Source: Bacteroidia bacterium (GTDB taxonomy: Bacteria; Bacteroidota; Bacteroidia; CAIKAF01). Taken from it: 64,000 bases of DNA. The position numbers and the translations under genes are program-made. The number at the start of each line of letters is the position of its first letter. Position 1 is the first letter of the stretch. Below the pieces are notes generated by a model, which searched no databases, had not been told where the DNA came from, and saw only the letters and a program-made list of their open reading frames with translations. Shown here piece after piece: positions 1 to 64,000 of the stretch. Location: contig JACVCJ010000012.1 in the NCBI GenBank assembly GCA_016742095.1, positions 37,470-101,469 on the forward strand, given 5' to 3'.

Positions 1-1
1 C

Positions 2-577
2 GCCCGTCTCTTCAAAGCGGACGATGGTATCGGTAAGGACCTGGACAGTCTGGCAGACGTAGTTACCTTCGGGGTGTTGCCCGGCTTTTTCCTGATGCAG
101 TACATACGTGCTTCCGGCTTTGAATGGGGGCTGCCTTTCGGCCCGGAATACATTGCCCTGCTGGTGCCCGTTTTTTCGGCCCTGCGCCTGGCCAAGTTCA
201 ACAACGATACGCGGCAGCGCACGGGGTTCCTGGGACTGCCCACACCGGCCAATGCCCTTATCATCGCTTCTTTTGTACTCTGGGCCCTGCCTGCAGGCGA
301 AAGCCGCTGGACCATGCCGGCCACTTTTCACGATGTATGGGTGATCACCGGTTTTATCCTGCTGATGTGCTTCCTGCTGGTGTCCGAAATTCCACTTATC
401 GCACTTAAATTCAAAGGCTTCGATATTAAAAAAGACTGGTTGAAGATCCTGTTGGTAATTCTTATACCGGTCATGGCCATTTTACTTAACTTTGGGGCCG
501 CGCTACCAAGCCTGATCTTATATATCGTTATTTCCTTTTTCAATCATAGAATGTATGAAATTCAAAGCCGAAATTGA
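2..577 (+). CDS. pssA: CDP-diacylglycerol--serine O-phosphatidyltransferase, 5' end cut by window
   Basis: Membrane enzyme that transfers phosphatidyl from CDP-diacylglycerol to serine, the entry to phosphatidylethanolamine synthesis. The open frame runs in from the window edge. Its first codons read AR-x8-G-x3-D-x3-D (bases 2-58), the second half of the CDP-alcohol phosphatidyltransferase catalytic signature, so the GTG at 74 is not the true start. Four to five hydrophobic helices follow (FFLMQYI, ALIIASFVLWAL, VWVITGFILLMCFLLV, ILLVILIPVMAILLNF), as expected for a polytopic enzyme. The 3' end overlaps purS by 23 nt, so the two are probably co-transcribed. Inference: PssA rather than another CDP-alcohol transferase, from helix layout and size; phosphatidylglycerophosphate synthase is less likely. 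Confidence 0.85.
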   Translation, partial: ARLFKADDGIGKDLDSLADVVTFGVLPGFFLMQYIRASGFEWGLPFGPEYIALLVPVFSALRLAKFNNDTRQRTGFLGLPTPANALIIASFVLWALPAGESRWTMPATFHDVWVITGFILLMCFLLVSEIPLIALKFKGFDIKKDWLKILLVILIPVMAILLNFGAALPSLILYIVISFFNHRMYEIQSRN

Positions 578-809
578 TGTAATGCCGCAGGACGCTCTGC
601 TCGATCCGCAGGGTAAAGCCGTGGCCAACGGGTTAAAGAACATCGGTCTGTCTGCCGTAGAGAACGTACGTGTAGGCAAACACGTAACACTGCTGATCGA
701 CGCCGCCGACAAAACGGCTGCCGAAGCCATCGCCGACGAAGCCTGCCGCAAACTGCTGGCCAACCCGGTAATGGAAGCCTATCGTTTTACGCTGGTTGAA
801 CAGGCTTAA
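555..809 (+). CDS. purS: Phosphoribosylformylglycinamidine synthase subunit PurS
   Basis: Small structural subunit (84 aa) of the three-part FGAM synthase PurS-PurL-PurQ in purine biosynthesis. The sequence has the family layout: beta strand KFKAEIDVMP, the D-x-QGKAV-xx-L segment around residues 16-26, the VRVGK turn, and a C-terminal helix with CRKLLANPVMEAY. The ATG at 555 lies inside the end of pssA (23-nt overlap), suggesting translational coupling. No purL or purQ is in view, so the complex must be completed from elsewhere in the genome. The length is normal for the family. Confidence 0.9.
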   Translation: MKFKAEIDVMPQDALLDPQGKAVANGLKNIGLSAVENVRVGKHVTLLIDAADKTAAEAIADEACRKLLANPVMEAYRFTLVEQA

Positions 810-820
810 TATACCACATC

Positions 821-1891
821 ATGCATCCCGAAAGTAAAGCGTTCCTCGAAGCTTACCTGAACAATGCCTCACCCACGGGTTTTGAAACGCCCGGACAGCA
901 GCTGTGGCTCGACTACCTGAAGCCGTATTCCGACGATTACATTACCGACGTGTACGGCAATACCGTAGCCGTGGTAAATCCCGGTGCCGCATACAAAGTG
1001 GTGATCGAGGCCCATGCCGATGAGATCAGCTGGTTCGTGAACTACATCAACGAAGACGGACTGATATACGTGATCCGCAACGGCGGCAGCGACCACCAGA
1101 TCGCACCCAGCATGCGTGTGAACATACATACGCAGAAGGGCATGGTACAGGGCGTTTTCGGATGGCCGGCCATTCACGTACGCAAAGCCGATAAGGAAGA
1201 ATCGCCGGCGTTAAAGAACATCATTGTGGACGTGGGCGCCTGCTCCCGCAAGGAAGTGGAAGAAATGGGCATTCATGTGGGTTGTGTGATGACCTACCGC
1301 GACGAAGTGATCTACCTCAACGACCGTTTCCTGTGCGGACGCGCGCTCGATAACCGTATCGGCGGTTTTATGATCGCCGAAGTGGTAAAACGCCTGCACC
1401 AGAACGGCGTTAAACTGCCTTTTACCCTGTATGCCGTAAATGCCGTACAGGAAGAAATAGGACTGCGTGGCGCCGAAATGATCAGCCGCCGCCTGAAACC
1501 GGATGTGGCCATTATTACCGACGTATGTCACGATACCACCACACCGCTGTACGAACCCCGGGAACAGGGCTACCAGCGCTGCAGTTCCGGCCCGGTGCTT
1601 ACCTATGGTCCGGCCGTGCAGAACAACCTGCTGAATATGATCATCGAAGTGGCCGGGGATAAGGGCATTCCTTTTCAGCGGGCTGCCGTAAGCCGCAGTA
1701 CGGGAACCGATACCGATTCGTTCGCATACAGCGGCGAAGGGGTAGCTTCGGCACTGATCTCCCTGCCGCTGAAGTACATGCACACTACGGTAGAGACCGT
1801 ACACCTCGACGATGTGGAGAACGTGATAAAACTGATGTACGAATTTGTAGTACAGTTACCCGCCGGGCACGATTTCCGTTATATCAAATAG
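821..1891 (+). CDS. M42 family metallopeptidase (aminopeptidase/endoglucanase-like)
   Basis: Cytoplasmic di-metal aminopeptidase of the M42 (FrvX/YsdC/PepA-glutamyl) family, 356 aa. Visible metal and catalytic elements are HADEISW (about residue 66), the central DNRIGG, the QEEIGLRGA general-base motif, and TDVCHDTTTP followed by SRSTGTDTD near the C-terminus. No signal peptide. It starts 11 nt after purS, so it probably belongs to the pssA-purS transcript. A strong intrinsic terminator follows at 1920-1954. Substrate preference cannot be read from sequence; M42 enzymes usually trim peptides from the N-terminus. Confidence 0.9.
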   Translation: MHPESKAFLEAYLNNASPTGFETPGQQLWLDYLKPYSDDYITDVYGNTVAVVNPGAAYKVVIEAHADEISWFVNYINEDGLIYVIRNGGSDHQIAPSMRVNIHTQKGMVQGVFGWPAIHVRKADKEESPALKNIIVDVGACSRKEVEEMGIHVGCVMTYRDEVIYLNDRFLCGRALDNRIGGFMIAEVVKRLHQNGVKLPFTLYAVNAVQEEIGLRGAEMISRRLKPDVAIITDVCHDTTTPLYEPREQGYQRCSSGPVLTYGPAVQNNLLNMIIEVAGDKGIPFQRAAVSRSTGTDTDSFAYSGEGVASALISLPLKYMHTTVETVHLDDVENVIKLMYEFVVQLPAGHDFRYIK

Positions 1892-1919
1892 GCTATTTTC
1901 AACTACATAATTAAACAGG

Positions 1920-1954
1920 GACCGTCTCGCTGTCAGCGAAACGGTCTTTTTTTT
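1920..1954 (+). terminator. Rho-independent terminator after the M42 peptidase
   Basis: Arms GACCGTCTCGCT (1920-1931) and AGCGAAACGGTC (1935-1946) pair with one mismatch around a GTC loop, followed by eight T. It closes the pssA-purS-peptidase transcript. Confidence 0.9.
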
Positions 1955-2015
1955 GGTTTGACTCCGGGTTTTGTTGCAAAAAGTGCAATAATTTATACTT
2001 TTAGTGTAAAATTTT

Positions 2016-2023
2016 TATATTTG
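2016..2023 (+). promoter_or_regulatory. -7 box (TATATTTG) for the XRE regulator
   Basis: Perfect TAnnTTTG 24 nt before the GTG at 2048. No clear -33 TTG at the right distance. The AT-rich bases just upstream (1978-2012) could hold an operator. Confidence 0.5.
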
Positions 2024-2047
2024 GTAGGTAAATTAAATTATTTCGTC

Positions 2048-2428
2048 GTGTTTGATGCATTAACCATAGGCAGTAATATCCGCAGGATGCGCGAACTGCG
2101 TAACCTGACCCAGGGGGCCGTAGCCCGTCAGCTTGGCCTTACCACGGCCGCATACAGCAATATCGAACGCGGGCAGACCGAAGTAACACTGAAACGTCTG
2201 TACGAACTGGCCGGGATCTTTAACACGGATGTAGACAGCCTCATTCACATGACGGAAGACCAGGTAGCCCGTTACCTGGGCGGTATGCCCCTGCCGGGAA
2301 AAGACCGCCGCCAGGCACAGGCCTGCAGCTATTGCGCCGACTACCGCGAAATGATCAGCCACCTGCGCGAAGAAGTAGAATTCCTGCGTACGCTCATCCG
2401 CAACGAAAGCCAGGTTCCGAAGAAATAG
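2048..2428 (+). CDS. XRE-family helix-turn-helix transcriptional regulator
   Basis: DNA-binding protein with an N-terminal Cro/C1-type HTH (about residues 9-62: IRRMRELRNLTQ, VARQLGLTTAAYSNIERG, LYELAGIFNTDVDSLI) and a C-terminal helix with CSYC and DYREMISHLREEVEFLRTLI, likely a coiled-coil dimerisation tail. The frame is open from 1958, but GTG 2048 is chosen because a -7 box lies at 2016-2023 and the HTH alignment begins just after it (126 aa). It stands alone; its target cannot be read from the context. Autoregulation is possible. Confidence 0.8.
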   Translation: MFDALTIGSNIRRMRELRNLTQGAVARQLGLTTAAYSNIERGQTEVTLKRLYELAGIFNTDVDSLIHMTEDQVARYLGGMPLPGKDRRQAQACSYCADYREMISHLREEVEFLRTLIRNESQVPKK

Positions 2429-2520
2429 CTTATAGCTTTCGGCTCATAGCTTTCCGGACTCCGGACTTCTTACTTCGGACGTATCATTACTCCTGGCTTC
2501 GGACTCCGGACTACAAACTT
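2429..2520. repeat. Degenerate dispersed repeat (TCCGGACTCCGG / TAGCTTTCGGCTCATAGC types)
   Basis: The gap holds TAGCTT-type units followed by several copies of a C(T)TCGGACT / CCGGACT word. The same words return at 18.5, 46.8, 50.6, 51.2, 52.1-52.9 and 63.9 kb, always between genes. It starts directly at the stop of the XRE gene. Confidence 0.6.
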
Positions 2521-2566
2521 TTTCTTATTTTAGCAGAAACCGAAATCAGAAATAGTAAAGAACATC

Positions 2567-3082
2567 ATGAAAAAACACGCATTTTACCTGTGCAGCGCTG
2601 CACTTGTCCTGCTGGCTTCCTGCACCAAAAAGGCAGAGTTCACGTATCAGCTCAGCAACCTGGATTTTGTTTTTGAAGCGCCCTATGCCGGTGCCGAAAC
2701 CAAATCTGCCGAAGCCATACTGAACCTCGACTCCGTTTTCAGGGCCAATAAAGCCGATATAAAACAGATAAAGGAAGTGAACCTGGACAATGTGAAATTT
2801 GAAATGCAGGATGGCCGCAACTTCGATAATTTTACCGGCCTTACCGTGGAATTCATGAGCGATAAAAACCCGACCCTGACCGTAGGCAGTATGGCCGAGG
2901 TGGAAAAAGGCGCCAGAGAAGTGACCTTCCAGGGATCGAAAGAAGCCGATGCCGATGCATTCTTCAACGAGGGCAAGTTCTTTGTGATGCTTACCTCCAA
3001 CATGAAGCCCGAAGACTCATTGTCGTATACGGTAAAGGGCAATCTTACGTTCAAAATAACAGCCGCTGCCAAGGCGGAATAA
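2567..3082 (+). CDS. Hypothetical SPII lipoprotein, 171 aa
   Basis: Not recognised beyond its export signal: MKKHAFYLCSAALVLLASC has a lysine-rich n-region, a hydrophobic core and a lipobox LLASC, so Cys19 should be lipidated. The mature part is mostly beta strand by appearance (FTYQLSNLDFVFEAPYAG, VKFEMQDG, LTVEFMSD, GNLTFKITAAA) and low in Cys. It is followed 27 nt later by the DUF2147 gene on the same strand; the two may be co-transcribed and both act in the envelope. No enzymatic motif seen. Confidence 0.75.
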   Translation: MKKHAFYLCSAALVLLASCTKKAEFTYQLSNLDFVFEAPYAGAETKSAEAILNLDSVFRANKADIKQIKEVNLDNVKFEMQDGRNFDNFTGLTVEFMSDKNPTLTVGSMAEVEKGAREVTFQGSKEADADAFFNEGKFFVMLTSNMKPEDSLSYTVKGNLTFKITAAAKAE

Positions 3083-3109
3083 TTGTATAACCGAAAAAAC
3101 TGAATTACG

Positions 3110-3562
3110 ATGAGAAAAGTATTGTTAACATGTATACTGGTACTGGCGGGGCAACTGGCCGTTTCGGCACAGGTACAGGAAGACTGGATCGTGGGCATCT
3201 GGACCCCCGGCCACGGCAAAGCCCGCGTGAAGATCGAAAAGATCGGGAATAAATATTTCGGCAAGACCGTATGGCTTAAAGAACCGAACGATCCGGAAAC
3301 GGGCAAGGCCAAAGTGGACAAGAATAACCCCGATCCGGCGCTGCGTAATACCCCGCGCCTGGGCCTGCGTATCATGAAAGATTTTGTATACGACGGCAAC
3401 GGTGTGTTCAGCGGCGGTACCATTTACGATCCGGAGAAAGGAAAGACCTATTGCGGAAAAATCACCATCACAAGCCAGACCACACTGGACATGCGTGGTT
3501 TTATCTGTGGCTTTAAAGCCCTGGGCCGCGAAGATACCTGGACGCGTTACAGCGGTCAGTAA
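3110..3562 (+). CDS. DUF2147 domain-containing exported protein
   Basis: 150-aa secreted or periplasmic protein. The signal peptide MRKVLLTCILVLAGQLAVSAQ probably ends at SAQ. The mature domain carries the DUF2147 (PF09917) pattern: GIWTPG near the N-terminus, a V-x-I-E-K-I-GNKYFGKTVWLKEPND strand pair, LRIMKDFVYDGNG, GGTIYDPEKGKTY, and a closing LxMRGF-x-GFKALGREDTW segment. The fold is lipocalin-like by family knowledge; the ligand is unknown. A terminator lies 24 nt downstream. Confidence 0.88.
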   Translation: MRKVLLTCILVLAGQLAVSAQVQEDWIVGIWTPGHGKARVKIEKIGNKYFGKTVWLKEPNDPETGKAKVDKNNPDPALRNTPRLGLRIMKDFVYDGNGVFSGGTIYDPEKGKTYCGKITITSQTTLDMRGFICGFKALGREDTWTRYSGQ

Positions 3563-3585
3563 GCGCTTCTATAACGTATTACAAG

Positions 3586-3617
3586 ATCCTGCCTGTGCGA
3601 ACGGGCGGGATTTTTTT
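3586..3617 (+). terminator. Rho-independent terminator after DUF2147
   Basis: ATCCTGCC (3586-3593) pairs with GGCGGGAT (3604-3611), one G-U pair, then seven T. Confidence 0.85.
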
Positions 3618-3762
3618 CGCCCGCTTCCCGGCAGCAGATCCCCGGGATGTTTAGACGAATGAAACAGGCTTGTTAAGCGCTCCAGTCTTTGAATGCCTTT
3701 CCCGGAGCGGGTTTCCCGCGATCCTGGAGAATTCTTTTCTTGCTCTTTTTTTAGACGCCCGT

Positions 3763-3795
3763 TTTGGACGCAAGCCGTATTATGCCCTACCTTTG
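3763..3795 (+). promoter_or_regulatory. Bacteroidota promoter for the DUF2807 gene
   Basis: TTTG at 3763-3766, 21 nt spacer, TACCTTTG at 3788-3795. Transcription should begin near 3800, which rules out the longer start at 3764 and supports ATG 3815. Confidence 0.8.
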
Positions 3796-3814
3796 TATTA
3801 AATTCAGAGTGATC

Positions 3815-4534
3815 ATGAAGAACATATATGTGCTATTACTGGCCGCAGTTACGGCAACCGCTTTTACTTCCTGTAAAAAGATCAACGGCAAAGGCAGTGT
3901 GATAAAGAAAACCTATACGCCCGGCGCCTTTACCATGGTTGACCTGGAAGGCAGCGGCGACGTAGTGCTGGTAAAGGATACCGAAACCTTTGTGGAAGTG
4001 GAAACGAACGAGAACGTTTTCGATGCGATCAAAGTAGAAGTAAAGGACAACCACGTGATCCTGGGTATTAAAAAAGGATATTCCCTCGGTACCGTGAGCA
4101 CACTGGTCTATTATGTGCATGCGCCTTCCATCGTGCAGGTGGGCCTCGACGGTTCGGGGAACATCAAAGGCGGCAGCGGCGGCATGATCAACGGGAATAC
4201 TTTTGCCGCCCGTATCGCAGGCAGCGGTAATATCGACATAAGCGATATCGGGGTGAGCACCCTCGAAGGCATCATTGCCGGTTCGGGTAATATGACCCTG
4301 GCGGGCAATGTACAGAACGCCAAACTGACCATTGCGGGCAGCGGCAACCTGAAAGCCTTCGGCGTGAACAGCGATGTGACCGATGCCACCATTTCGGGCT
4401 CGGGCAATATCGAAACCACCACCACACAGACGCTCAACGCCGTTATCAGCGGCAGCGGCGATATCCGTTACAAGGGAACACCTACGGTGAACGTAACGGT
4501 AGGCGGCTCGGGTAACGTAGTGAACGCCAATTAA
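3815..4534 (+). CDS. Head GIN domain-containing lipoprotein (DUF2807)
   Basis: 239-aa exported protein. MKNIYVLLLAAVTATAFTSC is a lipoprotein signal with lipobox AFTSC. The mature region has the DUF2807 beta-helix pattern: at least eight GSGN/GSGD turns (LEGSGDV, LDGSGNI, IAGSGNI, IAGSGNM, IAGSGNL, ISGSGNI, ISGSGDI, VGGSGNV) spaced about 18-25 residues apart, each a rung of a right-handed helix. The family is abundant in Bacteroidota; the function is unknown, probably surface or periplasmic binding. The start is fixed by the promoter at 3763-3795. Monocistronic, with a terminator at 4564-4603. Confidence 0.88.
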   Translation: MKNIYVLLLAAVTATAFTSCKKINGKGSVIKKTYTPGAFTMVDLEGSGDVVLVKDTETFVEVETNENVFDAIKVEVKDNHVILGIKKGYSLGTVSTLVYYVHAPSIVQVGLDGSGNIKGGSGGMINGNTFAARIAGSGNIDISDIGVSTLEGIIAGSGNMTLAGNVQNAKLTIAGSGNLKAFGVNSDVTDATISGSGNIETTTTQTLNAVISGSGDIRYKGTPTVNVTVGGSGNVVNAN

Positions 4535-4563
4535 GCAACAACCATTATTTTATGATAGAGGAT

Positions 4564-4603
4564 CAGAGGCCGGGACACACGAGGTTCCGGCCTCTGTGTT
4601 TTT
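4564..4603 (+). terminator. Rho-independent terminator after DUF2807
   Basis: Perfect 10-bp arms CAGAGGCCGG (4564-4573) and CCGGCCTCTG (4587-4596), then TGTTTTT. Confidence 0.85.
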
Positions 4604-4612
4604 ACAGGACAT

Positions 4613-4635
4613 AAAAAACCCCGCTTTCTGCGGGG
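4613..4635 (-). terminator. Rho-independent terminator after pdxA
   Basis: On the minus strand CCCCGC / GCGGGG arms (4619-4624 and 4630-4635) are followed by six T (A run at 4613-4618). It faces the terminator of the convergent DUF2807 gene. Confidence 0.85.
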
Positions 4636-4653
4636 TTGTCTATTCAAAAGGAA

Positions 4654-5715
4654 TTATTTCAGTTTGTTCAGTTCTTCGGGAGACAGCAGTGGCAGCGGAT
4701 TGCCTGAAACATCCTTATGCTGTTTCCGTTTGCGGTGAATATCGATGGCGGCATAAATGGCATTGCGCAGTCCGCTTTCATCGGCTTTGCCCTGTCCTGC
4801 GATATCAAAGGCCGTACCGTGGTCGGGTGAGGTGCGTACGAAAGGCAGTCCCATGGTATAATTGATACCTTCCATACCTGCGATCAGTTTAAAAGGCACC
4901 AGGCCCTGGTCGTGGTACATGGCCACCACGGCATCAAAGCGGTTGTAGGCGCCCGATGCAAAGAACCCGTCGGCAGGGAAGGGGCCCATTACCGGCAGAC
5001 CTTTGCTCTTCATCTGTTCAATGGCCGGGATAATGATCTCCTGCTCTTCTTTACCGAAAAGTCCTTCGTCGCCGTTGTGCGGATTCAGGCCCAGCACGGC
5101 GATCTTCGGTTTTTTAATGCCGAAATCGCTGAACAGGTGGCGGCTTATCTGTTCCAGTTTGGCGCTCACTTTTTCGCGGGTCAGCTGGCGGCTTACGTCC
5201 TGCAGCGAAATATGCCCGGTTACCAGGGCCACCCGCAGGTTGTTGTGTACCATCAGCATAATGGGTTCGGCGCCGGCGCGTTGGCCCAGGTATTCGGTAT
5301 GCCCGGTAAAGGTATTGAGGGCTTCTTTCTGTATATTGCTTTTATCTACCGGGGCGGTCACCAGCACGTCTATCCGGCCGGCCATCACATCGCTTACGGC
5401 GGCATCGAGGGACGAAAATGCGTATTTGCCTCCCATGGCACCACGGGCATTTCCCGGGTCAAATTTCACATCTTCCTGCCAGCAGTTGATCACATTGATC
5501 TTACCGTCGGGTATCTGCGAAGCGTCCTTTATGGCGTTAAAATGAAATTCCAGGTCCTTGATGCCTTTCTTGTAAAAGGAAAGCAGTTTGGTATTGCCGT
5601 AAATGACCGGGGTGCACAGTTCGGTGATGCGTTTATCGCCCAGGGCTTTAATGACGATCTCGGGACCGATGCCGTTGATGTCGCCAACCGTTATTCCTAC
5701 ACGTATCATGGTCAT
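4654..5715 (-). CDS. pdxA: 4-hydroxythreonine-4-phosphate dehydrogenase
   Basis: Cytoplasmic NAD-dependent enzyme of the DXP-dependent pyridoxal-phosphate pathway; it oxidises 4-phosphohydroxy-threonine to the precursor that PdxJ condenses. 353 aa, normal length. Family motifs: GDINGIGPEI at the start, TAPVDKSNI, TGHTEYL (metal His), LNPHNGDEG, AMYHDQGL (metal His), and TSPDHGTAFDIAG near the end. It lies 3 nt after pepA in the same direction, so it is co-transcribed with it. A second ATG six nt downstream (5709) is an equally possible start. A strong terminator follows. Confidence 0.95.
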   Translation of the reverse strand: MTMIRVGITVGDINGIGPEIVIKALGDKRITELCTPVIYGNTKLLSFYKKGIKDLEFHFNAIKDASQIPDGKINVINCWQEDVKFDPGNARGAMGGKYAFSSLDAAVSDVMAGRIDVLVTAPVDKSNIQKEALNTFTGHTEYLGQRAGAEPIMLMVHNNLRVALVTGHISLQDVSRQLTREKVSAKLEQISRHLFSDFGIKKPKIAVLGLNPHNGDEGLFGKEEQEIIIPAIEQMKSKGLPVMGPFPADGFFASGAYNRFDAVVAMYHDQGLVPFKLIAGMEGINYTMGLPFVRTSPDHGTAFDIAGQGKADESGLRNAIYAAIDIHRKRKQHKDVSGNPLPLLSPEELNKLK

Positions 5716-5718
5716 GGC

Positions 5719-7140
5719 TTACAGGCTTTTAATAAAGTCAAACAATAAACGGACGCCGTTCCCGGTGGCGCCTTTGCCGCGGTATCCGCTGTTGCGGCCC
5801 AGGAAGGCCGGTCCGGCTATATCGAGGTGTATCCAGGGATAATCCGTAAAATGCTCCAGGAATTTAGCGGCGGTGATCTGTCCGGCTTCGGGGCCGCCCA
5901 GGTTTTTGATATCGGCAATGTCCGATTTGATCATATCGCCGTATTCTTTCCACATCGGGAACCACACCAGGCGTTCAAAGGTGCGGCTGCCTGCGTCTTC
6001 GAGCTGTGTTTTGTATTTACCGGCATTCACTTCCATGGCGGCAATGGCTATATCGCCGATGGCGCGAACGGCGGCGCCGGTCAGGGTGGCCAGGTCGATC
6101 ACCAGTTCCGGGTTGAATTTTTTGGCATAATGCAGGGCGTCGGCCAGGATGAGGCGGCCTTCGGCGTCGGTATTGAGTACTTCTACGGTTTTGCCGCTGT
6201 ACATGGTGATCACATCGCCGGGCACCATGCTGTTGGCGCTGATGGCATTGTCCGTAAGCGGGGTAATGCCGATCACATGTACGGGAAGTCCGGCGGCAGC
6301 AACGGCGCGCAACGTACCGATAACGGCAGCGGCCCCGGCCATATCGCATTTCATGGTCTCCATACCGCTCGAGGGTTTCAGGCTGGCTCCGCCCGTATCG
6401 TACACCACACCTTTACCTACCAGTACCAGCGGTTTCTTGTTTTTTGCCTTAGCCGGTTTGTATTCCATGATCAGGAAGGCCGGTTCGTGGATACTGGCCT
6501 GGTTCACGCCCAGGATACCGCCCATTTTCAGTGATTCGATCTTCTTTTTGTTGAAGGCCTCGAACTTAATATTGTATCCGGCACACATGGCTTTGGCCTC
6601 TTTCACCAGTTCTTTTACGCCCAGGTGATTGTAGGGTTCGTTCACCAGGTCGCGGGTAAAATGCACCGCTTCGGCCAGTTTTTTCAGGCTTTGCAGATCG
6701 GCGCTGCCGTTGTACTGCAGTTTGAGGGCCTTTTCTTTGCCGTCCTTGTCTTTCTTTCCGAGGTAACGGTCAAAACTGTAGGCCGAAAGCAGGAAACCTT
6801 CCAGGAAGGCGTTCACCCAGGCGGCATCGGCCCCGGCATCGGCGATCTGTAAGGTATGGACTTTTTTACTTTTAAAGAAACTGAAGGCTTTGTTTCCCTC
6901 GCTGCGGGCAGCTTCGAGGCTCAGTGAGGTGTCTTTTTCGTCTTTCTGATCGGCCAGGTATACAAAGTGCGTATACAGGTTCAGTTCGGCATGGGCGCAG
7001 TCGCCTTCAAGCGCCTTCTGTACATAGGCTGTCTGTTCTTTGGACAGGCCCGCCTTTTTATCGGTCTTTTTATTTTTAATTAAATAGATGATATCGGAAC
7101 CGGGATCCACAGACTTACTGTTATGGAGCTGAATTTTCAT
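5719..7140 (-). CDS. pepA: Leucyl aminopeptidase, M17 family
   Basis: 473-aa cytoplasmic di-zinc aminopeptidase that removes N-terminal residues from peptides. The C-terminal catalytic domain shows VGKGVVYDTGG (metal Lys and Asp), MKCDMAGAAAV, and the M17 signature NTDAEGRL. The N-terminal domain (1-160) is the more variable macro-like part. No signal peptide. First gene of a pepA-pdxA unit (3-nt gap). A -7-like TACTTTAG lies at 7162-7169 on the minus strand, one base off consensus. Confidence 0.93.
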   Translation of the reverse strand: MKIQLHNSKSVDPGSDIIYLIKNKKTDKKAGLSKEQTAYVQKALEGDCAHAELNLYTHFVYLADQKDEKDTSLSLEAARSEGNKAFSFFKSKKVHTLQIADAGADAAWVNAFLEGFLLSAYSFDRYLGKKDKDGKEKALKLQYNGSADLQSLKKLAEAVHFTRDLVNEPYNHLGVKELVKEAKAMCAGYNIKFEAFNKKKIESLKMGGILGVNQASIHEPAFLIMEYKPAKAKNKKPLVLVGKGVVYDTGGASLKPSSGMETMKCDMAGAAAVIGTLRAVAAAGLPVHVIGITPLTDNAISANSMVPGDVITMYSGKTVEVLNTDAEGRLILADALHYAKKFNPELVIDLATLTGAAVRAIGDIAIAAMEVNAGKYKTQLEDAGSRTFERLVWFPMWKEYGDMIKSDIADIKNLGGPEAGQITAAKFLEHFTDYPWIHLDIAGPAFLGRNSGYRGKGATGNGVRLLFDFIKSL

Positions 7141-7236
7141 AGTTTCTCAATAATTTGGCCTCTAAAGTAGCAAAAAGGCGGCTATTCATTAAATTGTGAT
7201 GGAAAACTGCTGTTTTTTAGCGCTGAAAAGCCTGTT

Positions 7237-8526
7237 TCAGAGTACTTCGGCGGCTACAAATGTACTGCCGCCCACAAAAATAAGATCGGAAGTATCGGCC
7301 TGGCGCAGGGCTTCTTCCAGTGCCCCGGGTACCGAAGGTATCACCCTGCCGCGTAATCCGAAGGCTGCGGCCTGTTCTGCCAGTACTCCGGCATCCAGGG
7401 CACGGGGAATGGCCGCCTGTGTAAAATAATAGAACGCGTCCTGAGGCAGCATCTGCAGTATACCGCTTACGTCTTTATCGTTCACCATACCGATGACCAT
7501 ATGCAGTTGCCGGTGCGGAATGGTACCCAGTTGCTGAAGAATATACGAAATTCCGTTCTTGTTATGCCCGGTATCGGCAATTACCAGGGGATGCTGTTGC
7601 AGAATTTCCCAGCGTCCGCGCAGCCCGGTATTGCTTTTTACTTTCCGGATGCCGTTTGCCAGGGCCTCGTCGCTGATCTGCCAGCCCCGTTTGCGCAACT
7701 GTACCACGGCCGCATATACGCCGCGTATGTTCTGCAGCTGGTATTGCCCGGTAAGCGGACTCTCCCATACCTGTAACCCGGCTTCGGGGTCCTGCAGCAG
7801 GTAATCGGCATGGGGCGCGTCTGCCGTGAACGAACGTACGGATATATCGTACAACTGATCGGCAAAATAAATATCCGCCTGCATCTCGGCGGCTTTCCGG
7901 CGGAACACCTCTTCTGTTTCGGGTTGGGTCTCCGAAATCACCACAGGTATGCCCGCCTTGATGATGCCCGCTTTTTCCCCGGCGATCTCCGGCAGCGTAT
8001 TGCCCAGGAAGGCCGTATGGTCCCAGCCGATATTGGTGATCAGGCTCAGTTCGGGCGTAATGATATTGGTGCTGTCGAGCCGGCCGCCCATTCCGGTTTC
8101 GATAACGGCGATGTCCACCTGCTCCTCGCAGAAGTATTCAAAGGCGAGGCCCACCGTCATTTCGAAGAACGAGGGTTCGATCTCCCGGAAGAGTTCGCGC
8201 CGGGCCATGGTGAACGCAATTACTTTTTCTTCGGGGATCATCTGTCCGTTGATGCGTATCCGTTCCCGGAAATCGCGCAGGTGCGGCGATGTATACAACC
8301 CGGTCCTGTACCCGGCTTCCATCAGTACGGAGGCCAGTATGTGCGAGGTAGAGCCTTTGCCATTGGTGCCGGCCACGTGCAGGGAGCGGAATTTGTTCTG
8401 CGGATCGCCCAGGGCGCGGCAGAGGGCAATGGTATTGTGCAGGTCCTTTTTGTACGCGGCTCCGCCGATGCGCTGGAACATAGGCAGGGCATTGAAGAGA
8501 AAATCGAGGACTTGCTGGTAGGTCAC
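7237..8526 (-). CDS. folC: Bifunctional folylpolyglutamate / dihydrofolate synthase
   Basis: 429-aa Mur-ligase-family enzyme that joins glutamate to dihydropteroate or folates using ATP. Visible: N-terminal SLHVAGTNGKGSTSH P-loop, FEMTVGLAFEYF, ETGMGGRLDSTN, ITNIGWDH, and C-terminal ADTGHNKNG. Start codon is GTG at 8526 directly next to the TAA of the tonB-like gene (TAAGTG), so translation is probably coupled and folC is the last gene of the exbB-exbD-tonB transcript. Length is normal. Whether it serves both reactions depends on the absence of a second folC elsewhere. Confidence 0.94.
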   Translation of the reverse strand: MTYQQVLDFLFNALPMFQRIGGAAYKKDLHNTIALCRALGDPQNKFRSLHVAGTNGKGSTSHILASVLMEAGYRTGLYTSPHLRDFRERIRINGQMIPEEKVIAFTMARRELFREIEPSFFEMTVGLAFEYFCEEQVDIAVIETGMGGRLDSTNIITPELSLITNIGWDHTAFLGNTLPEIAGEKAGIIKAGIPVVISETQPETEEVFRRKAAEMQADIYFADQLYDISVRSFTADAPHADYLLQDPEAGLQVWESPLTGQYQLQNIRGVYAAVVQLRKRGWQISDEALANGIRKVKSNTGLRGRWEILQQHPLVIADTGHNKNGISYILQQLGTIPHRQLHMVIGMVNDKDVSGILQMLPQDAFYYFTQAAIPRALDAGVLAEQAAAFGLRGRVIPSVPGALEEALRQADTSDLIFVGGSTFVAAEVL

Positions 8527-9315
8527 TTAGTTGCGGAATTTAAAGTCGAATACCAGGTATCCGAACTCATCGAGAGCGCCCTGTTTGGCGGTGAACTTGT
8601 ATTTCATGGCTTCGCGGCGGGCCAGGTTCTTCTGGTCGGGATCGGTGATAGTGGTCTTGGGAATGCCGTCGGGGATCTTAAAACCTTCGGTAACGGCCTC
8701 GCGCACGTTGCCATCCTTGTCTACGCGTACGCGCACCACCAGTTTACCTTCTTCGGCCAGGGCATCCTTATTGATAGCACCGGGTCTTTCGCGGAACCCG
8801 CGTCCGTCCAGTCCGTGCAGGTTGATACCGTTACCGCTGCTGCGGCCGATACCACCTCCTGTGCCGCTTCCGGAGCCTGTTCCGGTACCGCTGCCGCTTC
8901 CGGTGCCCATACCGGTACCTGTTCCGCCGCCGCTGCCACCACCGGAACCGCCGCTGCTGGGGCGGCCCATCAGGGCATTGGAGTTGATCACGGGTTTGGC
9001 CGGCTGTGTGCTGGTATTCTGAGTAGGTTTGGCGGCTGTACTGGTCGGTTTGGAATCCACACCTTCTCTGGCCGTCATCATATTTTCGGCCGGCTGGGCC
9101 GGTTTGGGCCTGCTGCTTGCCTGTACGGGCGTTCCGCCGCCACCGCCGCCGCCGGCCGAACCGATGGCTTCCAGTTCGATAGGAAGAGGAAGGGGCGGAT
9201 CGATCCTGATCTCCGGCATGGTCAGGAACAGCAATAACAACAGCAATAGGATATGCAGAACTACCGTAATGGCAATCCCGGTTGATGTATCGACGGTTTT
9301 TGTTGTGCTTTCCAT
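8527..9315 (-). CDS. TonB-family energy transducer with Gly-rich linker
   Basis: 262 aa. A cytoplasmic N-tail and a single membrane helix (residues 14-33, ITVVLHILLLLLLLFLT) are followed by MPEIRIDPPLPLPIELE, a Pro/Thr linker, and an unusually long Gly/Ser/Thr tract (about 125-165, repeated GSGSGTGT) in place of the usual Pro-rich spacer. The C-terminal 80 residues (KLVVRVRVDKDGNVREA to FGYLVFDFKF) have the TonB-C beta-alpha-beta look. It should pass proton-motive-force energy from ExbB/ExbD to outer-membrane receptors. Third gene of exbB-exbD-tonB-folC, 52 nt after exbD. A TolA-like role is the alternative. Confidence 0.8.
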   Translation of the reverse strand: MESTTKTVDTSTGIAITVVLHILLLLLLLFLTMPEIRIDPPLPLPIELEAIGSAGGGGGGGTPVQASSRPKPAQPAENMMTAREGVDSKPTSTAAKPTQNTSTQPAKPVINSNALMGRPSSGGSGGGSGGGTGTGMGTGSGSGTGTGSGSGTGGGIGRSSGNGINLHGLDGRGFRERPGAINKDALAEEGKLVVRVRVDKDGNVREAVTEGFKIPDGIPKTTITDPDQKNLARREAMKYKFTAKQGALDEFGYLVFDFKFRN

Positions 9316-9325
9316 ATATCTCTTT

Positions 9326-9354
9326 CCTGTATGTACACCCGAAAGGCGTACAGG
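9326..9354 (-). other. Intra-operon stem-loop between exbD and tonB
   Basis: CCTGTA (9326-9331) and TACAGG (9349-9354) pair around a 17-nt loop that itself contains TGTAC/GTAC. No T run, so more likely an mRNA processing or stability element than a terminator. Confidence 0.3.
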
Positions 9355-9367
9355 TTCAATTCGGAAC

Positions 9368-9784
9368 TTATCCGGGTTGTTTGCGGTCGCCGGTGATGAT
9401 GACGGGCTTCCATCCGTTTTGTACGTAAATCATATCCACAAGTTGCACAAAAACATCATAATCTACCGATTTGTCCACGGCGATCTCCACCCGCGGCTCG
9501 GCCATATCGGCCACCAGCAGCTGCAGTTCGCCCTGTATCGCTTCGTAGGGCACCTGTTTCTGGTTCACGTAGTAATTCAGGTCTTTGTCCACGCTTACCC
9601 GAACGCTTTTGGTCGCGCCCGATTTCTCGCGTGAGGTGCCTTTGGGCAGGTCTACCCGCATCACGTTGTTCTCCGCCACCTTGGTAGAAAGGATCATGAA
9701 GAAGATCAGCAGCAGGAAGATCATATCGGTCATGGAGCTCATATTGAACTCGACCGCTACCTTATTTCTGGATCTCAGGTTCAT
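9368..9784 (-). CDS. exbD: ExbD/TolR-family biopolymer transporter
   Basis: 138-aa inner-membrane protein of the ExbB-ExbD motor. A short cytoplasmic N-terminus (MNLRSRNKVAVEFNMSSM) is followed by one membrane helix TDMIFLLLIFFMILSTKV, whose Asp is the expected proton-carrying residue, and a periplasmic alpha/beta domain (VRVSVDKDLNYYVN, VEIAVDKSVDYDVFVQLVD). It lies 11 nt after exbB. Normal family length. Confidence 0.92.
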   Translation of the reverse strand: MNLRSRNKVAVEFNMSSMTDMIFLLLIFFMILSTKVAENNVMRVDLPKGTSREKSGATKSVRVSVDKDLNYYVNQKQVPYEAIQGELQLLVADMAEPRVEIAVDKSVDYDVFVQLVDMIYVQNGWKPVIITGDRKQPG

Positions 9785-9795
9785 ACGTTCTCTTT

Positions 9796-10521
9796 TTAAG
9801 ATGGTTCGTTCAGCACGTCCATGAATTCGATGGCGCCGGCTTCCATTTTATAGATCACACGTTCTACCTGGGCTACCAGCAGGTTATAACATACGTAGGC
9901 CATAATACCTACGATGAGTCCGCCCACGGTGGTCACCATGGCTTCGTAGATACCGCCGGAGAGGGCTTCCACCGTAATGGTGCCGCTGCTGAGGCGGGCG
10001 CTTTCGGCCATGTTGTACAAACTTTTGATCATACCTACCACCGTACCGAGGAAGCCGAGCATGGGCGCAGCACCGGAGATGGTGGCCAGCAGGGCCATTT
10101 TGCTTTCGAGTTTCGATACTTCGAGTTTGGCCACGTTCTCGATGGCGGCGCTGATATCGTCAAGCGGGCGGCCGATGCGGGATATCCCTTTTTCGATCAT
10201 GCGGGCCAGCGGTGTATTGGCGCTCATACAGAGCGAACGGGCTGCGTCGATCTTACCATGCGTGATATGGTCGCGGATATTGTTCATAAAATTGCGGTCC
10301 ACCCGTCCGGCACGGCTGATGGCCATCATACGTTCCACAAAAATGTATACGGCAATCACCGACATAATGGCGATGGGGATCATGATCCAGCCACCGAGCA
10401 GGGTCATTTCCCAGACATTGATCGGTTTTGGTTCTTCGGCCGCCTGATTCAGTAATTGTGACGCCACCTGTGCCGTTGTATCGGCAGCAGAACCCAGGTT
10501 TACTTGCATTGAAAATGCCAT
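9796..10521 (-). CDS. exbB: ExbB/TolQ/MotA-type proton channel protein
   Basis: 241-aa inner-membrane subunit that forms the proton channel with ExbD and powers the TonB-like protein downstream. Three membrane segments are visible: WIMIPIAIMSVIAVYIFVE, ISGAAPMLGFLGTVVGMI (conserved Gly/Thr-rich channel helix) and VTTVGGLIVGIMAYVCYNLL; the long cytoplasmic loop lies between the first two. The frame is open back to 10635 but ATG 10521 gives the normal N-terminus (MAFSMQVNLGSA); the extra 38 residues are Cys/Arg-rich and atypical. First gene of the operon. Confidence 0.92.
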   Translation of the reverse strand: MAFSMQVNLGSAADTTAQVASQLLNQAAEEPKPINVWEMTLLGGWIMIPIAIMSVIAVYIFVERMMAISRAGRVDRNFMNNIRDHITHGKIDAARSLCMSANTPLARMIEKGISRIGRPLDDISAAIENVAKLEVSKLESKMALLATISGAAPMLGFLGTVVGMIKSLYNMAESARLSSGTITVEALSGGIYEAMVTTVGGLIVGIMAYVCYNLLVAQVERVIYKMEAGAIEFMDVLNEPS

Positions 10522-10805
10522 AATCGTTTTTCGTTTTTGTGTGTAACGTATTATATATCGGTGCAGGTATGCCCTTCCTGTTAAACTATGTGAACAAACC
10601 GCACAGAGTACAAAGCACTTAATTAATGCGGGCATTTTGCCCCGTGTATGCCGAATTCTATGTACAGTCCGTTGTTAATTTCTTGTACAGTGCTGTTTGT
10701 ACGGCTGTCCGGGGGAATTTGGACCTTTTCCGTAACAAAGCGGCGGGCTTCTGCGTTTATGCAGTAAAGGGAAGCTTTGTACTTTCGTGAAAAATTAAAG
10801 GAGCA
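10522..10805. other. Divergent intergenic region between exbB and the adenosyltransferase gene
   Basis: 284 nt with no ORF of merit. It holds a TACTTTCG box at 10780-10787 (one base off TAnnTTTG), 18 nt before the adenosyltransferase ATG. No clean box was found for exbB on the minus strand. Confidence 0.5.
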
Positions 10806-11372
10806 ATGAAAATTTATACCAAAACGGGCGACGGCGGACAGACGGCCTTATTCGGCGGAGCCCGCATACCGAAATACCATCCCCGTATCGAATCCTACGG
10901 TACGGTAGATGAACTGAACGCGTTCACGGGCCTGCTGGCCGATTCCATGGACGAAGGGGAACTGCGCGCCGAACTGCGGCATATACAGAGTACGCTGTTC
11001 ACCCTGGGTTCGCACCTGGCCGCCGAACCGGGTAAAAAGAACCTCTGGGTGCCCGAACTGCACGAAGAGGAGATCGAACTGCTGGAAAAACGCATCGACG
11101 CCTGGGACCTGGAACTGCCCCCGCTGAAGAATTTTATACTGCCGGGCGGACATATACAGGTTTCGCACGCGCACGTATGCCGCACCGTATGCCGCCGGGC
11201 CGAACGGCTCTGCATTGCCCTGCAGGCCGAAGAAGGCAATGTGCCCGAAAAAGTGATCCCCTACCTGAACCGCCTGTCCGATTATTTCTTTACCCTGGCC
11301 CGCAAACTGGCGCATGACCTGGGGGTGGAAGAGATCGCCTGGCAACCCCGGAAAAAAGATGAAAAAGGTTAA
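10806..11372 (+). CDS. Cob(I)yrinic acid a,c-diamide adenosyltransferase, PduO type
   Basis: 188-aa cytoplasmic enzyme that adenosylates cob(I)alamin to make coenzyme B12. Strong PduO-type signatures: N-terminal YTKTGDGGQTALFGG (ATP-binding loop), ESYGTVDELNAF, RTVCRRAERL (active-site helix) and LNRLSDYFFTLAR. No other cobalamin gene is adjacent, which suits a salvage role. Length is normal. Probably monocistronic. Confidence 0.95.
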   Translation: MKIYTKTGDGGQTALFGGARIPKYHPRIESYGTVDELNAFTGLLADSMDEGELRAELRHIQSTLFTLGSHLAAEPGKKNLWVPELHEEEIELLEKRIDAWDLELPPLKNFILPGGHIQVSHAHVCRTVCRRAERLCIALQAEEGNVPEKVIPYLNRLSDYFFTLARKLAHDLGVEEIAWQPRKKDEKG

Positions 11373-11419
11373 TTTTCAATGAATTTATCAAAAAACGGGC
11401 TCTTGTATCTTAAAAAAAT

Positions 11420-11427
11420 TACTTTTG
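11420..11427 (+). promoter_or_regulatory. -7 box (TACTTTTG) for the DUF2795 gene
   Basis: Perfect TAnnTTTG at 11420-11427; predicted start of transcription near 11432 gives a leader of about 90 nt. Confidence 0.6.
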
Positions 11428-11523
11428 CGCCCCGAATATTTTTTTGAAACATAAACGAAATCGTATCGTTTTACGTAATCAATAGAAGCATTCATAATTG
11501 TCAAACACAAAACCCGAGAGAAT

Positions 11524-11745
11524 ATGTACTGGACATTAGAATTGGCCTCCTACCTGGAAGACGCTCCCTGGCCGGCCACCAAAGATGAACTTATTGATTT
11601 TGCCATGCGTTCCGGCGCGCCGCTCGAAGTTATTGAGAATCTGCAGGAAATGGAAGATGAAGGCGAAGTGTATGAAAGTATTGAAGATATATGGCCTGAT
11701 TATCCCACCAAAGAAGATTTTCTTTTTAACGAAGACGAATACTGA
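11524..11745 (+). CDS. DUF2795 domain-containing small acidic protein
   Basis: 73-aa acidic protein, common in Bacteroidota. MYWTLELASYLEDAPWPATKDELIDFAMRSGAP carries the DUF2795 core (L-ASYLEDxPWPATKxELI), followed by EVIENLQEMEDEGEVYESIEDIWPDYP and an acidic end. Family function unknown; the fold is a small helical domain. It sits alone, with its own -7 box and a long hairpin (11776-11829) behind it. Confidence 0.88.
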   Translation: MYWTLELASYLEDAPWPATKDELIDFAMRSGAPLEVIENLQEMEDEGEVYESIEDIWPDYPTKEDFLFNEDEY

Positions 11746-11775
11746 CAAAATAGCAGTATAGGCTGTTAATTTTCT

Positions 11776-11829
11776 GACAAAGATAACCTGATTCGTGGCG
11801 TTTTTCTGACGAATAGGGTTATCTTTGTC
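11776..11829. repeat. 54-bp imperfect palindrome upstream of secA
   Basis: 21-bp arms (11776-11796 and 11809-11829) match at 19 positions around a 12-nt loop. The outer 13 bp (GACAAAGATAACC / GGTTATCTTTGTC) are perfect. Each arm contains TATCTTTG, a perfect -7 promoter box: in the right arm facing secA (11820-11827), in the left arm facing back into DUF2795. It may act as operator, promoter hairpin or terminator; there is no T run. Confidence 0.75.
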
Positions 11830-11899
11830 GCGTTTTGCAGGTTTGGAGTAACTTTTGATATATACTCTGTACCATACAACTAATTTCAAGAAACGAACA

Positions 11900-14800
11900 A
11901 TGGGAATTTTATCCGGAATAATGAGTCTGTTCGGCGGTTCAAAATCGGAAGCCGACATCAGGGAACTGAAACCGATCGTAGATAAGGTAAACGCATTTTA
12001 TCCGGGTCTGGCTGCCCTGAGCAATGACGAGCTCCGCGGAAAAACGCTGGAATTCAGAGCGCGCATACGCGAACACATCGCCGACGAGGAGAACAAAATT
12101 GCGGCCTTAAAGGCCCAGATCGCCGAAAATGCATACGACCACCCGGAAGAGAACGAAAAACTGTTCGAAGAAGTAGCGGCCCTCGAAAAAACCGTTACCA
12201 AAAAAATTGAGGAAGTGCTGGAGCGCATCCTGCCCGAGGCCTTTGCCGTGGTGAAAGAGACCGCCCGCCGCCTCAAAGAGAACGAAGAACTGGAAATTAC
12301 CCCCACACAAATGGACCGCGACCTGGCAGCAAAAGGCGCGGATTTTGTGCGTATAGAGGGCGATAAAGCCTACTGGAAGAATAACTGGATGGCCGCCGGT
12401 AACCATGTAAAATGGGATATGGTGCACTACGATGTGCAGCTGATCGGTGGTTCGGTACTGCATAAAGGACGTATTGCCGAGATGACCACCGGTGAAGGTA
12501 AGACCCTGGTGGCTACCCTGCCGGTATACCTCAACGCCCTTCCGGGCCGCGGGGTACACGTGGTTACGGTGAACGACTACCTGGCACGACGCGACAGTGA
12601 ATGGAACGGTCCGCTGTTCCAGTTCCACGGCCTCACGGTAGACTGTATCGATAAACACCAGCCCAACAGCGACAGCCGCAAAGCGGCCTACGAAGCCGAT
12701 ATCACCTACGGTACCAATAACGAATTCGGTTTCGATTACCTGCGCGATAACATGGTGCGCAGCCCCGAAGAACTCGTGCAGCGTAAACACAACTACGCCA
12801 TTGTGGATGAGGTTGACTCCGTTCTGGTGGATGACGCCCGTACGCCCCTGATCATTTCGGGACCTACGCCCAAAGGCGATACCCACGAGTTCGATGTACT
12901 GCGCCCCCGCGTGGAAAAACTGGTGGAATTCCAGCGAAAACTTGCAAATAAAGAACTGGCCGAGGCAAAAAAACTCCTCGAAAGCAACAATAAAGAAGAC
13001 GAAAAAGCCGGTGGTGAAAAGGTATTCCGTGCACACCGCGGTCTGCCCAAGAACGGCGCCCTTATCAAGTTCCTGAGCGAACCGGGCGTACGTACCCTGA
13101 TGCAGAAAACAGAGAACCACTTCCTGCAGGACCAGCAGAAAGAAATGCACAAGATCGACGATGAGCTCTTTTTCGTGATCGACGAAAAGAACAACTCTGT
13201 TGACCTTACCGATAAAGGGATCTCGCTCATCAGCGAAAACTCGTCCGACCCGAATTTCTTCATTATCCCGGACCTGAACATGGAAATGCACAAGCTGGAA
13301 TCCATGGGCCTGGACAAGGACGAACTGCTGGAACGCAAAGAGACCCTGCTGCGCGATTATACCATCAAGTCGGAGCGTATCCACTCTGTGAACCAGCTGC
13401 TGAAAGCCTATGCACTGTTCGAAAAGGACGTGGACTACGTAATTATGGACGGCAAGGTGAAGATCGTGGACGAGCAGACCGGCCGTATCCTGGACGGACG
13501 CCGTTATTCAGACGGACTGCACCAGGCCATCGAAGCCAAGGAGAACGTAAAAGTGGAAGCCGCCACACAAACGTATGCCACCATTACCCTGCAGAACTAC
13601 TTCCGTATGTACAACAAGCTGGCCGGTATGACCGGTACGGCCGAAACGGAAGCCAAAGAGTTCTGGGACATTTATAAGCTGGATGTGTCGGTGATCCCGA
13701 CCAACCGCCCGATACAGCGTAAAGATATGGAAGACCTGGTCTACAAGACCAAGCGTGAGAAATACAACGCGGTGATCGAACAGATCGAAAAGTACGTGAG
13801 TGAAAAACGTCCGGTGCTGGTAGGTACCACATCGGTAGAGATCTCGGAATTGCTGAGCCGTATGCTCACCATGAAAGGGATCAGACACCAGGTACTGAAC
13901 GCCAAACTGCACCAGAAAGAGGCCGAGATCGTGGCCGAAGCCGGTAAGCCGGGTACGGTGACCATTGCCACCAATATGGCGGGTCGCGGTACCGACATTA
14001 AACTGGGCGAAGGTGTAAAAGAGGCGGGCGGGCTGGCCATTATCGGTACCGAACGTCACGACAGCCGCCGTGTGGACCGCCAGCTGCGTGGTCGTGCCGG
14101 TCGCCAGGGTGACCCGGGAACTTCACAGTTCTTCGTTTCCCTCGAAGACGACCTGATGCGTCTTTTCGGTTCGGAGCGTATTGCCCGCCTGATGGACAGC
14201 ATGGGCTATAAAGAAGGCGAAGTGCTTACCCACAGCATGATCACCAGATCGATCGAACGCGCCCAGAAAAAAGTAGAAGAGAACAACTTCGGTATACGTA
14301 AACGACTGCTGGAATACGACGACGTGATGAACCAGCAGCGCGAAGTGATCTATACCAAACGCCGCAACGCCCTGTTCGGCGATAAGGTAAGTACCGATAT
14401 CTATACCATGCTGCACGATGTGTGCGAGAACCTGGTGAACCGCCACTCCGAAGCCCGTGATTTCTCCGGTTTCGAAATGGACGTGCTGCGTATCCTGGGG
14501 ATGGAAAGCCCGGTGGACGAAGCCGAGTTCTACAAGAAAAGTACCGATGAACTGAGCGATCTGCTGCTCGATAAAGTACATGAGACCTATCGTGCCCGTA
14601 TGGAACATATCCGCCAGACCGCCATGCCGGTGATCAGCGATGTGTTCAAGAACCAGGGGCATCAATATACGAATATTGTGATCCCGGTAACGGACGGCAT
14701 CCGCGGTTTCCAGACCGTGGTGAACCTCGAAAAAGCGTTCCGGACCGAAGGGAAGGAGCTTACCCTGAGCATTGAAAAGGGTATTATGCTGGCCCTGATC

Positions 14801-15220
14801 GATAACGTGTGGAAAGAACACCTGCGCGATATCGACGATCTGAAGCAGAGCGTACAGAATGCCGTATTCGAACAGAAAGATCCCCTGCTGATCTACAAAC
14901 TGGAAAGTTTCAATGTATTCAAGGAAATGGTGAACCGCCTCAATGAAGACGTGGTGTCCTTCCTGATGAAAGCCTTCCTGGCATCGGGCAACCAGCAGGA
15001 AGTACGCGAAGCTCCCGTAGCCCCGAAGCAGGAAAAACTGCAGACCTCACGTCCCGAAGAGGACGGCGGCGCACAGGCACAGGAAATAGCCGAAGAGCCC
15101 CTTCCGAAGCCGGTGCAGACCCCGGTGCGTGCAGCCGTCAAAGTAGGCCGTAACGATGCCTGCCCCTGCGGAAGCGGTAAGAAATACAAGAACTGCCACG
15201 GTGCCGGAGTAAACGCTTAA
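11900..15220 (+). CDS. secA: Preprotein translocase subunit SecA
   Basis: 1106-aa ATPase motor of Sec export, at the long size usual for Bacteroidota. N-terminal helical leader, then [11 protein letters not shown] (Walker A, about residue 205), [29 protein letters not shown] (Walker B/DEAD-like), a preprotein cross-linking domain with the lineage-specific insertion (about 340-400, [19 protein letters not shown]), [25 protein letters not shown], and a C-terminal SEC-C zinc tail [14 protein letters not shown] that binds SecB or phospholipid. The frame is open from 11855; ATG 11900 gives the standard [12 protein letters not shown] start. Preceded by a 54-bp palindrome, followed by a terminator. 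Confidence 0.97.
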
Positions 15221-15246
15221 GCAACCGATATACTTTTATTTGAAAG

Positions 15247-15275
15247 ACCTCCGTACGGGATACGGAGGTTTTTTT
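15247..15275 (+). terminator. Rho-independent terminator after secA
   Basis: ACCTCCGTA (15247-15255) and TACGGAGGT (15261-15269), perfect 9 bp, followed by seven T. Confidence 0.92.
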
Positions 15276-15391
15276 ATGCAGAAGAGTATCCGCCGGGAAC
15301 ACAGACCCGCAAAAGACCTGGACGGGCCTGCCGGTTTGTTGAATTTTGTGAAGTCAAAATCGTCAAAAGCTAAACAAAACAAAAGAAAATT

Positions 15392-15411
15392 TTCAGGTAG
15401 AATTACCTGAA
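15392..15411. promoter_or_regulatory. Inverted repeat, possible operator
   Basis: TTCAGGT (15392-15398), 6-nt spacer AGAATT, ACCTGAA (15405-15411): perfect 7-bp arms, the size of a dimeric regulator site. Confidence 0.4.
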
Positions 15412-15432
15412 TTGATATACGAAAATAAAAAG

Positions 15433-15459
15433 TTTACATCAAGATGAAGATAATGTAAA
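15433..15459. promoter_or_regulatory. Inverted repeat, possible operator
   Basis: TTTACAT (15433-15439) and ATGTAAA (15453-15459), perfect arms with a 13-nt spacer. Confidence 0.35.
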
Positions 15460-15462
15460 TTT

Positions 15463-15491
15463 CACAACATGAACATTATTAGTCTGTTGTG
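15463..15491. promoter_or_regulatory. Inverted repeat, possible operator
   Basis: CACAACA (15463-15469) and TGTTGTG (15485-15491), perfect arms with a 15-nt spacer, about 50 nt before the promoter. Confidence 0.35.
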
Positions 15492-15537
15492 TCTAAAAAT
15501 GGACTTCGTTGAAAACTAAACTTTAAAAAAAGATTAA

Positions 15538-15565
15538 TTGAACATACAATTTGGCATTACCTTTG
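15538..15565 (+). promoter_or_regulatory. Promoter for the T9SS surface protein
   Basis: TTG at 15538-15540, 17-nt spacer, TACCTTTG at 15558-15565. Transcription from near 15570 makes ATG 15593 the first usable start in frame. Confidence 0.65.
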
Positions 15566-15592
15566 CAACACCCTAATGAAATCACCAAATCT

Positions 15593-18457
15593 ATGTTCTC
15601 CCTCAGCACCTTTATCACCCGTCCTATCTGTTATACGTATATCCTGCTCACAGGATTCGTTTTTTCACAAAATTTAACAGTTCGGGCGCAACTCACTGTA
15701 AATGAGTCGCAATCTGCGTCTCAGCTCGCTTCCCTGATCACCGGTACCGGTGTGGCCATCAGCAACGTAAGTGTAACCTGTGCCACTACCAACAACGGTC
15801 GCGGTTATGGTAGCTATAATGCGACTTCTTCCAATCTGAACATCACAGAAGGTCTTCTTTTAACCACGGGACGTGCTAATACGGCCATTGGTCCCAATAA
15901 TTCCGGGAGTGCAGGTTCCTGGTCCGGTAACAACGAGAACGCCACGCTGCCTTCTTCCTCCACCAAGACCCTGCTGCAGAACTATTCCGGCAAGACCGTG
16001 TACGAATTCTGCAAGTTCGAATTTGATATCGTTCCCCAGGGCGACAGTATCATTTTCGATTACGTATTTGCCAGCGAAGAGTACAACGAGTGGGTAGGTT
16101 CGAACTATAACGACATGTTCGGCTTCTTTATTTCCGGTCCGGGCATCACCGGTGACGCCAATGCCGGCGGCCGCAAAAACCTGGCCAAGATCCCGAATAC
16201 CAATACGCCCGTATCCATCAACACGGTAAACAACGGTACCAATAATAACGGTCCCTGTAACAACTGCGGCTATTTCCAGAACAATTCCAACGGAACATCG
16301 GTACAGTATGACGGTTTTACCCGTAACCTGAAGGCCAAAAGTGCCGTACAGCCCTGTTCTACCTATCACCTGGAGCTGATCGTTGCCGACTGTGGCGACC
16401 GTAAGTACGACTCCGGCGTATTCATTGAAAAGATCCGCAGTAATGCCGTTACGGTTACCGGCGCTTCCATTGCGGGCATCGGTTACGACGCTGTCGAAGG
16501 CTGTAATGCCGGTGTCTTTACCTTTACACGCGGTACCGTTACCAATAAACCGCTTACGGTGAACTACTGGTTGTCGGGTACGGCGCTGAACGGTGTGGAT
16601 TACCCGCTGGTAGGTTCCATCCTGCCTATTGTGCCGCGTACCATTACCATCCCGGCCAACCAGGCTTCGGCCACACTTACCATCAATGCCTATGCCGATG
16701 GTATTCCCGAACCTGCCGAAAATATCAACGTATCGCTTTTCAATACATCCTGTCCGGCAGGTCCCGGTTCCCAGGTATCCATTAATGTACGTGATTCCAT
16801 TTTCCCCACCCTGACCCCGGCCAGCGGGACCATCTGCCAGGGTTCAACGGGTATACAGCTTACGGCCGGGAATGCATCCAACTATACCTGGGGGCCCGCA
16901 GCCGATGTAAGTTCCACTACAGGAACTACTGTAACGGCAAATCCATCCGTATCCAAAAATATTACCGTAACGGCCAACCTGGGTGGCTGTGCCGAATCGA
17001 AAAGCGCATACATCACCGTAAATCCGGCGCCTGCCGACCTGGTGCCGAACGCTTACCCGGCCGAAGCCTGCCTGGGCGGTACCGCACAGATACGCGTACC
17101 GGGTTCTGCAAACGGTGTGTCTTACCAGCTGCGCACTTCGCCTTCCAATGCCAACGTAGGTCCGGCAGTGAATGGCAACGGTGGTATGCTAAGCATGATG
17201 ACCGGCAATATCTTTGCCGCACAGACCTTTAACGTATATGCCACCAACACGGTCACGGGCTGCGCACGCCAGCTCAGTAACACGGTTACGGTCACCGTAC
17301 CGGGAACGCCTTCACAGGTGGCCAATCATAACGATGCCCGCGGCTGTTTTACATCGGGCTCCAACTGGGTCCATTTTACCCAGCCGGGTACCAACCGCAT
17401 TATCGCTTCCATCAATCCCAACGGTCAGGACCTGGGCTGGGTGGACGTACAGGAGTTCGTGAACGGTTCGCCGATCAATGTACCTGCCTGCGGCACCAAT
17501 CCGGCCACGCAGCCGGAGTTCATCACTGCCGCCCTGGGTCGCCGCTGGGTGGTTGATCCGCAGACACAGCCTTCGGCCAACGTAAACATCCGTTTCTACA
17601 TCAACAATACTGATTTTACTACGCTGCAGGCCGCTGCCGACGTAAACTCAAACCCCAACGATAACCTGAGCGGTATCGCTTCCCTGGGACTGAGCAAATA
17701 CAGCGGCGCCAATGAGGACGGCGATTTTTCCAACAACTGCGGCAACGGTACCACACTGCTCTTCGGCCAGGCCCAGAACGGCACGGTATCTTCCCTTATC
17801 AATGGTTTCAACAGTGCCGGCCGTTATGTGGAATACGTGATCCCTTCCTTCTCCGAAATGTGGCTGCACGGCTTTAGTCCTTCGGCTCCCTCACCGCTCC
17901 CCATCGAACTGAAAAGCTTCGATGCCGTATGCGGGAACAACGGGGTAGAGGTACTGTGGACCACGGCTTCCGAAAGCAATAACGAATACTTTAGCATCGA
18001 GCGCAGCGCCGATATGAACGCCTGGGAAGAAATAGCCCGGGTGGCCGGCGCCGGAAACAGCAACGGGGACCTTTCCTACAGCTATACCGATACGCGTCCG
18101 CTGGCCGGCGTGGCTTACTACCGCCTGAAACAGACCGACTACAACGGCGATAACGAGATCTTTGCCCCGAAAAGCGTTTCCTGCACGGCAGGCGCCGAAA
18201 GTACCTGGTCGGTATACCCAAACCCGGTCAGCGATGTGTTCACGGTAAAGATCGCCAGCCTGAACGATATGGCCGGAGCCCGCATCCAGATGCTGGACAT
18301 GAGCGGTAAGACGGTAAAAGAAAGCAATGTGAACATCTCCGAAGGAGAGAACTATATTCAGATGAACCGCGACGGCCTGGCTGCCGGTTCCTATATCATT
18401 CGCTTGATGCATAACTCCAACCAGGCGCTTTCGCCGCTGCGGGTTATCATCAGATAG
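15593..18457 (+). CDS. T9SS-exported protein with choice-of-anchor L domain
   Basis: 954-aa secreted or surface protein. A signal peptide (MFSLSTFITRPICYTYILLTGFVFS, cut near VRAQ) is followed by the choice-of-anchor-L domain (about 20-270: GLLLTTGRA, YEFCKFEFDIVPQGDSIIFDYVFASEEYNEWVG, MFGFFISGPG, YHLELIVADCGD). A Calx-beta-like stretch (about 275-390, NYWLSGTALNGVDYPLVG, ATLTINAYADGIPEPAENI), Ig-like repeats, a region typical of fibronectin/Ig-like spacers (VLWTTASESNNEYFSIERS) and the type A T9SS sorting domain (last about 75 residues, VYPNPVSDVFTVKI to GSYIIRLM) complete it. Likely an adhesin or matrix protein. The T9SS machinery is not in view. Control region upstream holds three inverted repeats. 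Confidence 0.9.
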   Translation: MFSLSTFITRPICYTYILLTGFVFSQNLTVRAQLTVNESQSASQLASLITGTGVAISNVSVTCATTNNGRGYGSYNATSSNLNITEGLLLTTGRANTAIGPNNSGSAGSWSGNNENATLPSSSTKTLLQNYSGKTVYEFCKFEFDIVPQGDSIIFDYVFASEEYNEWVGSNYNDMFGFFISGPGITGDANAGGRKNLAKIPNTNTPVSINTVNNGTNNNGPCNNCGYFQNNSNGTSVQYDGFTRNLKAKSAVQPCSTYHLELIVADCGDRKYDSGVFIEKIRSNAVTVTGASIAGIGYDAVEGCNAGVFTFTRGTVTNKPLTVNYWLSGTALNGVDYPLVGSILPIVPRTITIPANQASATLTINAYADGIPEPAENINVSLFNTSCPAGPGSQVSINVRDSIFPTLTPASGTICQGSTGIQLTAGNASNYTWGPAADVSSTTGTTVTANPSVSKNITVTANLGGCAESKSAYITVNPAPADLVPNAYPAEACLGGTAQIRVPGSANGVSYQLRTSPSNANVGPAVNGNGGMLSMMTGNIFAAQTFNVYATNTVTGCARQLSNTVTVTVPGTPSQVANHNDARGCFTSGSNWVHFTQPGTNRIIASINPNGQDLGWVDVQEFVNGSPINVPACGTNPATQPEFITAALGRRWVVDPQTQPSANVNIRFYINNTDFTTLQAAADVNSNPNDNLSGIASLGLSKYSGANEDGDFSNNCGNGTTLLFGQAQNGTVSSLINGFNSAGRYVEYVIPSFSEMWLHGFSPSAPSPLPIELKSFDAVCGNNGVEVLWTTASESNNEYFSIERSADMNAWEEIARVAGAGNSNGDLSYSYTDTRPLAGVAYYRLKQTDYNGDNEIFAPKSVSCTAGAESTWSVYPNPVSDVFTVKIASLNDMAGARIQMLDMSGKTVKESNVNISEGENYIQMNRDGLAAGSYIIRLMHNSNQALSPLRVIIR

Positions 18458-18482
18458 CGCTCAACCTGTTATTTGGTGTGTT

Positions 18483-18521
18483 GTGGGGTGTGGATCTTTT
18501 TTCACATCCCACTCTTTTTTT
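18483..18521 (+). terminator. Terminator after the T9SS protein
   Basis: GTGGGGTGTGGA (18483-18494) pairs with TCACATCCCAC (18502-18512) with G-U pairs, followed by a C-interrupted T run. Confidence 0.75.
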
Positions 18522-18541
18522 AAGCCGGCGGCTTGGAAAAA

Positions 18542-18600
18542 AGCTGACAGCTAAGAGCTAAAAGCTAAAAGTGGGCATCTGCAAATAGCTATCAGCTGTA
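18542..18600. repeat. AGCTAA/AGCTATCAGCT-type dispersed repeat
   Basis: Runs of GACAGCTAAGAGCTAAAAGC and AGCTATCAGCT, the same words as in the 52.3, 52.5 and 52.9 kb repeats and at 2.43 kb. Confidence 0.5.
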
Positions 18601-18631
18601 TTGTTTTTTCCCCGAAAAAACAGTATCTTTG
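18601..18631 (+). promoter_or_regulatory. Upstream promoter P1 of rplU-rpmA
   Basis: TTG 18601-18603, 20-nt spacer, TATCTTTG 18624-18631. It would give a leader of about 125 nt containing a GGGCTCCC-type hairpin. Confidence 0.7.
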
Positions 18632-18705
18632 CACCCTTATTAACCGGGCTCCCGGGAAGGATAAATTCAAATAAAACAATACGTTGATATTTTTTTAATA
18701 AGCGC

Positions 18706-18735
18706 TTGTTTATTTGTTTTTAATGCCTATCTTTG
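18706..18735 (+). promoter_or_regulatory. Proximal promoter P2 of rplU-rpmA
   Basis: TTG 18706-18708, 19-nt spacer, TATCTTTG 18728-18735, 26 nt before the rplU ATG. Confidence 0.75.
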
Positions 18736-18761
18736 CAGCCCATTTGAAAAAAATATTGCAC

Positions 18762-19073
18762 ATGTACGCAATTGTAGAAATAGCAGGTCAGCAGTTTAAA
18801 GTGAGTAAAGATCAGGAGATCTTTGTTCATCGTTTGGATACCGAAGCCGGTAAAACCGTTAGCTTTGAGAAAGTATTACTTATCGACAACGGCGGTAAGG
18901 TGAACGTAGGGGCCCCCGTGGTGTCGGGCGCTTCTGTAAACGCAACCGTGCTTGAGCATGTAAAAGGTGAAAAAGTTCTGGTGTTTAAAAAGAAACGTCG
19001 TAAGAGCTACCAGAAAATGAACGGTCACCGTCAGCAGTTCAGCAAAATTAAAATCGACAGCATCGCTGGATAA
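18762..19073 (+). CDS. rplU: 50S ribosomal protein L21
   Basis: 103-aa large-subunit protein. [21 protein letters not shown]-like [18 protein letters not shown], and the basic end [18 protein letters not shown] with KIDSI are classic L21. The frame is open upstream to 18714, but that part lies over the P2 promoter, so ATG 18762 is the start. Forms the usual rplU-rpmA pair (23-nt gap) with two upstream promoters. Confidence 0.97.
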
Positions 19074-19096
19074 TAACCTTTAAAAATTTATAAGCC

Positions 19097-19351
19097 ATGG
19101 CTCACAAGAAAGGTGTAGGTAGTTCCAAGAACGGACGTGAATCACACAGCAAACGTTTAGGTGTGAAATTGTTTGGTGGTCAGCAGGCTATCGCCGGTAA
19201 CATTATCGTGCGTCAGCGTGGAACCCGCTACCATGCAGGTGAAAATGTTGGTATCGGTAAAGACCACACATTATTCGCACTGGCTGACGGTGTAGTTACC
19301 TTCAGTCGCAAGAAAGACAACAAGTCATTCGTTTCGGTACTTCCTGCTTAA
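19097..19351 (+). CDS. rpmA: 50S ribosomal protein L27
   Basis: 84-aa large-subunit protein whose N-terminus reaches the peptidyl-transferase centre. [48 protein letters not shown] are diagnostic. The N-terminus begins directly with MAHKKG, with no Firmicutes-type cleavable extension. Second gene of rplU-rpmA. Confidence 0.97.
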
Positions 19352-19381
19352 TTACAGGCTAAGTCCGGCAACAAATATTTA

Positions 19382-19427
19382 TTCCGATTTGTTCAGGCAT
19401 ATGCCCGGATGGATCGGATTTTTTTTT
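19382..19427 (+). terminator. Terminator after rpmA
   Basis: CCGAT (19384-19388) and ATCGG (19413-19417) flank an inner GGCATATGCC palindrome; nine T follow. It lies before serS, so serS probably has its own promoter, which I could not locate. Confidence 0.6.
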
Positions 19428-19466
19428 GTACATAATCGAAACTGAAACCACTCAATCCATAAACCG

Positions 19467-20738
19467 ATGTTACAACCGCAATACATCCGCGAAAACAAAG
19501 AAGAGATCATAGCCCGCCTGACCAGGCGTAACCTGGATGCTGCCGCGATCGCAGAGAACATCCTGCGCCTGGACGATGCCCGTAAAGAGGCTCAGATGAA
19601 TTTTGACAATGCCCAGAGTGAACTGAACCGCCTTTCACGCGAGATCGGCGAACTGATGAAACAGGGCCGCAAGGATGAAGCAACGGCACAGCGCGAAAAG
19701 ACCACGGCCATGAAAGAACAGATCAAAGGCCTGGAAGAAAATATGCGTTCTGCGGAAACCGCCCTGTTCGACCTGCTGGCTACCGTACCCAATGCCCCGC
19801 ACGCTTCCGTGCCCGCGGGTAAAACACCGGAAGAGAACGAAGTGGTACGTACCGTAGGCGAATTCCCCGCCATGAGCGAAGATGCCCTGCCGCACTGGGA
19901 ACTGGCCGCCAGATACAAACTCATCGACTTTGAACTGGGTGTGAAAGTGACCGGTGCCGGTTTCCCGTTCTACATAAATAAAGGAGCCCGCCTGCAGCGT
20001 GCGCTTATCAATTTTTTCCTGGATGCCGCCACCAAAGCAGGCTATACCGAATACCAGGTGCCCCTGATGGTGAATGCCGACAGTGGTTTCGGTACCGGAC
20101 AGCTGCCCGATAAGGACGGACAGATGTATTACGTGACCGAGGATGAACTGTACCTGATACCGACGGCCGAAGTGCCGCTCACCAATATTTACCGCGACGT
20201 GATCCTGCAGGAGAGCGATCTGCCCGTGAAAATGACGGGGTATACGCCCTGCTTCCGCCGGGAGGCCGGTTCTTACGGCAAGGACGTGCGCGGACTCAAC
20301 CGCCTGCACCAGTTCGATAAAGTGGAGATCGTACAGGTGGCGCATCCTGATAAAAGCTATGAGATCCTCGAAGAAATGGTGAACCACGTAGGCGGCCTGC
20401 TGCAACAACTGGGTCTGCCCTACCGGCTGCTGAAACTCTGCGGTGGCGATATGGGCTTTGCATCTGCACTTACCTACGATTTCGAGACCTACAGCGCGGC
20501 CCAGAAACGCTGGCTGGAAGTAAGCTCTACCAGCTGTTTCGAAAGTTTCCAGGCCAACCGCCTGAAGCTGCGTTTTAAAGATGCCGACGGTAAGACCCGC
20601 CTGGCGCATACGCTCAACGGCAGCGCTTTAGCGCTACCCCGCATTGTGGCCACCCTGCTCGAGAATAACCAGACGCCCGAAGGTATCCGTATCCCGGAAT
20701 GCCTGGTGCCGTACACCGGTTTCGACTGGATCCGTTAA
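19467..20738 (+). CDS. serS: Serine--tRNA ligase
   Basis: 423-aa class II aminoacyl-tRNA synthetase charging tRNA-Ser. N-terminal coiled-coil tRNA arm (about 30-100), motif 2 FRREAGSYGKDVRGLNRLHQF, TAEVPLTN, and motif 3 with NGSALALPRIVATLLENNQ. Start MLQPQYIRENKEEI is the normal family start. Followed by a compact terminator (20771-20795). Confidence 0.97.
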   Translation: MLQPQYIRENKEEIIARLTRRNLDAAAIAENILRLDDARKEAQMNFDNAQSELNRLSREIGELMKQGRKDEATAQREKTTAMKEQIKGLEENMRSAETALFDLLATVPNAPHASVPAGKTPEENEVVRTVGEFPAMSEDALPHWELAARYKLIDFELGVKVTGAGFPFYINKGARLQRALINFFLDAATKAGYTEYQVPLMVNADSGFGTGQLPDKDGQMYYVTEDELYLIPTAEVPLTNIYRDVILQESDLPVKMTGYTPCFRREAGSYGKDVRGLNRLHQFDKVEIVQVAHPDKSYEILEEMVNHVGGLLQQLGLPYRLLKLCGGDMGFASALTYDFETYSAAQKRWLEVSSTSCFESFQANRLKLRFKDADGKTRLAHTLNGSALALPRIVATLLENNQTPEGIRIPECLVPYTGFDWIR

Positions 20739-20770
20739 AACAGAAAGAACGTATATCTATACATAGAGTG

Positions 20771-20795
20771 AGGCGGGTATATCCCGCCTTTTTTT
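20771..20795 (+). terminator. Terminator after serS
   Basis: AGGCGGG / CCCGCCT arms (20771-20777, 20783-20789) around TATAT, then a T run. It also faces the convergent AraC gene. Confidence 0.85.
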
Positions 20796-20813
20796 CGTCC
20801 GCTCATGCAGGGC

Positions 20814-21608
20814 TCAGTCGCCCTGTTTTTTCCGCAGGTCCGAGGGTCTCAGGTTCGTGAATTTGTAGAACGTATTGCTGAAACCGCCCAGGGTCTCGTA
20901 GCCCAGGGAAAATGCAATTTCGCTCAGGGTCTTGTTCGTCTTTAGTATCAGCTCGATGGCCTTTATGACCCGCAGCGTTTTAAGGTATTGCAGGAAGGAA
21001 ATGTGCATATTCAGCTGAAAGAGACGCGAAATGGAACGTTCGCTCATATTGAACTCGAGGCTTACATCGTACAGGGACAGGGGTTTGTCGATATGCTGGT
21101 CCAGGTAGCGTGTAATACGCAGGAGGCGCTCATCTTCCGTTATGGGAAGCATCAGGGACAGGGGCTCCTGGCCGAAATCGGGCAGCAGGTCCTTTAACGT
21201 GACAAGGAATCCGAAATTCTTCTCTTTTTTATCCACATGTCTGCCATCCCAGCGCTCGGAATAATTGATCATCTGTATCAGCAGTTCATTGGCGGGGTAT
21301 ATGCCCAGGCGGCTGTAAAAATCGTCTTTGAGATCATCGGCCGGATAAAAGAACAGGGAGCGCAGTACCGTGGCCGAGTGGCTCACCCGTAAAATATGAG
21401 GCACATTCCTGGGTATCCACAAATAATGGCGGGCAGGCACCACATAGGTCCTGCGGTCTATGGTCACATAGGCCACACCGCCTTCCACATAGCTCAACTG
21501 TCCTTTGGTATGCTGGTGCAGCGGTATATGCTTTTCCGATTTTTCGTGCATGACAAACACCGCATCGGGTCTTTTGTCGATCTCCGGTAATAAGGCTATT
21601 AATCCCAT
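20814..21608 (-). CDS. AraC-family transcriptional regulator
   Basis: 264-aa regulator: N-terminal cupin-like sensor (HIPLHQHTKGQLSYVEGG, YVVPARHYLWIPRNVPHILRV) and C-terminal double HTH (about 170-260: LSLYDVSLEFNMSERSISRLF, LSEIAFSLGYETLGGFSNTFYKF, LRPSDLRKKQG). The frame is open to 21731, but the extra residues overlap a -7 box at 21627-21634, so ATG 21608 is chosen. It is divergent from the lipoprotein gene 21774 and next to the TolC-HlyD-MFS operon; a conserved 33-bp block in front of both is the obvious candidate binding site. The inducer is unknown. Confidence 0.9.
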   Translation of the reverse strand: MGLIALLPEIDKRPDAVFVMHEKSEKHIPLHQHTKGQLSYVEGGVAYVTIDRRTYVVPARHYLWIPRNVPHILRVSHSATVLRSLFFYPADDLKDDFYSRLGIYPANELLIQMINYSERWDGRHVDKKEKNFGFLVTLKDLLPDFGQEPLSLMLPITEDERLLRITRYLDQHIDKPLSLYDVSLEFNMSERSISRLFQLNMHISFLQYLKTLRVIKAIELILKTNKTLSEIAFSLGYETLGGFSNTFYKFTNLRPSDLRKKQGD

Positions 21609-21626
21609 TTCCCTGCAATAAGAATT

Positions 21627-21634
21627 CAAATGTA
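21627..21634 (-). promoter_or_regulatory. -7 box for the AraC gene
   Basis: CAAATGTA on the plus strand, i.e. TACATTTG on minus, 18 nt before ATG 21608. Confidence 0.55.
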
Positions 21635-21657
21635 AACAGAAAAACAATACCTGTCCC

Positions 21658-21690
21658 GAATGAATAAATAGTTGTCTGTTTATATGAAAA
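21658..21690 (+). promoter_or_regulatory. Conserved 33-bp block, copy 1 (candidate AraC site)
   Basis: It shares 27 of 33 bases with 22272-22304, including an uncut TTGTCTGTTTATA core. In both copies the -7 box begins exactly 52 nt after the first base of the block, placing the block at about -64 to -32. Confidence 0.65.
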
Positions 21691-21709
21691 GCAGCTTTTC
21701 CCGGCAGAA

Positions 21710-21717
21710 TATATTTG
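21710..21717 (+). promoter_or_regulatory. -7 box (TATATTTG) for the lipoprotein gene 21774
   Basis: Perfect TAnnTTTG, no -33 TTG at normal spacing, which fits an activator-dependent promoter. Confidence 0.6.
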
Positions 21718-21773
21718 CGGGGCTCCGGCAACGCATGGCGGCGGGGCCTTTTACCTACAGAATTTTATACACT

Positions 21774-22211
21774 ATGTACAGGATAAAAAAGATAAGGTAC
21801 GGACTGTTGCCGGGACTGCTGGCGGCAGCTTGTATGGCGGGAGCCTGCGGAAAGAAGAATGCCGTTTTTGTGATGAAGGCCGTTACACTCGATCTTTATA
21901 TACAGAAGGATACACTGCCCGCGCAGGACCTGTTCATCCGCATCGTGGATACGGGCGATGCTTCCGTGCTGGCGCAAACGGATAAATATAAAAGCGGGCA
22001 GACGCTGCCGGCCACATTTAACCTGGAACCACACCCGGAAATACAGCTCTACAGGCAGGACGATATATCGCTGCAGCTTTGGGGCGATTCGTCAGGTTAC
22101 CTTGCTGCCCGGACCATCGACCTGAAGGAATATACGATACTGTTTCCCATAGATATTGAGGCGGGGAGCGATTCGGTACGTTTTTCCGTTAAGGGCTCCT
22201 GGAGAAAGTAG
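21774..22211 (+). CDS. Hypothetical lipoprotein, 145 aa, efflux-locus associated
   Basis: Signal MYRIKKIRYGLLPGLLAAACMAGAC has a lipobox (MAGAC at 21-25; LAAAC earlier is an alternative), so it should be lipidated. The mature part is beta-rich (VTLDLYIQKDTLPAQDLFIRIVDTGD, ISLQLWGDSSGYLAARTIDL, FPIDIEAGSDSVRFSVKGSW), resembling a small Ig-like or FixH-like domain; no catalytic motif. ATG 21774 is chosen because the -7 box at 21710-21717 lies inside the longer frame. It shares an upstream 33-bp element with the efflux operon, so it is probably a co-regulated accessory protein. Confidence 0.75.
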   Translation: MYRIKKIRYGLLPGLLAAACMAGACGKKNAVFVMKAVTLDLYIQKDTLPAQDLFIRIVDTGDASVLAQTDKYKSGQTLPATFNLEPHPEIQLYRQDDISLQLWGDSSGYLAARTIDLKEYTILFPIDIEAGSDSVRFSVKGSWRK

Positions 22212-22271
22212 AATTTTTCATAGGAACAGGACCTTATGCGCTATATGCGTATATGCATGAACGAATGGCCG

Positions 22272-22304
22272 GAATGAGTAAATTATTGTCTGTTTATACA
22301 AAAT
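22272..22304 (+). promoter_or_regulatory. Conserved 33-bp block, copy 2 (candidate AraC site)
   Basis: See 21658-21690: same core and the same 52-nt offset to the -7 box at 22324-22331. Confidence 0.65.
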
Positions 22305-22323
22305 GGAGCTGGGTGTGAATGCA

Positions 22324-22331
22324 TAAGTTTG
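22324..22331 (+). promoter_or_regulatory. -7 box (TAAGTTTG) for the efflux operon
   Basis: Perfect TAnnTTTG 11 nt before ATG 22343, so the leader should be only about 7 nt. The earlier ATG at 22319 lies upstream of the box. Confidence 0.6.
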
Positions 22332-22342
22332 CGCGGCAAAAA

Positions 22343-23683
22343 ATGAAGGAACGTATGCGTCAGGTTTTATGGGTGGTTCTTTTGGCCCTGTTTTGTCCGA
22401 AAGAAGTAAATGGCCGGAATGTAAATAAGAACGCAGATACATTGCGGCTGTCCCTCGCCGGGGTATGGAAAATGGCCGAAGAACACAGCCGGGCATTAAA
22501 GATCAGCGATCAGGAAGTACGCATTAGCCATGAGGAAGTAAAGGACCTGGTGATGGAACGTTTGCCCGAGATCGGACTTTCGGGCAGTTATGAGCGGGCC
22601 AGCAATATACCCATATACGATAAGGGCCTGCTGAAGGCGCCTTCCTATCACGAGGTGATCCGGAACCTGTACCGGCTGAGCGGCGATTTTTACTTCAATA
22701 TTTACAACGGGAACAAGCTCAACCTGCACATACGGGAAGAAAAGACCCGGCACGAGATTGCGCTTATCCGGCGCGACGAAACGGCTTCGGGCATACGTTA
22801 CCGGGCCGCCGCACTCTACCTGGAATTGCAGAAACTGTTCGTTTTCAGCGGCCTGATAACGCAGGACATTGCCGAAAAAGATAAGCAGCTGCAGGAGGTA
22901 AAGGCCTTTCGCAGGGAAGGAACGGCCCTGGGCAACGATGTACTGAAAGCCGAGTTCGATCTTTCGAACCGTAAATTACTGCAGGTGCAGATCGAGAACG
23001 ATATACGCATCGCTACCCAGAAACTGAATATCCTCATCGGCGAACCCGATGCCACGGTGCTGGTCCCCGATAAGATGGAGGATTCGCTGCAGGCGATGCC
23101 GGGCACCTACGAAGATTACCTGAAAGAGGCCTTCGAGCATTCGTTCTCCTACCATATCTCCGAACAGAAAGTACACCTGAGCGAATTGCACCTGAGACAG
23201 GTACGGGCCAATGTGCGCCCGAAAATAGGCCTCACGGGCGAGTTTTACTATATGAATCCGCAGATCTTCCTGTTCCCCTACAACCCATACTGGTATTCCC
23301 TGGGCCTGGCCGGGCTCAAGGCCTCGTTCCCGGTCTCGGCGCTGTACCATAACATTCACAAGCAAAGGGCCGCCCGCTTCGAGATCGAAAAGGAACATGA
23401 GGCGCACCGGGAAGAAGAGGACAATATACGCCAGCAGGTGAACGAGGTATACCTTACTTACCGGGAAGAACTGGTAGCCATCGAGGTGAGCCGGGTAAAT
23501 GTAGCCCGGGCCGAAGAAAATGCCCGTATCATGAAACAGAACTACTTTAACCAGACGGCCCTGATCACCGATCTTTTAGATGCCGACGTACAGGTACTGC
23601 AGGCCAGGTTCGAGCTGGCTTCAGCCAGGATAGAGGCACAGAACCAGTATTATCTTTTACGCTACATAACCGGGAAACTTTAA
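22343..23683 (+). CDS. TolC-family outer-membrane efflux protein
   Basis: 446-aa outer-membrane channel of a tripartite exporter. A signal peptide (MRQVLWVVLLALFCPKEVNG) is followed by the two-fold repeated OEP pattern: long amphipathic helices (LAGVWKMAEEHSRALKISDQEVRISHEEVKDL; ALYLELQKLFVFSGLITQDI) and the characteristic NDVLKAEFDLSNRKL and LITDLLDADVQVLQARFELASARI segments. First gene of TolC-HlyD-MFS with a 5-nt gap to the next. Start chosen after the -7 box; 22355 is also possible. Substrate unknown. Confidence 0.9.
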   Translation: MKERMRQVLWVVLLALFCPKEVNGRNVNKNADTLRLSLAGVWKMAEEHSRALKISDQEVRISHEEVKDLVMERLPEIGLSGSYERASNIPIYDKGLLKAPSYHEVIRNLYRLSGDFYFNIYNGNKLNLHIREEKTRHEIALIRRDETASGIRYRAAALYLELQKLFVFSGLITQDIAEKDKQLQEVKAFRREGTALGNDVLKAEFDLSNRKLLQVQIENDIRIATQKLNILIGEPDATVLVPDKMEDSLQAMPGTYEDYLKEAFEHSFSYHISEQKVHLSELHLRQVRANVRPKIGLTGEFYYMNPQIFLFPYNPYWYSLGLAGLKASFPVSALYHNIHKQRAARFEIEKEHEAHREEEDNIRQQVNEVYLTYREELVAIEVSRVNVARAEENARIMKQNYFNQTALITDLLDADVQVLQARFELASARIEAQNQYYLLRYITGKL

Positions 23684-23688
23684 GGACC

Positions 23689-24747
23689 ATGAAAGCAAAA
23701 TATACGGTCACCGACAGGATCATAACCAGGATAACGGGCTGGCTCGCCGGCGCTATCGTTGTGTGCCTGGCTGCCTGGGGCGCCTATACGGTTTGGGAAT
23801 ATTATCATTATGAGTATACGAATGATGCACAGGTACAGGAATATGTAAATCCTGTGATCTCGAGGGCGGGCGGCTTTATTGTGGCCGTGCGGTTCGAGGA
23901 GAACCAGTTTGTACACAGAGGCGATACCTTACTCCTGATCGATAACCGTGAATATGTGATACAGCAGGCCCAGACCGAGGCCTCCATACAACGCGAAGAG
24001 GCCCGCCTGCAGGTGCTGGAAAGTAATGTGCATACGCTGGAAAAGCGTGCTGCATCGGACAAGGCCCAGATCAATGTGCATAAGGCCCGTGTGTGGAAAC
24101 AGGAACTGGAGAACGAACGTTACGGGAAACTGTACCGCGAGGAATCGGCCACCCTGCAGCAGCTCGAAGAGGTACAGGCCACCCTGGACGTATATAAAAA
24201 TGCATACCTGTCCGCTGTGGACAGCTACGAGGCAGCCATGGCCCGGATAAACGAGACCGAGGCCGAAAAGGGTGTGGTAAAGGCAGAGATTGCCCGGTTA
24301 AAGGCCCTGCTTGACCGGCATAAACTGGATGTGAGCTATACCGTGATCACGGCTCCTTACGACGGGCGCATGGGACGGCGCATCGTAGAGGTGGGGCAGA
24401 TGATCGACGCCGGCGAAGTGCTGGGCTTTATCGTGAACAATGAGACCGACAAATGGGTAGTGGCCAACTACAAGGAAACCCAGATAGAACATATGCGCCT
24501 GGGCGACAGGGTCACTTTTACCGCCGATGCTTATCCCGGTAAAACGTTCACGGGTACCATTATATCGTTCTCGCCGGCCACCGGCTCCAGTTTTTCCCTG
24601 CTTCCGCCCGATAATTCCACCGGAAACTTTGTAAAGATCGTGCAACGGGTGCCGGTACGTATCAAAGTGGAAGGGGACCGCAGCGAGCTCGATCTGCTGA
24701 AGGTGGGCATGAACGTGAACGTGTATATTCCCAAACGGCATGGATAA
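23689..24747 (+). CDS. HlyD/EmrA-family periplasmic adaptor
   Basis: 352-aa membrane-fusion protein linking the MFS pump to the TolC channel. One N-terminal membrane helix (about 16-35, GWLAGAIVVCLAAWGAYTVW), lipoyl half-motif (NPVISRAGGFIVAVRFEENQFVHRGDTLLLID), a long alpha-hairpin coiled coil (about 85-205), the second lipoyl half (VITAPYDGRMGRRIVEVGQMI) and a beta-barrel domain (DRVTFTADAYPGKTFTGTIISFSP). Its last 8 nt overlap the MFS gene. EmrA-type rather than RND-type, because of its MFS partner. Confidence 0.93.
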   Translation: MKAKYTVTDRIITRITGWLAGAIVVCLAAWGAYTVWEYYHYEYTNDAQVQEYVNPVISRAGGFIVAVRFEENQFVHRGDTLLLIDNREYVIQQAQTEASIQREEARLQVLESNVHTLEKRAASDKAQINVHKARVWKQELENERYGKLYREESATLQQLEEVQATLDVYKNAYLSAVDSYEAAMARINETEAEKGVVKAEIARLKALLDRHKLDVSYTVITAPYDGRMGRRIVEVGQMIDAGEVLGFIVNNETDKWVVANYKETQIEHMRLGDRVTFTADAYPGKTFTGTIISFSPATGSSFSLLPPDNSTGNFVKIVQRVPVRIKVEGDRSELDLLKVGMNVNVYIPKRHG

Positions 24748-26329
24748 GCTGCTGCTCATATTCCGCTCCTGGGTGCCCGAATGGCTCGTCAGGCTCATCC
24801 TCTTCAGCCTGTTGCTGCCCAGCATTGTACTGTTCTTCCTGCCCCTGGCAAATATCAATGCGGCGGCGGGGCATTACGGCAGCGAGCCGGCCGATATCCA
24901 GTTCTCTGTGGCACTGTTCTATGCCGGTTATGCCGGCTTTTACTCACTCGAACGCCGCTTTTTTCTCTTCCTGGCCATGAAAGAGTATTTTATCCTGCTC
25001 GTTTTCCTGAATATGGCCACGGCATTTGTCTGTTACCAGACCTGTGAACTGTATGTGTTTCTGCCGGTACGCTTTATACAGGGTATGCTGTTCTCCAGCA
25101 CGGTGAACCTGTCCCTGTCGCTCATGTTCACGCGTCTGCAAAGCGAACGGGCGCGCGAGATCAGCTTTTCGGTGTTTTTCGGCAGCCTGCTCTGTGCGTT
25201 GCCCTTTACCAATTTTGTTACCGCCGACCTCATCGACGCCTATAATTTCAGCGTGGTCTATAAAGGCGCTTTGTTCTCCTATTTGCCGGGACTGCTTATG
25301 CTGCTTATTGCCATGAACAGCGTGCGGCTGAATGTGAAATTCCCGCTGTCGCACCTGGACTGGCAGAGTTTTGCATTGTATACGGTCATGCTGTCGCTCA
25401 TCGGTTATATAATGATCTACGGTCAGGAATATTACTGGCTGTACGACCGGCGTATACGGTTCAGTGTGGCAGGTATGGCCGTATTGTTATGCATATACTA
25501 TTTCCGGCAGAGGCATATGAAGCATCCCTATATCGACCTGGCTGCGCTGGGCTACCGGAATTTTACGGTAAGTATGTTCCTGTTGTTCATTATGTACATA
25601 TGCCGCTTTGCCCTGGTGGCCACCAATGCCTATTTTTCAACGGTGCTGAAGTTCGATCCCATGCACGTTTCGTACATTAACCTGTTCAATTTCGGCGGAC
25701 TGGTGGCGGGGGTTATCATAAGCTGTGCCATGCTGCTTCAGCGCAGACCTATACGTTATCTGTGGCTGCCCGGTTTTATCCTGCTGCTCCTGTTCCATGT
25801 ATGGATGTTTTACCTGTTCGATATCTATGCCGATGAATTCAACTATTATATTCCTTTGTTCATACAGGGCCTGGGCGTGGGGATGATCATGGTCCCTGTG
25901 ATCGTATATGCCATCTCTTCGGTGCCGCTGCACCTGGGCAGTTCTGCTTCGGCCATAGGACTTGCCGTGCGTTACCTCGGCTTTTGTGTGAGCATAGGCA
26001 TCATGAATTATTTTGAATTGTACGGGAAAAGCCGGCATTTTAACGCATTCCAGGACAAACTGACCTTCACGGACCCCGTGGTGCGGCATGCCCTGGACGT
26101 ACATTCCGAAAAACTTCTGGATAAAGGAATGGTCGATTTCAGATCGTCTGAGGCAGCAGATAAATTACTGGTAAATTCGGTGAACATGCAGGACCATCTC
26201 CGCTATGCCATGGATTATTACGAGCTGATCGCCTACCTGCTGGTAGCCACGATATTGTTCATAGCCATGATGCCTTTCATGAACAGAACGGTAGTGTACC
26301 TGAGATCGCGATTCCTGTCCCCGGCCTGA
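24740..26329 (+). CDS. MFS drug-efflux transporter (EmrB/DHA2-like)
   Basis: 529-aa inner-membrane pump, 14 predicted helices as in the DHA2/EmrB group (for example LVRLILFSLLLPSIVLFFLPL, YFILLVFLNMATAFVC, FALYTVMLSLIGYIMIYG, FTVSMFLLFIMYICRFAL, YIPLFIQGLGVGMIMVPVIVYAI with the motif-C-like Gly-rich helix, AYLLVATILFIAMMPF). The N-terminal motif A is weak. Overlaps hlyD by 8 nt, so the three genes are one transcript. Likely exports amphipathic toxic compounds; the substrate cannot be deduced. Confidence 0.88.
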   Translation: MDKLLLIFRSWVPEWLVRLILFSLLLPSIVLFFLPLANINAAAGHYGSEPADIQFSVALFYAGYAGFYSLERRFFLFLAMKEYFILLVFLNMATAFVCYQTCELYVFLPVRFIQGMLFSSTVNLSLSLMFTRLQSERAREISFSVFFGSLLCALPFTNFVTADLIDAYNFSVVYKGALFSYLPGLLMLLIAMNSVRLNVKFPLSHLDWQSFALYTVMLSLIGYIMIYGQEYYWLYDRRIRFSVAGMAVLLCIYYFRQRHMKHPYIDLAALGYRNFTVSMFLLFIMYICRFALVATNAYFSTVLKFDPMHVSYINLFNFGGLVAGVIISCAMLLQRRPIRYLWLPGFILLLLFHVWMFYLFDIYADEFNYYIPLFIQGLGVGMIMVPVIVYAISSVPLHLGSSASAIGLAVRYLGFCVSIGIMNYFELYGKSRHFNAFQDKLTFTDPVVRHALDVHSEKLLDKGMVDFRSSEAADKLLVNSVNMQDHLRYAMDYYELIAYLLVATILFIAMMPFMNRTVVYLRSRFLSPA

Positions 26330-26375
26330 GTCCTGCAGACAAAACCCTGTACCGAACGAAATTAAAAACAATACG

Positions 26376-26837
26376 ATGGATACAAAACCACTGAAAAGAC
26401 ACCAGGCCCTTCAGTCCCTGAGCAGGGAGCATCATCACGGTCTGCTGCTCTGCCGGAAGATACGGGAGGGATTCCGGCACAACATTCCGGCCGGGCGCAT
26501 TAAAAAGTATGCCGACTGGTTCTGGGAGAACCATCTGACGGCACATTTTGAAACGGAGGAGAAATATCTGTTCCCCGTTCTGCCCGCCGGGAGCAGCCTG
26601 GTAAAAAAAGCGCTTGCCCAGCACCGCCGGCTGAGAAGACTTTTTGCCGAAGCCCGCGAAACATCCAGGGCCCTGCACCTGATCGAAGAAGAGCTTGAAG
26701 AGCATATCCGCTTTGAGGAACGTATACTGTTCAACGAAGTGCAGCAACTGGCCACACCCGAACAGTTGCAACAGATCGCAGCGCAGCATAGCAGCGAATT
26801 TTGCGACGACTGGAGCGACGAGTTCTGGAAAAAATAA
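26376..26837 (+). CDS. Hemerythrin HHE domain-containing protein
   Basis: 153-aa cytoplasmic four-helix protein expected to bind a di-iron centre. Iron-ligand pattern: SREHHHGLLLC (residues 17-27), HLTAHFETEEKYLFP (second helix H-x4-E), KALAQHRRLRRLF (third helix H), LEEHIRFEERILF (fourth helix H-x4-E). Possible role in oxygen or nitrosative-stress sensing. It follows the MFS gene by 46 nt on the same strand and may be on the same transcript. Convergent with nhaD. Confidence 0.88.
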   Translation: MDTKPLKRHQALQSLSREHHHGLLLCRKIREGFRHNIPAGRIKKYADWFWENHLTAHFETEEKYLFPVLPAGSSLVKKALAQHRRLRRLFAEARETSRALHLIEEELEEHIRFEERILFNEVQQLATPEQLQQIAAQHSSEFCDDWSDEFWKK

Positions 26838-26856
26838 GCTGTGCAGGTTACCGGCG

Positions 26857-28242
26857 CTATATACTCTGCATCAGCACAAATATGCCTGCTCCGCCCAGGT
26901 AGCCCAGCAGGGCCAGCCAGGAAATATGCTTCAGGTACCAGCCGAAATGGATCTTTTCCAGGCCCATGGCGGCTACCCCGGCCGCAGATCCGATAATGAG
27001 CATACTGCCGCCCGTACCGGCACAGAAGGCCAGCATGGTCCAGAAGGAGCCGTCGGAAGCATAAGGGCCTGAAGCGGCAATTTCGTACATGCCCTGTGCC
27101 GCCGCCACCAGCGGTACGTTGTCGATAATGGCCGAAAGGATGCCGATAATAAGGTTCAGGACGTATATATCGCTTATATAACTGTCCAGGAACAGGGCCA
27201 GATCGCTGAGTATGCCCACCAGCTGCAGTCCGCCGATGGCCAGCAGTATGCCCAGGAAGAACAGCACCGAGGCCATATCTACCCGGCGCAAACCGGATAT
27301 CACCGATAACATATGTCCGTGTTCGTTGCGTTTGTGCATCAGTTCGGTAACGATCCACAGCACGCCCAGGCTCAGCAGCATGCCCATAAAAGGAGGCAGG
27401 TGCGTAAGTATCTTGAACAGGGGAACGAACAGCAGGCAGCCGATGCCTACGGCAAAGATGGCGGTACTCTGGCCGGGTGTAACGTCGGGCTTCTGGTGCC
27501 GCGCGCCGGGAATGTCGGCGAATACGGGACGTTTAAGTTCTCCTTTCAGGATGAACGAGAGTACGGTCAGCGGCACGATCAGGGACACCAGGCTGGGCAG
27601 GATGAGTTCCTTCATAATATGTACTTCGCTGATCTGTCCGTCGATCCAGAGCATGGTGGTGGTCACATCGCCGATGGGACTCCAGGCCCCGCCTGCATTG
27701 GCGGCAATAACGATCATGCCGGCAAAGAACCAGCGTTTGTGCTGGTCTTCGATCAGTTTGCGCAGCAGGGATACCATTACGATGGTGGTAGTAAGATTAT
27801 CGAGCGCGGCCGAAAGGAAAAAGGTAATGAAAGACAGCAGCCAGAGCAGCTTTACGGCATTGGTGGTGGTAATACGGTCGGTAATGACCCGGAAACCGTT
27901 GTGCAGGTCTATCACCTCAACAATGGCCATGGCCCCGATGAGGAAAAAGAGGATCTGGGCCACTTCGCCCACCAGTTCCAGCAGGCCGTGCTCCACGTAC
28001 AGGTGTTTGAGGTGTTCGGTACCGGCTGCGGGGTCCAGTTTGTGCTGTATGGACAGACCTTCGGTAAAGATCCGGAAGCCGGTCTGTTCGGTAGAAATAA
28101 GGTGATATCCGCCCAGTATGATGAGTGTCCATATACTTACGCCCAGTATGAGCGAAGCGGATGCTTTGTCGATCTTAAGAGAATGCTCGAAAGCGATGGC
28201 CAGGTAACCCAGCACAAAAACGATGATCAGAAGCCATTCCAT
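26857..28242 (-). CDS. nhaD: Na+/H+ antiporter, NhaD type
   Basis: 461-aa inner-membrane sodium/proton exchanger of the ion-transporter superfamily. Eleven to twelve hydrophobic helices; diagnostic stretches are SFITFFLSAALDNLTTTIVM (conserved SALDNLT), MIVIAANAGGAWSPIGDVTTTMLW, SAIIDNVPLVAAAQGMY (conserved IDNVPL) and FCAGTGGSMLIIGSAAGVAAMG. The N-terminal helix may act as an uncleaved signal. Monocistronic, with a 157-nt gap to the upstream gene gdh. Exchanges Na+ or Li+ for protons in pH and salt homeostasis. Confidence 0.93.
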   Translation of the reverse strand: MEWLLIIVFVLGYLAIAFEHSLKIDKASASLILGVSIWTLIILGGYHLISTEQTGFRIFTEGLSIQHKLDPAAGTEHLKHLYVEHGLLELVGEVAQILFFLIGAMAIVEVIDLHNGFRVITDRITTTNAVKLLWLLSFITFFLSAALDNLTTTIVMVSLLRKLIEDQHKRWFFAGMIVIAANAGGAWSPIGDVTTTMLWIDGQISEVHIMKELILPSLVSLIVPLTVLSFILKGELKRPVFADIPGARHQKPDVTPGQSTAIFAVGIGCLLFVPLFKILTHLPPFMGMLLSLGVLWIVTELMHKRNEHGHMLSVISGLRRVDMASVLFFLGILLAIGGLQLVGILSDLALFLDSYISDIYVLNLIIGILSAIIDNVPLVAAAQGMYEIAASGPYASDGSFWTMLAFCAGTGGSMLIIGSAAGVAAMGLEKIHFGWYLKHISWLALLGYLGGAGIFVLMQSI

Positions 28243-28399
28243 ATTGCATAAAATTTAGGGTTATTACTATGTTCGGAAATTCAGGAAACACACAGTAGTT
28301 ATGCAGGAAGGCGGTGTGGCGGAGAGGTATTGTGAAGCGTTGCCCGGGCCGGACACTCGCGTAACGAAATAGTATGGCCCGGGAATGCTTTCATATCAG

Positions 28400-29626
28400 T
28401 TAAACAAGTTGTTTTAATGCTATTTCAAACGCTCTTTTGGCGATATTATTTTTGCCGGCGTCCATATCGCGCACTTTTACGAGGGCGTGACGGATCACAT
28501 TCGACGTATCGGCAAAGATGGCCTTATCGCTCATTTCCACGCGGGGCTGCATCAGGTAGGCAAATACGCGCGCCATACCGCAGTTGGCAATGAAATCGGG
28601 GATCAGGCTCACGTTTTTGTCCACGAAATCGGCAATGGGACCAAAGAAGATCTCCGGATCGGCAAAAGGTACGTTGGCCCCGCAGGAAATTACTTCCAGG
28701 CCGTTCTTCATCAGGCGCTCGATCTGGTCCTGTTTTACGAGGCGTGAAGCGGCGCAGGGAATGAAAATGTGTGCGGGCACGTCCCAGATGCGGTTATTGA
28801 GTTCTTCGAAGGGGATCAGGTCGCCGGCCACCAGTTTGTTGCCTTCCTTGTTCAGGAACAGGGTCTTGATCTCTTCGAAGCTGTAGCCGTTCTCATTGAT
28901 AAGGCCGCCGTCGCGGTCGATGATACCGGTGATGAGCGCGCCGTTCCTGGACAGGTAATAGGCCGCAGCCGCAGCTACGTTGCCCCAGCCCTGTACGATT
29001 GCTTTTTTACCGCGGATCTCGCCGCCGAACAGTTCGTAATAGTGACGTACAGATTCGGAAACGCCCCAGCCGGTGATCATATCGGCTACCACCAGTTTGC
29101 GGGCCGGAGCCGGTGAATATTCCGGGTCTTCGAGTACTTTGGAAACCCCGTGACGCAGCTGACCGATGGTGTGGATCAGTTCGTTCTCGCGCGGGTTAAA
29201 ATGACCTTTTACCACGCCTTCCTGCGGATGCCACAGGCCGTAGCTTTCGGTAATGGGAATTACCTCGTGGATCTCGTCCACGTTCAGGTCTCCGCCCGTA
29301 CCGTAATAGTTTTTCAGCAGGGGAATAACGGCTGCATACCAGCGTTTCAGTACGTCTTTTTTACGCGGATCGTTGGGGTCGAAATTGATGCCCGATTTAG
29401 CCCCGCCGATGGCCGGACCCGATACCGTGAATTTTACTTCCATGGTTTTGGCCAGGGATTCCACCTCGCGGCGGTCCAGACCTTTACGCATGCGTGTTCC
29501 ACCGCCTGCAGCGCCACCGCGCAGGGAATTGATCACCACCCAGCCTTCGGCTTCGGTTTCTGCATCTTTCCATTCGAAAACAATCTCAGGTTGCTTATTT
29601 TCAAACTTTTTTAATAACTCTAACAT
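28400..29626 (-). CDS. Glu/Leu/Phe/Val dehydrogenase (glutamate dehydrogenase)
   Basis: 408-aa NAD(P)-dependent oxidoreductase converting an amino acid (most likely glutamate) and its 2-oxo acid. N-terminal catalytic domain: GGAAGGGTRMRKG, GPAIGGAKSGINFDP (catalytic Lys in GGAKSGI), GTGGDLNVDE; Rossmann domain with IVQGWGNVAAAAA, IPCAASRLV and CGANVPFADPE. The coenzyme loop is not enough to decide NAD against NADP. Own -7 box at 29653-29660. Confidence 0.9.
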   Translation of the reverse strand: MLELLKKFENKQPEIVFEWKDAETEAEGWVVINSLRGGAAGGGTRMRKGLDRREVESLAKTMEVKFTVSGPAIGGAKSGINFDPNDPRKKDVLKRWYAAVIPLLKNYYGTGGDLNVDEIHEVIPITESYGLWHPQEGVVKGHFNPRENELIHTIGQLRHGVSKVLEDPEYSPAPARKLVVADMITGWGVSESVRHYYELFGGEIRGKKAIVQGWGNVAAAAAYYLSRNGALITGIIDRDGGLINENGYSFEEIKTLFLNKEGNKLVAGDLIPFEELNNRIWDVPAHIFIPCAASRLVKQDQIERLMKNGLEVISCGANVPFADPEIFFGPIADFVDKNVSLIPDFIANCGMARVFAYLMQPRVEMSDKAIFADTSNVIRHALVKVRDMDAGKNNIAKRAFEIALKQLV

Positions 29627-29652
29627 GGTTTTACTTTTTTTCCTGTGGGTTA

Positions 29653-29660
29653 CAAATGTA
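29653..29660 (-). promoter_or_regulatory. -7 box for the glutamate dehydrogenase gene
   Basis: CAAATGTA on plus = TACATTTG on minus, 26 nt before the ATG. Confidence 0.6.
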
Positions 29661-29713
29661 GCAGACTTTTTCGGGTCTGCCGCCCTTTGTATGCCTCTTA
29701 TATGCTTTTGTGT

Positions 29714-30802
29714 TTAATCTTCGTCCTCGGCCAGCACCAGTCCGTATTCGCGCGAGAGCAGGGAATCCAGTTGATCGGCCGTCTCAAACAGGTGTCCGTA
29801 GGCTTCGGCCGCCTGCTCGGCATTAAAATCGTCTTCGTAGGCCACATTGCTCACCACAACCTCGCGTCCGTTGATGCTCAGCACCGCGGTTTCCAGTTCG
29901 GCATCTTTCCGCAGCATAAACTCGTACAGGCGGGCCAGGTTCTGCTTGGGCAGGTAGCCCAGTACGGCATCGGCATAGATAAATTTGGTGTTGGGCAGGT
30001 ACTGTACGCGTATGCGGGCGCTGCCTTTTTCGATGTTCCAGAGGTTCGGGCCCGAACGTGCCAGTTGTACGTTGTAACCGGCTTTTTCCAGGGCCGCTTC
30101 GATCTTCAGGGCCATACTGCCCGGCAGGTATTCTTTGCCTTCGTAATCTTCGGTATTCAGCTTGTTGCCGCATTCGGGGCAGTAGCCGTTCTGTATGGAA
30201 TCGACGGTGATGATGTTGGAACAGGAATTACAGCGTATGGCCTGGTGTCCGTGGCGGGCGTTAAAATCGTCGAGTGATTCGCGCAGTTTGTCCACCGGCA
30301 GTGCAAAGCCGAGGGAATTCCCGTCGCGTATGATGAAAGTATTCACGCCGATCACCTCGCCGTCCTGGTTAATGAGCGGTCCGCCGCTGTTGCCGGGATT
30401 GATGGCCGCGTCGATCTGTATGTACTCCATGCCGTTCCACTGGCGGCGCAGCTTGGAAATAATGCCCTGCGTGGCCGTGTATTTAAGGCCGAAAGGATGC
30501 CCGATGGCCACGATCTCATCGCCTTCGGAAAGGTTTTCCATGGAGCCCAGTTTCAGCGAGGGCAGGTCGTAATGTTCGGGTACACGTATAAAGGCCAGGT
30601 CGTACATGGGATCGTTGTACACCACCTGGGATACGGTCTTGGGCATATTGTTGCCGGCAATGGTCACGTCGCGGCTGCCCGAAACCACGTGATGGTTGGT
30701 TATAATGAGCCTTTGCTCGGGGTACAGGAATCCCGTACCGGTGCCGTAAGGCGTGGCGATCTGGATAACGGAATCTCTGAACTGACGTATGATATCGCGC
30801 AT
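29714..30802 (-). CDS. Cytoplasmic trypsin-like protease with zinc ribbon and YbjN/CesT-like domain
   Basis: 362 aa, no signal peptide or membrane helix. Residues 1-175 are an S1C/HtrA-type trypsin domain with intact triad His38 (ITNHHVV), Asp68 (MYDLAFI) and Ser139 (PGNSGGP). There is no PDZ; instead a zinc ribbon follows (Cys191-x2-Cys194, Cys208-x2-Cys211), then an alpha/beta domain (about 225-350; AALEKAGYNVQLARSGPNLWNIEKG, LARLYEFMLRKDAELETAVLSI) that looks like the YbjN / type III chaperone fold. Starts 4 nt after the gene upstream, so the two products probably act together. The role is unknown; intracellular regulated proteolysis is inferred. Confidence 0.75.
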   Translation of the reverse strand: MRDIIRQFRDSVIQIATPYGTGTGFLYPEQRLIITNHHVVSGSRDVTIAGNNMPKTVSQVVYNDPMYDLAFIRVPEHYDLPSLKLGSMENLSEGDEIVAIGHPFGLKYTATQGIISKLRRQWNGMEYIQIDAAINPGNSGGPLINQDGEVIGVNTFIIRDGNSLGFALPVDKLRESLDDFNARHGHQAIRCNSCSNIITVDSIQNGYCPECGNKLNTEDYEGKEYLPGSMALKIEAALEKAGYNVQLARSGPNLWNIEKGSARIRVQYLPNTKFIYADAVLGYLPKQNLARLYEFMLRKDAELETAVLSINGREVVVSNVAYEDDFNAEQAAEAYGHLFETADQLDSLLSREYGLVLAEDED

Positions 30803-30806
30803 AAGC

Positions 30807-32222
30807 TTATTTGTTGAAATTCAGGAATTTTATTTCGTTCAGCAGGCTGTAGTGAAATTCGTATACGGATAAATAACGGATGTTCACCATAGCGATCTGT
30901 AGATTCGGGAACTCTTTCTGTTCCTCGGCCAGGATGTGCCGGATGCGGTTCTCGATCTCCGTGGCATTCAGCACCCCGTCTTTGATGTAGGGGTTAGGCA
31001 CGCCCATCTCTTCGTAAAAACCGGCATTCAGTATCTGGAACTGCAGGTCCATCAGCTTGTAGTGAATGTTGTACATGCCGAAGTTGTAGAAACAATAGCC
31101 GATGCAGTATTCGTAAATGGCCAGTTCGATATCGAAATATTTGTTCTGGATGTACCAGGACGTGTTTTTGAGGCATTCGTCGATGAAATCGGCAATGTTC
31201 TTCTGGCTGCTCGGGTTCACGATGCCGAAGGTGGCCTGGGTGCGGTAAAAGGACTTGCGGATCTGTTCGGCCGGTTTGTCGGCTATTTTACGGAAGGCCG
31301 AAAGCATGTGGTTGTTCTTTTCCTGGAAGCTGCGGCCGTCGTTCTTGTCCCAGTACATCAGGTTGAGGCGTTCCAGCTGGTCCAGCAGCGAGCCTTCGGG
31401 CAGCAGCAGGTAATCGATCTTGTAGATCAGGTTCAGCAGCAGGAAGGAAATACCGCCCGAAAACGTGTCTGAATCGTAGCTGCGGCATTTTTCCAGCGTA
31501 TCGTTGATCCATTGCTGAAAATAGCGGTAGCGCGTGTCGGATTCGTTCTCCGGTATGGGGATCAGGTGTTCGGTATTGATGCGGGTAAGCGTATCGAATT
31601 CGTCGGTAAGCAGATCGTCCTGGCGGTCGGCCTTGGTGGCCAGTTCTTTCAGGGCGTGATAGAGGCGGGTAGGCGAGGAGTTGCTTACATCGGCATTGAG
31701 AAAAATACCGATCTTATCGTCTTTAATGGCAAAACGGGAATATTTAAGCTGGTAATTGCTGCCCAGCAGCATGCGCATCACGGGCACGGGCGGTGCGGTA
31801 AAAGAGGCCAGGTAGGCATGGGCTTCGAGGCGGGTCTCGTTCACCGAACCTTCGATGCGTTTACTGCCCTGTTCTATGTGAAAATCGAAGTTGTTGCCGT
31901 TGCGCTGCCACTGTACATTGTTGATGAGCGGGTCGTTGAGGTAGACAAAGAATTTTTCCAGGGCCTCCGGATAGTCCTTCTGTTTATGGGCTTCCACGGA
32001 GGCGGTCCAGGCGTCGAGCTGCTGCGGTAATTTATTGGCATCGGTATATCGCCCGAAAAGCCGGCGGATACTTTCCTGCGGAGGGCTTACGTTCACCGGT
32101 TCCGCCGATGTTCTGCGTCCCTGTGACACCGGTATCTCCGGCTTTTGCTCCGTTTGTTTCGGTTCCTGTTCCGGCGTCACCGGCTTATCGTCTTTCTTGA
32201 AAAATTTATCCCAGATACCCAT
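30807..32222 (-). CDS. Unknown protein, partner of the trypsin-like protease
   Basis: 471 aa from ATG 32222 (the frame opens with TTG at 32237, less likely). Not recognised with confidence. Basic/acidic N-tail MGIWDKFFKKDDKPVTPEQ with a Pro/Gln linker, a central part (about 75-200; KDYPEALEKFFVYLND, NNFDFHIEQGSKRIEGSVNETRLEAHAYLASF, PVMRMLLGSNYQLKYSRFAIKDDKIGIFLNADV) that resembles the YbjN/CesT-type chaperone fold, and a long helical C-terminal half. No signal peptide. The shared YbjN-like part and the 4-nt gap to the protease suggest a chaperone-protease or regulator-protease pair. Second-last gene of the minus-strand run. Confidence 0.6.
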   Translation of the reverse strand: MGIWDKFFKKDDKPVTPEQEPKQTEQKPEIPVSQGRRTSAEPVNVSPPQESIRRLFGRYTDANKLPQQLDAWTASVEAHKQKDYPEALEKFFVYLNDPLINNVQWQRNGNNFDFHIEQGSKRIEGSVNETRLEAHAYLASFTAPPVPVMRMLLGSNYQLKYSRFAIKDDKIGIFLNADVSNSSPTRLYHALKELATKADRQDDLLTDEFDTLTRINTEHLIPIPENESDTRYRYFQQWINDTLEKCRSYDSDTFSGGISFLLLNLIYKIDYLLLPEGSLLDQLERLNLMYWDKNDGRSFQEKNNHMLSAFRKIADKPAEQIRKSFYRTQATFGIVNPSSQKNIADFIDECLKNTSWYIQNKYFDIELAIYEYCIGYCFYNFGMYNIHYKLMDLQFQILNAGFYEEMGVPNPYIKDGVLNATEIENRIRHILAEEQKEFPNLQIAMVNIRYLSVYEFHYSLLNEIKFLNFNK

Positions 32223-32237
32223 ATTGTCTGTATTCAA

Positions 32238-32723
32238 TCAGACAACAAAATACGCTTTTTTTGCAAATGAAGCATGCCTTTCCAGGGGCATGCGAAGCAT
32301 AAGACGCCCGCTGCGGTAGTCGATCCGGCCCCCGAAATGTTCCAGGATATCGCTGCCCAGCACGCCTGCCACTTCCTGTATGCCCAGGCTCTGGTACGAT
32401 ACGTTCAGATTTTGCAGATCGAGGCAGGTAAAGCGTTGTGCAGGGATACAGAGCCTGCCGATACGCAGTTCGGGTATACGGATGTGCCGGCTTTCCATTT
32501 CGCTGGTGCCCAGTCCGGCCGAAAGCCGGTCGCGAACAATGCGGGTTTTGCGGGCCAGCATCCGCTCGATGGTCCGGGTATCGAAAACCGTATCCGAAGC
32601 GCCGGTGTCCAGTGTAAGGAAACAGGGGCTGTTGCTGATTAAAGCCTGTACCTGCAGGTGAAAGCCGCTTTCGGATATACGTACTTTATGCAGGGGAATG
32701 TAAGTGGTCTGTAAGGTGGACAT
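32238..32723 (-). CDS. Retropepsin-like aspartic protease family protein
   Basis: 161 aa. A single aspartyl-protease lobe with the catalytic DTGAS at residues 39-43 (CFLTLDTGASDTVFD) and the second family block GVLGSDILEHFGGRIDY, as in bacterial retropepsin-like proteins that work as dimers. No signal peptide, so probably cytoplasmic. The frame is open far upstream over the previous gene; ATG 32723 is chosen because it lies 1 nt after the stop of the O-antigen-ligase-like gene and begins the family alignment. Next gene starts 15 nt on. Confidence 0.82.
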   Translation of the reverse strand: MSTLQTTYIPLHKVRISESGFHLQVQALISNSPCFLTLDTGASDTVFDTRTIERMLARKTRIVRDRLSAGLGTSEMESRHIRIPELRIGRLCIPAQRFTCLDLQNLNVSYQSLGIQEVAGVLGSDILEHFGGRIDYRSGRLMLRMPLERHASFAKKAYFVV

Positions 32724-32724
32724 A

Positions 32725-33954
32725 TCAGGTGTGCCGGGGTTTGGATGTTTTATAGATACCGATGAGGATGCAGGCCATAAGGCAGATAAAGAGCGTGCCT
32801 GCCTGGCGTTCCAGTATGCTTTCGGTAAAAGAGGCGATGGCGGCGGAGAAAGAAAACAACAGGGCGCTGAATTTCTCCGGGAAACGCGTCTGCACCAGGG
32901 GTAGTGCCAGTATGGCCAGCCAGAGCAGCAGTCCGCCGATGCCCAGCCCGGCCCAGGTTTGCAGGTATTCGTTGTGGGCATTGAGTTTTTTGGGCATATA
33001 GCGGTTGTCGCCCGAAAGTTGCAGCTGCCGGTCCAGTTCATCCTGTACGTCGCCGATGCCGCAACCGGTAAAGGGATGCGCTTCGATCAGCGGCAATACG
33101 TTCTTCCAGAGTAAAACGCGCTGACCGGTAGACTGTGCCATGTGTCCTTCGCTGCCCCGGCCGGAATTCAGCAGTTCGTTGTACCCGTAAATGAAACGGC
33201 TGCGGATACCGGGAGACAGCACCAGCAGCAGGGTAGGCAGTATAAGTCCCGCGGCCAGGAAAGCCAGTGCGAAACGCGGATCTTTCTTATAACGGAAGAT
33301 ATACCAGGCAAAGAGCAGAGACGACAGCAGCAGCGCCAGGAACATGATCTTGGCAGAGGCCAGCAGCATGAACACCAGGCAGCAGAGGGCCCCGGCCAGT
33401 TTCAGCAGGCGTTTGCGTCCGCTGTCCTCAAAGGCTTCGCAGGTGAGAAATCCGGCGGCAAACAACTGGTACATGCCCAGGTAGGTAATGTGCATAAAAC
33501 GTGCATAATGCGTATGGAAGAACACGTTGGGATCGCGGTCCTGTGTATATTCCCAGGCGCTCCAGCCCAGTTGTACAAAACCCGAAAGCAGGCAGCCGGC
33601 GGCAAAGGCATACAGCAGGCGACGGTTCTCGCCGCGTTGCAGATCGCTGCCCGTGAGCAGCAGCGGTACCAGCAGGAAAGGCAGTTTTACCATGATCTGC
33701 CTGTGGGCCTCGTCCGCGTTTTCAGACGCCAGTCCCGAGAAAAAGCTCAGCAGGAAGAACGCTCCGAACAGGAAGAAGGCGGGGGAAGACAAAATACGTC
33801 TCAGTATATCGCGCAGCGGGAAAGCAAAGCAGAAACTGAGGATCATGACCGCTTCCACCGGTACCAGGAAGGCCGGTTCAAAGGGCAGCAGAAAGCAGAT
33901 TGCCAGCAGGGAGGCGATGAATATTTTCCGGGCAATACTTCGTATCTGGTTCAT
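32725..33954 (-). CDS. O-antigen ligase/polymerase family membrane protein (second copy)
   Basis: 409-aa polytopic protein with about ten to twelve hydrophobic helices and the Wzy_C-type loop: GQRVLLWKNVLPLIEAHPFTGCGIGD followed by NAHNEYLQTWAGLGIGGLL, the O-antigen ligase / polymerase signature. It would join or polymerise lipid-linked glycans at the periplasmic face. ATG 33954 is chosen over GTG 33981 because a -7 box occupies 33963-33970. It is one of two such genes in the window (other: 40583-41881). Followed without gap by the aspartic protease gene. Confidence 0.85.
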   Translation of the reverse strand: MNQIRSIARKIFIASLLAICFLLPFEPAFLVPVEAVMILSFCFAFPLRDILRRILSSPAFFLFGAFFLLSFFSGLASENADEAHRQIMVKLPFLLVPLLLTGSDLQRGENRRLLYAFAAGCLLSGFVQLGWSAWEYTQDRDPNVFFHTHYARFMHITYLGMYQLFAAGFLTCEAFEDSGRKRLLKLAGALCCLVFMLLASAKIMFLALLLSSLLFAWYIFRYKKDPRFALAFLAAGLILPTLLLVLSPGIRSRFIYGYNELLNSGRGSEGHMAQSTGQRVLLWKNVLPLIEAHPFTGCGIGDVQDELDRQLQLSGDNRYMPKKLNAHNEYLQTWAGLGIGGLLLWLAILALPLVQTRFPEKFSALLFSFSAAIASFTESILERQAGTLFICLMACILIGIYKTSKPRHT

Positions 33955-33962
33955 TCTCCTAT

Positions 33963-33970
33963 CAAAGATA
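33963..33970 (-). promoter_or_regulatory. -7 box in front of the second O-antigen-ligase-like gene
   Basis: CAAAGATA on plus = TATCTTTG on minus; 8 nt from the ATG, predicting a leader of about 4 nt. Confidence 0.5.
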
Positions 33971-33989
33971 GGAATTCCCACACATATAA

Positions 33990-36026
33990 TTATTGCATAT
34001 TCCCATACTGAAATGAGGACAGGGGGAAGTTGCCGGTGGTCATAAGCTGCCAGCTGCTGTTCCCCCCCAACGATACCTTCCAGCCACCATCATAGGTCAT
34101 AATATCGCTCTTGCCGTCGGCGTTCAGATCCCCGACCACCAGGTTCTGCGGTGAATGTCCTGAAGATGCCAGTGCAGCCCAGGTTACACTCGTGCCGTTC
34201 TCGTTGTAATACCAGGTACTCAGGTTGGTATAGAAAACATCGGTAGTGCCGTTGCCGTTAAAATCGCCGGTCTTCATGCGGTTGTATTCGTATGGGTATC
34301 CATGGGTGAAAGTGGTCCAGCTGCCGCCGTCGAATGAGATGTACCAGGTAGTACCGCTGGGTAACAGTACATCGGTGATCTGGGTATTGGTACCGGGGTA
34401 ACTGAATTTACCAAAGAGCAGCTGCCCCATTGTACTGGACGAGGTCACCCAGGTGCTCCAGCCGGGAGCGTTCCCGTGCGATACCAGCCAGGCGCTGCCC
34501 GTGGTCATGAACATATCGGTGTAGTTATCTGCATCAAAATTCCCGAACTGTATCTGTGGTATAAAATTATAATTGATGGTGGAATTGGGTGTGATGGTGC
34601 CGGCGTTGTAGGTAGAACTGGCCAGCATGTTCCAGTTGTTCCGGTACCCGGTGTTCAGGGGCAGCCATTCCCAGGCTGAACCGTTCATGCGGATAATATC
34701 TGTATTGCCGTCGCCGTTAAAATCGCCGAAATAATAATCCATCGTCTGTACGTCGGTGGCTATCCAGCCTGAGCCTGCCAGTGTAGGGTTATAGGCTGAA
34801 TGAAGCAGGTCGTTGCGGGAAGGGATACGTATCAGGTTATCGGTACGGGTCTTATCCCAGGTCTCGCGTACGTACCAGCCGAGGTAGGAGTTGTTGTATA
34901 TGTTGTTCACCGCTACGATATTACCATAGAGGTTAGACGAGTTGCCGGGTATTTGTCCGGCATCGCGCTGCTGTGTGATGGCCGAAGAGCTCGTGCTGAA
35001 TATGCTGCCGGTACTGAATATATTATTGTCGATCAGGCAGAGCGTGGTTGGCCTTCCCACCGGAAAAATATTCGCCTGTGCATTGGTACTGGTAAAAAGA
35101 TTGTGGTGAATATGCATAAAACTTCCGGCATCGGTACTGGTACTGCTGTTGTTGCCGTGCATATCCACGTTTGACTGGTTATGCGAGCTGCCGGCCCCGA
35201 AAATATTGCAGGACAGTTCATAGCCCGATTGCGGCGAACCCACACCCGCAATATGATGCCTGCTGTTGGTAAATTCGTTGGCGTAGATACGGGCGTATGC
35301 CTTGTATACCATAATGGCATAGCCGCGTGCCCCATCGGCATTGGCATAGACATTATTGCTGAAATTATTATGGTGTATGCGGAATGCATTATCGTGCAAT
35401 GTATAACTGTTGTTGGACGGACTTACCTCCGACACACGCACGGCATCCATCCAAAAGGAAAGATCGTTGTTATCGATCTCGATATTGCCAAGATAGCCAC
35501 TGCCCTGGCCATAGGCCTGTATACCCACCGAATAATCGCCGTGTCCCTGCAGACGTATACCGCTTATACGTACATTGCTTACCCTTATATCGAAAAGCGG
35601 AGCCGTAACCAGGTCTTTCAAACGGACCAGCGGCCCGGCCGAACCGCCCTGACCGCGGTTACCGGCAATGGTTATGCCTTTGTCTATCACAATACTGTTT
35701 TGTGCTTCCACGATACAGGAAGGATGTATGTAAATAACATCTCCCGGGTTGGAAGACGCGATCACCGTACTGAGCTCTATGCCGAGTTCCTGTGGAGTTT
35801 TGGGCGTATTATCCGGGTGATCGGGCAGAATGGTCTTATTACCGCCGGTTACGATATTCGCATAACCCGACCCACCGGCGATCGGAGCCTGGCTGTCGCA
35901 ATACGAAAAAGGGACACTTGTTCCCGATTTGGCCAGCAGGGGGATGGGCCGGGATATTTCTCCGTCTTTTTTACAGCTTAGGAAAAGCAGGCAAAGGGTT
36001 GTGCACAGATAGAACAGTTTTTTCAT
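33990..36026 (-). CDS. Lipoprotein with parallel beta-helix and FG-GAP/VCBS-like repeats
   Basis: 678 aa. Lipoprotein signal MKKLFYLCTTLCLLFLSC (Cys18). Residues about 70-410 form a right-handed beta-helix of the pectate-lyase/NosD kind (DVIYIHPSCIVEAQNSIVIDKGITIAGNRG, VRISGIRLQGHGDYSVGIQAY, NNDLSFWMDAVRV, SRHHIAGVG, HIHHNLF). The C-terminal third has FG-GAP/VCBS-like calcium repeats (FGDFNGDGNTDIIRM, FGNFDADNYTDMFMT, TGDFNGNGTTDVFYT, VGDLNADGKSDIMTY). Sits in the polysaccharide locus, so a surface glycan-binding or -cleaving protein is inferred; no catalytic residues assigned. Confidence 0.82.
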   Translation of the reverse strand: MKKLFYLCTTLCLLFLSCKKDGEISRPIPLLAKSGTSVPFSYCDSQAPIAGGSGYANIVTGGNKTILPDHPDNTPKTPQELGIELSTVIASSNPGDVIYIHPSCIVEAQNSIVIDKGITIAGNRGQGGSAGPLVRLKDLVTAPLFDIRVSNVRISGIRLQGHGDYSVGIQAYGQGSGYLGNIEIDNNDLSFWMDAVRVSEVSPSNNSYTLHDNAFRIHHNNFSNNVYANADGARGYAIMVYKAYARIYANEFTNSRHHIAGVGSPQSGYELSCNIFGAGSSHNQSNVDMHGNNSSTSTDAGSFMHIHHNLFTSTNAQANIFPVGRPTTLCLIDNNIFSTGSIFSTSSSAITQQRDAGQIPGNSSNLYGNIVAVNNIYNNSYLGWYVRETWDKTRTDNLIRIPSRNDLLHSAYNPTLAGSGWIATDVQTMDYYFGDFNGDGNTDIIRMNGSAWEWLPLNTGYRNNWNMLASSTYNAGTITPNSTINYNFIPQIQFGNFDADNYTDMFMTTGSAWLVSHGNAPGWSTWVTSSSTMGQLLFGKFSYPGTNTQITDVLLPSGTTWYISFDGGSWTTFTHGYPYEYNRMKTGDFNGNGTTDVFYTNLSTWYYNENGTSVTWAALASSGHSPQNLVVGDLNADGKSDIMTYDGGWKVSLGGNSSWQLMTTGNFPLSSFQYGNMQ

Positions 36027-36045
36027 ATATGGATATAGGTTCGTT

Positions 36046-37056
36046 TCAGCGGGAAAGTATACTGCTTTTGTTGTCCGGGGTTTTATCGAGGAGCAGAAAA
36101 TCGTATATGCCTTTCAAATACCCCCGGCCGTAGGCAAAATGCAGGGTCCAGAAGGCGCGCAGAATACGCAGTACCGTGGGCATATGCTGCGAAAGCCGGA
36201 AGGCCGCCGCCAGGGAAGCGCCTGTGTACAGCATTATTACAGCCAGGTAAGCGTAAATAAGCGGACAGAACAGCAGGGCCGGCAGCCAGCCCAGGCAGAG
36301 AAAAAGCAGCCAGAGTGCGGGGACCAGTTGCCGCAGCGTGGTAACGGCCTTGTGTTTCCTGTTCACAAATACCTTCCAGTAGCCGTACTGGTAATACTGG
36401 CGCTGCAGTTTGGCAAAAGAGGCACGTACAAAATACCGGCATTTTATCTCGGGCGAGAGCCATATTTTAAAGCCTGCTTTCAGGATACGATAGTTGAATT
36501 CGTCGTCCTGGTTGCGGATGAGGCTTTCATCGAAATAGCCGCATTTTTCAAAAACCTCTTTTTTATAGGCGCCGAAGGCAACAGTATCTACATAGCCGCT
36601 GGCCGTATGGGTGCGGAAATGCGCATTGCCCACGCCAAAAACGGACGACATGGCCTTACCGATGGCCTCGGAAACTTCGTTCTCGTGTACGTTCTCGATG
36701 ATCCCGCCCACACAGCCGATCTGCGGGTCCTGTGCGAACGCACGGATGCAGGCATTAATGTAATCGGGATGCAGGGTGGCATGGGCGCCGAGTATAATGG
36801 CAAAATCAAAGCCGGGCACGCGCAGGCCCAGGTTCAGGGCAAACGGTGTGGTGCGTTGTGGGTTTTCGAGATAATGTATGAACGGGTACTGCCGCTCATA
36901 GCCGCGGATAATCTCCACGGTTCCGTCGTCGCTGAGGCCGTCGCACACGTATACGTTCAGCAGGTCCTTGTCGTGATCCAGCGCAACGAGCGAGTCGAGA
37001 CAGGGAGCGATATAGGCAGCTTCGTTACGGCAGGGGATCACGATATGTACTTTCAT
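36046..37056 (-). CDS. Glycosyltransferase family 2
   Basis: 336-aa enzyme with an N-terminal GT-A domain: MKVHIVIPCRNEAAYIAPCLDSL, VYVCDGLSDDGT (nucleotide-sugar binding), FAIILGAHATLHPDYI in place of a strict DxD, and RNQDDEFNYRILKAG (ED/DDE catalytic region). A C-terminal pair of membrane helices (LVPALWLLFLCLGWLPALLF, IYAYLAVIMLYTGASLAAA) anchors it to the inner membrane. ATG 37056 begins at the conserved first strand; the longer frame from 37119 is unlikely. Polysaccharide locus, 14 nt after GT4; resembles ExoA-like transferases. Confidence 0.88.
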   Translation of the reverse strand: MKVHIVIPCRNEAAYIAPCLDSLVALDHDKDLLNVYVCDGLSDDGTVEIIRGYERQYPFIHYLENPQRTTPFALNLGLRVPGFDFAIILGAHATLHPDYINACIRAFAQDPQIGCVGGIIENVHENEVSEAIGKAMSSVFGVGNAHFRTHTASGYVDTVAFGAYKKEVFEKCGYFDESLIRNQDDEFNYRILKAGFKIWLSPEIKCRYFVRASFAKLQRQYYQYGYWKVFVNRKHKAVTTLRQLVPALWLLFLCLGWLPALLFCPLIYAYLAVIMLYTGASLAAAFRLSQHMPTVLRILRAFWTLHFAYGRGYLKGIYDFLLLDKTPDNKSSILSR

Positions 37057-37070
37057 AAGCGTATTTCTGA

Positions 37071-38174
37071 TTAAAGCTGGTTGTAAAAACCGAGTAGTTT
37101 GTTTTTTTCGGCTTCCCAACTGTATTGTTCCTCGATGGCCTTGCGCCCGTTACGCCCCATTTGCATGCCCAGGGCCGTATCGTTGCATAAACGGGTAATG
37201 GCGGCGGCAATTTCAGCCGGGTCTTCCGGGTTTACGCAAATGCCGCAGTGGTTCTTTTCGATCACTTCTTTCCACAACGGAAAGTGCGAGCCGATCACGG
37301 GAATGCCGGCAGCCATGTACTCGAACATCTTGTTGGGCTGGGCATCCACATGATTGGGCAGTCCCAGGAAGGTAACCATCCCGGCGCGGGAGGCATGCAT
37401 GCATTTTACCACTTCGGCGCGGCTGATGCTGCCCATGTATTCGGTCTTTTTAAAGCCGTTCAGCGCTTTTACCTCGTCTGCATACGCTTCCGGTGAAAAA
37501 TTGCCGGCCAGTTTCAGGCGGATGCCTTCCGTCTGTTCCATGGCCTGTACCAGGAAGCTGATGCCGCGTATGCGTGTGATACCTCCGATATAGCAAACGG
37601 CGTTCTCTTTGGGAGCGTCAAAGTCGGGCGGAGTGAACTCGGCCAGCAGGGGAAAATTGTTTATATCAAGCGTATTGGAATTGATCTGCAGGAAACGGTC
37701 GCGGATGGCAGGTGTAGCCGTAAGTACCCCGTCGATACGGCGCGCCACCCGGTTCTCAAACCCTTCGAACAGGGCAGAGGTGATACGGCGCAGCGGAGCC
37801 GGTATCCAGTACTTGCCCATGATCTGCCGGGGTACGTCCTCATGGGCATCGTAGATCACTTTTTTGCCTTTTTTTTTCAGTTTCAGGGCGATGCGCAGCA
37901 GTTCCGGATCGTGAAAATGATATATATCGGCATTTACAGAAAGCGCTTTTTCGTATACACGGTTCACGGTTTCGTACATGCGTTTTATCCGTCCGCCGGT
38001 ACTTTTGGGAACAAATACGATCTGTACGCCGTTTTTAGTATAGTCATCATGCGTGCCTGCGGCAACCAGTGTTACGCGGTGCCCGGCCGCGGCAAGTGAA
38101 CTGCATTCCTTGATGAATATACGTATATCTTCGGCGGGATGGGCGGACGTAATATGACAGATATGCATGCTCAT
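37071..38174 (-). CDS. Glycosyltransferase family 4
   Basis: 367-aa GT-B enzyme. N-terminal Rossmann part (MSMHICHITSAHPAEDIRIF, YHFHDPELLRIALKLK, VIYDAHEDVPRQIM) and C-terminal part with nucleotide-sugar site: VCYIGGITRIRGI, YMGSISRAEVVKCMHASRAGMVTFL, PNKMFEYMAAGIPVIGS (GT4 E-x7-E region). Starts with an ATGA overlap on the upstream GT4 gene. Probably transfers a sugar during repeat-unit assembly. Confidence 0.9.
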   Translation of the reverse strand: MSMHICHITSAHPAEDIRIFIKECSSLAAAGHRVTLVAAGTHDDYTKNGVQIVFVPKSTGGRIKRMYETVNRVYEKALSVNADIYHFHDPELLRIALKLKKKGKKVIYDAHEDVPRQIMGKYWIPAPLRRITSALFEGFENRVARRIDGVLTATPAIRDRFLQINSNTLDINNFPLLAEFTPPDFDAPKENAVCYIGGITRIRGISFLVQAMEQTEGIRLKLAGNFSPEAYADEVKALNGFKKTEYMGSISRAEVVKCMHASRAGMVTFLGLPNHVDAQPNKMFEYMAAGIPVIGSHFPLWKEVIEKNHCGICVNPEDPAEIAAAITRLCNDTALGMQMGRNGRKAIEEQYSWEAEKNKLLGFYNQL

Positions 38175-39328
38175 GAGACTGCTGGATCGATGATCGGTTT
38201 ATAAATATCCGTTATTTTTTTTACAAATGCTTCCTCCGAATAGTGTTCGATGGCAAACTGCCGGATGTATACCTTTTCGTAACGTTCTGCATTCCGACGC
38301 AGTTCCAGCATGGCCGCCGCGTAACTGCTTACTTCAAAATCTTTGGTAAGGATACCGGTTTTCGGATCGCGCAGGATGGATTCCGGACCCAGGCAGGGCG
38401 TGCTGATCACCGGGATACCACAGCTCAGCGCCTCGATGGCCACCACGCCGAAGGTTTCCCTGTGGCTGGAAATAAGGTAGGCCGAAGCCTGCTGCATATG
38501 GTCGCGCACCTGTTCGCGGCTCAGTGCGCCTGTAAACTGTATGTGCCGCTGCAGACCGAAGAGCACAGACTGCTCTAGTCTTTTGCGTGTGGGGCCATCC
38601 CCCGCAATGATCAGACGACTGTCGGGAAAGTGTTTCCGGAACAGTAGAAAGGCCTTTATCTGTAATTCCTGGTTCTTAAGCGGTATCAGGCCGGCTGCGG
38701 AAAAAAAGGTAAAGATCTCCGGTTTTCCGGCTCCCGGTGTAAAAAACTGTGTATCCACCAGGTTGGGCACTATATGGAAAGGGAGTCCGCTGAATTTTTC
38801 CATGGCGGCGGCCGAACCGGGACTTACGGCGATCCGGGCCGAAGCGTTCGTATATACTTCCAGCGCAGCTTTTCGCTGTGCCTGTGGTACGGAATCGTTC
38901 AGGAAATTGGAAGAGTGCTCGCTGATCACATAGGGAATGCCGTACTTTTTTTTCAGTTCCAGCGCCAGTGTCCCCGCCTGGAAATTATGCACGTGTACCA
39001 GGTCGGGCCGGCCATGCAGCTGTATGTACTTTTCGTACAGCTCCAGTCCTTTTTTGCGTATGATGCGCAGCGGACGTATACGGGTGAAAGGCACCTGGAA
39101 AAAGCGGTACACATAGGTATCTACGCCGTAGTACCGGTATTCACTTTCGTACATGAAGCCTCCGCCCACATCGGAACTCAGGAAGCTTTTCAGGGAGATG
39201 GGCTGCACACAGATAAAGCCGGTCTTTATGCCTGCCTTTGCCAGCGCAGCGGCCTGGTCGGCAAAGAAAATGCCGCCGTACGGCGTGAACGGGTTCGGCA
39301 GCGATGAGGAAAGCATTAGTATGTGCAT
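38171..39328 (-). CDS. Glycosyltransferase family 4
   Basis: 385-aa GT-B enzyme: ILMLSSSLPNPFTPYGGIFFADQA at the N-terminus, LVHVHNFQAGTLAL, VISEHSSNF, then VSPGSAAAMEKFSG, FFSAAGLIPLKNQELQIKAFLLF, RLIIAGDGPTRKRLE and the C-terminal SSHRETFGVVAIEALSCGIPVIST (classic GT4 E-x7-E motif). Five-nt gap after wzx, 4-nt overlap with the next GT4: tightly packed polysaccharide operon. Confidence 0.92.
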   Translation of the reverse strand: MHILMLSSSLPNPFTPYGGIFFADQAAALAKAGIKTGFICVQPISLKSFLSSDVGGGFMYESEYRYYGVDTYVYRFFQVPFTRIRPLRIIRKKGLELYEKYIQLHGRPDLVHVHNFQAGTLALELKKKYGIPYVISEHSSNFLNDSVPQAQRKAALEVYTNASARIAVSPGSAAAMEKFSGLPFHIVPNLVDTQFFTPGAGKPEIFTFFSAAGLIPLKNQELQIKAFLLFRKHFPDSRLIIAGDGPTRKRLEQSVLFGLQRHIQFTGALSREQVRDHMQQASAYLISSHRETFGVVAIEALSCGIPVISTPCLGPESILRDPKTGILTKDFEVSSYAAAMLELRRNAERYEKVYIRQFAIEHYSEEAFVKKITDIYKPIIDPAVS

Positions 39329-39333
39329 TGTAT

Positions 39334-40614
39334 TCAGGACCTGCTTATTTTTTGCAATCTAACCAAAGCAGCAAAAATAGCGATTATATAATGAATAAGC
39401 TGCGCCCCGGTAAAGAAGTACAGGGTGGTCATAAAATCGCCGTACAGGGTGTGCGCCAGGGAAATGGAACCGATGACCAGCAGCAGGTGCAGCGAATCGA
39501 TCACGAACATGGTGCGCTGCATGTTCAGCTTCAGGTAAATGAAGGAGAGCGACGAAGAAATGAAGGCCAGGGCCATCCACAGCGACATAATGCGGGCCAC
39601 GGGCAGCATCAGTTCCCATTTTGCGCCCAGTACGTACACCACCCAGCTGTTGGGCAGTGCGTAGAGCGTAAGCGGCATCAGGGCGGCTGGAACGGCCAGT
39701 ACGCCCGCAAAGGCCAGGTATTTGCTGCGCAGGGAACGCAGGTCGTCGATCTCGGCCAGGCGGCGGAAAAAAACCTGCCCGATGGCGGCAGAAATAATGC
39801 CGCTGGCCACGCCGATGTAACTCACACTTACGCCGATGACGCCCAGTTTGTCTTCGCCGTAGTAATACTCGAAAAGGTTGAAATACAGTACGGTGATCAG
39901 CGAACCGATGATGGCGGCAGGCATGATGTACAGCGGGTACCTGCGTTGCGAGCGGACCAGCGTTTTCAGGTAACTGCGGGAATAGAGCCGCCGGTCGCTT
40001 TGCAGGCGCCGGGCATAAATACGCCACTGTTGCAGGGCCGAGAACAGCTGGCCTGTAATACGTCCCCAGACCAGTCCGGTGCCCACCTGTGCCAGACCCA
40101 GCCCGATCTTGGTACTTTCGGCGGCCAGGGTATTGTATACTTTGCCCATGCTCATGCGGCCGAACCATTGTTCGCGGTTGAAACGATACGAAATGGCGTT
40201 GAAAATTCCGCCCGCAGCGATGCTCAGCGGCAGGGGCCAGAGCCAGAGCGCGGGTTCGTCCCAGATATGCAGCAGACGGGCGCCGAGGAAGTAGAGAATA
40301 AGCCCGGTGAGAAAAACGCCGGCCGTTAAAAAACTCAGTGTAAGGCAAAGGAACATCAGGTTGGCCTGGTCTTTTTTGCGGTGACTGGTCACAATGGCCA
40401 TTTCGTACTTGCCGGAGGCCGCGCCGATAAAAAGTTCACTGGTGGCGGTGTAAAGTGAAAGTATGCCGAACTGCGCCGGTGTGTAAAAGGAACTCTGCAG
40501 CAGGGGCAGTACCAGGAAGGGAATGGCCTGTGCCAGCATATTGCCGGATGCCACCTGCAGCACCTGGTACAGGAAGCTGCCCTTAGATATTTTGGGTTTC
40601 CGGCTCATGACCAT
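39334..40614 (-). CDS. Oligosaccharide flippase (Wzx-like, polysaccharide biosynthesis protein)
   Basis: 426-aa polytopic MOP-superfamily protein, about 12 helices in two halves (LAQAIPFLVLPLLQSSFYTPAQFGILSLY, FLCLTLSFLTAGVFLTGLILYFLG, PLYIMPAAIIGSLITVLYFN, YIGVASGIISAAIGQVFFRRL, HLLLVIGSISLAHTLYG). Moves the lipid-linked repeat unit across the inner membrane. Its 5' end overlaps the O-antigen ligase gene by 26-32 nt depending on ATG 40608 or 40614. A 329-aa open frame in another register here is a shadow. Confidence 0.88.
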   Translation of the reverse strand: MVMSRKPKISKGSFLYQVLQVASGNMLAQAIPFLVLPLLQSSFYTPAQFGILSLYTATSELFIGAASGKYEMAIVTSHRKKDQANLMFLCLTLSFLTAGVFLTGLILYFLGARLLHIWDEPALWLWPLPLSIAAGGIFNAISYRFNREQWFGRMSMGKVYNTLAAESTKIGLGLAQVGTGLVWGRITGQLFSALQQWRIYARRLQSDRRLYSRSYLKTLVRSQRRYPLYIMPAAIIGSLITVLYFNLFEYYYGEDKLGVIGVSVSYIGVASGIISAAIGQVFFRRLAEIDDLRSLRSKYLAFAGVLAVPAALMPLTLYALPNSWVVYVLGAKWELMLPVARIMSLWMALAFISSSLSFIYLKLNMQRTMFVIDSLHLLLVIGSISLAHTLYGDFMTTLYFFTGAQLIHYIIAIFAALVRLQKISRS

Positions 40615-41881
40615 TCAGTATAAATCCGCTCAGCCAGTTCAGTATGGCCAGGTAGGCCCAGGCTACGGGCGAATTTAAGAAAGAACTGTTTACCATCATA
40701 ATTATCGGTAAAGAACCCAGCATCAGCAGCATGACCCATAAAGAAGGCTTTCGGCGGATGTTTTTGAGGATACGCACCAGCAGCCACACGCCCCAGGCGA
40801 TCCAGGCCAGCAGGATACCAATGCCGTACTGTGTAAATATTTCAATGGCCCCGAAGTGCGGACTTACAATGCCATTGGTGTATTTTGCCTTGCGGTATTT
40901 TTTCATGTAGTGCACGAACTGCCCCGGACCAATGCCCAGGTAATTGCTTTTGCGGGCAAATTCCAGGCCTTCGATCATCAGGGTATAGCGAACGGAACCG
41001 CTTCCGGTGCCGGCTTTCAGTTCCAGGTTCTCCACATTTTCCATGCGTACCTGCAATACCTGGTTCTTTTTGGAATAGTACACGAAAGCCATACCCAGCG
41101 TACTGATCAGCACGGCGGCCAGCTTCAGCTTGTTGGGCCGGAAGAACTGGTAGATGGTCTCCCGGAAGAAGAACAACAGCAGTAACTGCAGAGCTATGAA
41201 AATGAGTATGTTGAATTTAGACAGCGTGAGCCACAAGGCCAGGAACGACAGTAGGAAAAGTATCCCGGAAACGTTGCGGCGGTAACCTTTGAGCATGGAA
41301 TACACCCACACAAAAGCGCCCAGCGACAGGAACATGCCGAAGTGGTTGGGATTACCGAAGGTAGAGGCCGGCGATAACTGTACGAAATGGATATCGTAGT
41401 ACAGCTGCAGTTTCTGACTATAAGGCGAGGGCAGGTGCGTGCGGGTGATCACTTCCAGGAAGGCGATGATGAGGGTAAAGGCCGTGCCCCAGGCCAGGCC
41501 GGTCCATATTTTTTCAAAAGGCTTTTCGCTGCGGATGGCCGCTTCTTTCAGTACCCAGAGGAAGGAGGCGCCCAGTGCCACATTGCTGAGTTCCTTCACC
41601 GCCTCAAAGGGTTTGCTTACGAGGAACAGCGATACGCCGCCGTACAGAAGCATCAGCAGGGGAACGGCCAGGAACCAGGTATCGGTGCCGGTAAAGGGTA
41701 CTTTTTTCTCACGTACGTTCAGGAATACATACCAGAGGCTGGCTGTTATCAGTAACAAACGTAACGGGTACAGGCTAAAGGGACCAAGGTCCACGGCCAG
41801 TATGTCCGACCCTGTGCTCAGGGTAAACAGTAACAGGTACAGTATGCCGGCATGTATTTTTTGCCTGGGAATATTTTTCAT
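40583..41881 (-). CDS. O-antigen ligase/polymerase family membrane protein (first copy)
   Basis: 432-aa membrane protein with about eleven helices and a periplasmic loop typical of Wzy/WaaL proteins: SVRYTLMIEGLEFARKSNYLGIGPGQFVHYMKK followed by PHFGAIEIFTQYGIGILLAWI. Upstream FGNPNHFGMFLSLGAFVWVYSM is also typical. Its start codon follows the trmD stop with no spacing (TAGATG), and it runs into wzx by overlap. Next to Wzx and three glycosyltransferases it is the best candidate for the repeat-unit polymerase (Wzy). Confidence 0.86.
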   Translation of the reverse strand: MKNIPRQKIHAGILYLLLFTLSTGSDILAVDLGPFSLYPLRLLLITASLWYVFLNVREKKVPFTGTDTWFLAVPLLMLLYGGVSLFLVSKPFEAVKELSNVALGASFLWVLKEAAIRSEKPFEKIWTGLAWGTAFTLIIAFLEVITRTHLPSPYSQKLQLYYDIHFVQLSPASTFGNPNHFGMFLSLGAFVWVYSMLKGYRRNVSGILFLLSFLALWLTLSKFNILIFIALQLLLLFFFRETIYQFFRPNKLKLAAVLISTLGMAFVYYSKKNQVLQVRMENVENLELKAGTGSGSVRYTLMIEGLEFARKSNYLGIGPGQFVHYMKKYRKAKYTNGIVSPHFGAIEIFTQYGIGILLAWIAWGVWLLVRILKNIRRKPSLWVMLLMLGSLPIIMMVNSSFLNSPVAWAYLAILNWLSGFILNGHEPETQNI

Positions 41882-42565
41882 CTATGCAAGCAGGTCGGGT
41901 CTGCGGGTTTTTGTTTTTTCGAGCGACTGTTCCAGCTGCCAGTCTTTGATCCGTTTATCGTTGCCGCTGAGCAGCACGTCGGGTACGCGCATGCCGTTCC
42001 ATTCTTCGGGGCGGGTGTAGATGGGCGGCGCCAGCAGATCGTCCTGGAAACTGTCGGTAAGGGCGCTCATTTCGTCGCCGATGGCACCGGGTACCAGGCG
42101 TACAATGGCATCGGTAAGGATGCAGGCCGCCAGTTCGCCGCCGCTGAGCACATAGTCGCCGATGCTGATCTCGTGGGTCACGTATTTGTCGCGGATACGC
42201 TGGTCTATGCCTTTGTAGTGGCCGCAGATGATCATAATATTGCGGAAGGTGGACAGGGTATTGGCCGTACGCTGGTCAAACGTTTTACCGTCGGGTGTTG
42301 TGTAAATGATAGCATCGTAGTTCCTTTCTGCCAACAGGTGTTCGATACAGGCCGAAAGCGGTTCACAGCGCAGGATCATACCACCGCCGCCACCGTAGGG
42401 ATAATCGTCCACACTTTTGTACCTGCCCAGGGCAAAGTCGCGCAGGTTCAGCAGTTCGATCTGTACCAGGCCTTTATCGCGGGCACGCTGAATAATGCTG
42501 TGTTCCAGCGGACTGCGCAGTAACTCCGGCAGAACCGTTATGATATCGATGCGTAAGGCTTCCAT
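41882..42565 (-). CDS. trmD: tRNA (guanosine(37)-N1)-methyltransferase
   Basis: 227-aa SPOUT enzyme methylating G37 next to the anticodon, which prevents +1 frameshifts. MEALRIDIITVLPELLRSPLEHSII, DDYPYGGGGGMILRCEPL, ICGHYKGIDQRI, EISIGDYVLSGGELAACILTDAIVRL and WNGMRVPDVLLSG are the family motifs including the trefoil-knot SAM site. Usual neighbours rpsP-rimM-rplS are absent; instead the stop codon abuts the polysaccharide operon. A -7 box at 42573-42580 leaves almost no leader. Confidence 0.96.
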   Translation of the reverse strand: MEALRIDIITVLPELLRSPLEHSIIQRARDKGLVQIELLNLRDFALGRYKSVDDYPYGGGGGMILRCEPLSACIEHLLAERNYDAIIYTTPDGKTFDQRTANTLSTFRNIMIICGHYKGIDQRIRDKYVTHEISIGDYVLSGGELAACILTDAIVRLVPGAIGDEMSALTDSFQDDLLAPPIYTRPEEWNGMRVPDVLLSGNDKRIKDWQLEQSLEKTKTRRPDLLA

Positions 42566-42572
42566 CCGGCGG

Positions 42573-42580
42573 CAAAGGTA
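42573..42580 (-). promoter_or_regulatory. -7 box for trmD and the polysaccharide run
   Basis: CAAAGGTA on plus = TACCTTTG on minus; only 7 nt to the trmD ATG. Confidence 0.6.
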
Positions 42581-42586
42581 AGAGAA

Positions 42587-44020
42587 TTACTTCAAAAAAT
42601 CCCTGAACCAGAGCCCGCTGTCTTTGATTATACGTTTTTGCGTGTTAAAATCCACGTGTACCAGGCCAAAACGGGGGTGGTATCCCTCGGCCCATTCAAA
42701 GTTGTCCATGAGGCTCCACACAAAGTATCCCTTTACCGGAACGCCCTCTTTCTGTGCGCGTAATACCTGTTCCAGGTACTTCTGGAAAAAAGCGATACGT
42801 TTTTCGTCATGTACCGCGTCGTTTTGCACTACATCGGGATAGGCACAACCGTTTTCCGTTACATAAATTTCTTTCACACCGGGGTAGGTGGCCGTTTTTT
42901 TCAGCAGTTCGTAGATGCCTTCGGGGTAAATTTCCCAGCCCATATCGGTCAGTTCACTTTCGTCGGCCACCAGTTTTTTCGGTTTTACCTGTGCGGCCCA
43001 GAGTATAGGCGGAAATATATTGTGTTTCGATACAATGCGGAAGTAGTTCTGCAGGCCGATGAAATCAAAATCGAACTTCATCTTGTCCTCATCGCCCGGC
43101 AGCATGTATTTTTCCATGGTCTTCAGGTGTTCCCAGCCGTCTGTCGGGTAGCCCTTACCACATATGGGGTCTATGAACAGGCGGTTGAGCACGGCATCCA
43201 TACGTGCGGCGGCCTTTACGTGGCGTTCGGCATCGCTTTTGGGGTGTATGGCACTCATGCTGAAGGTGCTGCCGATGTGGCCATTGGGTACGAGCGCTTT
43301 CAGGATACGTCCGCCCTCGGCCTGGCAGAGCACGGTGTTGTGCACGGCTTTTTTGAAGAGCCCGAAGCCGATCTTGCCCGGGGCATGCATGCCGGCCATA
43401 TACCCGAGACCGGTAAAGGCCGCGGGTTCGTTGAACACCATCCAGTTCTTTACCTTATCGCCGTATTCTTTAGCGAGAAAGGTAACGTAATCGCTGAACC
43501 AGCCGATGATCTCGCGGTTGGGCCAGCCGCCGCGGTCCTGCAGGGCCTGGGGCAGGTCCCAGTGGTAACAGGTGAGCCAGGGTTCCAGGCCGTTCTTCAG
43601 GGTTTCGTCGATCACATTATGGTAGAACTTTACGCCCGCCGGGTTCACAGCGCCGGTGCCCTGGGGCATTACGCGGGGCCAGGAAACGCTGAAGCGGTTC
43701 ACGCCGAAGTTCATTTCCCGGATGCGGGCGATATCTTCCGGGTATTTTTCGTAGAAATTACAGGCAATATCGCCGTTGTCGTTGTTTTTGATCTTGCCTT
43801 TTTTGTGCGTAAAGGTATCCCAGATGCTGGGCCCTTTGCCGTCTTTGTTCCAGGCGCCCTCGATCTGGTAGGCGGCGGTGGCTACGCCCCATTTAAAATC
43901 GGTGCCGAAATCTTCCTTCCGGAAACCTGCCTGCTGCATGGTGTTCAGCACGAGGGAGGGGCTCAGGCCGGCGGCAATACCGGCCGAAAAGGTGTTCTTT
44001 GCAAAATCTCTGCGGTTCAT
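42587..44020 (-). CDS. GH1 family beta-glucosidase, Tat-exported
   Basis: 477-aa retaining glycosidase. MNRRDFAKNTFSAGIAAGLSPS is a twin-arginine (Tat) signal, so it is exported folded. Catalytic residues of GH1 are visible: acid/base Glu in WMVFNEPAAF and nucleophile Glu in IYVTENGCAYPD; the N-terminal FKWGVATAAYQIEGAW and C-terminal KGYFVWSLMDNFEWAEGYHPRFGL substrate loops are intact. ATG 44020 is preferred because it places the RR motif correctly. Releases glucose from beta-glucosides. Confidence 0.94.
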   Translation of the reverse strand: MNRRDFAKNTFSAGIAAGLSPSLVLNTMQQAGFRKEDFGTDFKWGVATAAYQIEGAWNKDGKGPSIWDTFTHKKGKIKNNDNGDIACNFYEKYPEDIARIREMNFGVNRFSVSWPRVMPQGTGAVNPAGVKFYHNVIDETLKNGLEPWLTCYHWDLPQALQDRGGWPNREIIGWFSDYVTFLAKEYGDKVKNWMVFNEPAAFTGLGYMAGMHAPGKIGFGLFKKAVHNTVLCQAEGGRILKALVPNGHIGSTFSMSAIHPKSDAERHVKAAARMDAVLNRLFIDPICGKGYPTDGWEHLKTMEKYMLPGDEDKMKFDFDFIGLQNYFRIVSKHNIFPPILWAAQVKPKKLVADESELTDMGWEIYPEGIYELLKKTATYPGVKEIYVTENGCAYPDVVQNDAVHDEKRIAFFQKYLEQVLRAQKEGVPVKGYFVWSLMDNFEWAEGYHPRFGLVHVDFNTQKRIIKDSGLWFRDFLK

Positions 44021-44125
44021 GGTGTTCTGTTTCGGCTCTAAAATAACAGAAATTTTCAGCATTTTCGGGGTGGGGAACGCTTTTCGGAAACATCTACTTT
44101 TTTAGGCGATCTGTTCAATTTTTGG

Positions 44126-44133
44126 TACTTTTG
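44126..44133 (+). promoter_or_regulatory. -7 box (TACTTTTG) for the fur operon
   Basis: Perfect TAnnTTTG, four nt before the GTG start, so transcription should begin at the start codon. Confidence 0.6.
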
Positions 44134-44137
44134 CAGC

Positions 44138-44590
44138 GTGCATTCCAATTTAGAAACCGTACGTACGATCTTCACCAATTACCTGGCAGATCAGGGGCAC
44201 CGCAAAACGCCGGAACGCTACGCTATTCTGGAAGAAATATACAGCCTTACCGATCATTTCGACGTAGAGTCGCTCTACCAGAAGATGAAGGACAAAAAGT
44301 ACCGCGTGAGCCGTGCTACGGTTTACAATACACTCGACATCCTGCTGGAATGTAAACTGGTACGCAAACACGAATTCGGCGAGAACCGCAGCCGTTACGA
44401 AAAAAGTCACGGGTACACCCAGCACGACCACCTGGTATGCAGCAAATGCGGCAAGGTAATGGAGTTCTGCGACCCGCGCCTGCAACAGATCCAGAACATG
44501 GTGGAGGAAATCTTCAAGTTCCGCGTCACCGAACGTTCCCTGATCCTGTACGGCGTATGCAGTGATCCCGCCTGTGCCGGCAGCAAATAA
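44138..44590 (+). CDS. Fur-family metalloregulator
   Basis: 150-aa metal-responsive repressor. N-terminal winged helix ([48 protein letters not shown]) and C-terminal dimer domain with metal ligands ([21 protein letters not shown] tail Cys pair). The start is GTG 44138, needed to keep the DNA-binding helix; no ATG occurs until residue 48. Fur, Zur or PerR cannot be separated by eye. First gene of a run with the unknown gene 44618, DUF819 and the HsdR-N gene. Confidence 0.9.
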
Positions 44591-44617
44591 TGTTTGTATA
44601 ACGTAAAACGCAACAGT

Positions 44618-45184
44618 ATGCACGACCTGGAGCCTCATTTTACCTGGCGCGGCCTGTACCGGGCCGAAGACGATGAACGTTCGCCCTTCTACGGACGTGA
44701 ATACAGCGAGTTTCACTTTACCCATGCCGTGTACAATCATTACATCCATCCCCAGTGGGACGAGTTCGGTTCCTCCACGCTGTACGGCAAGATCCTGTAT
44801 GCCGATTACCACAACGAGTTTGCCATCATCGAGCTCATCGGCGAGTGGAACGACATACTGCACAACGACATCATGCACCTGAAGCGCGAAGTGCTGGACG
44901 TACTTATTGAAGAGGGTATCCGCAACTTTATCATCTTGGGCGAGAACGTGATGAACGCTTTTCCCAACGAAGACGATTACTATGCCGAATGGTACGAGGA
45001 TACCGAAGACGGCTTCATTGCCTTTGTAAACTTCCGCGAGCACGTGATCCGCGAGTTCCGCCAGTACGGTATAGGCAATTACGTACACTGGGGCGGCGAA
45101 CTGGACGAACTGGCCTGGAGGCCGCTCAAACCCGAAGCATTGTTCAAAAAGATTTCGGATATTGTGCACCGCAGATTAGGCTGA
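44618..45184 (+). CDS. Unknown cytoplasmic protein, 188 aa
   Basis: Not recognised. Acidic and aromatic (HDLEPHFTWRGLYRAEDDERSPFYG, FHFTHAVYNHYIHPQWDEFG, EFAIIELIGEWNDILHND, YYAEWYEDTEDGFIAFVNF), with no signal peptide or membrane helix. The centre looks alpha/beta (VLDVLIEEGIRNFIILGENVMNAF). ATG 44618 is chosen because the longer frame starts almost at the fur stop with a poor N-terminus. It lies 27 nt after fur and 1 nt before DUF819; co-transcription is likely. Confidence 0.65.
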   Translation: MHDLEPHFTWRGLYRAEDDERSPFYGREYSEFHFTHAVYNHYIHPQWDEFGSSTLYGKILYADYHNEFAIIELIGEWNDILHNDIMHLKREVLDVLIEEGIRNFIILGENVMNAFPNEDDYYAEWYEDTEDGFIAFVNFREHVIREFRQYGIGNYVHWGGELDELAWRPLKPEALFKKISDIVHRRLG

Positions 45185-45185
45185 T

Positions 45186-46310
45186 ATGACTTTTACACTC
45201 AACACACTTCTCTTCGTTCTCTTTGCCTTTGCCCTTCCGCCCCTTTCGGATTACCTGTGTCGTAAATACCGCCTGTTTGGCTACCTGGGTCCGGTGGTAT
45301 TGTGTTACATACTGGGCATGATCCTGCTGAATACCGGACTGTTGCGCCCCGAAGACGAAATGCGCGAGATACTTACCTCGGCCTCCGTGCCCCTGGCCAT
45401 TGGACTGATGCTGCTCACGGGCGATCTGCTCAGCTGGTTCCGTACTTCGGCTAAAGGCGTGTTATCTTTTTCGTTCGAAGTATTGTCCACCCTCACCTTT
45501 ACCGTACTCGGTTTCTACCTTTTTCGTAACACCGTGCAGGATGGCGCCTATTACGCCGGAATGTTCAGCGCCGTATACACGGGCGGTTCCGCCAATATGG
45601 CTGCGGTAAGTGCGGCCATTGAGGCCCCGGCCAATACCTATGCCCTGGCCATGATGTACGATGTGGTGTTAGGCGGACTTTTCCTCGTATTTACTATGGG
45701 CTTTGCCCCGCATTTCTACAAAAAGATACTGAAACCGCACCCCGATGCGGACAAGCAGCATACCGCAGAAGAAACGGCTGCCAAACGTCCGTTTTCCTGG
45801 AAAGAATTCGGTCTGGGCTTCCTGCTGGTGGCCGTAGCTACAGGCACAGGTGCCGGACTGGCCCTCATCATTACCGGTAAAATGGACGCCGGTATTACCA
45901 TTATGGCGCTCACGGCCATCTGCGCCGGTTTTTCGCTCAGTCCCAAAGTACGTTCGTTAAAGAGTACATACCCGGCCGGAGAGTACTTCCTGCTGGTCTT
46001 TGCCTCGGTCATGGGCCTCAGCAGCGACTTCAGTCTGTTCCGCCCGGACTCCCTGTACGTACTGGGCTTTATGGCCTTTGTCATGTTCGGCAGTATGGCC
46101 ATGCACCTCCTGTTGTCTTTCCTCTTCCGTATCGATAAAGATACACACCTGATTACCTCCACGGCGGGCATTATGAGTCCGCCCTTTATACCCGGCGTGG
46201 TAAAGGCGCTGGGCAATCATTCCGTGCTGCTCACCGGACTTACGGCGGGCATCGTAGGCAACGTTTTAGGTACGTATCTCGGCATTATCGTATACAAATG
46301 GCTGTCCTGA
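45186..46310 (+). CDS. DUF819 family membrane protein
   Basis: 374-aa inner-membrane protein, about ten hydrophobic helices in two related halves (LFVLFAFALPPLSDYLC, LGPVVLCYILGMILLNTGLL, VPLAIGLMLLTGDLLSWF, GMFSAVYTGGSANMAAVSAAIE, FLVFTMGFAP, FLLVAVATGTGAGLALIITG, GITIMALTAICAGFSLSP, AGIVGNVLGTYLGIIVY). YTGGSANMAAV and the partner SPPFIPGVVKALGNHS are the DUF819 hallmarks. Probably a transporter of unknown substrate. One nt after the unknown gene; overlaps the next by 13 nt. Confidence 0.88.
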   Translation: MTFTLNTLLFVLFAFALPPLSDYLCRKYRLFGYLGPVVLCYILGMILLNTGLLRPEDEMREILTSASVPLAIGLMLLTGDLLSWFRTSAKGVLSFSFEVLSTLTFTVLGFYLFRNTVQDGAYYAGMFSAVYTGGSANMAAVSAAIEAPANTYALAMMYDVVLGGLFLVFTMGFAPHFYKKILKPHPDADKQHTAEETAAKRPFSWKEFGLGFLLVAVATGTGAGLALIITGKMDAGITIMALTAICAGFSLSPKVRSLKSTYPAGEYFLLVFASVMGLSSDFSLFRPDSLYVLGFMAFVMFGSMAMHLLLSFLFRIDKDTHLITSTAGIMSPPFIPGVVKALGNHSVLLTGLTAGIVGNVLGTYLGIIVYKWLS

Positions 46311-46756
46311 ACGATTTTCCCGCTCTGAACCTGCCGCACGCCAAACTGCGCCTCACCGTAAAAGAAGGCCGCGAAATGGTGTGGGACATCATCCGCAAAC
46401 GCTGGGTGCGTCTCACCCCGGAAGAGTGGGTACGCCAGCACTGGATCCATGCCCTCTGCGACCATGCCGCCTATCCCGCCTCCCTGATGCAGGTAGAATG
46501 CAAAGTGCCCTTCAACGGCCTGGATAAGCGCTTTGACGTAGTGATGCGCAACCGCGACCTCAGCATCTTTTTCCTCCTGGAATGCAAAGCCCCCGAGGTT
46601 CCGCTCACGCGTGATACCTTATTACAGGCATCTGTATACGCAAGGGTACTGCAGCCGCAGCATATCTTTTTAAGTAATGGGTTACAGCATTATCTGTATG
46701 CCGTGGAGAAAGGGCAGTTGAGGCTGCTGGAGGGGATACCGGGGTATAGGTTGTAG
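46298..46756 (+). CDS. Type I restriction enzyme HsdR N-terminal-like nuclease domain protein
   Basis: 152-aa stand-alone domain of the HSDR_N_2 (PF13588) type. It shows a restriction-endonuclease-like core: RFDVVMRNRDLSIFFLLECKAP (D...ExK) and the flanking VRQHWIHALCDHAAYP and TLLQASVYARVLQPQHIFLSNG. No helicase part, so not a complete HsdR; such proteins occur singly in Bacteroidota genomes. Its ATG overlaps the end of DUF819 by 13 nt. Role unknown (nucleic-acid repair or defence inferred). Confidence 0.83.
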   Translation: MAVLNDFPALNLPHAKLRLTVKEGREMVWDIIRKRWVRLTPEEWVRQHWIHALCDHAAYPASLMQVECKVPFNGLDKRFDVVMRNRDLSIFFLLECKAPEVPLTRDTLLQASVYARVLQPQHIFLSNGLQHYLYAVEKGQLRLLEGIPGYRL

Positions 46757-46806
46757 TAAAGAGCGAGGAGTGAAGAGCCAGGAGCGAGGAGTCCGTAGTC
46801 CGGGAT
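46757..46806. repeat. Degenerate GAGTGAAGAG / TCCGTAGTCCGG repeat
   Basis: Directly after the HsdR-N gene: words like GAGCGAGGAGTGAAGAGCCA and TCCGTAGTCCGG, the same types as at 50.6, 51.2, 52.1 and 63.9 kb. Confidence 0.5.
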
Positions 46807-46847
46807 AGCTTGTAGCCGGGCCTTTAGTGGAAATTTGGGCAGTGGTG

Positions 46848-46879
46848 TTTGGATTTGAACTATAGGCCTTTTATCTTAG
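46848..46879 (+). promoter_or_regulatory. Promoter for the KAP NTPase gene
   Basis: TTTG 46848-46851, 20-nt spacer, TATCTTAG 46872-46879 (one base off TAnnTTTG). It gives a leader of about 100 nt. Confidence 0.5.
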
Positions 46880-46983
46880 CAGGACTAAAACGTTTAACCT
46901 TAACTTACTAATGGCTGATTATTGATTAACAGTTTCGTTTTTTTGACTGTAATCAGCCTGAATAACATTTTTCCATAGATTTT

Positions 46984-49155
46984 ATGAGCCTAAACAATGA
47001 CAAGCCTATTTCAGATTGGGCAGAAGATAGATTGCATAGAGCGACTTTTGTAAAAGCCCTTGCAGAGGAAATCGACATTAATAAAGGACAGGATTGCAAT
47101 GTAATAGGTTTGTACGGCAAATGGGGGATAGGAAAAACGAGTCTGTTAAGTCTGCTTCAAATAGAATTGGAAGAAAAGTATTTTTTTACAACTTATTTTA
47201 ATCCCTGGCGGTATAAAGATGAAGACTTTATGGTAAGAGAGTTGTTCGTGAGAATATTGGAAGGGGCCAGAAGTGATACTAAGCTAAAATCTAAACGTAG
47301 AAAGTTGGGGGAATTCTTATCAAAATACGGAGAGTATATATCAATACCCAAAATCACAACTCCCGGAGGATTTGGGGTGGATGCATCGGACACCGCAAAA
47401 GGAATTGTTAAAGGCGCTGGAGAACTTTTACAAGGGAATGAGACCATAGATACGCTAAAAGGAAAAATAAATGAAGCTCTGCGAAGTTTGGCTTTGCCCT
47501 TAGTGATTTTTGTAGATGACGTGGACCGATTAGATGTCTCTGAGATCCAATCACTCTTTAAATTAGTGAAGTTAACTGCAAACTTTGATAACCTTATCTA
47601 TGTTATTGCTTTTGACGACGAAATGGTTGCAAAAGCTCTGTCTAAAAGTTACGGAACAGGAGAAATATCAGATGGTAAAAGTTTTCTGGAGAAGATAGTA
47701 CAGTTACCACTTAGGATACCTTATGTGAATGATTTTGAAAGGTTCGAGTATACCTTGAATCTGTTTACAGAATGGGCTGCTAAAAATAGTCTTAATTTAC
47801 CTGAAGCGTATCAGATAACGTTCCTTCAAAGCTACAGAAGCTTGCACGACTACTTTATTAAAACCCCCCGTGACTCCAAACGATTAGTAAATGCGGTATC
47901 CTTTTCCTATCGGTGTTTAAAAGGTGAGGTTAATGTCTATGATATTATTGTACTTGAAACGATAAGAATATTTTCCCCTCAGGTCTTTGAAGCAATTATT
48001 CTATATAGTGATTATTTGTTTTCAAATCGTATAGACGAAAGGGGCCTTCAAGGTTTTGAAATGCCTAAAAGAGAAGATATACAGAACGGTTTTAGAAGCA
48101 GGATCGGTAACTATGAGTTTATAATGCCTATTCTGCAAGACTCAATTCATTTTATGTTCCCTTTAAATGATTTTTTTAATAAAGGTAAGGGGATTCGTAG
48201 AAATGAAATGATTAAGGAAATGGCAAAAAACCAGAGAGTTGGAATTAGGAGGTATTTTGATCGTTTTCTTGAATTTAAGATAGGTGTTCAGGATATATCT
48301 GACAGTGAATTCAAGGAAATATTTTCAGAAATAAACAATAAAGAATATGACGATATCACAGATAAAGTAAAGCGGTTTGAGGCTTTCCCGAAAGGTCTTA
48401 TTTTAGATCGACTTAAAAGTTATAAGGATGAAATGTCTGAAATTGGTAGAGCTAATTTAGCAGTTCTCATGACAACTAATGAATATTACTGGAGAGGTAT
48501 AAGCTGGAGTGATAGTTTTATTACCAGACAATTCATTGAATTTGCATTGGAATGCATAAGCCGCTTAACGGAACCGTCTCAACGAAAGAAAGTTCTCATG
48601 GATATCCTTCACAAATCAACCCGGAAACACCATACTGCGGAGTTGATATATTTCTTTTTGAACCATAACAGGTTCGTATTTGACCCTAAAAGCGAGATCG
48701 AACGGCAGGCTCGTACTTTTATAGGGAAATTACAGAAAAAACCAATAGAAAGATTATTTGAGAACGTTGATAATGAAAAGAACGAAGTGGTTTTTACTTT
48801 GATTAAAGAATATGGTAATGTCAAAGGACTTAAAAAGGACTTAACGGATTTTGTTACTAATGGTGATTATAATGTTCTGCTTTTTCTGAAATCTATGATT
48901 TCCATGACTTACGTTAATCGTTCAAGTATTCCTGAATATCGATCGGATGATATTGATATCAGACATTTTCAAACCATTGAAGAATACGTGCAGCGGAATA
49001 TTTTAGAAGAAAAAATCTATAATATATATCCGGATTTACGGCACAATATGCCAAGCGGTTTTCTAAGAGGACAGAATATAGAAACAGATAAGAAAATTGC
49101 CGTACAGTATTTACGGTATGTGGAGCATATGGAAAATAATAGCAAGTGGACATAA
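46984..49155 (+). CDS. KAP-family P-loop NTPase, probably defence-related
   Basis: 723-aa protein of the KAP (Kidins220/ARMS and PifA) NTPase family. N-terminal ISDWAEDRLHRATFVKALAEEI, Walker A GKWGIGKT (45-52), FNPWRYKDEDFMVRELF, Walker B IFVDDVDRLD (around 175-184), LIYVIAFDDEMVAKAL, SFLEKIVQLPLRIP, and the sensor/Arg region TPRDSKRLVNAVSF. The C-terminal 350 residues are unlike anything I recognise. No membrane insertion seen in the NTPase core. Hand-counted 60-base lines in the gene give 25, 38 and 42% GC against 57% in DUF819, so it was probably acquired. Stand-alone KAP proteins include phage-exclusion PifA. Confidence 0.85.
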   Translation: MSLNNDKPISDWAEDRLHRATFVKALAEEIDINKGQDCNVIGLYGKWGIGKTSLLSLLQIELEEKYFFTTYFNPWRYKDEDFMVRELFVRILEGARSDTKLKSKRRKLGEFLSKYGEYISIPKITTPGGFGVDASDTAKGIVKGAGELLQGNETIDTLKGKINEALRSLALPLVIFVDDVDRLDVSEIQSLFKLVKLTANFDNLIYVIAFDDEMVAKALSKSYGTGEISDGKSFLEKIVQLPLRIPYVNDFERFEYTLNLFTEWAAKNSLNLPEAYQITFLQSYRSLHDYFIKTPRDSKRLVNAVSFSYRCLKGEVNVYDIIVLETIRIFSPQVFEAIILYSDYLFSNRIDERGLQGFEMPKREDIQNGFRSRIGNYEFIMPILQDSIHFMFPLNDFFNKGKGIRRNEMIKEMAKNQRVGIRRYFDRFLEFKIGVQDISDSEFKEIFSEINNKEYDDITDKVKRFEAFPKGLILDRLKSYKDEMSEIGRANLAVLMTTNEYYWRGISWSDSFITRQFIEFALECISRLTEPSQRKKVLMDILHKSTRKHHTAELIYFFLNHNRFVFDPKSEIERQARTFIGKLQKKPIERLFENVDNEKNEVVFTLIKEYGNVKGLKKDLTDFVTNGDYNVLLFLKSMISMTYVNRSSIPEYRSDDIDIRHFQTIEEYVQRNILEEKIYNIYPDLRHNMPSGFLRGQNIETDKKIAVQYLRYVEHMENNSKWT

Positions 49156-49531
49156 CCGTAGAATTATTCCTCCCCCCCCCCAGCCTCAAAATACTGCAAC
49201 ACCTCTTTATACCGATCCTGGGCCGTACGGCAGGTGTCGGACAGGTATTCCCGTATGCGTGGCCATTCCTGCAAATTGCACGAAGAAGAGGTACGTGTAA
49301 AAGACGAACAGATCGCTTTGCTGCGGGAGATCGCCCGGAAGTAGCAAGGTCTTTACCGGGTACTGGGGTCGGGGAGGGGCTTTCGACTTTCGGAGCACTT
49401 GTCTCAGCGCCTGGAACAGGTTTTGAATCCGCCTGAATTTTACCCCGTAAAAAGACCTGTTTTTCACCGAAAGTACCTGCCCTCACCGGGAATGTATTAT
49501 TTTTAATGCGTACAGATATACACTATACGGC
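49156..49531. other. Region between the KAP gene and the eCIS-like cargo gene
   Basis: 376 nt: a C10 homopolymer (49172-49181), a headless ORF remnant (49162-49344), a G-rich stretch, and a TATTTTTA box at 49498-49505 (one base off) in front of the next gene. Confidence 0.5.
49162..49344 (+). pseudogene. Headless 60-residue ORF remnant
   Basis: The frame has no start codon in its upstream part and ends with TAG at 49342. Its last part (LHEEEVRVKDEQIALLREIARK) looks like a real amphipathic C-terminal helix, and composition returns to the GC-rich host type. It begins 6 nt after the KAP stop and contains the C10 run. Could be the tail of a gene cut when the KAP segment was inserted, or an accident of composition. 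Confidence 0.35.
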
Positions 49532-50620
49532 ATGCACACTTCGGCCCCCAAAAGCAAAACAGGATCCCCCGCAGCGCAGGAGCACAAAGCTTCCCCCCAG
49601 CAGGGTATTACGGACAACCGTCCCGAAGGGCAGTGGCTGGCCGGCCTGTCAGGTACAGCGGCGGGGAGTGCACAGGTAACCCAGTTGCAGGCCTTTCAGC
49701 AGATGGCCGATGCCTATACACAGGCAAACACATACGTGCCCGGCCTTAAGAAGAAGGACGCCGGAGAAGGCGTGGTGCAGGGCGTATTTATATACTCGTA
49801 TGCGCACCAGGCCATACATGCGGCAAACAAAGATGCAGCCTATTACGAGGGCCTGGGTTTTGAATCCCATCTTTCGGCAGACGGGCATGAAGTATGGACC
49901 GATGCCCGGAATGTGCCGGAAGTATCTGTAAGCACAGTGGATGAAGATGCCTGGTGGCGGCAGTTTCACATTGCCCGCAATAAGTTGAAGGCCGGTATAG
50001 CTAATGCGCACGAGCATGAAATAAGGGATGAGAACGGCGGATTCACGTTTCGTAAAGGAGACGATGTCTGTAGTGAGGCTTTGATCATACAACCGAAAGG
50101 CCTGGGCAAAAACGGGCCCCTGTTTGCGTTCGGGAATATATTTTGCCTTACGGCAGCGACAGCTACCATGGAGAATCCCGGGATCATAACCGAAGTAAGT
50201 GAAGAAGATGCCAATGCGTACTGGGAAAGAGAAGTGGAAAAGGGTAAAGATGCAGAACCCGGTCAGGGAAGTTATAAAGAGTATACAAAGTTACCGGGTT
50301 CAAAGCCCGACGATCGCTTTAACTGTGCCGCCTATGCCCAGGGCGACGATACCGTGTGGATAGAACCGGAGACCATGCTGGAACAGCTGGGTAATACAGA
50401 CGATTACGACAAGCTGGAGAGCCATGCAGATATGGTAATTGATGTGAACTACATTGTGGCAAAGGCCAACCATTTCTGGCGCGCCAAAAAGACAGGTGCA
50501 GACCGTTACGAGATCAGCGAAAAGAACGGTCCCAGCGCCATCTATAAACGTACTATGAATGCCGAACAGTGGGCCGGGACTATGAATGAGGCTGTACTCG
50601 GCATTTACAGGAAGAGGTAG
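49532..50620 (+). CDS. Putative eCIS-type cargo protein with a Cys/His (papain-like) domain
   Basis: 362 aa, no signal peptide. The N-terminal 80 residues follow the low-complexity pattern I know from Bacteroidota extracellular contractile injection system (DUF4157-type) cargo: Ala/Lys/Gln-rich start, DNRPE (28-32), then QVTQLQAFQQMADAY (48-62) and VVQG near 80. There is no HExxH DUF4157 domain. The C-terminal part carries DDRFNCAAYAQGDD (Cys265), and later ANHFWRAKKTGADRYE (His314), a Cys...His order like papain-like DUF7689/NlpC-type folds. Function is inferred as a delivered toxin or hydrolase. No immunity gene or eCIS structural gene is adjacent. Confidence 0.6.
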   Translation: MHTSAPKSKTGSPAAQEHKASPQQGITDNRPEGQWLAGLSGTAAGSAQVTQLQAFQQMADAYTQANTYVPGLKKKDAGEGVVQGVFIYSYAHQAIHAANKDAAYYEGLGFESHLSADGHEVWTDARNVPEVSVSTVDEDAWWRQFHIARNKLKAGIANAHEHEIRDENGGFTFRKGDDVCSEALIIQPKGLGKNGPLFAFGNIFCLTAATATMENPGIITEVSEEDANAYWEREVEKGKDAEPGQGSYKEYTKLPGSKPDDRFNCAAYAQGDDTVWIEPETMLEQLGNTDDYDKLESHADMVIDVNYIVAKANHFWRAKKTGADRYEISEKNGPSAIYKRTMNAEQWAGTMNEAVLGIYRKR

Positions 50621-50700
50621 TGGAGGGCCAGGAGTGAAGGGTGAAGAGCAAGGAGGAATGAGCGAGGACTGAAGAGCTGGGAACTGAATTAGAAAGACAA
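50621..50700. repeat. Degenerate GGAGTGAAGGGTGAAGAGC repeat
   Basis: Purine-rich words (AGGAGTGAAG, GAAGAGCAAGGAG, GAGCGAGGACTGAAGAGC) fill the gap between convergent genes. Confidence 0.5.
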
Positions 50701-50710
50701 CTATGTTTTA

Positions 50711-51079
50711 TTACGTTAGTTTTTGTTTCTGACTATGGATATAGGCATAAAGCATACGGGAAATATAACTTGCCCGGCCATATAGCATAGCGTATTCTTC
50801 GTTGCTTATCCATGCTCTTTTCCGGAGAATGGTGATCAATGTTATCGTCTCGTTCAATGAACCCCGGGAATAATAAAGAAACGGTATCCGTTCTTTAACA
50901 GAGTTACGTCCACAACCTTCTGCAATATTCATAGATATAGATGTACAGGCGGCTTCCAGTTGTTCTGCAAGTCGAAAATGTTTTTTACCGGACACTCTTT
51001 CTGACAGGGAAAGAACTATATCTGCAAAGTCTACAGCCTGTGTCCATACCTCAAGATTTTCAAAAACAAATTTTTCCAT
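50711..51079 (-). CDS. Four-helix-bundle protein (S23 / 23S rRNA intervening-sequence family)
   Basis: 122-aa helical protein: MEKFVFENLEVWTQAVDFADIVLSL, HFRLAEQLEAACTSISMNIAEGCGRNS, FLYYSRGSLNETITLITILRKR, EYAMLYGRASYISRMLYAYI. The L-VW-A and S-ISMNIAEG-GR signatures define the TIGR02436 family, first seen inside 23S rRNA intervening sequences but common elsewhere. ATG 51079 begins the family alignment; the longer frame from 51145 is rejected. Function unknown; sits between repeat blocks, which fits a mobile or repeat-associated history. Confidence 0.88.
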   Translation of the reverse strand: MEKFVFENLEVWTQAVDFADIVLSLSERVSGKKHFRLAEQLEAACTSISMNIAEGCGRNSVKERIPFLYYSRGSLNETITLITILRKRAWISNEEYAMLYGRASYISRMLYAYIHSQKQKLT

Positions 51080-51169
51080 ACTGCTAAAAGTTGATGGTGA
51101 GAAAGATATGAAGCCATATGTGATTCTGCAAAAGAGCCACTGCAAAGCGAAACATGCACTGAAAAATTT

Positions 51170-51312
51170 TATTCTTACCCTAAAATATTCTCCTCCCGCC
51201 CTTCACTCCTCGCCCGTTCCTCTTAACTCATTCCCCCTTGCTCGTTCCTCCCGCCCTTCACTCCCCACTCGTTCCTCCTCACTCATTCCACTTCGGACTT
51301 CCGGACCCCGGA
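51170..51312. repeat. Degenerate CCCTTCACTCC / CGTTCCTC repeats upstream of map
   Basis: The reverse-complement orientation of the purine repeats at 46.8 and 50.6 kb: CGCCCTTCACTCC twice, CTCGTTCCTCC, ACTCATTCC, ending in CGGACTTCCGGACCCCGGAC. Confidence 0.6.
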
Positions 51313-51320
51313 CTAATTAC

Positions 51321-51328
51321 TATCTTCG
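51321..51328 (+). promoter_or_regulatory. -7 box (TATCTTCG) for map
   Basis: One base off TAnnTTTG, four nt before ATG 51333: predicted leaderless or nearly so. Confidence 0.45.
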
Positions 51329-51332
51329 TACC

Positions 51333-52097
51333 ATGTCAATTACATCCGAAGCCGAACTGCAGGGCATGCAGAAAGTGAGTGAAGCCGTAGCCCTTACCCT
51401 GCGCGAAATGTGCGCCTATGCCCGCCCGGGAATGAGTACCAAACAGCTCGACGATTACGGGGCGCGTATACTCATGGACTACGGTGCAAAATCAGCGCCC
51501 TATGCTACATACGGCTTTCCGGGATTTACCTGCATCAGTGTGAACAAGGAATTCTGTCACGGCATTCCGTCGGATAAAACGATCTTACAGGAAGGCGATC
51601 TGATAAACATAGACGTATCGGCCGAACTGAACGGCTTCTGGGCAGACAACGGCGCTTCTTTTGTGCTCGGGCCCGATCTGCACGGTCATCAGAAACTGGT
51701 AGATGCTTCTAAAGACATCCTGTATAAAGCCATTCACAACATCAAAGGCGGCGTACGTATTGCGGATATTGGTCAGATGATCGAAACGGAAGCGAAAAAG
51801 CGCGGCTTCCGGGTCATTAAAAACCTGACCGGTCATGGCACCGGACGTAAACTGCACGAAGCGCCGGACGAAATTGCGAACTACCGTGATCCTTTCAATA
51901 AGGAACGTTTCCGCAAGAACTCCGTCGTAGCCATCGAAACCTTTATCTCTACCGATTCCACCATGGCCGTAACCCAAAGCGACGGCTGGACCATGCTGGG
52001 CAACCGCGGCGGCTACATGGCACAACATGAGCATACCATCGTGGTCACCGACGGCAAGCCGGTTATTCTTACGGAAAAGAACGGGATTTGGGGGTAG
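51333..52097 (+). CDS. map: Type I methionine aminopeptidase
   Basis: 254-aa enzyme removing initiator Met. The five metal ligands are recognisable: Asp in INIDVSAELNGFWADN (two Asp), His in LTGHGTGRKLHEAP, Glu in IETFIS, and Glu in MAQHEHTIVV; also CISVNKEFCHGIPS. ATG 51333 is chosen; the open frame back to 51108 crosses the repeat block and is not coding. No adjacent infA or secY as in many bacteria. Its last 21 nt are duplicated 652 nt downstream. Confidence 0.95.
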   Translation: MSITSEAELQGMQKVSEAVALTLREMCAYARPGMSTKQLDDYGARILMDYGAKSAPYATYGFPGFTCISVNKEFCHGIPSDKTILQEGDLINIDVSAELNGFWADNGASFVLGPDLHGHQKLVDASKDILYKAIHNIKGGVRIADIGQMIETEAKKRGFRVIKNLTGHGTGRKLHEAPDEIANYRDPFNKERFRKNSVVAIETFISTDSTMAVTQSDGWTMLGNRGGYMAQHEHTIVVTDGKPVILTEKNGIWG

Positions 52098-52217
52098 TCC
52101 AATAGTCCGAAGTAGCGAGTCCGGAAGTCCGGAGTGATGAGTAGATGGAGCCGAATAGTTTTTAGTTTCGCTCTCCGGAGTCGCCCGCAGGGGACTACGG
52201 AGATTTTAGAAGCATAT
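52077..52217 (+). repeat. 141-bp duplication, copy 1 (includes the map 3' end)
   Basis: Matches 52729-52869 at 140 of 141 positions by my reading (G52153 versus A52805), at a constant offset of 652. Confidence 0.85.
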
Positions 52218-52299
52218 GGTTGATGGCTTATAACTTGGTAACTGGGCTTACGTATACGTCTGAGTCCCTTGGCAGGCGACTCAGACGAAGCTCGGTGTT

Positions 52300-52330
52300 A
52301 GCTATCAGCTCATAGCTGTAAGCTTTTTTT
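52300..52330 (+). terminator. Terminator-like hairpin in the repeat array
   Basis: AGCTAT (52300-52305) and ATAGCT (52312-52317) with seven T at 52324-52330; the first plausible stop for map transcription. Confidence 0.4.
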
Positions 52331-52728
52331 GCTCTCCGGAGTCGCCCGCAGGGGGCTACGGAGTTTACAAAAGCATATAGTTTATAGCTTGGTGCCGGGG
52401 CCAACGTTTGGCCTTACGTATACGTCTGAGTCCCTTGGCAGGCGACTCAGCCGAAGTTGCTTGTTAGCTGTCAGCTCATAGCTATTAGCTTTTCCACGCT
52501 CTCCGGAGTCGCCCGCAGGGGACTACGGAGCTTACAAGTCCGGAGTGATGAGTAGATGGAGCCGAATAGTTTTTAGTTTCGCTCTCCGGAGTCGCCCGCA
52601 GGGGACTACGGAGATTTTAGAAGCATATGGTTGATGGCTTATATGGGCTTACGTATACGTCTGAGTACCTTAGCAGGCGACTCAGCCGAGGCTCCGAAGT
52701 TTCCCGGTTTCATTTTTTATAGCTTGGT

Positions 52729-52869
52729 AAGAACGGGATTTGGGGGTAGTCCAATAGTCCGAAGTAGCGAGTCCGGAAGTCCGGAGTGATGAGTAGATGG
52801 AGCCAAATAGTTTTTAGTTTCGCTCTCCGGAGTCGCCCGCAGGGGACTACGGAGATTTTAGAAGCATAT
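52729..52869 (+). repeat. 141-bp duplication, copy 2
   Basis: Near-identical to 52077-52217. It begins with AAGAACGGGATTTGGGGG, the last codons of map, here without a reading frame. Confidence 0.85.
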
Positions 52870-52870
52870 A

Positions 52871-53036
52871 TTTGATAGCTTGTAGCTTATTGCCAACTAT
52901 CCGTATCTTTATCGTCAATCAATTGAAGCTTTTTGTTAGCTATCAGCTCATAGCTGTAGGCTTTTTTTCTTTTTTCTAAACTTTCTTCTTCTCTTGTTGT
53001 TAAACAGGTAACACAACACCCACAAAACCTGTTTTT
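52871..53036. other. Upstream region of the Ntn hydrolase gene
   Basis: Contains TTG (52880-52882), 21-nt spacer and TATCTTTA (52904-52911), a possible promoter, and an AGCTAT/ATAGCT hairpin with seven T (52938-52968) that could attenuate it. Confidence 0.4.
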
Positions 53037-54089
53037 ATGAGAAAAACTTTCCCACATTCGTTCCCCCTCATCACATTGCTTTTCCTCCTGTTATACGGTT
53101 CGTCCTATGCCTGCACCCGCGTGGTGTACGACGGTAGCAACGGCCTGTACATCACAGCCCGCTCCATGGACTGGAAGGACGAGATATCCGCCAATATCTG
53201 GGTCTTTCCCCGCGGCATACAGCGCAGCGGCGAAACCGGTGCCAACTCCCTGAAATGGACCTCGCGCTATGGCAGCGTGATCGCCAGTGCCTGGGACATA
53301 GCCACAGCCGACGGCATGAACGAAAAAGGCCTGGTGGCCAATGTGCTCTGGCTGGCCGAATCGCAATACCCGAAGTTCGACCCCAAAGGCAAGAAAAAAG
53401 GCCTGGCTATTTCGCTCTGGGCACAGTATGTACTTGATAATTTTGCTACGGTAAAAGAGGCCGTCGAAGATTTCCGCAAGGATAAATTTACGGTCGTGTC
53501 CGACTTTATTCCCGGTACCGACCGTTTTACCACCCTGCACCTTTCGGTTTCCGATTCCACGGGTGATAATGCCATTTTTGAATACATCGGCGGTAAACTG
53601 GTTATCCATCACGATACAGCGTACAACGTCATGACCAATTCGCCCATCTTTGCCGATCAGCTGGCCCTGAACCGCTACTGGCAGTCGATCCCCGGAACCT
53701 CGGTACTGCCGGGCACCAACCGGGCTACCGACCGTTTTGTGCGGGCTTCGTATTACATCAGTGTCATCCCGAAAACGGACGATACCCGCGTAGCCGTAGC
53801 TTCGGTCTTCAGTGTGATCCGTAACTGCTCCGTGCCTTTCGGCATCTCTTCGGCGCAGGAACCGAATATTTCGTCCACGCGCTGGCGTTCTGTGTCCGAC
53901 CAGAAGAACCGTACCTATTATTTTGAAACGGTGCTTACGCCCAATGTGTTCTGGGTCGATCTTAAAAAGCTGGATTTCAAAGCCGGTGCGGCAGTACGTA
54001 AGCTGGACCTGGCCAATGATCAGACCTATTCCGGTGAAACATCAGTGCTGTTTAAAGATACACCCGCTTTTAAGTTCCTGGGTTTGTAA
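53037..54089 (+). CDS. Linear amide C-N hydrolase, choloylglycine hydrolase family
   Basis: 350-aa Ntn hydrolase with a signal peptide (MRKTFPHSFPLITLLFLLLYGSSYA) whose removal exposes Cys26 (ACTRVVYDG), the catalytic N-terminal nucleophile; so export and activation coincide. Further family features: RSMDWKDEISANIWVFPRG, DGMNEKGLVANVLWL, and NVMTNSPIFADQL (conserved Asn-x-Pro-x-F/D region). Bile-salt hydrolase, penicillin V acylase and N-acyl-homoserine-lactone acylase belong to this family; the substrate here is undetermined. Convergent with the ABC1 kinase gene (9-nt gap). Confidence 0.9.
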   Translation: MRKTFPHSFPLITLLFLLLYGSSYACTRVVYDGSNGLYITARSMDWKDEISANIWVFPRGIQRSGETGANSLKWTSRYGSVIASAWDIATADGMNEKGLVANVLWLAESQYPKFDPKGKKKGLAISLWAQYVLDNFATVKEAVEDFRKDKFTVVSDFIPGTDRFTTLHLSVSDSTGDNAIFEYIGGKLVIHHDTAYNVMTNSPIFADQLALNRYWQSIPGTSVLPGTNRATDRFVRASYYISVIPKTDDTRVAVASVFSVIRNCSVPFGISSAQEPNISSTRWRSVSDQKNRTYYFETVLTPNVFWVDLKKLDFKAGAAVRKLDLANDQTYSGETSVLFKDTPAFKFLGL

Positions 54090-54098
54090 AGCGTAACA

Positions 54099-55751
54099 CT
54101 ATTTCTTTTTACGTGCCACCGAAATAATGATCACCAGGCCCAGTACGGCCGAAATAACAAAGCCCAGGATGCTGAGCACGGGAACGTTGAAGAGCTTGGG
54201 CGGCATGTCCGAGCGTACGATGAGGGCCGAACCGATGGACAGCGAAGCGATGATGATGGCCAGACCCAGGCGGTCGAGGCTTTTGCTGAGCATTTCGCGG
54301 GTTTCGGCCAGTCCGTTGATCTCGTGGTTGATCTTCATTTCGTCACGGCTGATCTTATCTACGATACGCCGCAGGTTATCCGGCAGGTCGGACAGTGTTT
54401 CGTAAATGGTACGCATTTTTTCACCACTCTTCGTCAGCAGGTACGACGGACTGGAACGCTTGCGGATGATGCGCAGCGCGTAGGGGTGTATACTTTCCTG
54501 TATGTTCAGTCCGGGCGAAAGCAGCTGCCCGATGCCCTCGATGAGCGCCAGGCCGCGCATCAGGCTGTAGGCAAAGGCCGGCAGCTCGATGTCGTTCTCC
54601 CGGAACACGGTCTTCAGTTTCAGGAACAGGCTGCTCCAGCCCATGTTCTGCAGATCTGAATGGGTTACGGCTTCGCGTATCTCGTATATTTTACGTTCCA
54701 GTTGTTTTTCATCGCGTACCTGGAAACGCAGGGCCATTTTACGCAGCGTACGTATCATACGCGGGATATCGCCCAGTGCGAAAAACGCAACAAAGTCCTC
54801 CAGCAGTTCTTTTTCCGGCGGCATCATACTGCCCATATTCCCGAAATCGATGAAGACGATACGTGCGTCCGGCAATACAAAAATGTTTCCGGGATGCGGG
54901 TCTCCGTGGAAAAAACCGTGTTCCAGCACCTGTTCCATATACACGGTAAGTCCGCGGCGGGCCAGTACGTCCGGGTCTATGCCCTGCTGCCGCAATGCGT
55001 CCAGGTCGCTGATCTTAATGCCGCTGATGTACTCCATACACAACACGTTATTGCTGGAATAGGCGCGGTATATGGCCGGTACGTACACCTCCCGGCTGTT
55101 TTTAAAATTGCGGGCAAAACGTTCGATGCAGGAGGATTCGTACAGCAGGCTCAGTTCGTTATGGATCGAGGTCTCGAATACTTCCAGCATCTGCCGCACG
55201 CTCATGCTACGGGCCGATTCGCTGTATTTTTCCAGAACGCTCACCAGGTCTTTCATGATCAGCAGGTCGGCTTCGATCACCTCTTCGATCCCCGGACGTT
55301 TGATCTTCAATACAACCTCCTGTCCGTTCTCTTTCAGCTGTGCCCTGTACACCTGCGACATGGAGGCGGCGGCCATAGGCTCCGGGTTCAGTTCCGAAAA
55401 AACGTCTTCTACTTCGATATTGAGCTCTTTACGTAACAGGGCGGGCAGGTCCCAGGCATCGGCATGTACCTGGTCCTGTAAACGCCGCAGTTCACTGATG
55501 AGCGGGGCGGGCAGCAGATCGTCGCGGGTGCTGAACATCTGTCCGAACTTTACATAGGCAGGCCCCAGTTCTTCCAGGGCCATGCGTATACGTTCGTACA
55601 CGTTGTGCGGACCGTTTTCCGCCTTTTTCTCATCGTGCCGGCGCAGGTTCAGCTTGTCCAGGTTCATGCGGGCCGCAATATCGCCAAAGCCGTATTTTAC
55701 CAGTACAGAAATGAGTTCGGCCGTGCGTTTCAGTTTTTTCTCGGGGTTCAT
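54099..55751 (-). CDS. ABC1/AarF (UbiB) family kinase-like protein
   Basis: 550-aa atypical kinase with membrane anchor. N-terminal KxGQ motif (YVKFGQMFSTRDDLLP), A-rich loop (PMAAASMSQVYRAQL), Lys strand VVLKIKRPGI, catalytic loop GFFHGDPHPGNIFV, and IVFIDFGNMG metal motif. The C-terminus ends in two membrane helices (AIIIASLSIGSALIV, VLSILGFVISAVLGLVIIISV). Family role: regulates quinone-lipid synthesis; in a menaquinone user this is inferred. A perfect promoter (55758-55789) gives a leader of only about 3 nt. Confidence 0.92.
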   Translation of the reverse strand: MNPEKKLKRTAELISVLVKYGFGDIAARMNLDKLNLRRHDEKKAENGPHNVYERIRMALEELGPAYVKFGQMFSTRDDLLPAPLISELRRLQDQVHADAWDLPALLRKELNIEVEDVFSELNPEPMAAASMSQVYRAQLKENGQEVVLKIKRPGIEEVIEADLLIMKDLVSVLEKYSESARSMSVRQMLEVFETSIHNELSLLYESSCIERFARNFKNSREVYVPAIYRAYSSNNVLCMEYISGIKISDLDALRQQGIDPDVLARRGLTVYMEQVLEHGFFHGDPHPGNIFVLPDARIVFIDFGNMGSMMPPEKELLEDFVAFFALGDIPRMIRTLRKMALRFQVRDEKQLERKIYEIREAVTHSDLQNMGWSSLFLKLKTVFRENDIELPAFAYSLMRGLALIEGIGQLLSPGLNIQESIHPYALRIIRKRSSPSYLLTKSGEKMRTIYETLSDLPDNLRRIVDKISRDEMKINHEINGLAETREMLSKSLDRLGLAIIIASLSIGSALIVRSDMPPKLFNVPVLSILGFVISAVLGLVIIISVARKKK

Positions 55752-55757
55752 CTACCT

Positions 55758-55789
55758 CAAAGCTACAGGTTCCGGGGCGTTTGTGCAAA
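55758..55789 (-). promoter_or_regulatory. Promoter for the ABC1 kinase gene
   Basis: On minus: TTTG (55789-55786), 20-nt spacer, TAGCTTTG (55765-55758). The ATG begins 6 nt after the box. Confidence 0.75.
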
Positions 55790-55818
55790 CACGGGGAAGA
55801 GTTCTTTGCAGCAGTCGT

Positions 55819-55849
55819 TTTGCTAAAAGCGGAATTTTTTCTACATTTA
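55819..55849 (+). promoter_or_regulatory. Promoter for the gene at 55871
   Basis: TTTG 55819-55822, 19-nt spacer, TACATTTA 55842-55849 (one base off). Confidence 0.55.
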
Positions 55850-55870
55850 AGGATATACAACGATCATTCT

Positions 55871-56539
55871 ATGCACCATCGTTTCTGTATCCTGCTTACG
55901 CTTTTACTACTGATGGCCGGCAGTTCTTTTGCCCAGGGCCAGAAAAACTCCCGTTCCCTCCCCGGCAATTATGTGCATTCCGACGGTGATTTTTACTACC
56001 GGCTCAGCCTGTATGCCGATGCCCGTTTTACGTATGAAATGCACAGTCCGCCAGGCACAACCCGGGCTGAAGGTTTCTGGACGGAACAGAACGGCCGGGT
56101 GAAACTCTATGGTTTTCCGCAACGGGTCTGTATCACAGAATTCTATGAAAGCCGGGTGGACAGCCTGGCCGGAGAACTGCGTATATGGGTGCTGGGGCCG
56201 TCGGAAAGCGGGATCGTACCGTTAGCAGATTTCCCGATCCGGGTAAACGATCAGTGTATGGACGAAATGCTTACCGACAGCAGTGGAATGCTGCGCCTGC
56301 CCGCTACGGAACTGGAAAATATATCTATCGGCTACGATGCATATACAGTGCGGGACAGCAACAGCAACTGCTTTACCCTGGTCCTCGACACCGGACTTTA
56401 CATTCAGTATTCTCCGCCCGATTTTCATGAATCGGAATGGACAGCAGGCCCCGGAACGCTTTCCTTTGCCGGTTGTGCAGGCCAGTACAAGCTGGTGCTG
56501 CGGAAACAGGGACGGGGAAAAGCATCGCTTATACATTAA
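55871..56539 (+). CDS. Hypothetical exported protein, 222 aa
   Basis: Signal peptide MHHRFCILLTLLLLMAGSSFAQ, cut near SFA-QG. The mature part has two parts: a beta-rich N-terminal half (LPGNYVHSDGDFYYRLSLYADARFTYEMHS, GFWTEQNGRVKLYG), and a second part that resembles a carboxypeptidase-regulatory-like beta sandwich (FPIRVNDQCMDEMLTDSSGMLRLPATELENISIGYDAY). No catalytic motif. ATG 55871 fits the promoter at 55819-55849. Divergent from the ABC1 kinase; followed by a terminator. Confidence 0.7.
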   Translation: MHHRFCILLTLLLLMAGSSFAQGQKNSRSLPGNYVHSDGDFYYRLSLYADARFTYEMHSPPGTTRAEGFWTEQNGRVKLYGFPQRVCITEFYESRVDSLAGELRIWVLGPSESGIVPLADFPIRVNDQCMDEMLTDSSGMLRLPATELENISIGYDAYTVRDSNSNCFTLVLDTGLYIQYSPPDFHESEWTAGPGTLSFAGCAGQYKLVLRKQGRGKASLIH

Positions 56540-56592
56540 AAGCAGGCGTTCGTGAATTATCTGTCGCTTTTTAGCGAAAGACTGCTTTTTTT
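56538..56592 (+). terminator. Terminator after the exported protein
   Basis: AAAGCAG / CTGCTTT outer arms with an inner TCGC-TTTTTA-GCGA hairpin, and a T run at about 56585-56592. Confidence 0.55.
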
Positions 56593-56621
56593 GCACCGAC
56601 TAAATCCTCCGTTTATAGAAC

Positions 56622-57281
56622 ATGAATACGACACTATCCCGTCTGGAACAGGAAGTACAGGCATGGGGCCTGCCTTCAGAATTGCCCTCAGAAATACGGG
56701 AAACCCTGCCCGAAGCCATACAGAACATACACCGCTACCGCCTATTTGCCGGCGATCTGCTGGCCATACCGCATAACCTGATCATTGCCGGTGACGACGA
56801 AGAGTTTGAAGATCCTTTCAGTTTCATGGACCTGCCCGAACAGTTCGAGATCTTTGAATCGGAATACCGAGAAGATATCCCGGCCGAATTTATTCCCTTC
56901 GGGCAGCTGCACGGCGCTACCGAAATAGTGGTACTCAATACGTTGAAAAATACCGTACATTCCTTTCATATAACCGATGTTTTCGATAAGCCTTTCCTGG
57001 AATATAAACTTACGAAAGACAGTATGGGCAGCCTGGAGCACTTTGTGGAAAACCTGCGTCCGCAGACGGTATGCTGTTTCATAGATCCGCAGGACCACGG
57101 CGACTATGAAATGTGGGAGATCGTGAACAAAACCACGCTGAAACACGATTTTGAAGAGACCGTTTTCCCCGATGAACGATCGGCCTGGGAAGCGTACAAT
57201 AACCTGGTACAGCAGGCGCTGGACAAAGGCTGGAAGCTGCACTATGCCCCCCGGAAGATCATGCTGGCTCAACAATCATAA
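56622..57281 (+). CDS. Unknown cytoplasmic protein, possibly SMI1/KNR4 (SUKH)-like
   Basis: 219 aa, acidic, no export signal. The middle resembles SUKH immunity-fold strands: PAEFIPFGQLHGATEIVVLNTLKNTVHSFHIT, followed by LEHFVENLRPQT; the N-terminal LPEAIQNIHRYRLFAGDLLAIPHNL is helical. The match is by eye and not certain. SUKH proteins are common immunity proteins of polymorphic toxins and also occur alone. It ends 15 nt before the convergent sigma-factor partner gene. Confidence 0.5.
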   Translation: MNTTLSRLEQEVQAWGLPSELPSEIRETLPEAIQNIHRYRLFAGDLLAIPHNLIIAGDDEEFEDPFSFMDLPEQFEIFESEYREDIPAEFIPFGQLHGATEIVVLNTLKNTVHSFHITDVFDKPFLEYKLTKDSMGSLEHFVENLRPQTVCCFIDPQDHGDYEMWEIVNKTTLKHDFEETVFPDERSAWEAYNNLVQQALDKGWKLHYAPRKIMLAQQS

Positions 57282-57296
57282 GCCAGACTTCCTGTT

Positions 57297-57968
57297 TTAT
57301 CCGCTCGTTTTAAAGGCGTCGATCTCCTTGTAAAATTCCAGGGCTTTCCTCACGGATTCGCCTCCCGACCCGGCGATCAGCTGCCTGAACCATTTTTTAT
57401 CCAGGTTCTCGGGGGTATGCTTTTTGTACAACCAGTAGCTCAGGTACACAAAAGAACCGGTGAGCAGCAGCTGGAAAATGACGTAGCCAACTCCGACTTC
57501 CCGGGGAAACCAGGCATCGCTTAAATAGAACGTGGTGTAAAAGGGGAATTGCAGGCACATGCTCCTGGCGTGCTTTATGATGGATACCTGCAGCCGCGAT
57601 AATTGCTGCTGAATTTCCGTTACACTGCCGTTGTAATCGATCCTGTTGGTCCAGATCAGGTGTCTGGTGTAATCGGCAAAGCCTTTTATGTTGATGAACG
57701 CAATAGCGGAAACGGAAATAATAAAATAATTCCAGGCAGAGGAATAGTGCGAAAATGCATACACCAGTATATAACTTAAAAACAACAGGTAACAGACAAA
57801 AGCGACCATCCCGGCGGTTTTTAAGCGGATCAGTGATTTTAACGAAGACTTTGCCCGGTTATTAATGACCTCTTTTAAAAGCAGTTCATTAATAGCCAGT
57901 GTTTTTTCTATTTTGGCATTCTGTTCTTTCCAGATGCGTATTAATTCTGTATTTTCCATGTTATTCAT
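57297..57968 (-). CDS. Membrane protein, putative sigma-factor partner
   Basis: 223 aa with a cytoplasmic helical N-terminus (MNNMENTELIRIWKEQNAKIEKTLAINE) and about four membrane helices (GMVAFVCYLLFLSYILVYAF, WNYFIISVSAIAFI, MCLQFPFYTTFYLSDAWF, YVIFQLLLTGSFVYLSYWLY). Its ATG overlaps the end of the ECF sigma gene by 8 nt (ATGAATAA), so the two are translationally coupled. By position it may be an anti-sigma or modulator, though no FecR or ZAS zinc motif is visible. M4 (57959) is an alternative start. Confidence 0.65.
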   Translation of the reverse strand: MNNMENTELIRIWKEQNAKIEKTLAINELLLKEVINNRAKSSLKSLIRLKTAGMVAFVCYLLFLSYILVYAFSHYSSAWNYFIISVSAIAFINIKGFADYTRHLIWTNRIDYNGSVTEIQQQLSRLQVSIIKHARSMCLQFPFYTTFYLSDAWFPREVGVGYVIFQLLLTGSFVYLSYWLYKKHTPENLDKKWFRQLIAGSGGESVRKALEFYKEIDAFKTSG

Positions 57969-58473
57969 TTTTAAGTCGGGTAATTTTTTGTTTTAAGACC
58001 TGCTTGATGCGGTTTATTTTCGTAGCTACATTCGTTTCGGATATGCCTATGATCCGGGCAATTTCTTTATGACTTTTTTCTTCGAGGTAAAGCAGCATCA
58101 GAGCTTTGTCCAGTTCTCTGAGTTCTGCGATCACTTCCTGCAACATTCCCAGGTCGCTGTCCTTCTCTTCGGTGGCGTCATTACCGGAGAAACGGATAAT
58201 TCCCTCCGTTAAAGGGCCGGCTATTTTTTTCCGGCTGTTCTCTTTCCGGTAGAAGGATATGGCAACATTCAGCGAGATCCGGTAGATCCAGGTAGAATGC
58301 CGGTACTGATCGTCATACTTGTCAAACGATCTCCACAGCTGAACAATGATCTCCTGCACCAGGTCTTGCCGGTCCTGTTCATTTTTACAGTACAGACCGG
58401 CCACCTTGTACAGGATCCCTTTGTGGGACTGTATCAGGGAAACGAATATCTCCGATCTGTCAGTGTTGTTCAT
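57961..58473 (-). CDS. ECF-type RNA polymerase sigma factor
   Basis: 170 aa. Sigma region 2 (GILYKVAGLYCKNEQDRQDLVQEIIVQLWRSFDKYD, RHSTWIYRISLNVAISFYRK) recognises the -10-like element; region 4 (LLYLEEKSHKEIARIIGISETNVATKINRIKQVLKQKI) holds the HTH. No anti-sigma Cys motif in itself. Paired with the membrane protein downstream. The 263-nt upstream region has no box of the housekeeping type; it may autoregulate. Confidence 0.9.
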   Translation of the reverse strand: MNNTDRSEIFVSLIQSHKGILYKVAGLYCKNEQDRQDLVQEIIVQLWRSFDKYDDQYRHSTWIYRISLNVAISFYRKENSRKKIAGPLTEGIIRFSGNDATEEKDSDLGMLQEVIAELRELDKALMLLYLEEKSHKEIARIIGISETNVATKINRIKQVLKQKITRLKNE

Positions 58474-58736
58474 TTTTTCCAGGTGTCGCTGTGCTCAAAG
58501 TTTGTCCTTTTTTGTTTTCCATCCGCTTACCGGATCCGTTTTTATTTTACTCATTATTCGTACAAAGGCCCCAAATATCACAAACGATAAAAAATAAAAT
58601 GCGAATGCGGGAGAGCCCTGAGTTCCGGACATCGCTTTAAGCGCTTTTCCATGGATGAAACGGGAGAAAAAGAGAGATACGGTTTTCTTTTTTTCTCTTT
58701 TTTGCGATCTTGTACGCTGAACCAGACACTATCACT
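58474..58736. other. Divergent region between the sigma factor and the TPR gene
   Basis: 263 nt without an ORF. AAAAAGAGA (from about 58667) and TCTCTTTTT (58694-58702) form a pyrimidine/purine hairpin; there is no clear TAnnTTTG. Confidence 0.45.
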
Positions 58737-60050
58737 ATGCAATCTGATGAAAAAGAAACCGGACCGCCGGCACAGGAACACCTGGAACGCGCCCGGGAAA
58801 AATACGTCGCCGGAGAATACCAGGAAGCGCTGCGTGCGCTCGGTCACGGCTTTACGGCCGATATGCACTGCCTGCCCCTGTATGAAATAGCGGTGGATTG
58901 TCTTGAAAAACTGGACGCGCCCGAAGAGGCCGCCCTGTTCAGGGCCGTACTGAACACGCCGGACGATCCGCAGGTATATAAGGACCTGGGCGTTCATTTC
59001 ATGGAAGAAAAACACTATGCCCTGGCCCTGGCTTTTTATGAAGGCTACCGCAAACTGGCTCCCGAAGACCAGGAAATACTGCACGACCTGGCCATTTGCT
59101 ACGCCCGGCGCTTTCGCATGAAAGATGCCCTGGAAACGATGGAGCGTTTACAGAGCAATGATTTCTGGGATATGTATTTCCGGAATAAATGCCGTATACT
59201 CTCCAATGAAACCGCCGGTGTGCAGGAAGATATAGAGGCCATGAGCAACCTGCTGGAGAATTATCCCGACCAGGATGAAGTGTACTGGCCCAAAGTAAAA
59301 ACGCGCGAACTGCACGATATGCTGCAACGTCTGCACAGCGTTCCGGGCCCTGTTGTGCATATTCAGGACTGGCATTTTATACACTATGGCAGTGCGATAC
59401 TTGAATATTTTGAGTCGGACGAATATGTGGCCGGCGGACGCTATGTGGCGCTCTGGGGATCGTTCAACGCCGTAAAAGGTGTGGCACGGCGGCTGCGTAC
59501 ATTTGCGGAAAAACTCTCCGTACACATCGATCATGTGGCGGCCCTCGACGACCGTGATTCTGAAATAACCGGCCGTGTACTGGCGCGGGAACTCGGGCTC
59601 GAATTCACGACCTATCACCCGGAAGGCGCCCACAAAAATGCCCTCATCGTAGCCGGGGATGCATCGGAACTGGGCCGTTACGAAGCGCTCAATACCGCCA
59701 GGGACGGGCAACTGCTCTTTGCCCTGAACCTCGACTGGCTGGACATGGCCTATATCTGCCCCGACATTTGCGGCTATATATCGCAATACTACTATTTCCC
59801 CTGGAACGACGGCTGTTACCGGATGAACGAAGAAACACAGAAGATGGAAAATATACCGGCCGACCTGCGCAGTCCGCAGGGAATAGCCGACGATATTTAC
59901 AACGAGGTCCTTGCTGAAGAGCCTGCCGATGCGTACTATGATTTTTATGCAAAGCGCCGGGACCATCTCAAAGGTATCGGTACCCAGGGCGATCCTTTCC
60001 GGCACAGTTTTGTGATCGAAAGCCCGGTACCGGGTTCGCATTTCGGTTAA
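58737..60050 (+). CDS. TPR protein with an unknown C-terminal domain
   Basis: 437 aa, cytoplasmic. The N-terminal 180 residues contain tetratricopeptide-like helices (LERAREKYVAGEYQEALRALG, PQVYKDLGVHFMEEKHYALALAFYEGYRKLAP, EILHDLAICYARRFRMKDALETME). The remainder (about 205-437: VVHIQDWHFIHYGSAILEYF, RYVALWGSFNAVKGVARRLRTFAEKL, LIVAGDASELGRYEALN, LFALNLDWLDMAYICPDICGYISQYYYFPWNDG) is alpha/beta and unknown to me. The frame begins at TTG 58710, but ATG 58737 is preferred. Next gene 26 nt on; likely co-transcribed. Confidence 0.65.
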   Translation: MQSDEKETGPPAQEHLERAREKYVAGEYQEALRALGHGFTADMHCLPLYEIAVDCLEKLDAPEEAALFRAVLNTPDDPQVYKDLGVHFMEEKHYALALAFYEGYRKLAPEDQEILHDLAICYARRFRMKDALETMERLQSNDFWDMYFRNKCRILSNETAGVQEDIEAMSNLLENYPDQDEVYWPKVKTRELHDMLQRLHSVPGPVVHIQDWHFIHYGSAILEYFESDEYVAGGRYVALWGSFNAVKGVARRLRTFAEKLSVHIDHVAALDDRDSEITGRVLARELGLEFTTYHPEGAHKNALIVAGDASELGRYEALNTARDGQLLFALNLDWLDMAYICPDICGYISQYYYFPWNDGCYRMNEETQKMENIPADLRSPQGIADDIYNEVLAEEPADAYYDFYAKRRDHLKGIGTQGDPFRHSFVIESPVPGSHFG

Positions 60051-60076
60051 GGACTTTATTTCTTCTGTCACCATCT

Positions 60077-60538
60077 ATGCACAAAATATATCTTACTACC
60101 GGGCTTCGTATTACAGAGTCCGTCTTCAGCGGGCTGGAAACCGAATACCGTATGGAGGCCCGGCAATTGCTGGAGGAGTTTGGCGACGATCTGCTGAAGC
60201 ACAACGGCTCCGAACGCCTGGAATTTATTGCCGCCGGTATCAGTCGCCGCAATGGCAGTATGCTCGTAGGTTGCGCGCTGGATAATGCCGCGGAGGCCGA
60301 AACACTTTTTGCCCTGCTGCACCGGGAAAACCTGCATGTACATACCCTCTATATGCCGTCCGCAGAACGCGTGAACCGGCAGGAGTCCAGGGCTTACCGG
60401 GAACTGGACGGACTGGGCCGCCGGACAGACCTGTACCCGCAGGATATTGAAGCGAACTACCGGGAGTACCGGGAAACGCTGCAGGGCCTGAAAACCTTCC
60501 TGGCAGGCACTTTTGTACAGCTGAGGGAAGTAGATTGA
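60077..60538 (+). CDS. Unknown protein, 153 aa
   Basis: No recognised domain. Helical and charged (LETEYRMEARQLLEEFGDDLLKH, NAAEAETLFALLHREN, RELDGLGRRTDLYPQDIEANYREYRETLQGLKTFLAG), no export signal. It follows the TPR gene by 26 nt. Behind it, at 60544-60566, TCCCGG and CCGGGA can pair around GGGCC, a possible terminator without a T run. Confidence 0.55.
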   Translation: MHKIYLTTGLRITESVFSGLETEYRMEARQLLEEFGDDLLKHNGSERLEFIAAGISRRNGSMLVGCALDNAAEAETLFALLHRENLHVHTLYMPSAERVNRQESRAYRELDGLGRRTDLYPQDIEANYREYRETLQGLKTFLAGTFVQLREVD

Positions 60539-60672
60539 ACCGGTCCCGGATCCCTGGGCCCCGGGAAACACGTAGTACTATATAAAAAGAAGTGAATATA
60601 CCTTCGGATAGCAGACAGAACATAAACGATCTATATATGTTATACTAAATTAGGAAACTATACACGAACATA

Positions 60673-61482
60673 ATGACCTCTATCATCCACTGGATTCTGC
60701 AGACCAACCTGATAAAACCCGACGTGCTGCAGCGTATCCGTATGTCACTGGACCTCGACGGCATCGGCTACGACGAAGTAAAGATCATTCCCTTTGCCGA
60801 TGCACTGCCGCCCGTGCGGTACCCGGACCGTTTCAACGTATTTTACGGTTCTACTACGCTCATTATGAATGTAGCGCGCGACAAACGTTTCGCGGCAGGC
60901 GTTTTTTATGATCCCCAAAGCTTTAATATTGCCAATTACCTGCGGCACTGGGGCGAGCGTATGCTGAACCACGACAGCCAGATCACCACTTTCCCGGCCT
61001 TTGCCACGCGCCTGCACGACGAAGATTCAGAGTGGTTCCTGCGGCCGAACGAAGACAATAAAGCCTTCAGCGGCACGGTAATGCGCTTCAGCGATATACA
61101 GAAACTGGCGGCCGAACTGGGTATCTCCAACAACCCGCACCTGGGCCCGGATACACAGATCGTGGTGAGTTCGCCCAAAAGCATTGCCCGCGAATGGCGG
61201 CATTTTATCGTAAACGGAAAAGTGATCAGCAGCAGCCGCTATGCACGCAACGGGGAGCTCGACATATCGGGCTGGGATGTACCCGAAGACCTGCTGCGCT
61301 TCGTGGAAGAAAGCTGCGAAGTGTATACGCCGCACGATATTTTTGTAATGGACACCGCGCTCTGCAACGGACGCTACGCCATTATCGAATGCAACTGCTT
61401 TAACGGCACCGGTTTTTACGAACACGATATCATGCTGGTGGTCCGTGCCATAAACGAACACCTGAAAAAGAAGCATTCCTGA
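60673..61482 (+). CDS. R2K-clade ATP-grasp protein (DUF4343-like)
   Basis: 269-aa ATP-dependent ligase-like protein. Fits the ATP-grasp R2K family 3 (DUF4343, PF14243) plan: N-terminal IIHWILQTNLIKPDVLQRIR and VFYGSTTLIMNVARDKRFAAGVFYDP, central EWFLRPNEDNKAFSGTV (R/K-rich ATP face), SSPKSIAREWRHFIVNGKVISSSRY, and C-terminal FVMDTALCNGRYAIIECNCFNGTGFY (metal-ligand E-x-N region). Expected to form an amide or ester bond with ATP; substrate unknown. R2K enzymes occur in phages and in conflict-type loci. 68 nt before the carrier-like gene. Confidence 0.82.
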   Translation: MTSIIHWILQTNLIKPDVLQRIRMSLDLDGIGYDEVKIIPFADALPPVRYPDRFNVFYGSTTLIMNVARDKRFAAGVFYDPQSFNIANYLRHWGERMLNHDSQITTFPAFATRLHDEDSEWFLRPNEDNKAFSGTVMRFSDIQKLAAELGISNNPHLGPDTQIVVSSPKSIAREWRHFIVNGKVISSSRYARNGELDISGWDVPEDLLRFVEESCEVYTPHDIFVMDTALCNGRYAIIECNCFNGTGFYEHDIMLVVRAINEHLKKKHS

Positions 61483-61549
61483 ATGCCCGGTGTCGGTCTG
61501 TAAATATGGCATGAGAATTGTGCGTATCTGTATACACACCTTAACAGCC

Positions 61550-61879
61550 ATGGACCCTGCACAAAAAACCGGCACACAGAGCGAGAACTGGGAGCGTCTG
61601 CTCGGGTTCGTTCACGCGGAACTTGGTCAGAACACACACCTGTGGCCGGACACGGACCTGCGGGAAGACCTCGGGCTCTGGGGCGACGACGCCTATGAAT
61701 TCCTGGAGAACTTTATTGCCGAATTCAACCTGGAAGCAGGCGGTTTTGTATTCAGCGATTATTTTGAACGGGAAGGCCTCAAGATCAGTGAACTCCTTTT
61801 CTGGAAAAAACGAAAGGAGAAAAAGCGACTTACCCTGCTCCACCTGCAACAGGCTATGGATAAAGGCATCCTGGCCTGA
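61550..61879 (+). CDS. DUF1493-family, acyl-carrier-like protein
   Basis: 109-aa protein with the DUF1493 (PF07377) plan: LLGFVHAELGQNTHLWPDTDLREDLGLWGDDAYEFLENFIAEFNLEAGGFVFSDYF. The fold resembles acyl-carrier proteins, but the Ser that would carry phosphopantetheine is replaced in the DLGLWGDDAYEF stretch, so carrier function in the strict sense is doubtful. The basic C-terminal tail (WKKRKEKKRLTLLHLQQAMDKG) is unusual. ATG 61550 is chosen over 61490 by family alignment. Beside the ATP-grasp gene, which could use it as a partner. Confidence 0.75.
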   Translation: MDPAQKTGTQSENWERLLGFVHAELGQNTHLWPDTDLREDLGLWGDDAYEFLENFIAEFNLEAGGFVFSDYFEREGLKISELLFWKKRKEKKRLTLLHLQQAMDKGILA

Positions 61880-61932
61880 ATACATTCCGGCGGAAATTCG
61901 TCTGAAAATGCCGATTTTAGCCCGTTTTTGCG

Positions 61933-61940
61933 TATTTTTG
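61933..61940 (+). promoter_or_regulatory. -7 box (TATTTTTG) for the lipoprotein gene 61990
   Basis: Perfect TAnnTTTG. A stem-loop GGGAGA-TTC-TCTCCT (61943-61956) begins at the predicted transcription start, about 35 nt before the ATG. Confidence 0.55.
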
Positions 61941-61989
61941 AAGGGAGATTCTCTCCTGTCGCCTGTACCGTATTTAAATTTAGAGAACG

Positions 61990-62973
61990 ATGCGCATACA
62001 AACGTGGATATACAGTGCCCTGATCGCATCCGCATCCGTACTGGTATGGGGCTGCGGCGGCGGAACGGAAGCAGATACCGAACCCCTCGGTACCTCTACC
62101 GAACTGAAAGTGAAGATCCCCTGGTTTGCCGGGAATTATGTATCGGAAGGGTATGCAGAACGTAACAACGGAAGCGACTGGGTAGCGGTGAACGTATATT
62201 CTGTGGACGATTCGCTGTATCATATTTCGATACGTTCCCGGGCCGATCTTAAAAAACCCACCTGCACCTTCGATGCCGATGCACGCATGCTGAACGACAG
62301 TACCCTGGCAGTGAACGATGAAGGCCGCAATATCCATTTCTTTTTCAGCGCCGAAAAGCTGCAGATTGAACCGGCCCCGGGTACCGACCCGTCTGCATTG
62401 TTCTATTATTGTTCCGGGGGAGCCGGGCTGGCCGGAGCCTACCGCCGCATCAGCGAAGCGCTGGACCCGAAACAGATCGACCCGCGCGAATTTCAGAAAG
62501 TGCTGCGCATGAACGATATCTCCTTTGAAATAAGCTCCGTAGAAGAAGGCGTGGGACAGAAACTCAGCGTAAAACCCTTCGGGTTACAGGCTGATAACCG
62601 CGAGATCAGCGTGGAAGTGGACGGTAAAGTGAGCGGGGCCGAAACCGGGGACCTCGACCAGGACGGTTACCCCGAACTGTTCGTATATGTGGACGGAGAG
62701 GGCAACACGCGCGATGTGGTCGGTTTTTCGGTGAATAAAGGCAGATCGCTGAGCCAGATCGCTATTCCGCAAATGAAAATGAAGGGCGGCTACCAGGGCT
62801 TTGACGAATATACAGTAGAAGGCCCGCTGCTGGTACGGCGTTACCCCTTGTATACCGAAGGCAGCGCCCCCGAAAGAACGGGTATGGTGCGGCAGATACC
62901 CTACCGCCTCAAAAACGGCGACGCATCGAAAATGCTGGTGCCCGATAAAGTAACTGAATATCCCGAAAAATAA
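61990..62973 (+). CDS. Hypothetical lipoprotein with an FG-GAP-like segment, 327 aa
   Basis: MRIQTWIYSALIASASVLVWGC is a lipoprotein signal (lipobox VWGC). The mature protein is beta-rich: an N-terminal part (AGNYVSEGYAERNNGSDWVAVNVYSVDDSLYHISIRSRA, lipocalin or beta-barrel-like), and GDLDQDGYPELFVYVDGEGNT, an FG-GAP/calcium-loop-like segment around residues 220-245. No catalytic motif. Own promoter at 61933-61940. Followed by the SH3b gene (23 nt), possibly co-transcribed. Confidence 0.7.
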   Translation: MRIQTWIYSALIASASVLVWGCGGGTEADTEPLGTSTELKVKIPWFAGNYVSEGYAERNNGSDWVAVNVYSVDDSLYHISIRSRADLKKPTCTFDADARMLNDSTLAVNDEGRNIHFFFSAEKLQIEPAPGTDPSALFYYCSGGAGLAGAYRRISEALDPKQIDPREFQKVLRMNDISFEISSVEEGVGQKLSVKPFGLQADNREISVEVDGKVSGAETGDLDQDGYPELFVYVDGEGNTRDVVGFSVNKGRSLSQIAIPQMKMKGGYQGFDEYTVEGPLLVRRYPLYTEGSAPERTGMVRQIPYRLKNGDASKMLVPDKVTEYPEK

Positions 62974-62996
62974 CCTAACATCCCCTGAGAACACCT

Positions 62997-63890
62997 ATGC
63001 GAACATCCCTGTTTTTTTCCATGCTGCTAACAGCCCTGCTGACAGAGGGTAAAGCGAACGCACAACAATCTGTAACGGAAGCGCCTGCCGTAGAGGCATA
63101 TACGCTGGAATGGCCTGCGGACGACCTGTTGTGCGACGATTACGAAGACGCGGACGGACATATGCTGTATCAGATATTCCGCCTGAAAGACTCCAAACAT
63201 ATCGTGCAGATTTGGGAGTACGGCGCCTATTGCCAGGGCGACTCGGAATACAGCTCCTCCTATTATTTTGATGCACAGGGAAAACCCTGGTATTCCATCA
63301 TCGGAGGAAACCTGTATACAAATACGTACATCCGTCTTTATACCGGGACCAACGTAGTGGAAGCGGAATATTCGCCCGCATGGGAGCAGGGTTTCAGCCG
63401 CATAGTACGGCAGCTTAATGAAACAGGCCTGCGTAGTGAGGATTCTTCGGTCTTTAACCCGGAGACCTACCGTACACGCATGCGGGAGCGTATACAATCC
63501 CTGCAGAAACTGCTGCCCACGCTCAGCGATACGGCCAGACAGTCCGAAGCACGGAAAACGATACAGACACTGCAAACCAACCTGGCCACAGCGGCCTATG
63601 AACTCGGCTACGAATGGCGCAAACCCCGTTACCCTAAAGAATTCCTTCGGGTAAAAGGTACGGATATCCGCGTACGTTCCGGTCCCGGAAGCACATCGGC
63701 CGTACTGGCCAAAATATCCTGGTTCGATATACCCATTTGGTGCCTGGAAGTCCGCGGTACAGAAACCATTGAACCCTACGGCACGCATCCCTGGTACAAG
63801 ATCCGGTATTTAGATAAGGAAGAAGAAGAACACGAAGGCTGGATATTCGGGGCGTTTGTGAGCGAGGGGGTTTATGAGGTTGTTAAGTAG
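62997..63890 (+). CDS. Exported SH3b-domain protein, 297 aa
   Basis: Signal peptide MRTSLFFSMLLTALLTEGKANAQ, cut near ANA-QQ. Residues 40-130 are aromatic beta strands (LYQIFRLKDSKHIVQIWEYGAYCQGDSEYSSSYYFDAQGKPWYSI), 155-195 a helical stretch (MRERIQSLQKLLPTLSDTARQSEARKTIQTLQTNLATA), and the C-terminal 80 residues a bacterial SH3-type domain (VKGTDIRVRSGPGSTSAVLAKI, TIEPYGTHPWYKIRY, EGWIFGAFVSEG). SH3b domains bind peptidoglycan or cell-wall peptides. 23 nt after the lipoprotein gene. Confidence 0.8.
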   Translation: MRTSLFFSMLLTALLTEGKANAQQSVTEAPAVEAYTLEWPADDLLCDDYEDADGHMLYQIFRLKDSKHIVQIWEYGAYCQGDSEYSSSYYFDAQGKPWYSIIGGNLYTNTYIRLYTGTNVVEAEYSPAWEQGFSRIVRQLNETGLRSEDSSVFNPETYRTRMRERIQSLQKLLPTLSDTARQSEARKTIQTLQTNLATAAYELGYEWRKPRYPKEFLRVKGTDIRVRSGPGSTSAVLAKISWFDIPIWCLEVRGTETIEPYGTHPWYKIRYLDKEEEEHEGWIFGAFVSEGVYEVVK

Positions 63891-64000
63891 TCCGTAGTCC
63901 GAAAGTCCGTAGTCCGGGATTTTAGAGTCTGGAATGGAGTGTTTTATAGTGTCGGGGCCTATGGTTGTGGCTTTCGTTTTTGGCTGTTGTGGAAGGCATA
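63891..64000. repeat. TCCGTAGTCCG-type dispersed repeat at the window edge
   Basis: Three to four TAGTCCG-like words directly after the SH3b stop, as at 46.8 and 52.1 kb. The last 70 nt show nothing I can support. Confidence 0.5.

Follow-up and report, generated by a model that had tools for sequence, protein, structure and literature searches.

The window analysed here, a stretch of 64,000 nucleotides from a Bacteroidia bacterium, contains on its forward strand an open reading frame (ORF; 49532..50620, ATG start) for a protein of 362 amino acids, which is composed of a leader, an exchanged middle segment and a C-terminal domain with a conserved Cys and His, and which has no eCIS_core, the domain named after extracellular contractile injection systems (eCIS). 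The leader (residues 1-62; 49532..49717, +) has a hydrophilic N-terminus and two predicted helices (residues 32-44 and 47-64, in a low-confidence region of the model), and carries the DNRPE motif (residues 28-32; 49613..49627, +), read from the translation and included in the leader profile, together with a second conserved part, QVTQLQAFQQMA (residues 48-59; 49673..49708, +). A VVQG motif (residues 81-84; 49772..49783, +) marks the boundary between leader and effector and is a possible processing site. It is followed by a segment which is of two types among the relatives (residues 88-153; 49793..49990, +) and by the C-terminal domain (residues 249-362; 50276..50617, +), which is DUF7689-like around its Cys motif and predicted to be papain-like, with Cys265 of NCAAYA (50324..50326, +) as the predicted nucleophile and His314 of NHFW (50471..50473, +) as the predicted catalytic His. 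The motifs on which the initial annotation was built, DNRPE to QLQAFQ followed by VVQ (residues 81-83), and NCAAYA (264-269) followed by NHFW (313-316) in Cys...His order, are all present in the translation at these positions, and its statement that there is no signal peptide agrees with the first 30 residues, which are hydrophilic and without a hydrophobic stretch as judged by inspection. The neighbouring genes encode a KAP NTPase and a 23S_rRNA_IVP protein. NCBIfam gave no match for the ORF and Rfam none in the window. Positions 53037-54089 of the window encode a choloylglycine hydrolase family protein (PF02275, E 5e-49) with a hydrophobic stretch at its N-terminus.

The ORF is a real gene, because seven relatives match its product at 42-81% identity over 88-100% of the length. 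Together with the window protein these relatives form a family of eight among the 5.8 billion proteins searched, to which a profile search added no further member; relatives of the product were likewise not found in the genome contigs, viral contigs and phages searched. In the eight-row alignment Cys205, Cys265 and His314 are invariant, and relative P0008 has the same layout as the window protein. HypE was considered as a homologue and rejected, its PDB sequence match reaching E 0.058 only and the profile giving no PDB match.

Comparison of relatives P0003 and P0006 showed 99% identity in the leader part (86/87) and 98% in the C-terminal part (115/117) and only 36% (24/66) in alignment columns 95-160, which correspond to window residues 88-153. 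One type of this middle segment is found in the window protein, P0002, P0003 and P0004, the other in P0005 to P0007, and P0008 is nearer to the first type. Residues 88-153 thus look like an exchanged cassette that makes the cargo gene an internal mosaic, and such exchange would fit a part of the protein which faces a varying partner.

The C-terminal domain of the window protein scores 21.4 bits against DUF7689 (PF24738), for which the Pfam cut-off is 22.6; all eight family members match this model at E values up to 1, the window protein best, and a 97-aa piece of a relative encoded on a Calothrix plasmid reaches 23.2 bits. The window domain resembles DUF7689 in the NCxAxA...W..P motif with its Cys and in having the Cys before the His, and differs from it in a score below the curated cut-off and in a His half that was left unaligned by any method used: hhalign aligned the Cys motif alone (29-30 columns), with the His half outside the alignment, and MAFFT did not bring the His of the family together with that of DUF7689. 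A new model with added DUF7689 rows was dropped, as MAFFT misaligned the His. The DUF7689 matches L067, L069 and L071 are about 135-141 aa long and, unlike the window protein, have no leader. The Calothrix protein, the sole plasmid relative of the domain to be found, is 36% identical and keeps both Cys265 and His314; it should be noted that its gene (L072 5040-5345) has a stop just before the Cys motif and an annotated start after the motif, and may be a remnant. The AlphaFold model of the window protein has a mean pLDDT of 61, with residues 231-285 below 50, and a fold search gave no significant match; the best of the weak matches were mostly C39, Josephin and CHAP-type peptidases, all of which we take to be papain-like. 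Rows from Foldseek and VIA that fell on other folds (sliding clamps, Sm proteins, TnsB) were put down to chance.

On these data the C-terminal domain is likely a DUF7689-like cysteine hydrolase, and a papain-like fold is consistent with them but unproven. The papain-like domain proposed in the initial annotation therefore stands as far as the DUF7689 score and the weak fold matches carry it; the model is poor around Cys265. The strongest competing explanation is that the domain is no papain-like hydrolase at all and that its Cys and His are structural, bind a metal or serve some other chemistry, a reading which overlaps with others discussed below. The low pLDDT, the want of a significant fold match and a best family match that is itself a domain of unknown function, scored under its cut-off, all speak for it; we nevertheless consider it unlikely, though not negligibly so, given that neither Cys265 nor His314 varies among the eight proteins, that both persist in the cyanobacterial protein from the Calothrix plasmid (36% identity), and that peptidases of the types just named predominate among the best of the weak fold matches. 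The further proposal that this domain was not yet tied to the delivery route holds for DUF7689, as no paper naming it was found in the literature searched, and does not hold for Cys/His enzymes in general: EAT14, as described in the accessible part of its report, combines DUF4157 with a transglutaminase-like Cys-His-Asp domain (PMC11297309). The window protein resembles EAT14 in its eCIS association and in a Cys/His active site, predicted here, whereas EAT14 has another domain, carries DUF4157 and has been shown in that report to be toxic.

The leader is a genuine module common to several proteins and more than a chance resemblance, because the eight-row family profile detects it at E 7e-7 in a second protein of this genome, an eCIS_core protein encoded on contig C56; with residues 23-86 alone the same N-terminus was the one other match in the genome (E 0.003). 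A leader-like pattern, written after the leader had been seen, has a single match when all six frames of the window are searched and none in 50 codon-shuffled windows. Searched against 395 genomes of the class, the eight-row profile matched seven, and all matches apart from the ORF itself fell within profile positions 1-118, which is to say the leader and its edge. A leader search with one protein alone returned two proteins, one being the query itself, and the leader of L032 had no match among plasmids. Residues 1-48, 50-52 and 54-82 have pLDDT values below 50 in the AlphaFold model, and the N-terminus, as judged from pLDDT and sequence, is hydrophilic and disordered and lacks a Sec signal, as in an eCIS cargo.

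The assembly containing the window (3.73 Mb, 98.6% complete) does encode an eCIS. Contig C58 carries the structural cluster in a row, opening with a sheath protein (PF17482, E 1e-10) and two gp19 tube proteins and continuing with CIS_tube (E 1e-43), hub/spike, PAAR and gp25, a 1233-aa baseplate protein (Baseplate_J E 5e-4, under its cut-off), a protein of 1063 aa that matched nothing clearly, CIS_TMP (E 4e-111) and an AAA ATPase (E 3e-29); an eCIS_core gene follows on the opposite strand. Eight eCIS_core (DUF4157) matches were found on six contigs of the genome, none of them the contig of the window, and just one of the eight, the C56 protein, has the leader. This cluster and the eight matches led us to reject the explanation that the genome is without an eCIS. 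The ORF does not lie beside the operon, being on contig C62; adjacency is common for cargo genes and not universal. Shortly before the operon, C58 also encodes a protein of the GH18 family (L004 7240-9081; E 7e-27). The eCIS_core proteins of this genome include tandem pairs (L008/L012 on G000:C47 and L011/L015 on G000:C9), the C47 pair being 46% identical over 310 aa. In L015 (1339-2490), where eCIS_core is the sole domain named by Pfam, the C-terminal TNCHGY ... HFLIG looks by eye like a small papain-type domain. The leaderless eCIS_core protein L010 (G000:C67) shares its effector part with the leader-bearing eCIS_core protein L035 of genome G317 (41% over 383 aa).

The distribution of the leader was addressed with a 16-row profile, A3, composed of the class hits of the eight-row profile, P0010 and three family members, and with CIS_tube, absent from 14 control genomes, as the marker of an eCIS. 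CIS_tube was found in 44/395 class genomes. A3, at E 0.01 and with only 15 first-pass candidates scored in some genomes, matched in 15/395, all 15 of which were among these 44 (15/44 with CIS_tube vs 0/351 without; Fisher 4e-16, kinship not corrected). When the seven genomes used in building the profile were removed, the count was 8/37 vs 0/351 (Fisher 3e-9, kinship not corrected), so that every leader genome independent of A3 (8/8) has CIS_tube. The 15 leader genomes span 10 families, and some of them belong to the same family; the p-values are therefore too good. Matches in three of the 15 genomes are weak (G123, G279 and G332; E 0.003-0.008) and concern ORFs that carry eCIS_core. The most telling cases are leader ORFs without a core, because eCIS_core is itself an eCIS marker: among the 30 of 47 leader rows examined, such ORFs occur in 10 genomes, all with CIS_tube and four of them outside profile building. 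In a sample of 197 genomes from the phylum the leader was matched in five, four of which were among the 36 with CIS_tube (Fisher 0.004); two of these four were already in the class sample and two are new, namely G529 and a genome of a different class, G464. G451, the fifth, lacks a CIS_tube match and was not counted, as its leader match is internal to a lipoprotein rather than N-terminal and looks like chance; in the class sample the matches of the leader profile are confined to CIS_tube genomes. On the same contig, 11/47 leader rows, in 7/15 genomes, lie at most 30 kb from the tube gene. The eCIS delivery route put forward at the outset is thus supported by the eCIS cluster, by the alignment of the leader with that of an eCIS_core protein and by this co-occurrence, with loading itself a prediction.

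The leader is not tied to eCIS_core. With core presence scored by a local profile built from six of the eight cores of the host genome, the 29 distinct leader ORFs (30 loci of the 47 rows, some cut by the locus end) comprised 14 with a full core, two with a remnant and 13 with none, the ORF of the window being among the 13. PF13699 was not found in any of the core-less leader ORFs scanned with Pfam, nor in the window ORF at E 1; five of the six cargos of G464 and G529 were scanned and gave no core match, and the sixth, L075, was judged core-less by eye. Since the leader is kept where the core is absent or a remnant, the core is not needed in cis. The same effector domains occur with and without a core, as in L029/L046 (45% over 213 aa, E 1e-60) and L033/L048 (31% over 245 aa, E 6e-25), and in a weaker pair, L036/L041 (38% over 47 aa, E 3e-4). 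Two core-less leader ORFs are linked to an operon: that of G286 (L073 4089-5627) directly adjoins the eCIS operon on the other strand and that of G347 (L074 15363-16091) lies one gene away, the tube genes having been placed by the CIS_tube search and the other operon genes recognised by eye. Given the co-occurrence, the core-less leader ORFs, the operon linkage and the effector domains found with and without a core, the leader by itself likely marks an eCIS cargo. Directly after the G286 ORF lies a 182-aa ORF (L073 3537-4082), possibly encoding an immunity or helper protein.

The boundary motif recurs beyond the family. The pattern [VI]Q[RLGMK], set after looking, occurs in residues 51-141 of 15/16 core-less cargos, compared with 2.9 expected by shuffling (0/2000 shuffles reach 15), and in the stretch that follows it occurs in 0/14; some of the early matches lie inside the leader helix, and two of the 16, the window protein with VVQG and P0008 with VIQG, are relatives of one another. 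In cargos found later the motif was present in 4/5 (shuffle mean 0.8; 7/5000 reach 4), L075 being outside the computed set. Among core-bearing proteins it follows the core in 11/16, a count made without a shuffle control and without L037, where the end of the core could not be located. The simplest reading of the motif is that it may serve as a cut site.

How an eCIS chooses its cargo is a question in which published signals, as far as the accessible text of the reports goes, have little or no common sequence. DUF4157 is described as an eCIS core domain that often precedes toxins (PMC8213781), and the AlgoCIS cargos Cgo1 and Cgo2, which fill the tube, have a disordered N-terminus and DUF4157 in common (PMC8894135). 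Danov et al. detected no specific conserved signal sequence and suggested that DUF4157 may work in cis or in trans (PMC11297309); Evans and Waterfield describe homology as rare among signal peptides, though these can be grouped, and disordered signal peptides as almost exclusive to PVC and Afp loci (PMC11495950). Evidence against a universal N-terminal signal comes from the Parabacteroides cargo BDI_2459, which carries DUF4157 and is reported without a disordered N-terminus (PMC12210884). These points come from the portions of the papers that were accessible, and a description of the leader was not found in the accessible text of the literature searched, which held few subscription papers and no preprints. 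Judged by published description, the window protein resembles cargos of the Cgo1/Cgo2 type in its disordered N-terminal stretch, C-terminal effector and the eCIS genes of its genome, and differs from them (PMC8894135) in having no eCIS_core; the C56 eCIS_core protein of the same genome carries the same leader. With PVC and Afp signal peptides (50-70 aa; PMC11495950, PMC11297309) the leader shares its N-terminal position and its hydrophilic, disordered or low-confidence character; in the accessible text, homology among those peptides is rare or their sequence unconserved, whereas a profile retrieves the leader from 10 families of the class and from a single genome belonging to a different class.

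These descriptions bear on a second alternative, in which the ORF is still an eCIS cargo, the leader belongs to the eCIS_core architecture in another capacity (as an inhibitory propeptide or one that binds a chaperone, for instance), and loading is really signalled by the first 20-30 residues, which are disordered, or by the cargo in its folded state. It would agree with eCIS signals described, in the accessible text, as N-terminal, hydrophilic and disordered (PMC11297309, PMC11495950) and with a leader present in only one of the eight eCIS_core matches of the genome; against it, the leader is present in the 15 leader ORFs in which the core is absent or a remnant and so does not depend on the core in cis, and we regard this explanation as rather improbable. 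That the ORF is an orphan, a stranded cargo gene no longer delivered and without an injection function, is suggested by its lack of linkage to the eCIS cluster and by the rarity of its family and is very unlikely, as the reading frame is intact, the leader, boundary motif and Cys/His are kept among relatives at 42-81% identity, and genomes G127 and G055 likewise have leader rows on contigs other than that of the tube gene.

We therefore favour, with a probability of roughly 0.7, the interpretation that the ORF encodes a cargo of the eCIS of its genome, with the leader as the predicted loading address and the last domain as a predicted papain-like cysteine hydrolase. Among the related genomes sampled, the leader is found as the front end of a protein only in bacteria with syringe genes, and the protein is therefore likely an injected cargo; as to kind, its assignment as an eCIS cargo that lacks the core and bears a sequence-conserved leader is well supported. 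This is the best explanation of the leader homology, the eCIS genes, the co-occurrence, the linkage seen elsewhere, the shared effector domains, the boundary motif and the invariant Cys and His. Its account of loading, cutting, fold, catalysis and target is a prediction: the loading machinery, with the AAA ATPase of the cluster as one candidate, would recognise the leader, and the cargo would then be threaded into the tube, to be released into a target cell when the system contracts. Cleavage at VVQ, perhaps carried out by eCIS_core peptidases whose genes lie elsewhere in the genome, may separate the effector from its leader, after which Cys265 and His314 might hydrolyse or modify a target molecule, and residues 88-153 could choose that target or escape its defence.

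A more general proposition, to which we give somewhat less than an even chance, is that eCISs of Bacteroidota use a conserved, transferable address (DNRPE to QLQAFQ) which loads effectors with or without eCIS_core, and that eCIS_core peptidases, acting in cis or in trans, cleave at a [VI]Q-[R/L/G] site which separates this address from the effector. On this view, surveys that rely on DUF4157 and on proximity to the operon may have missed a whole class of effectors without a core, among them a new family of DUF7689-like cysteine enzymes whose middle segment is exchangeable. A leader which can be found by profile, is confined in our samples to eCIS genomes and is also present on core-less effectors away from the operon would permit a genome-wide listing of hidden cargos, and offers a defined stretch for a loading test. 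The findings also bear on the role of eCIS_core, because effector domains are shared between proteins that have it and proteins that lack it, and because remnants of the core are also seen. Two core-less leader cargos from G464, of another class, L078 and L075, have by eye a Cys...His arrangement (NDCLGY...H and GTCVEH...H). Partial eCIS_core remnants are found in the leader cargos L037, L056 and L079, possibly intermediates of core loss; in L079 the two ends of the core appear by eye to be present and the HExxH middle to be missing.
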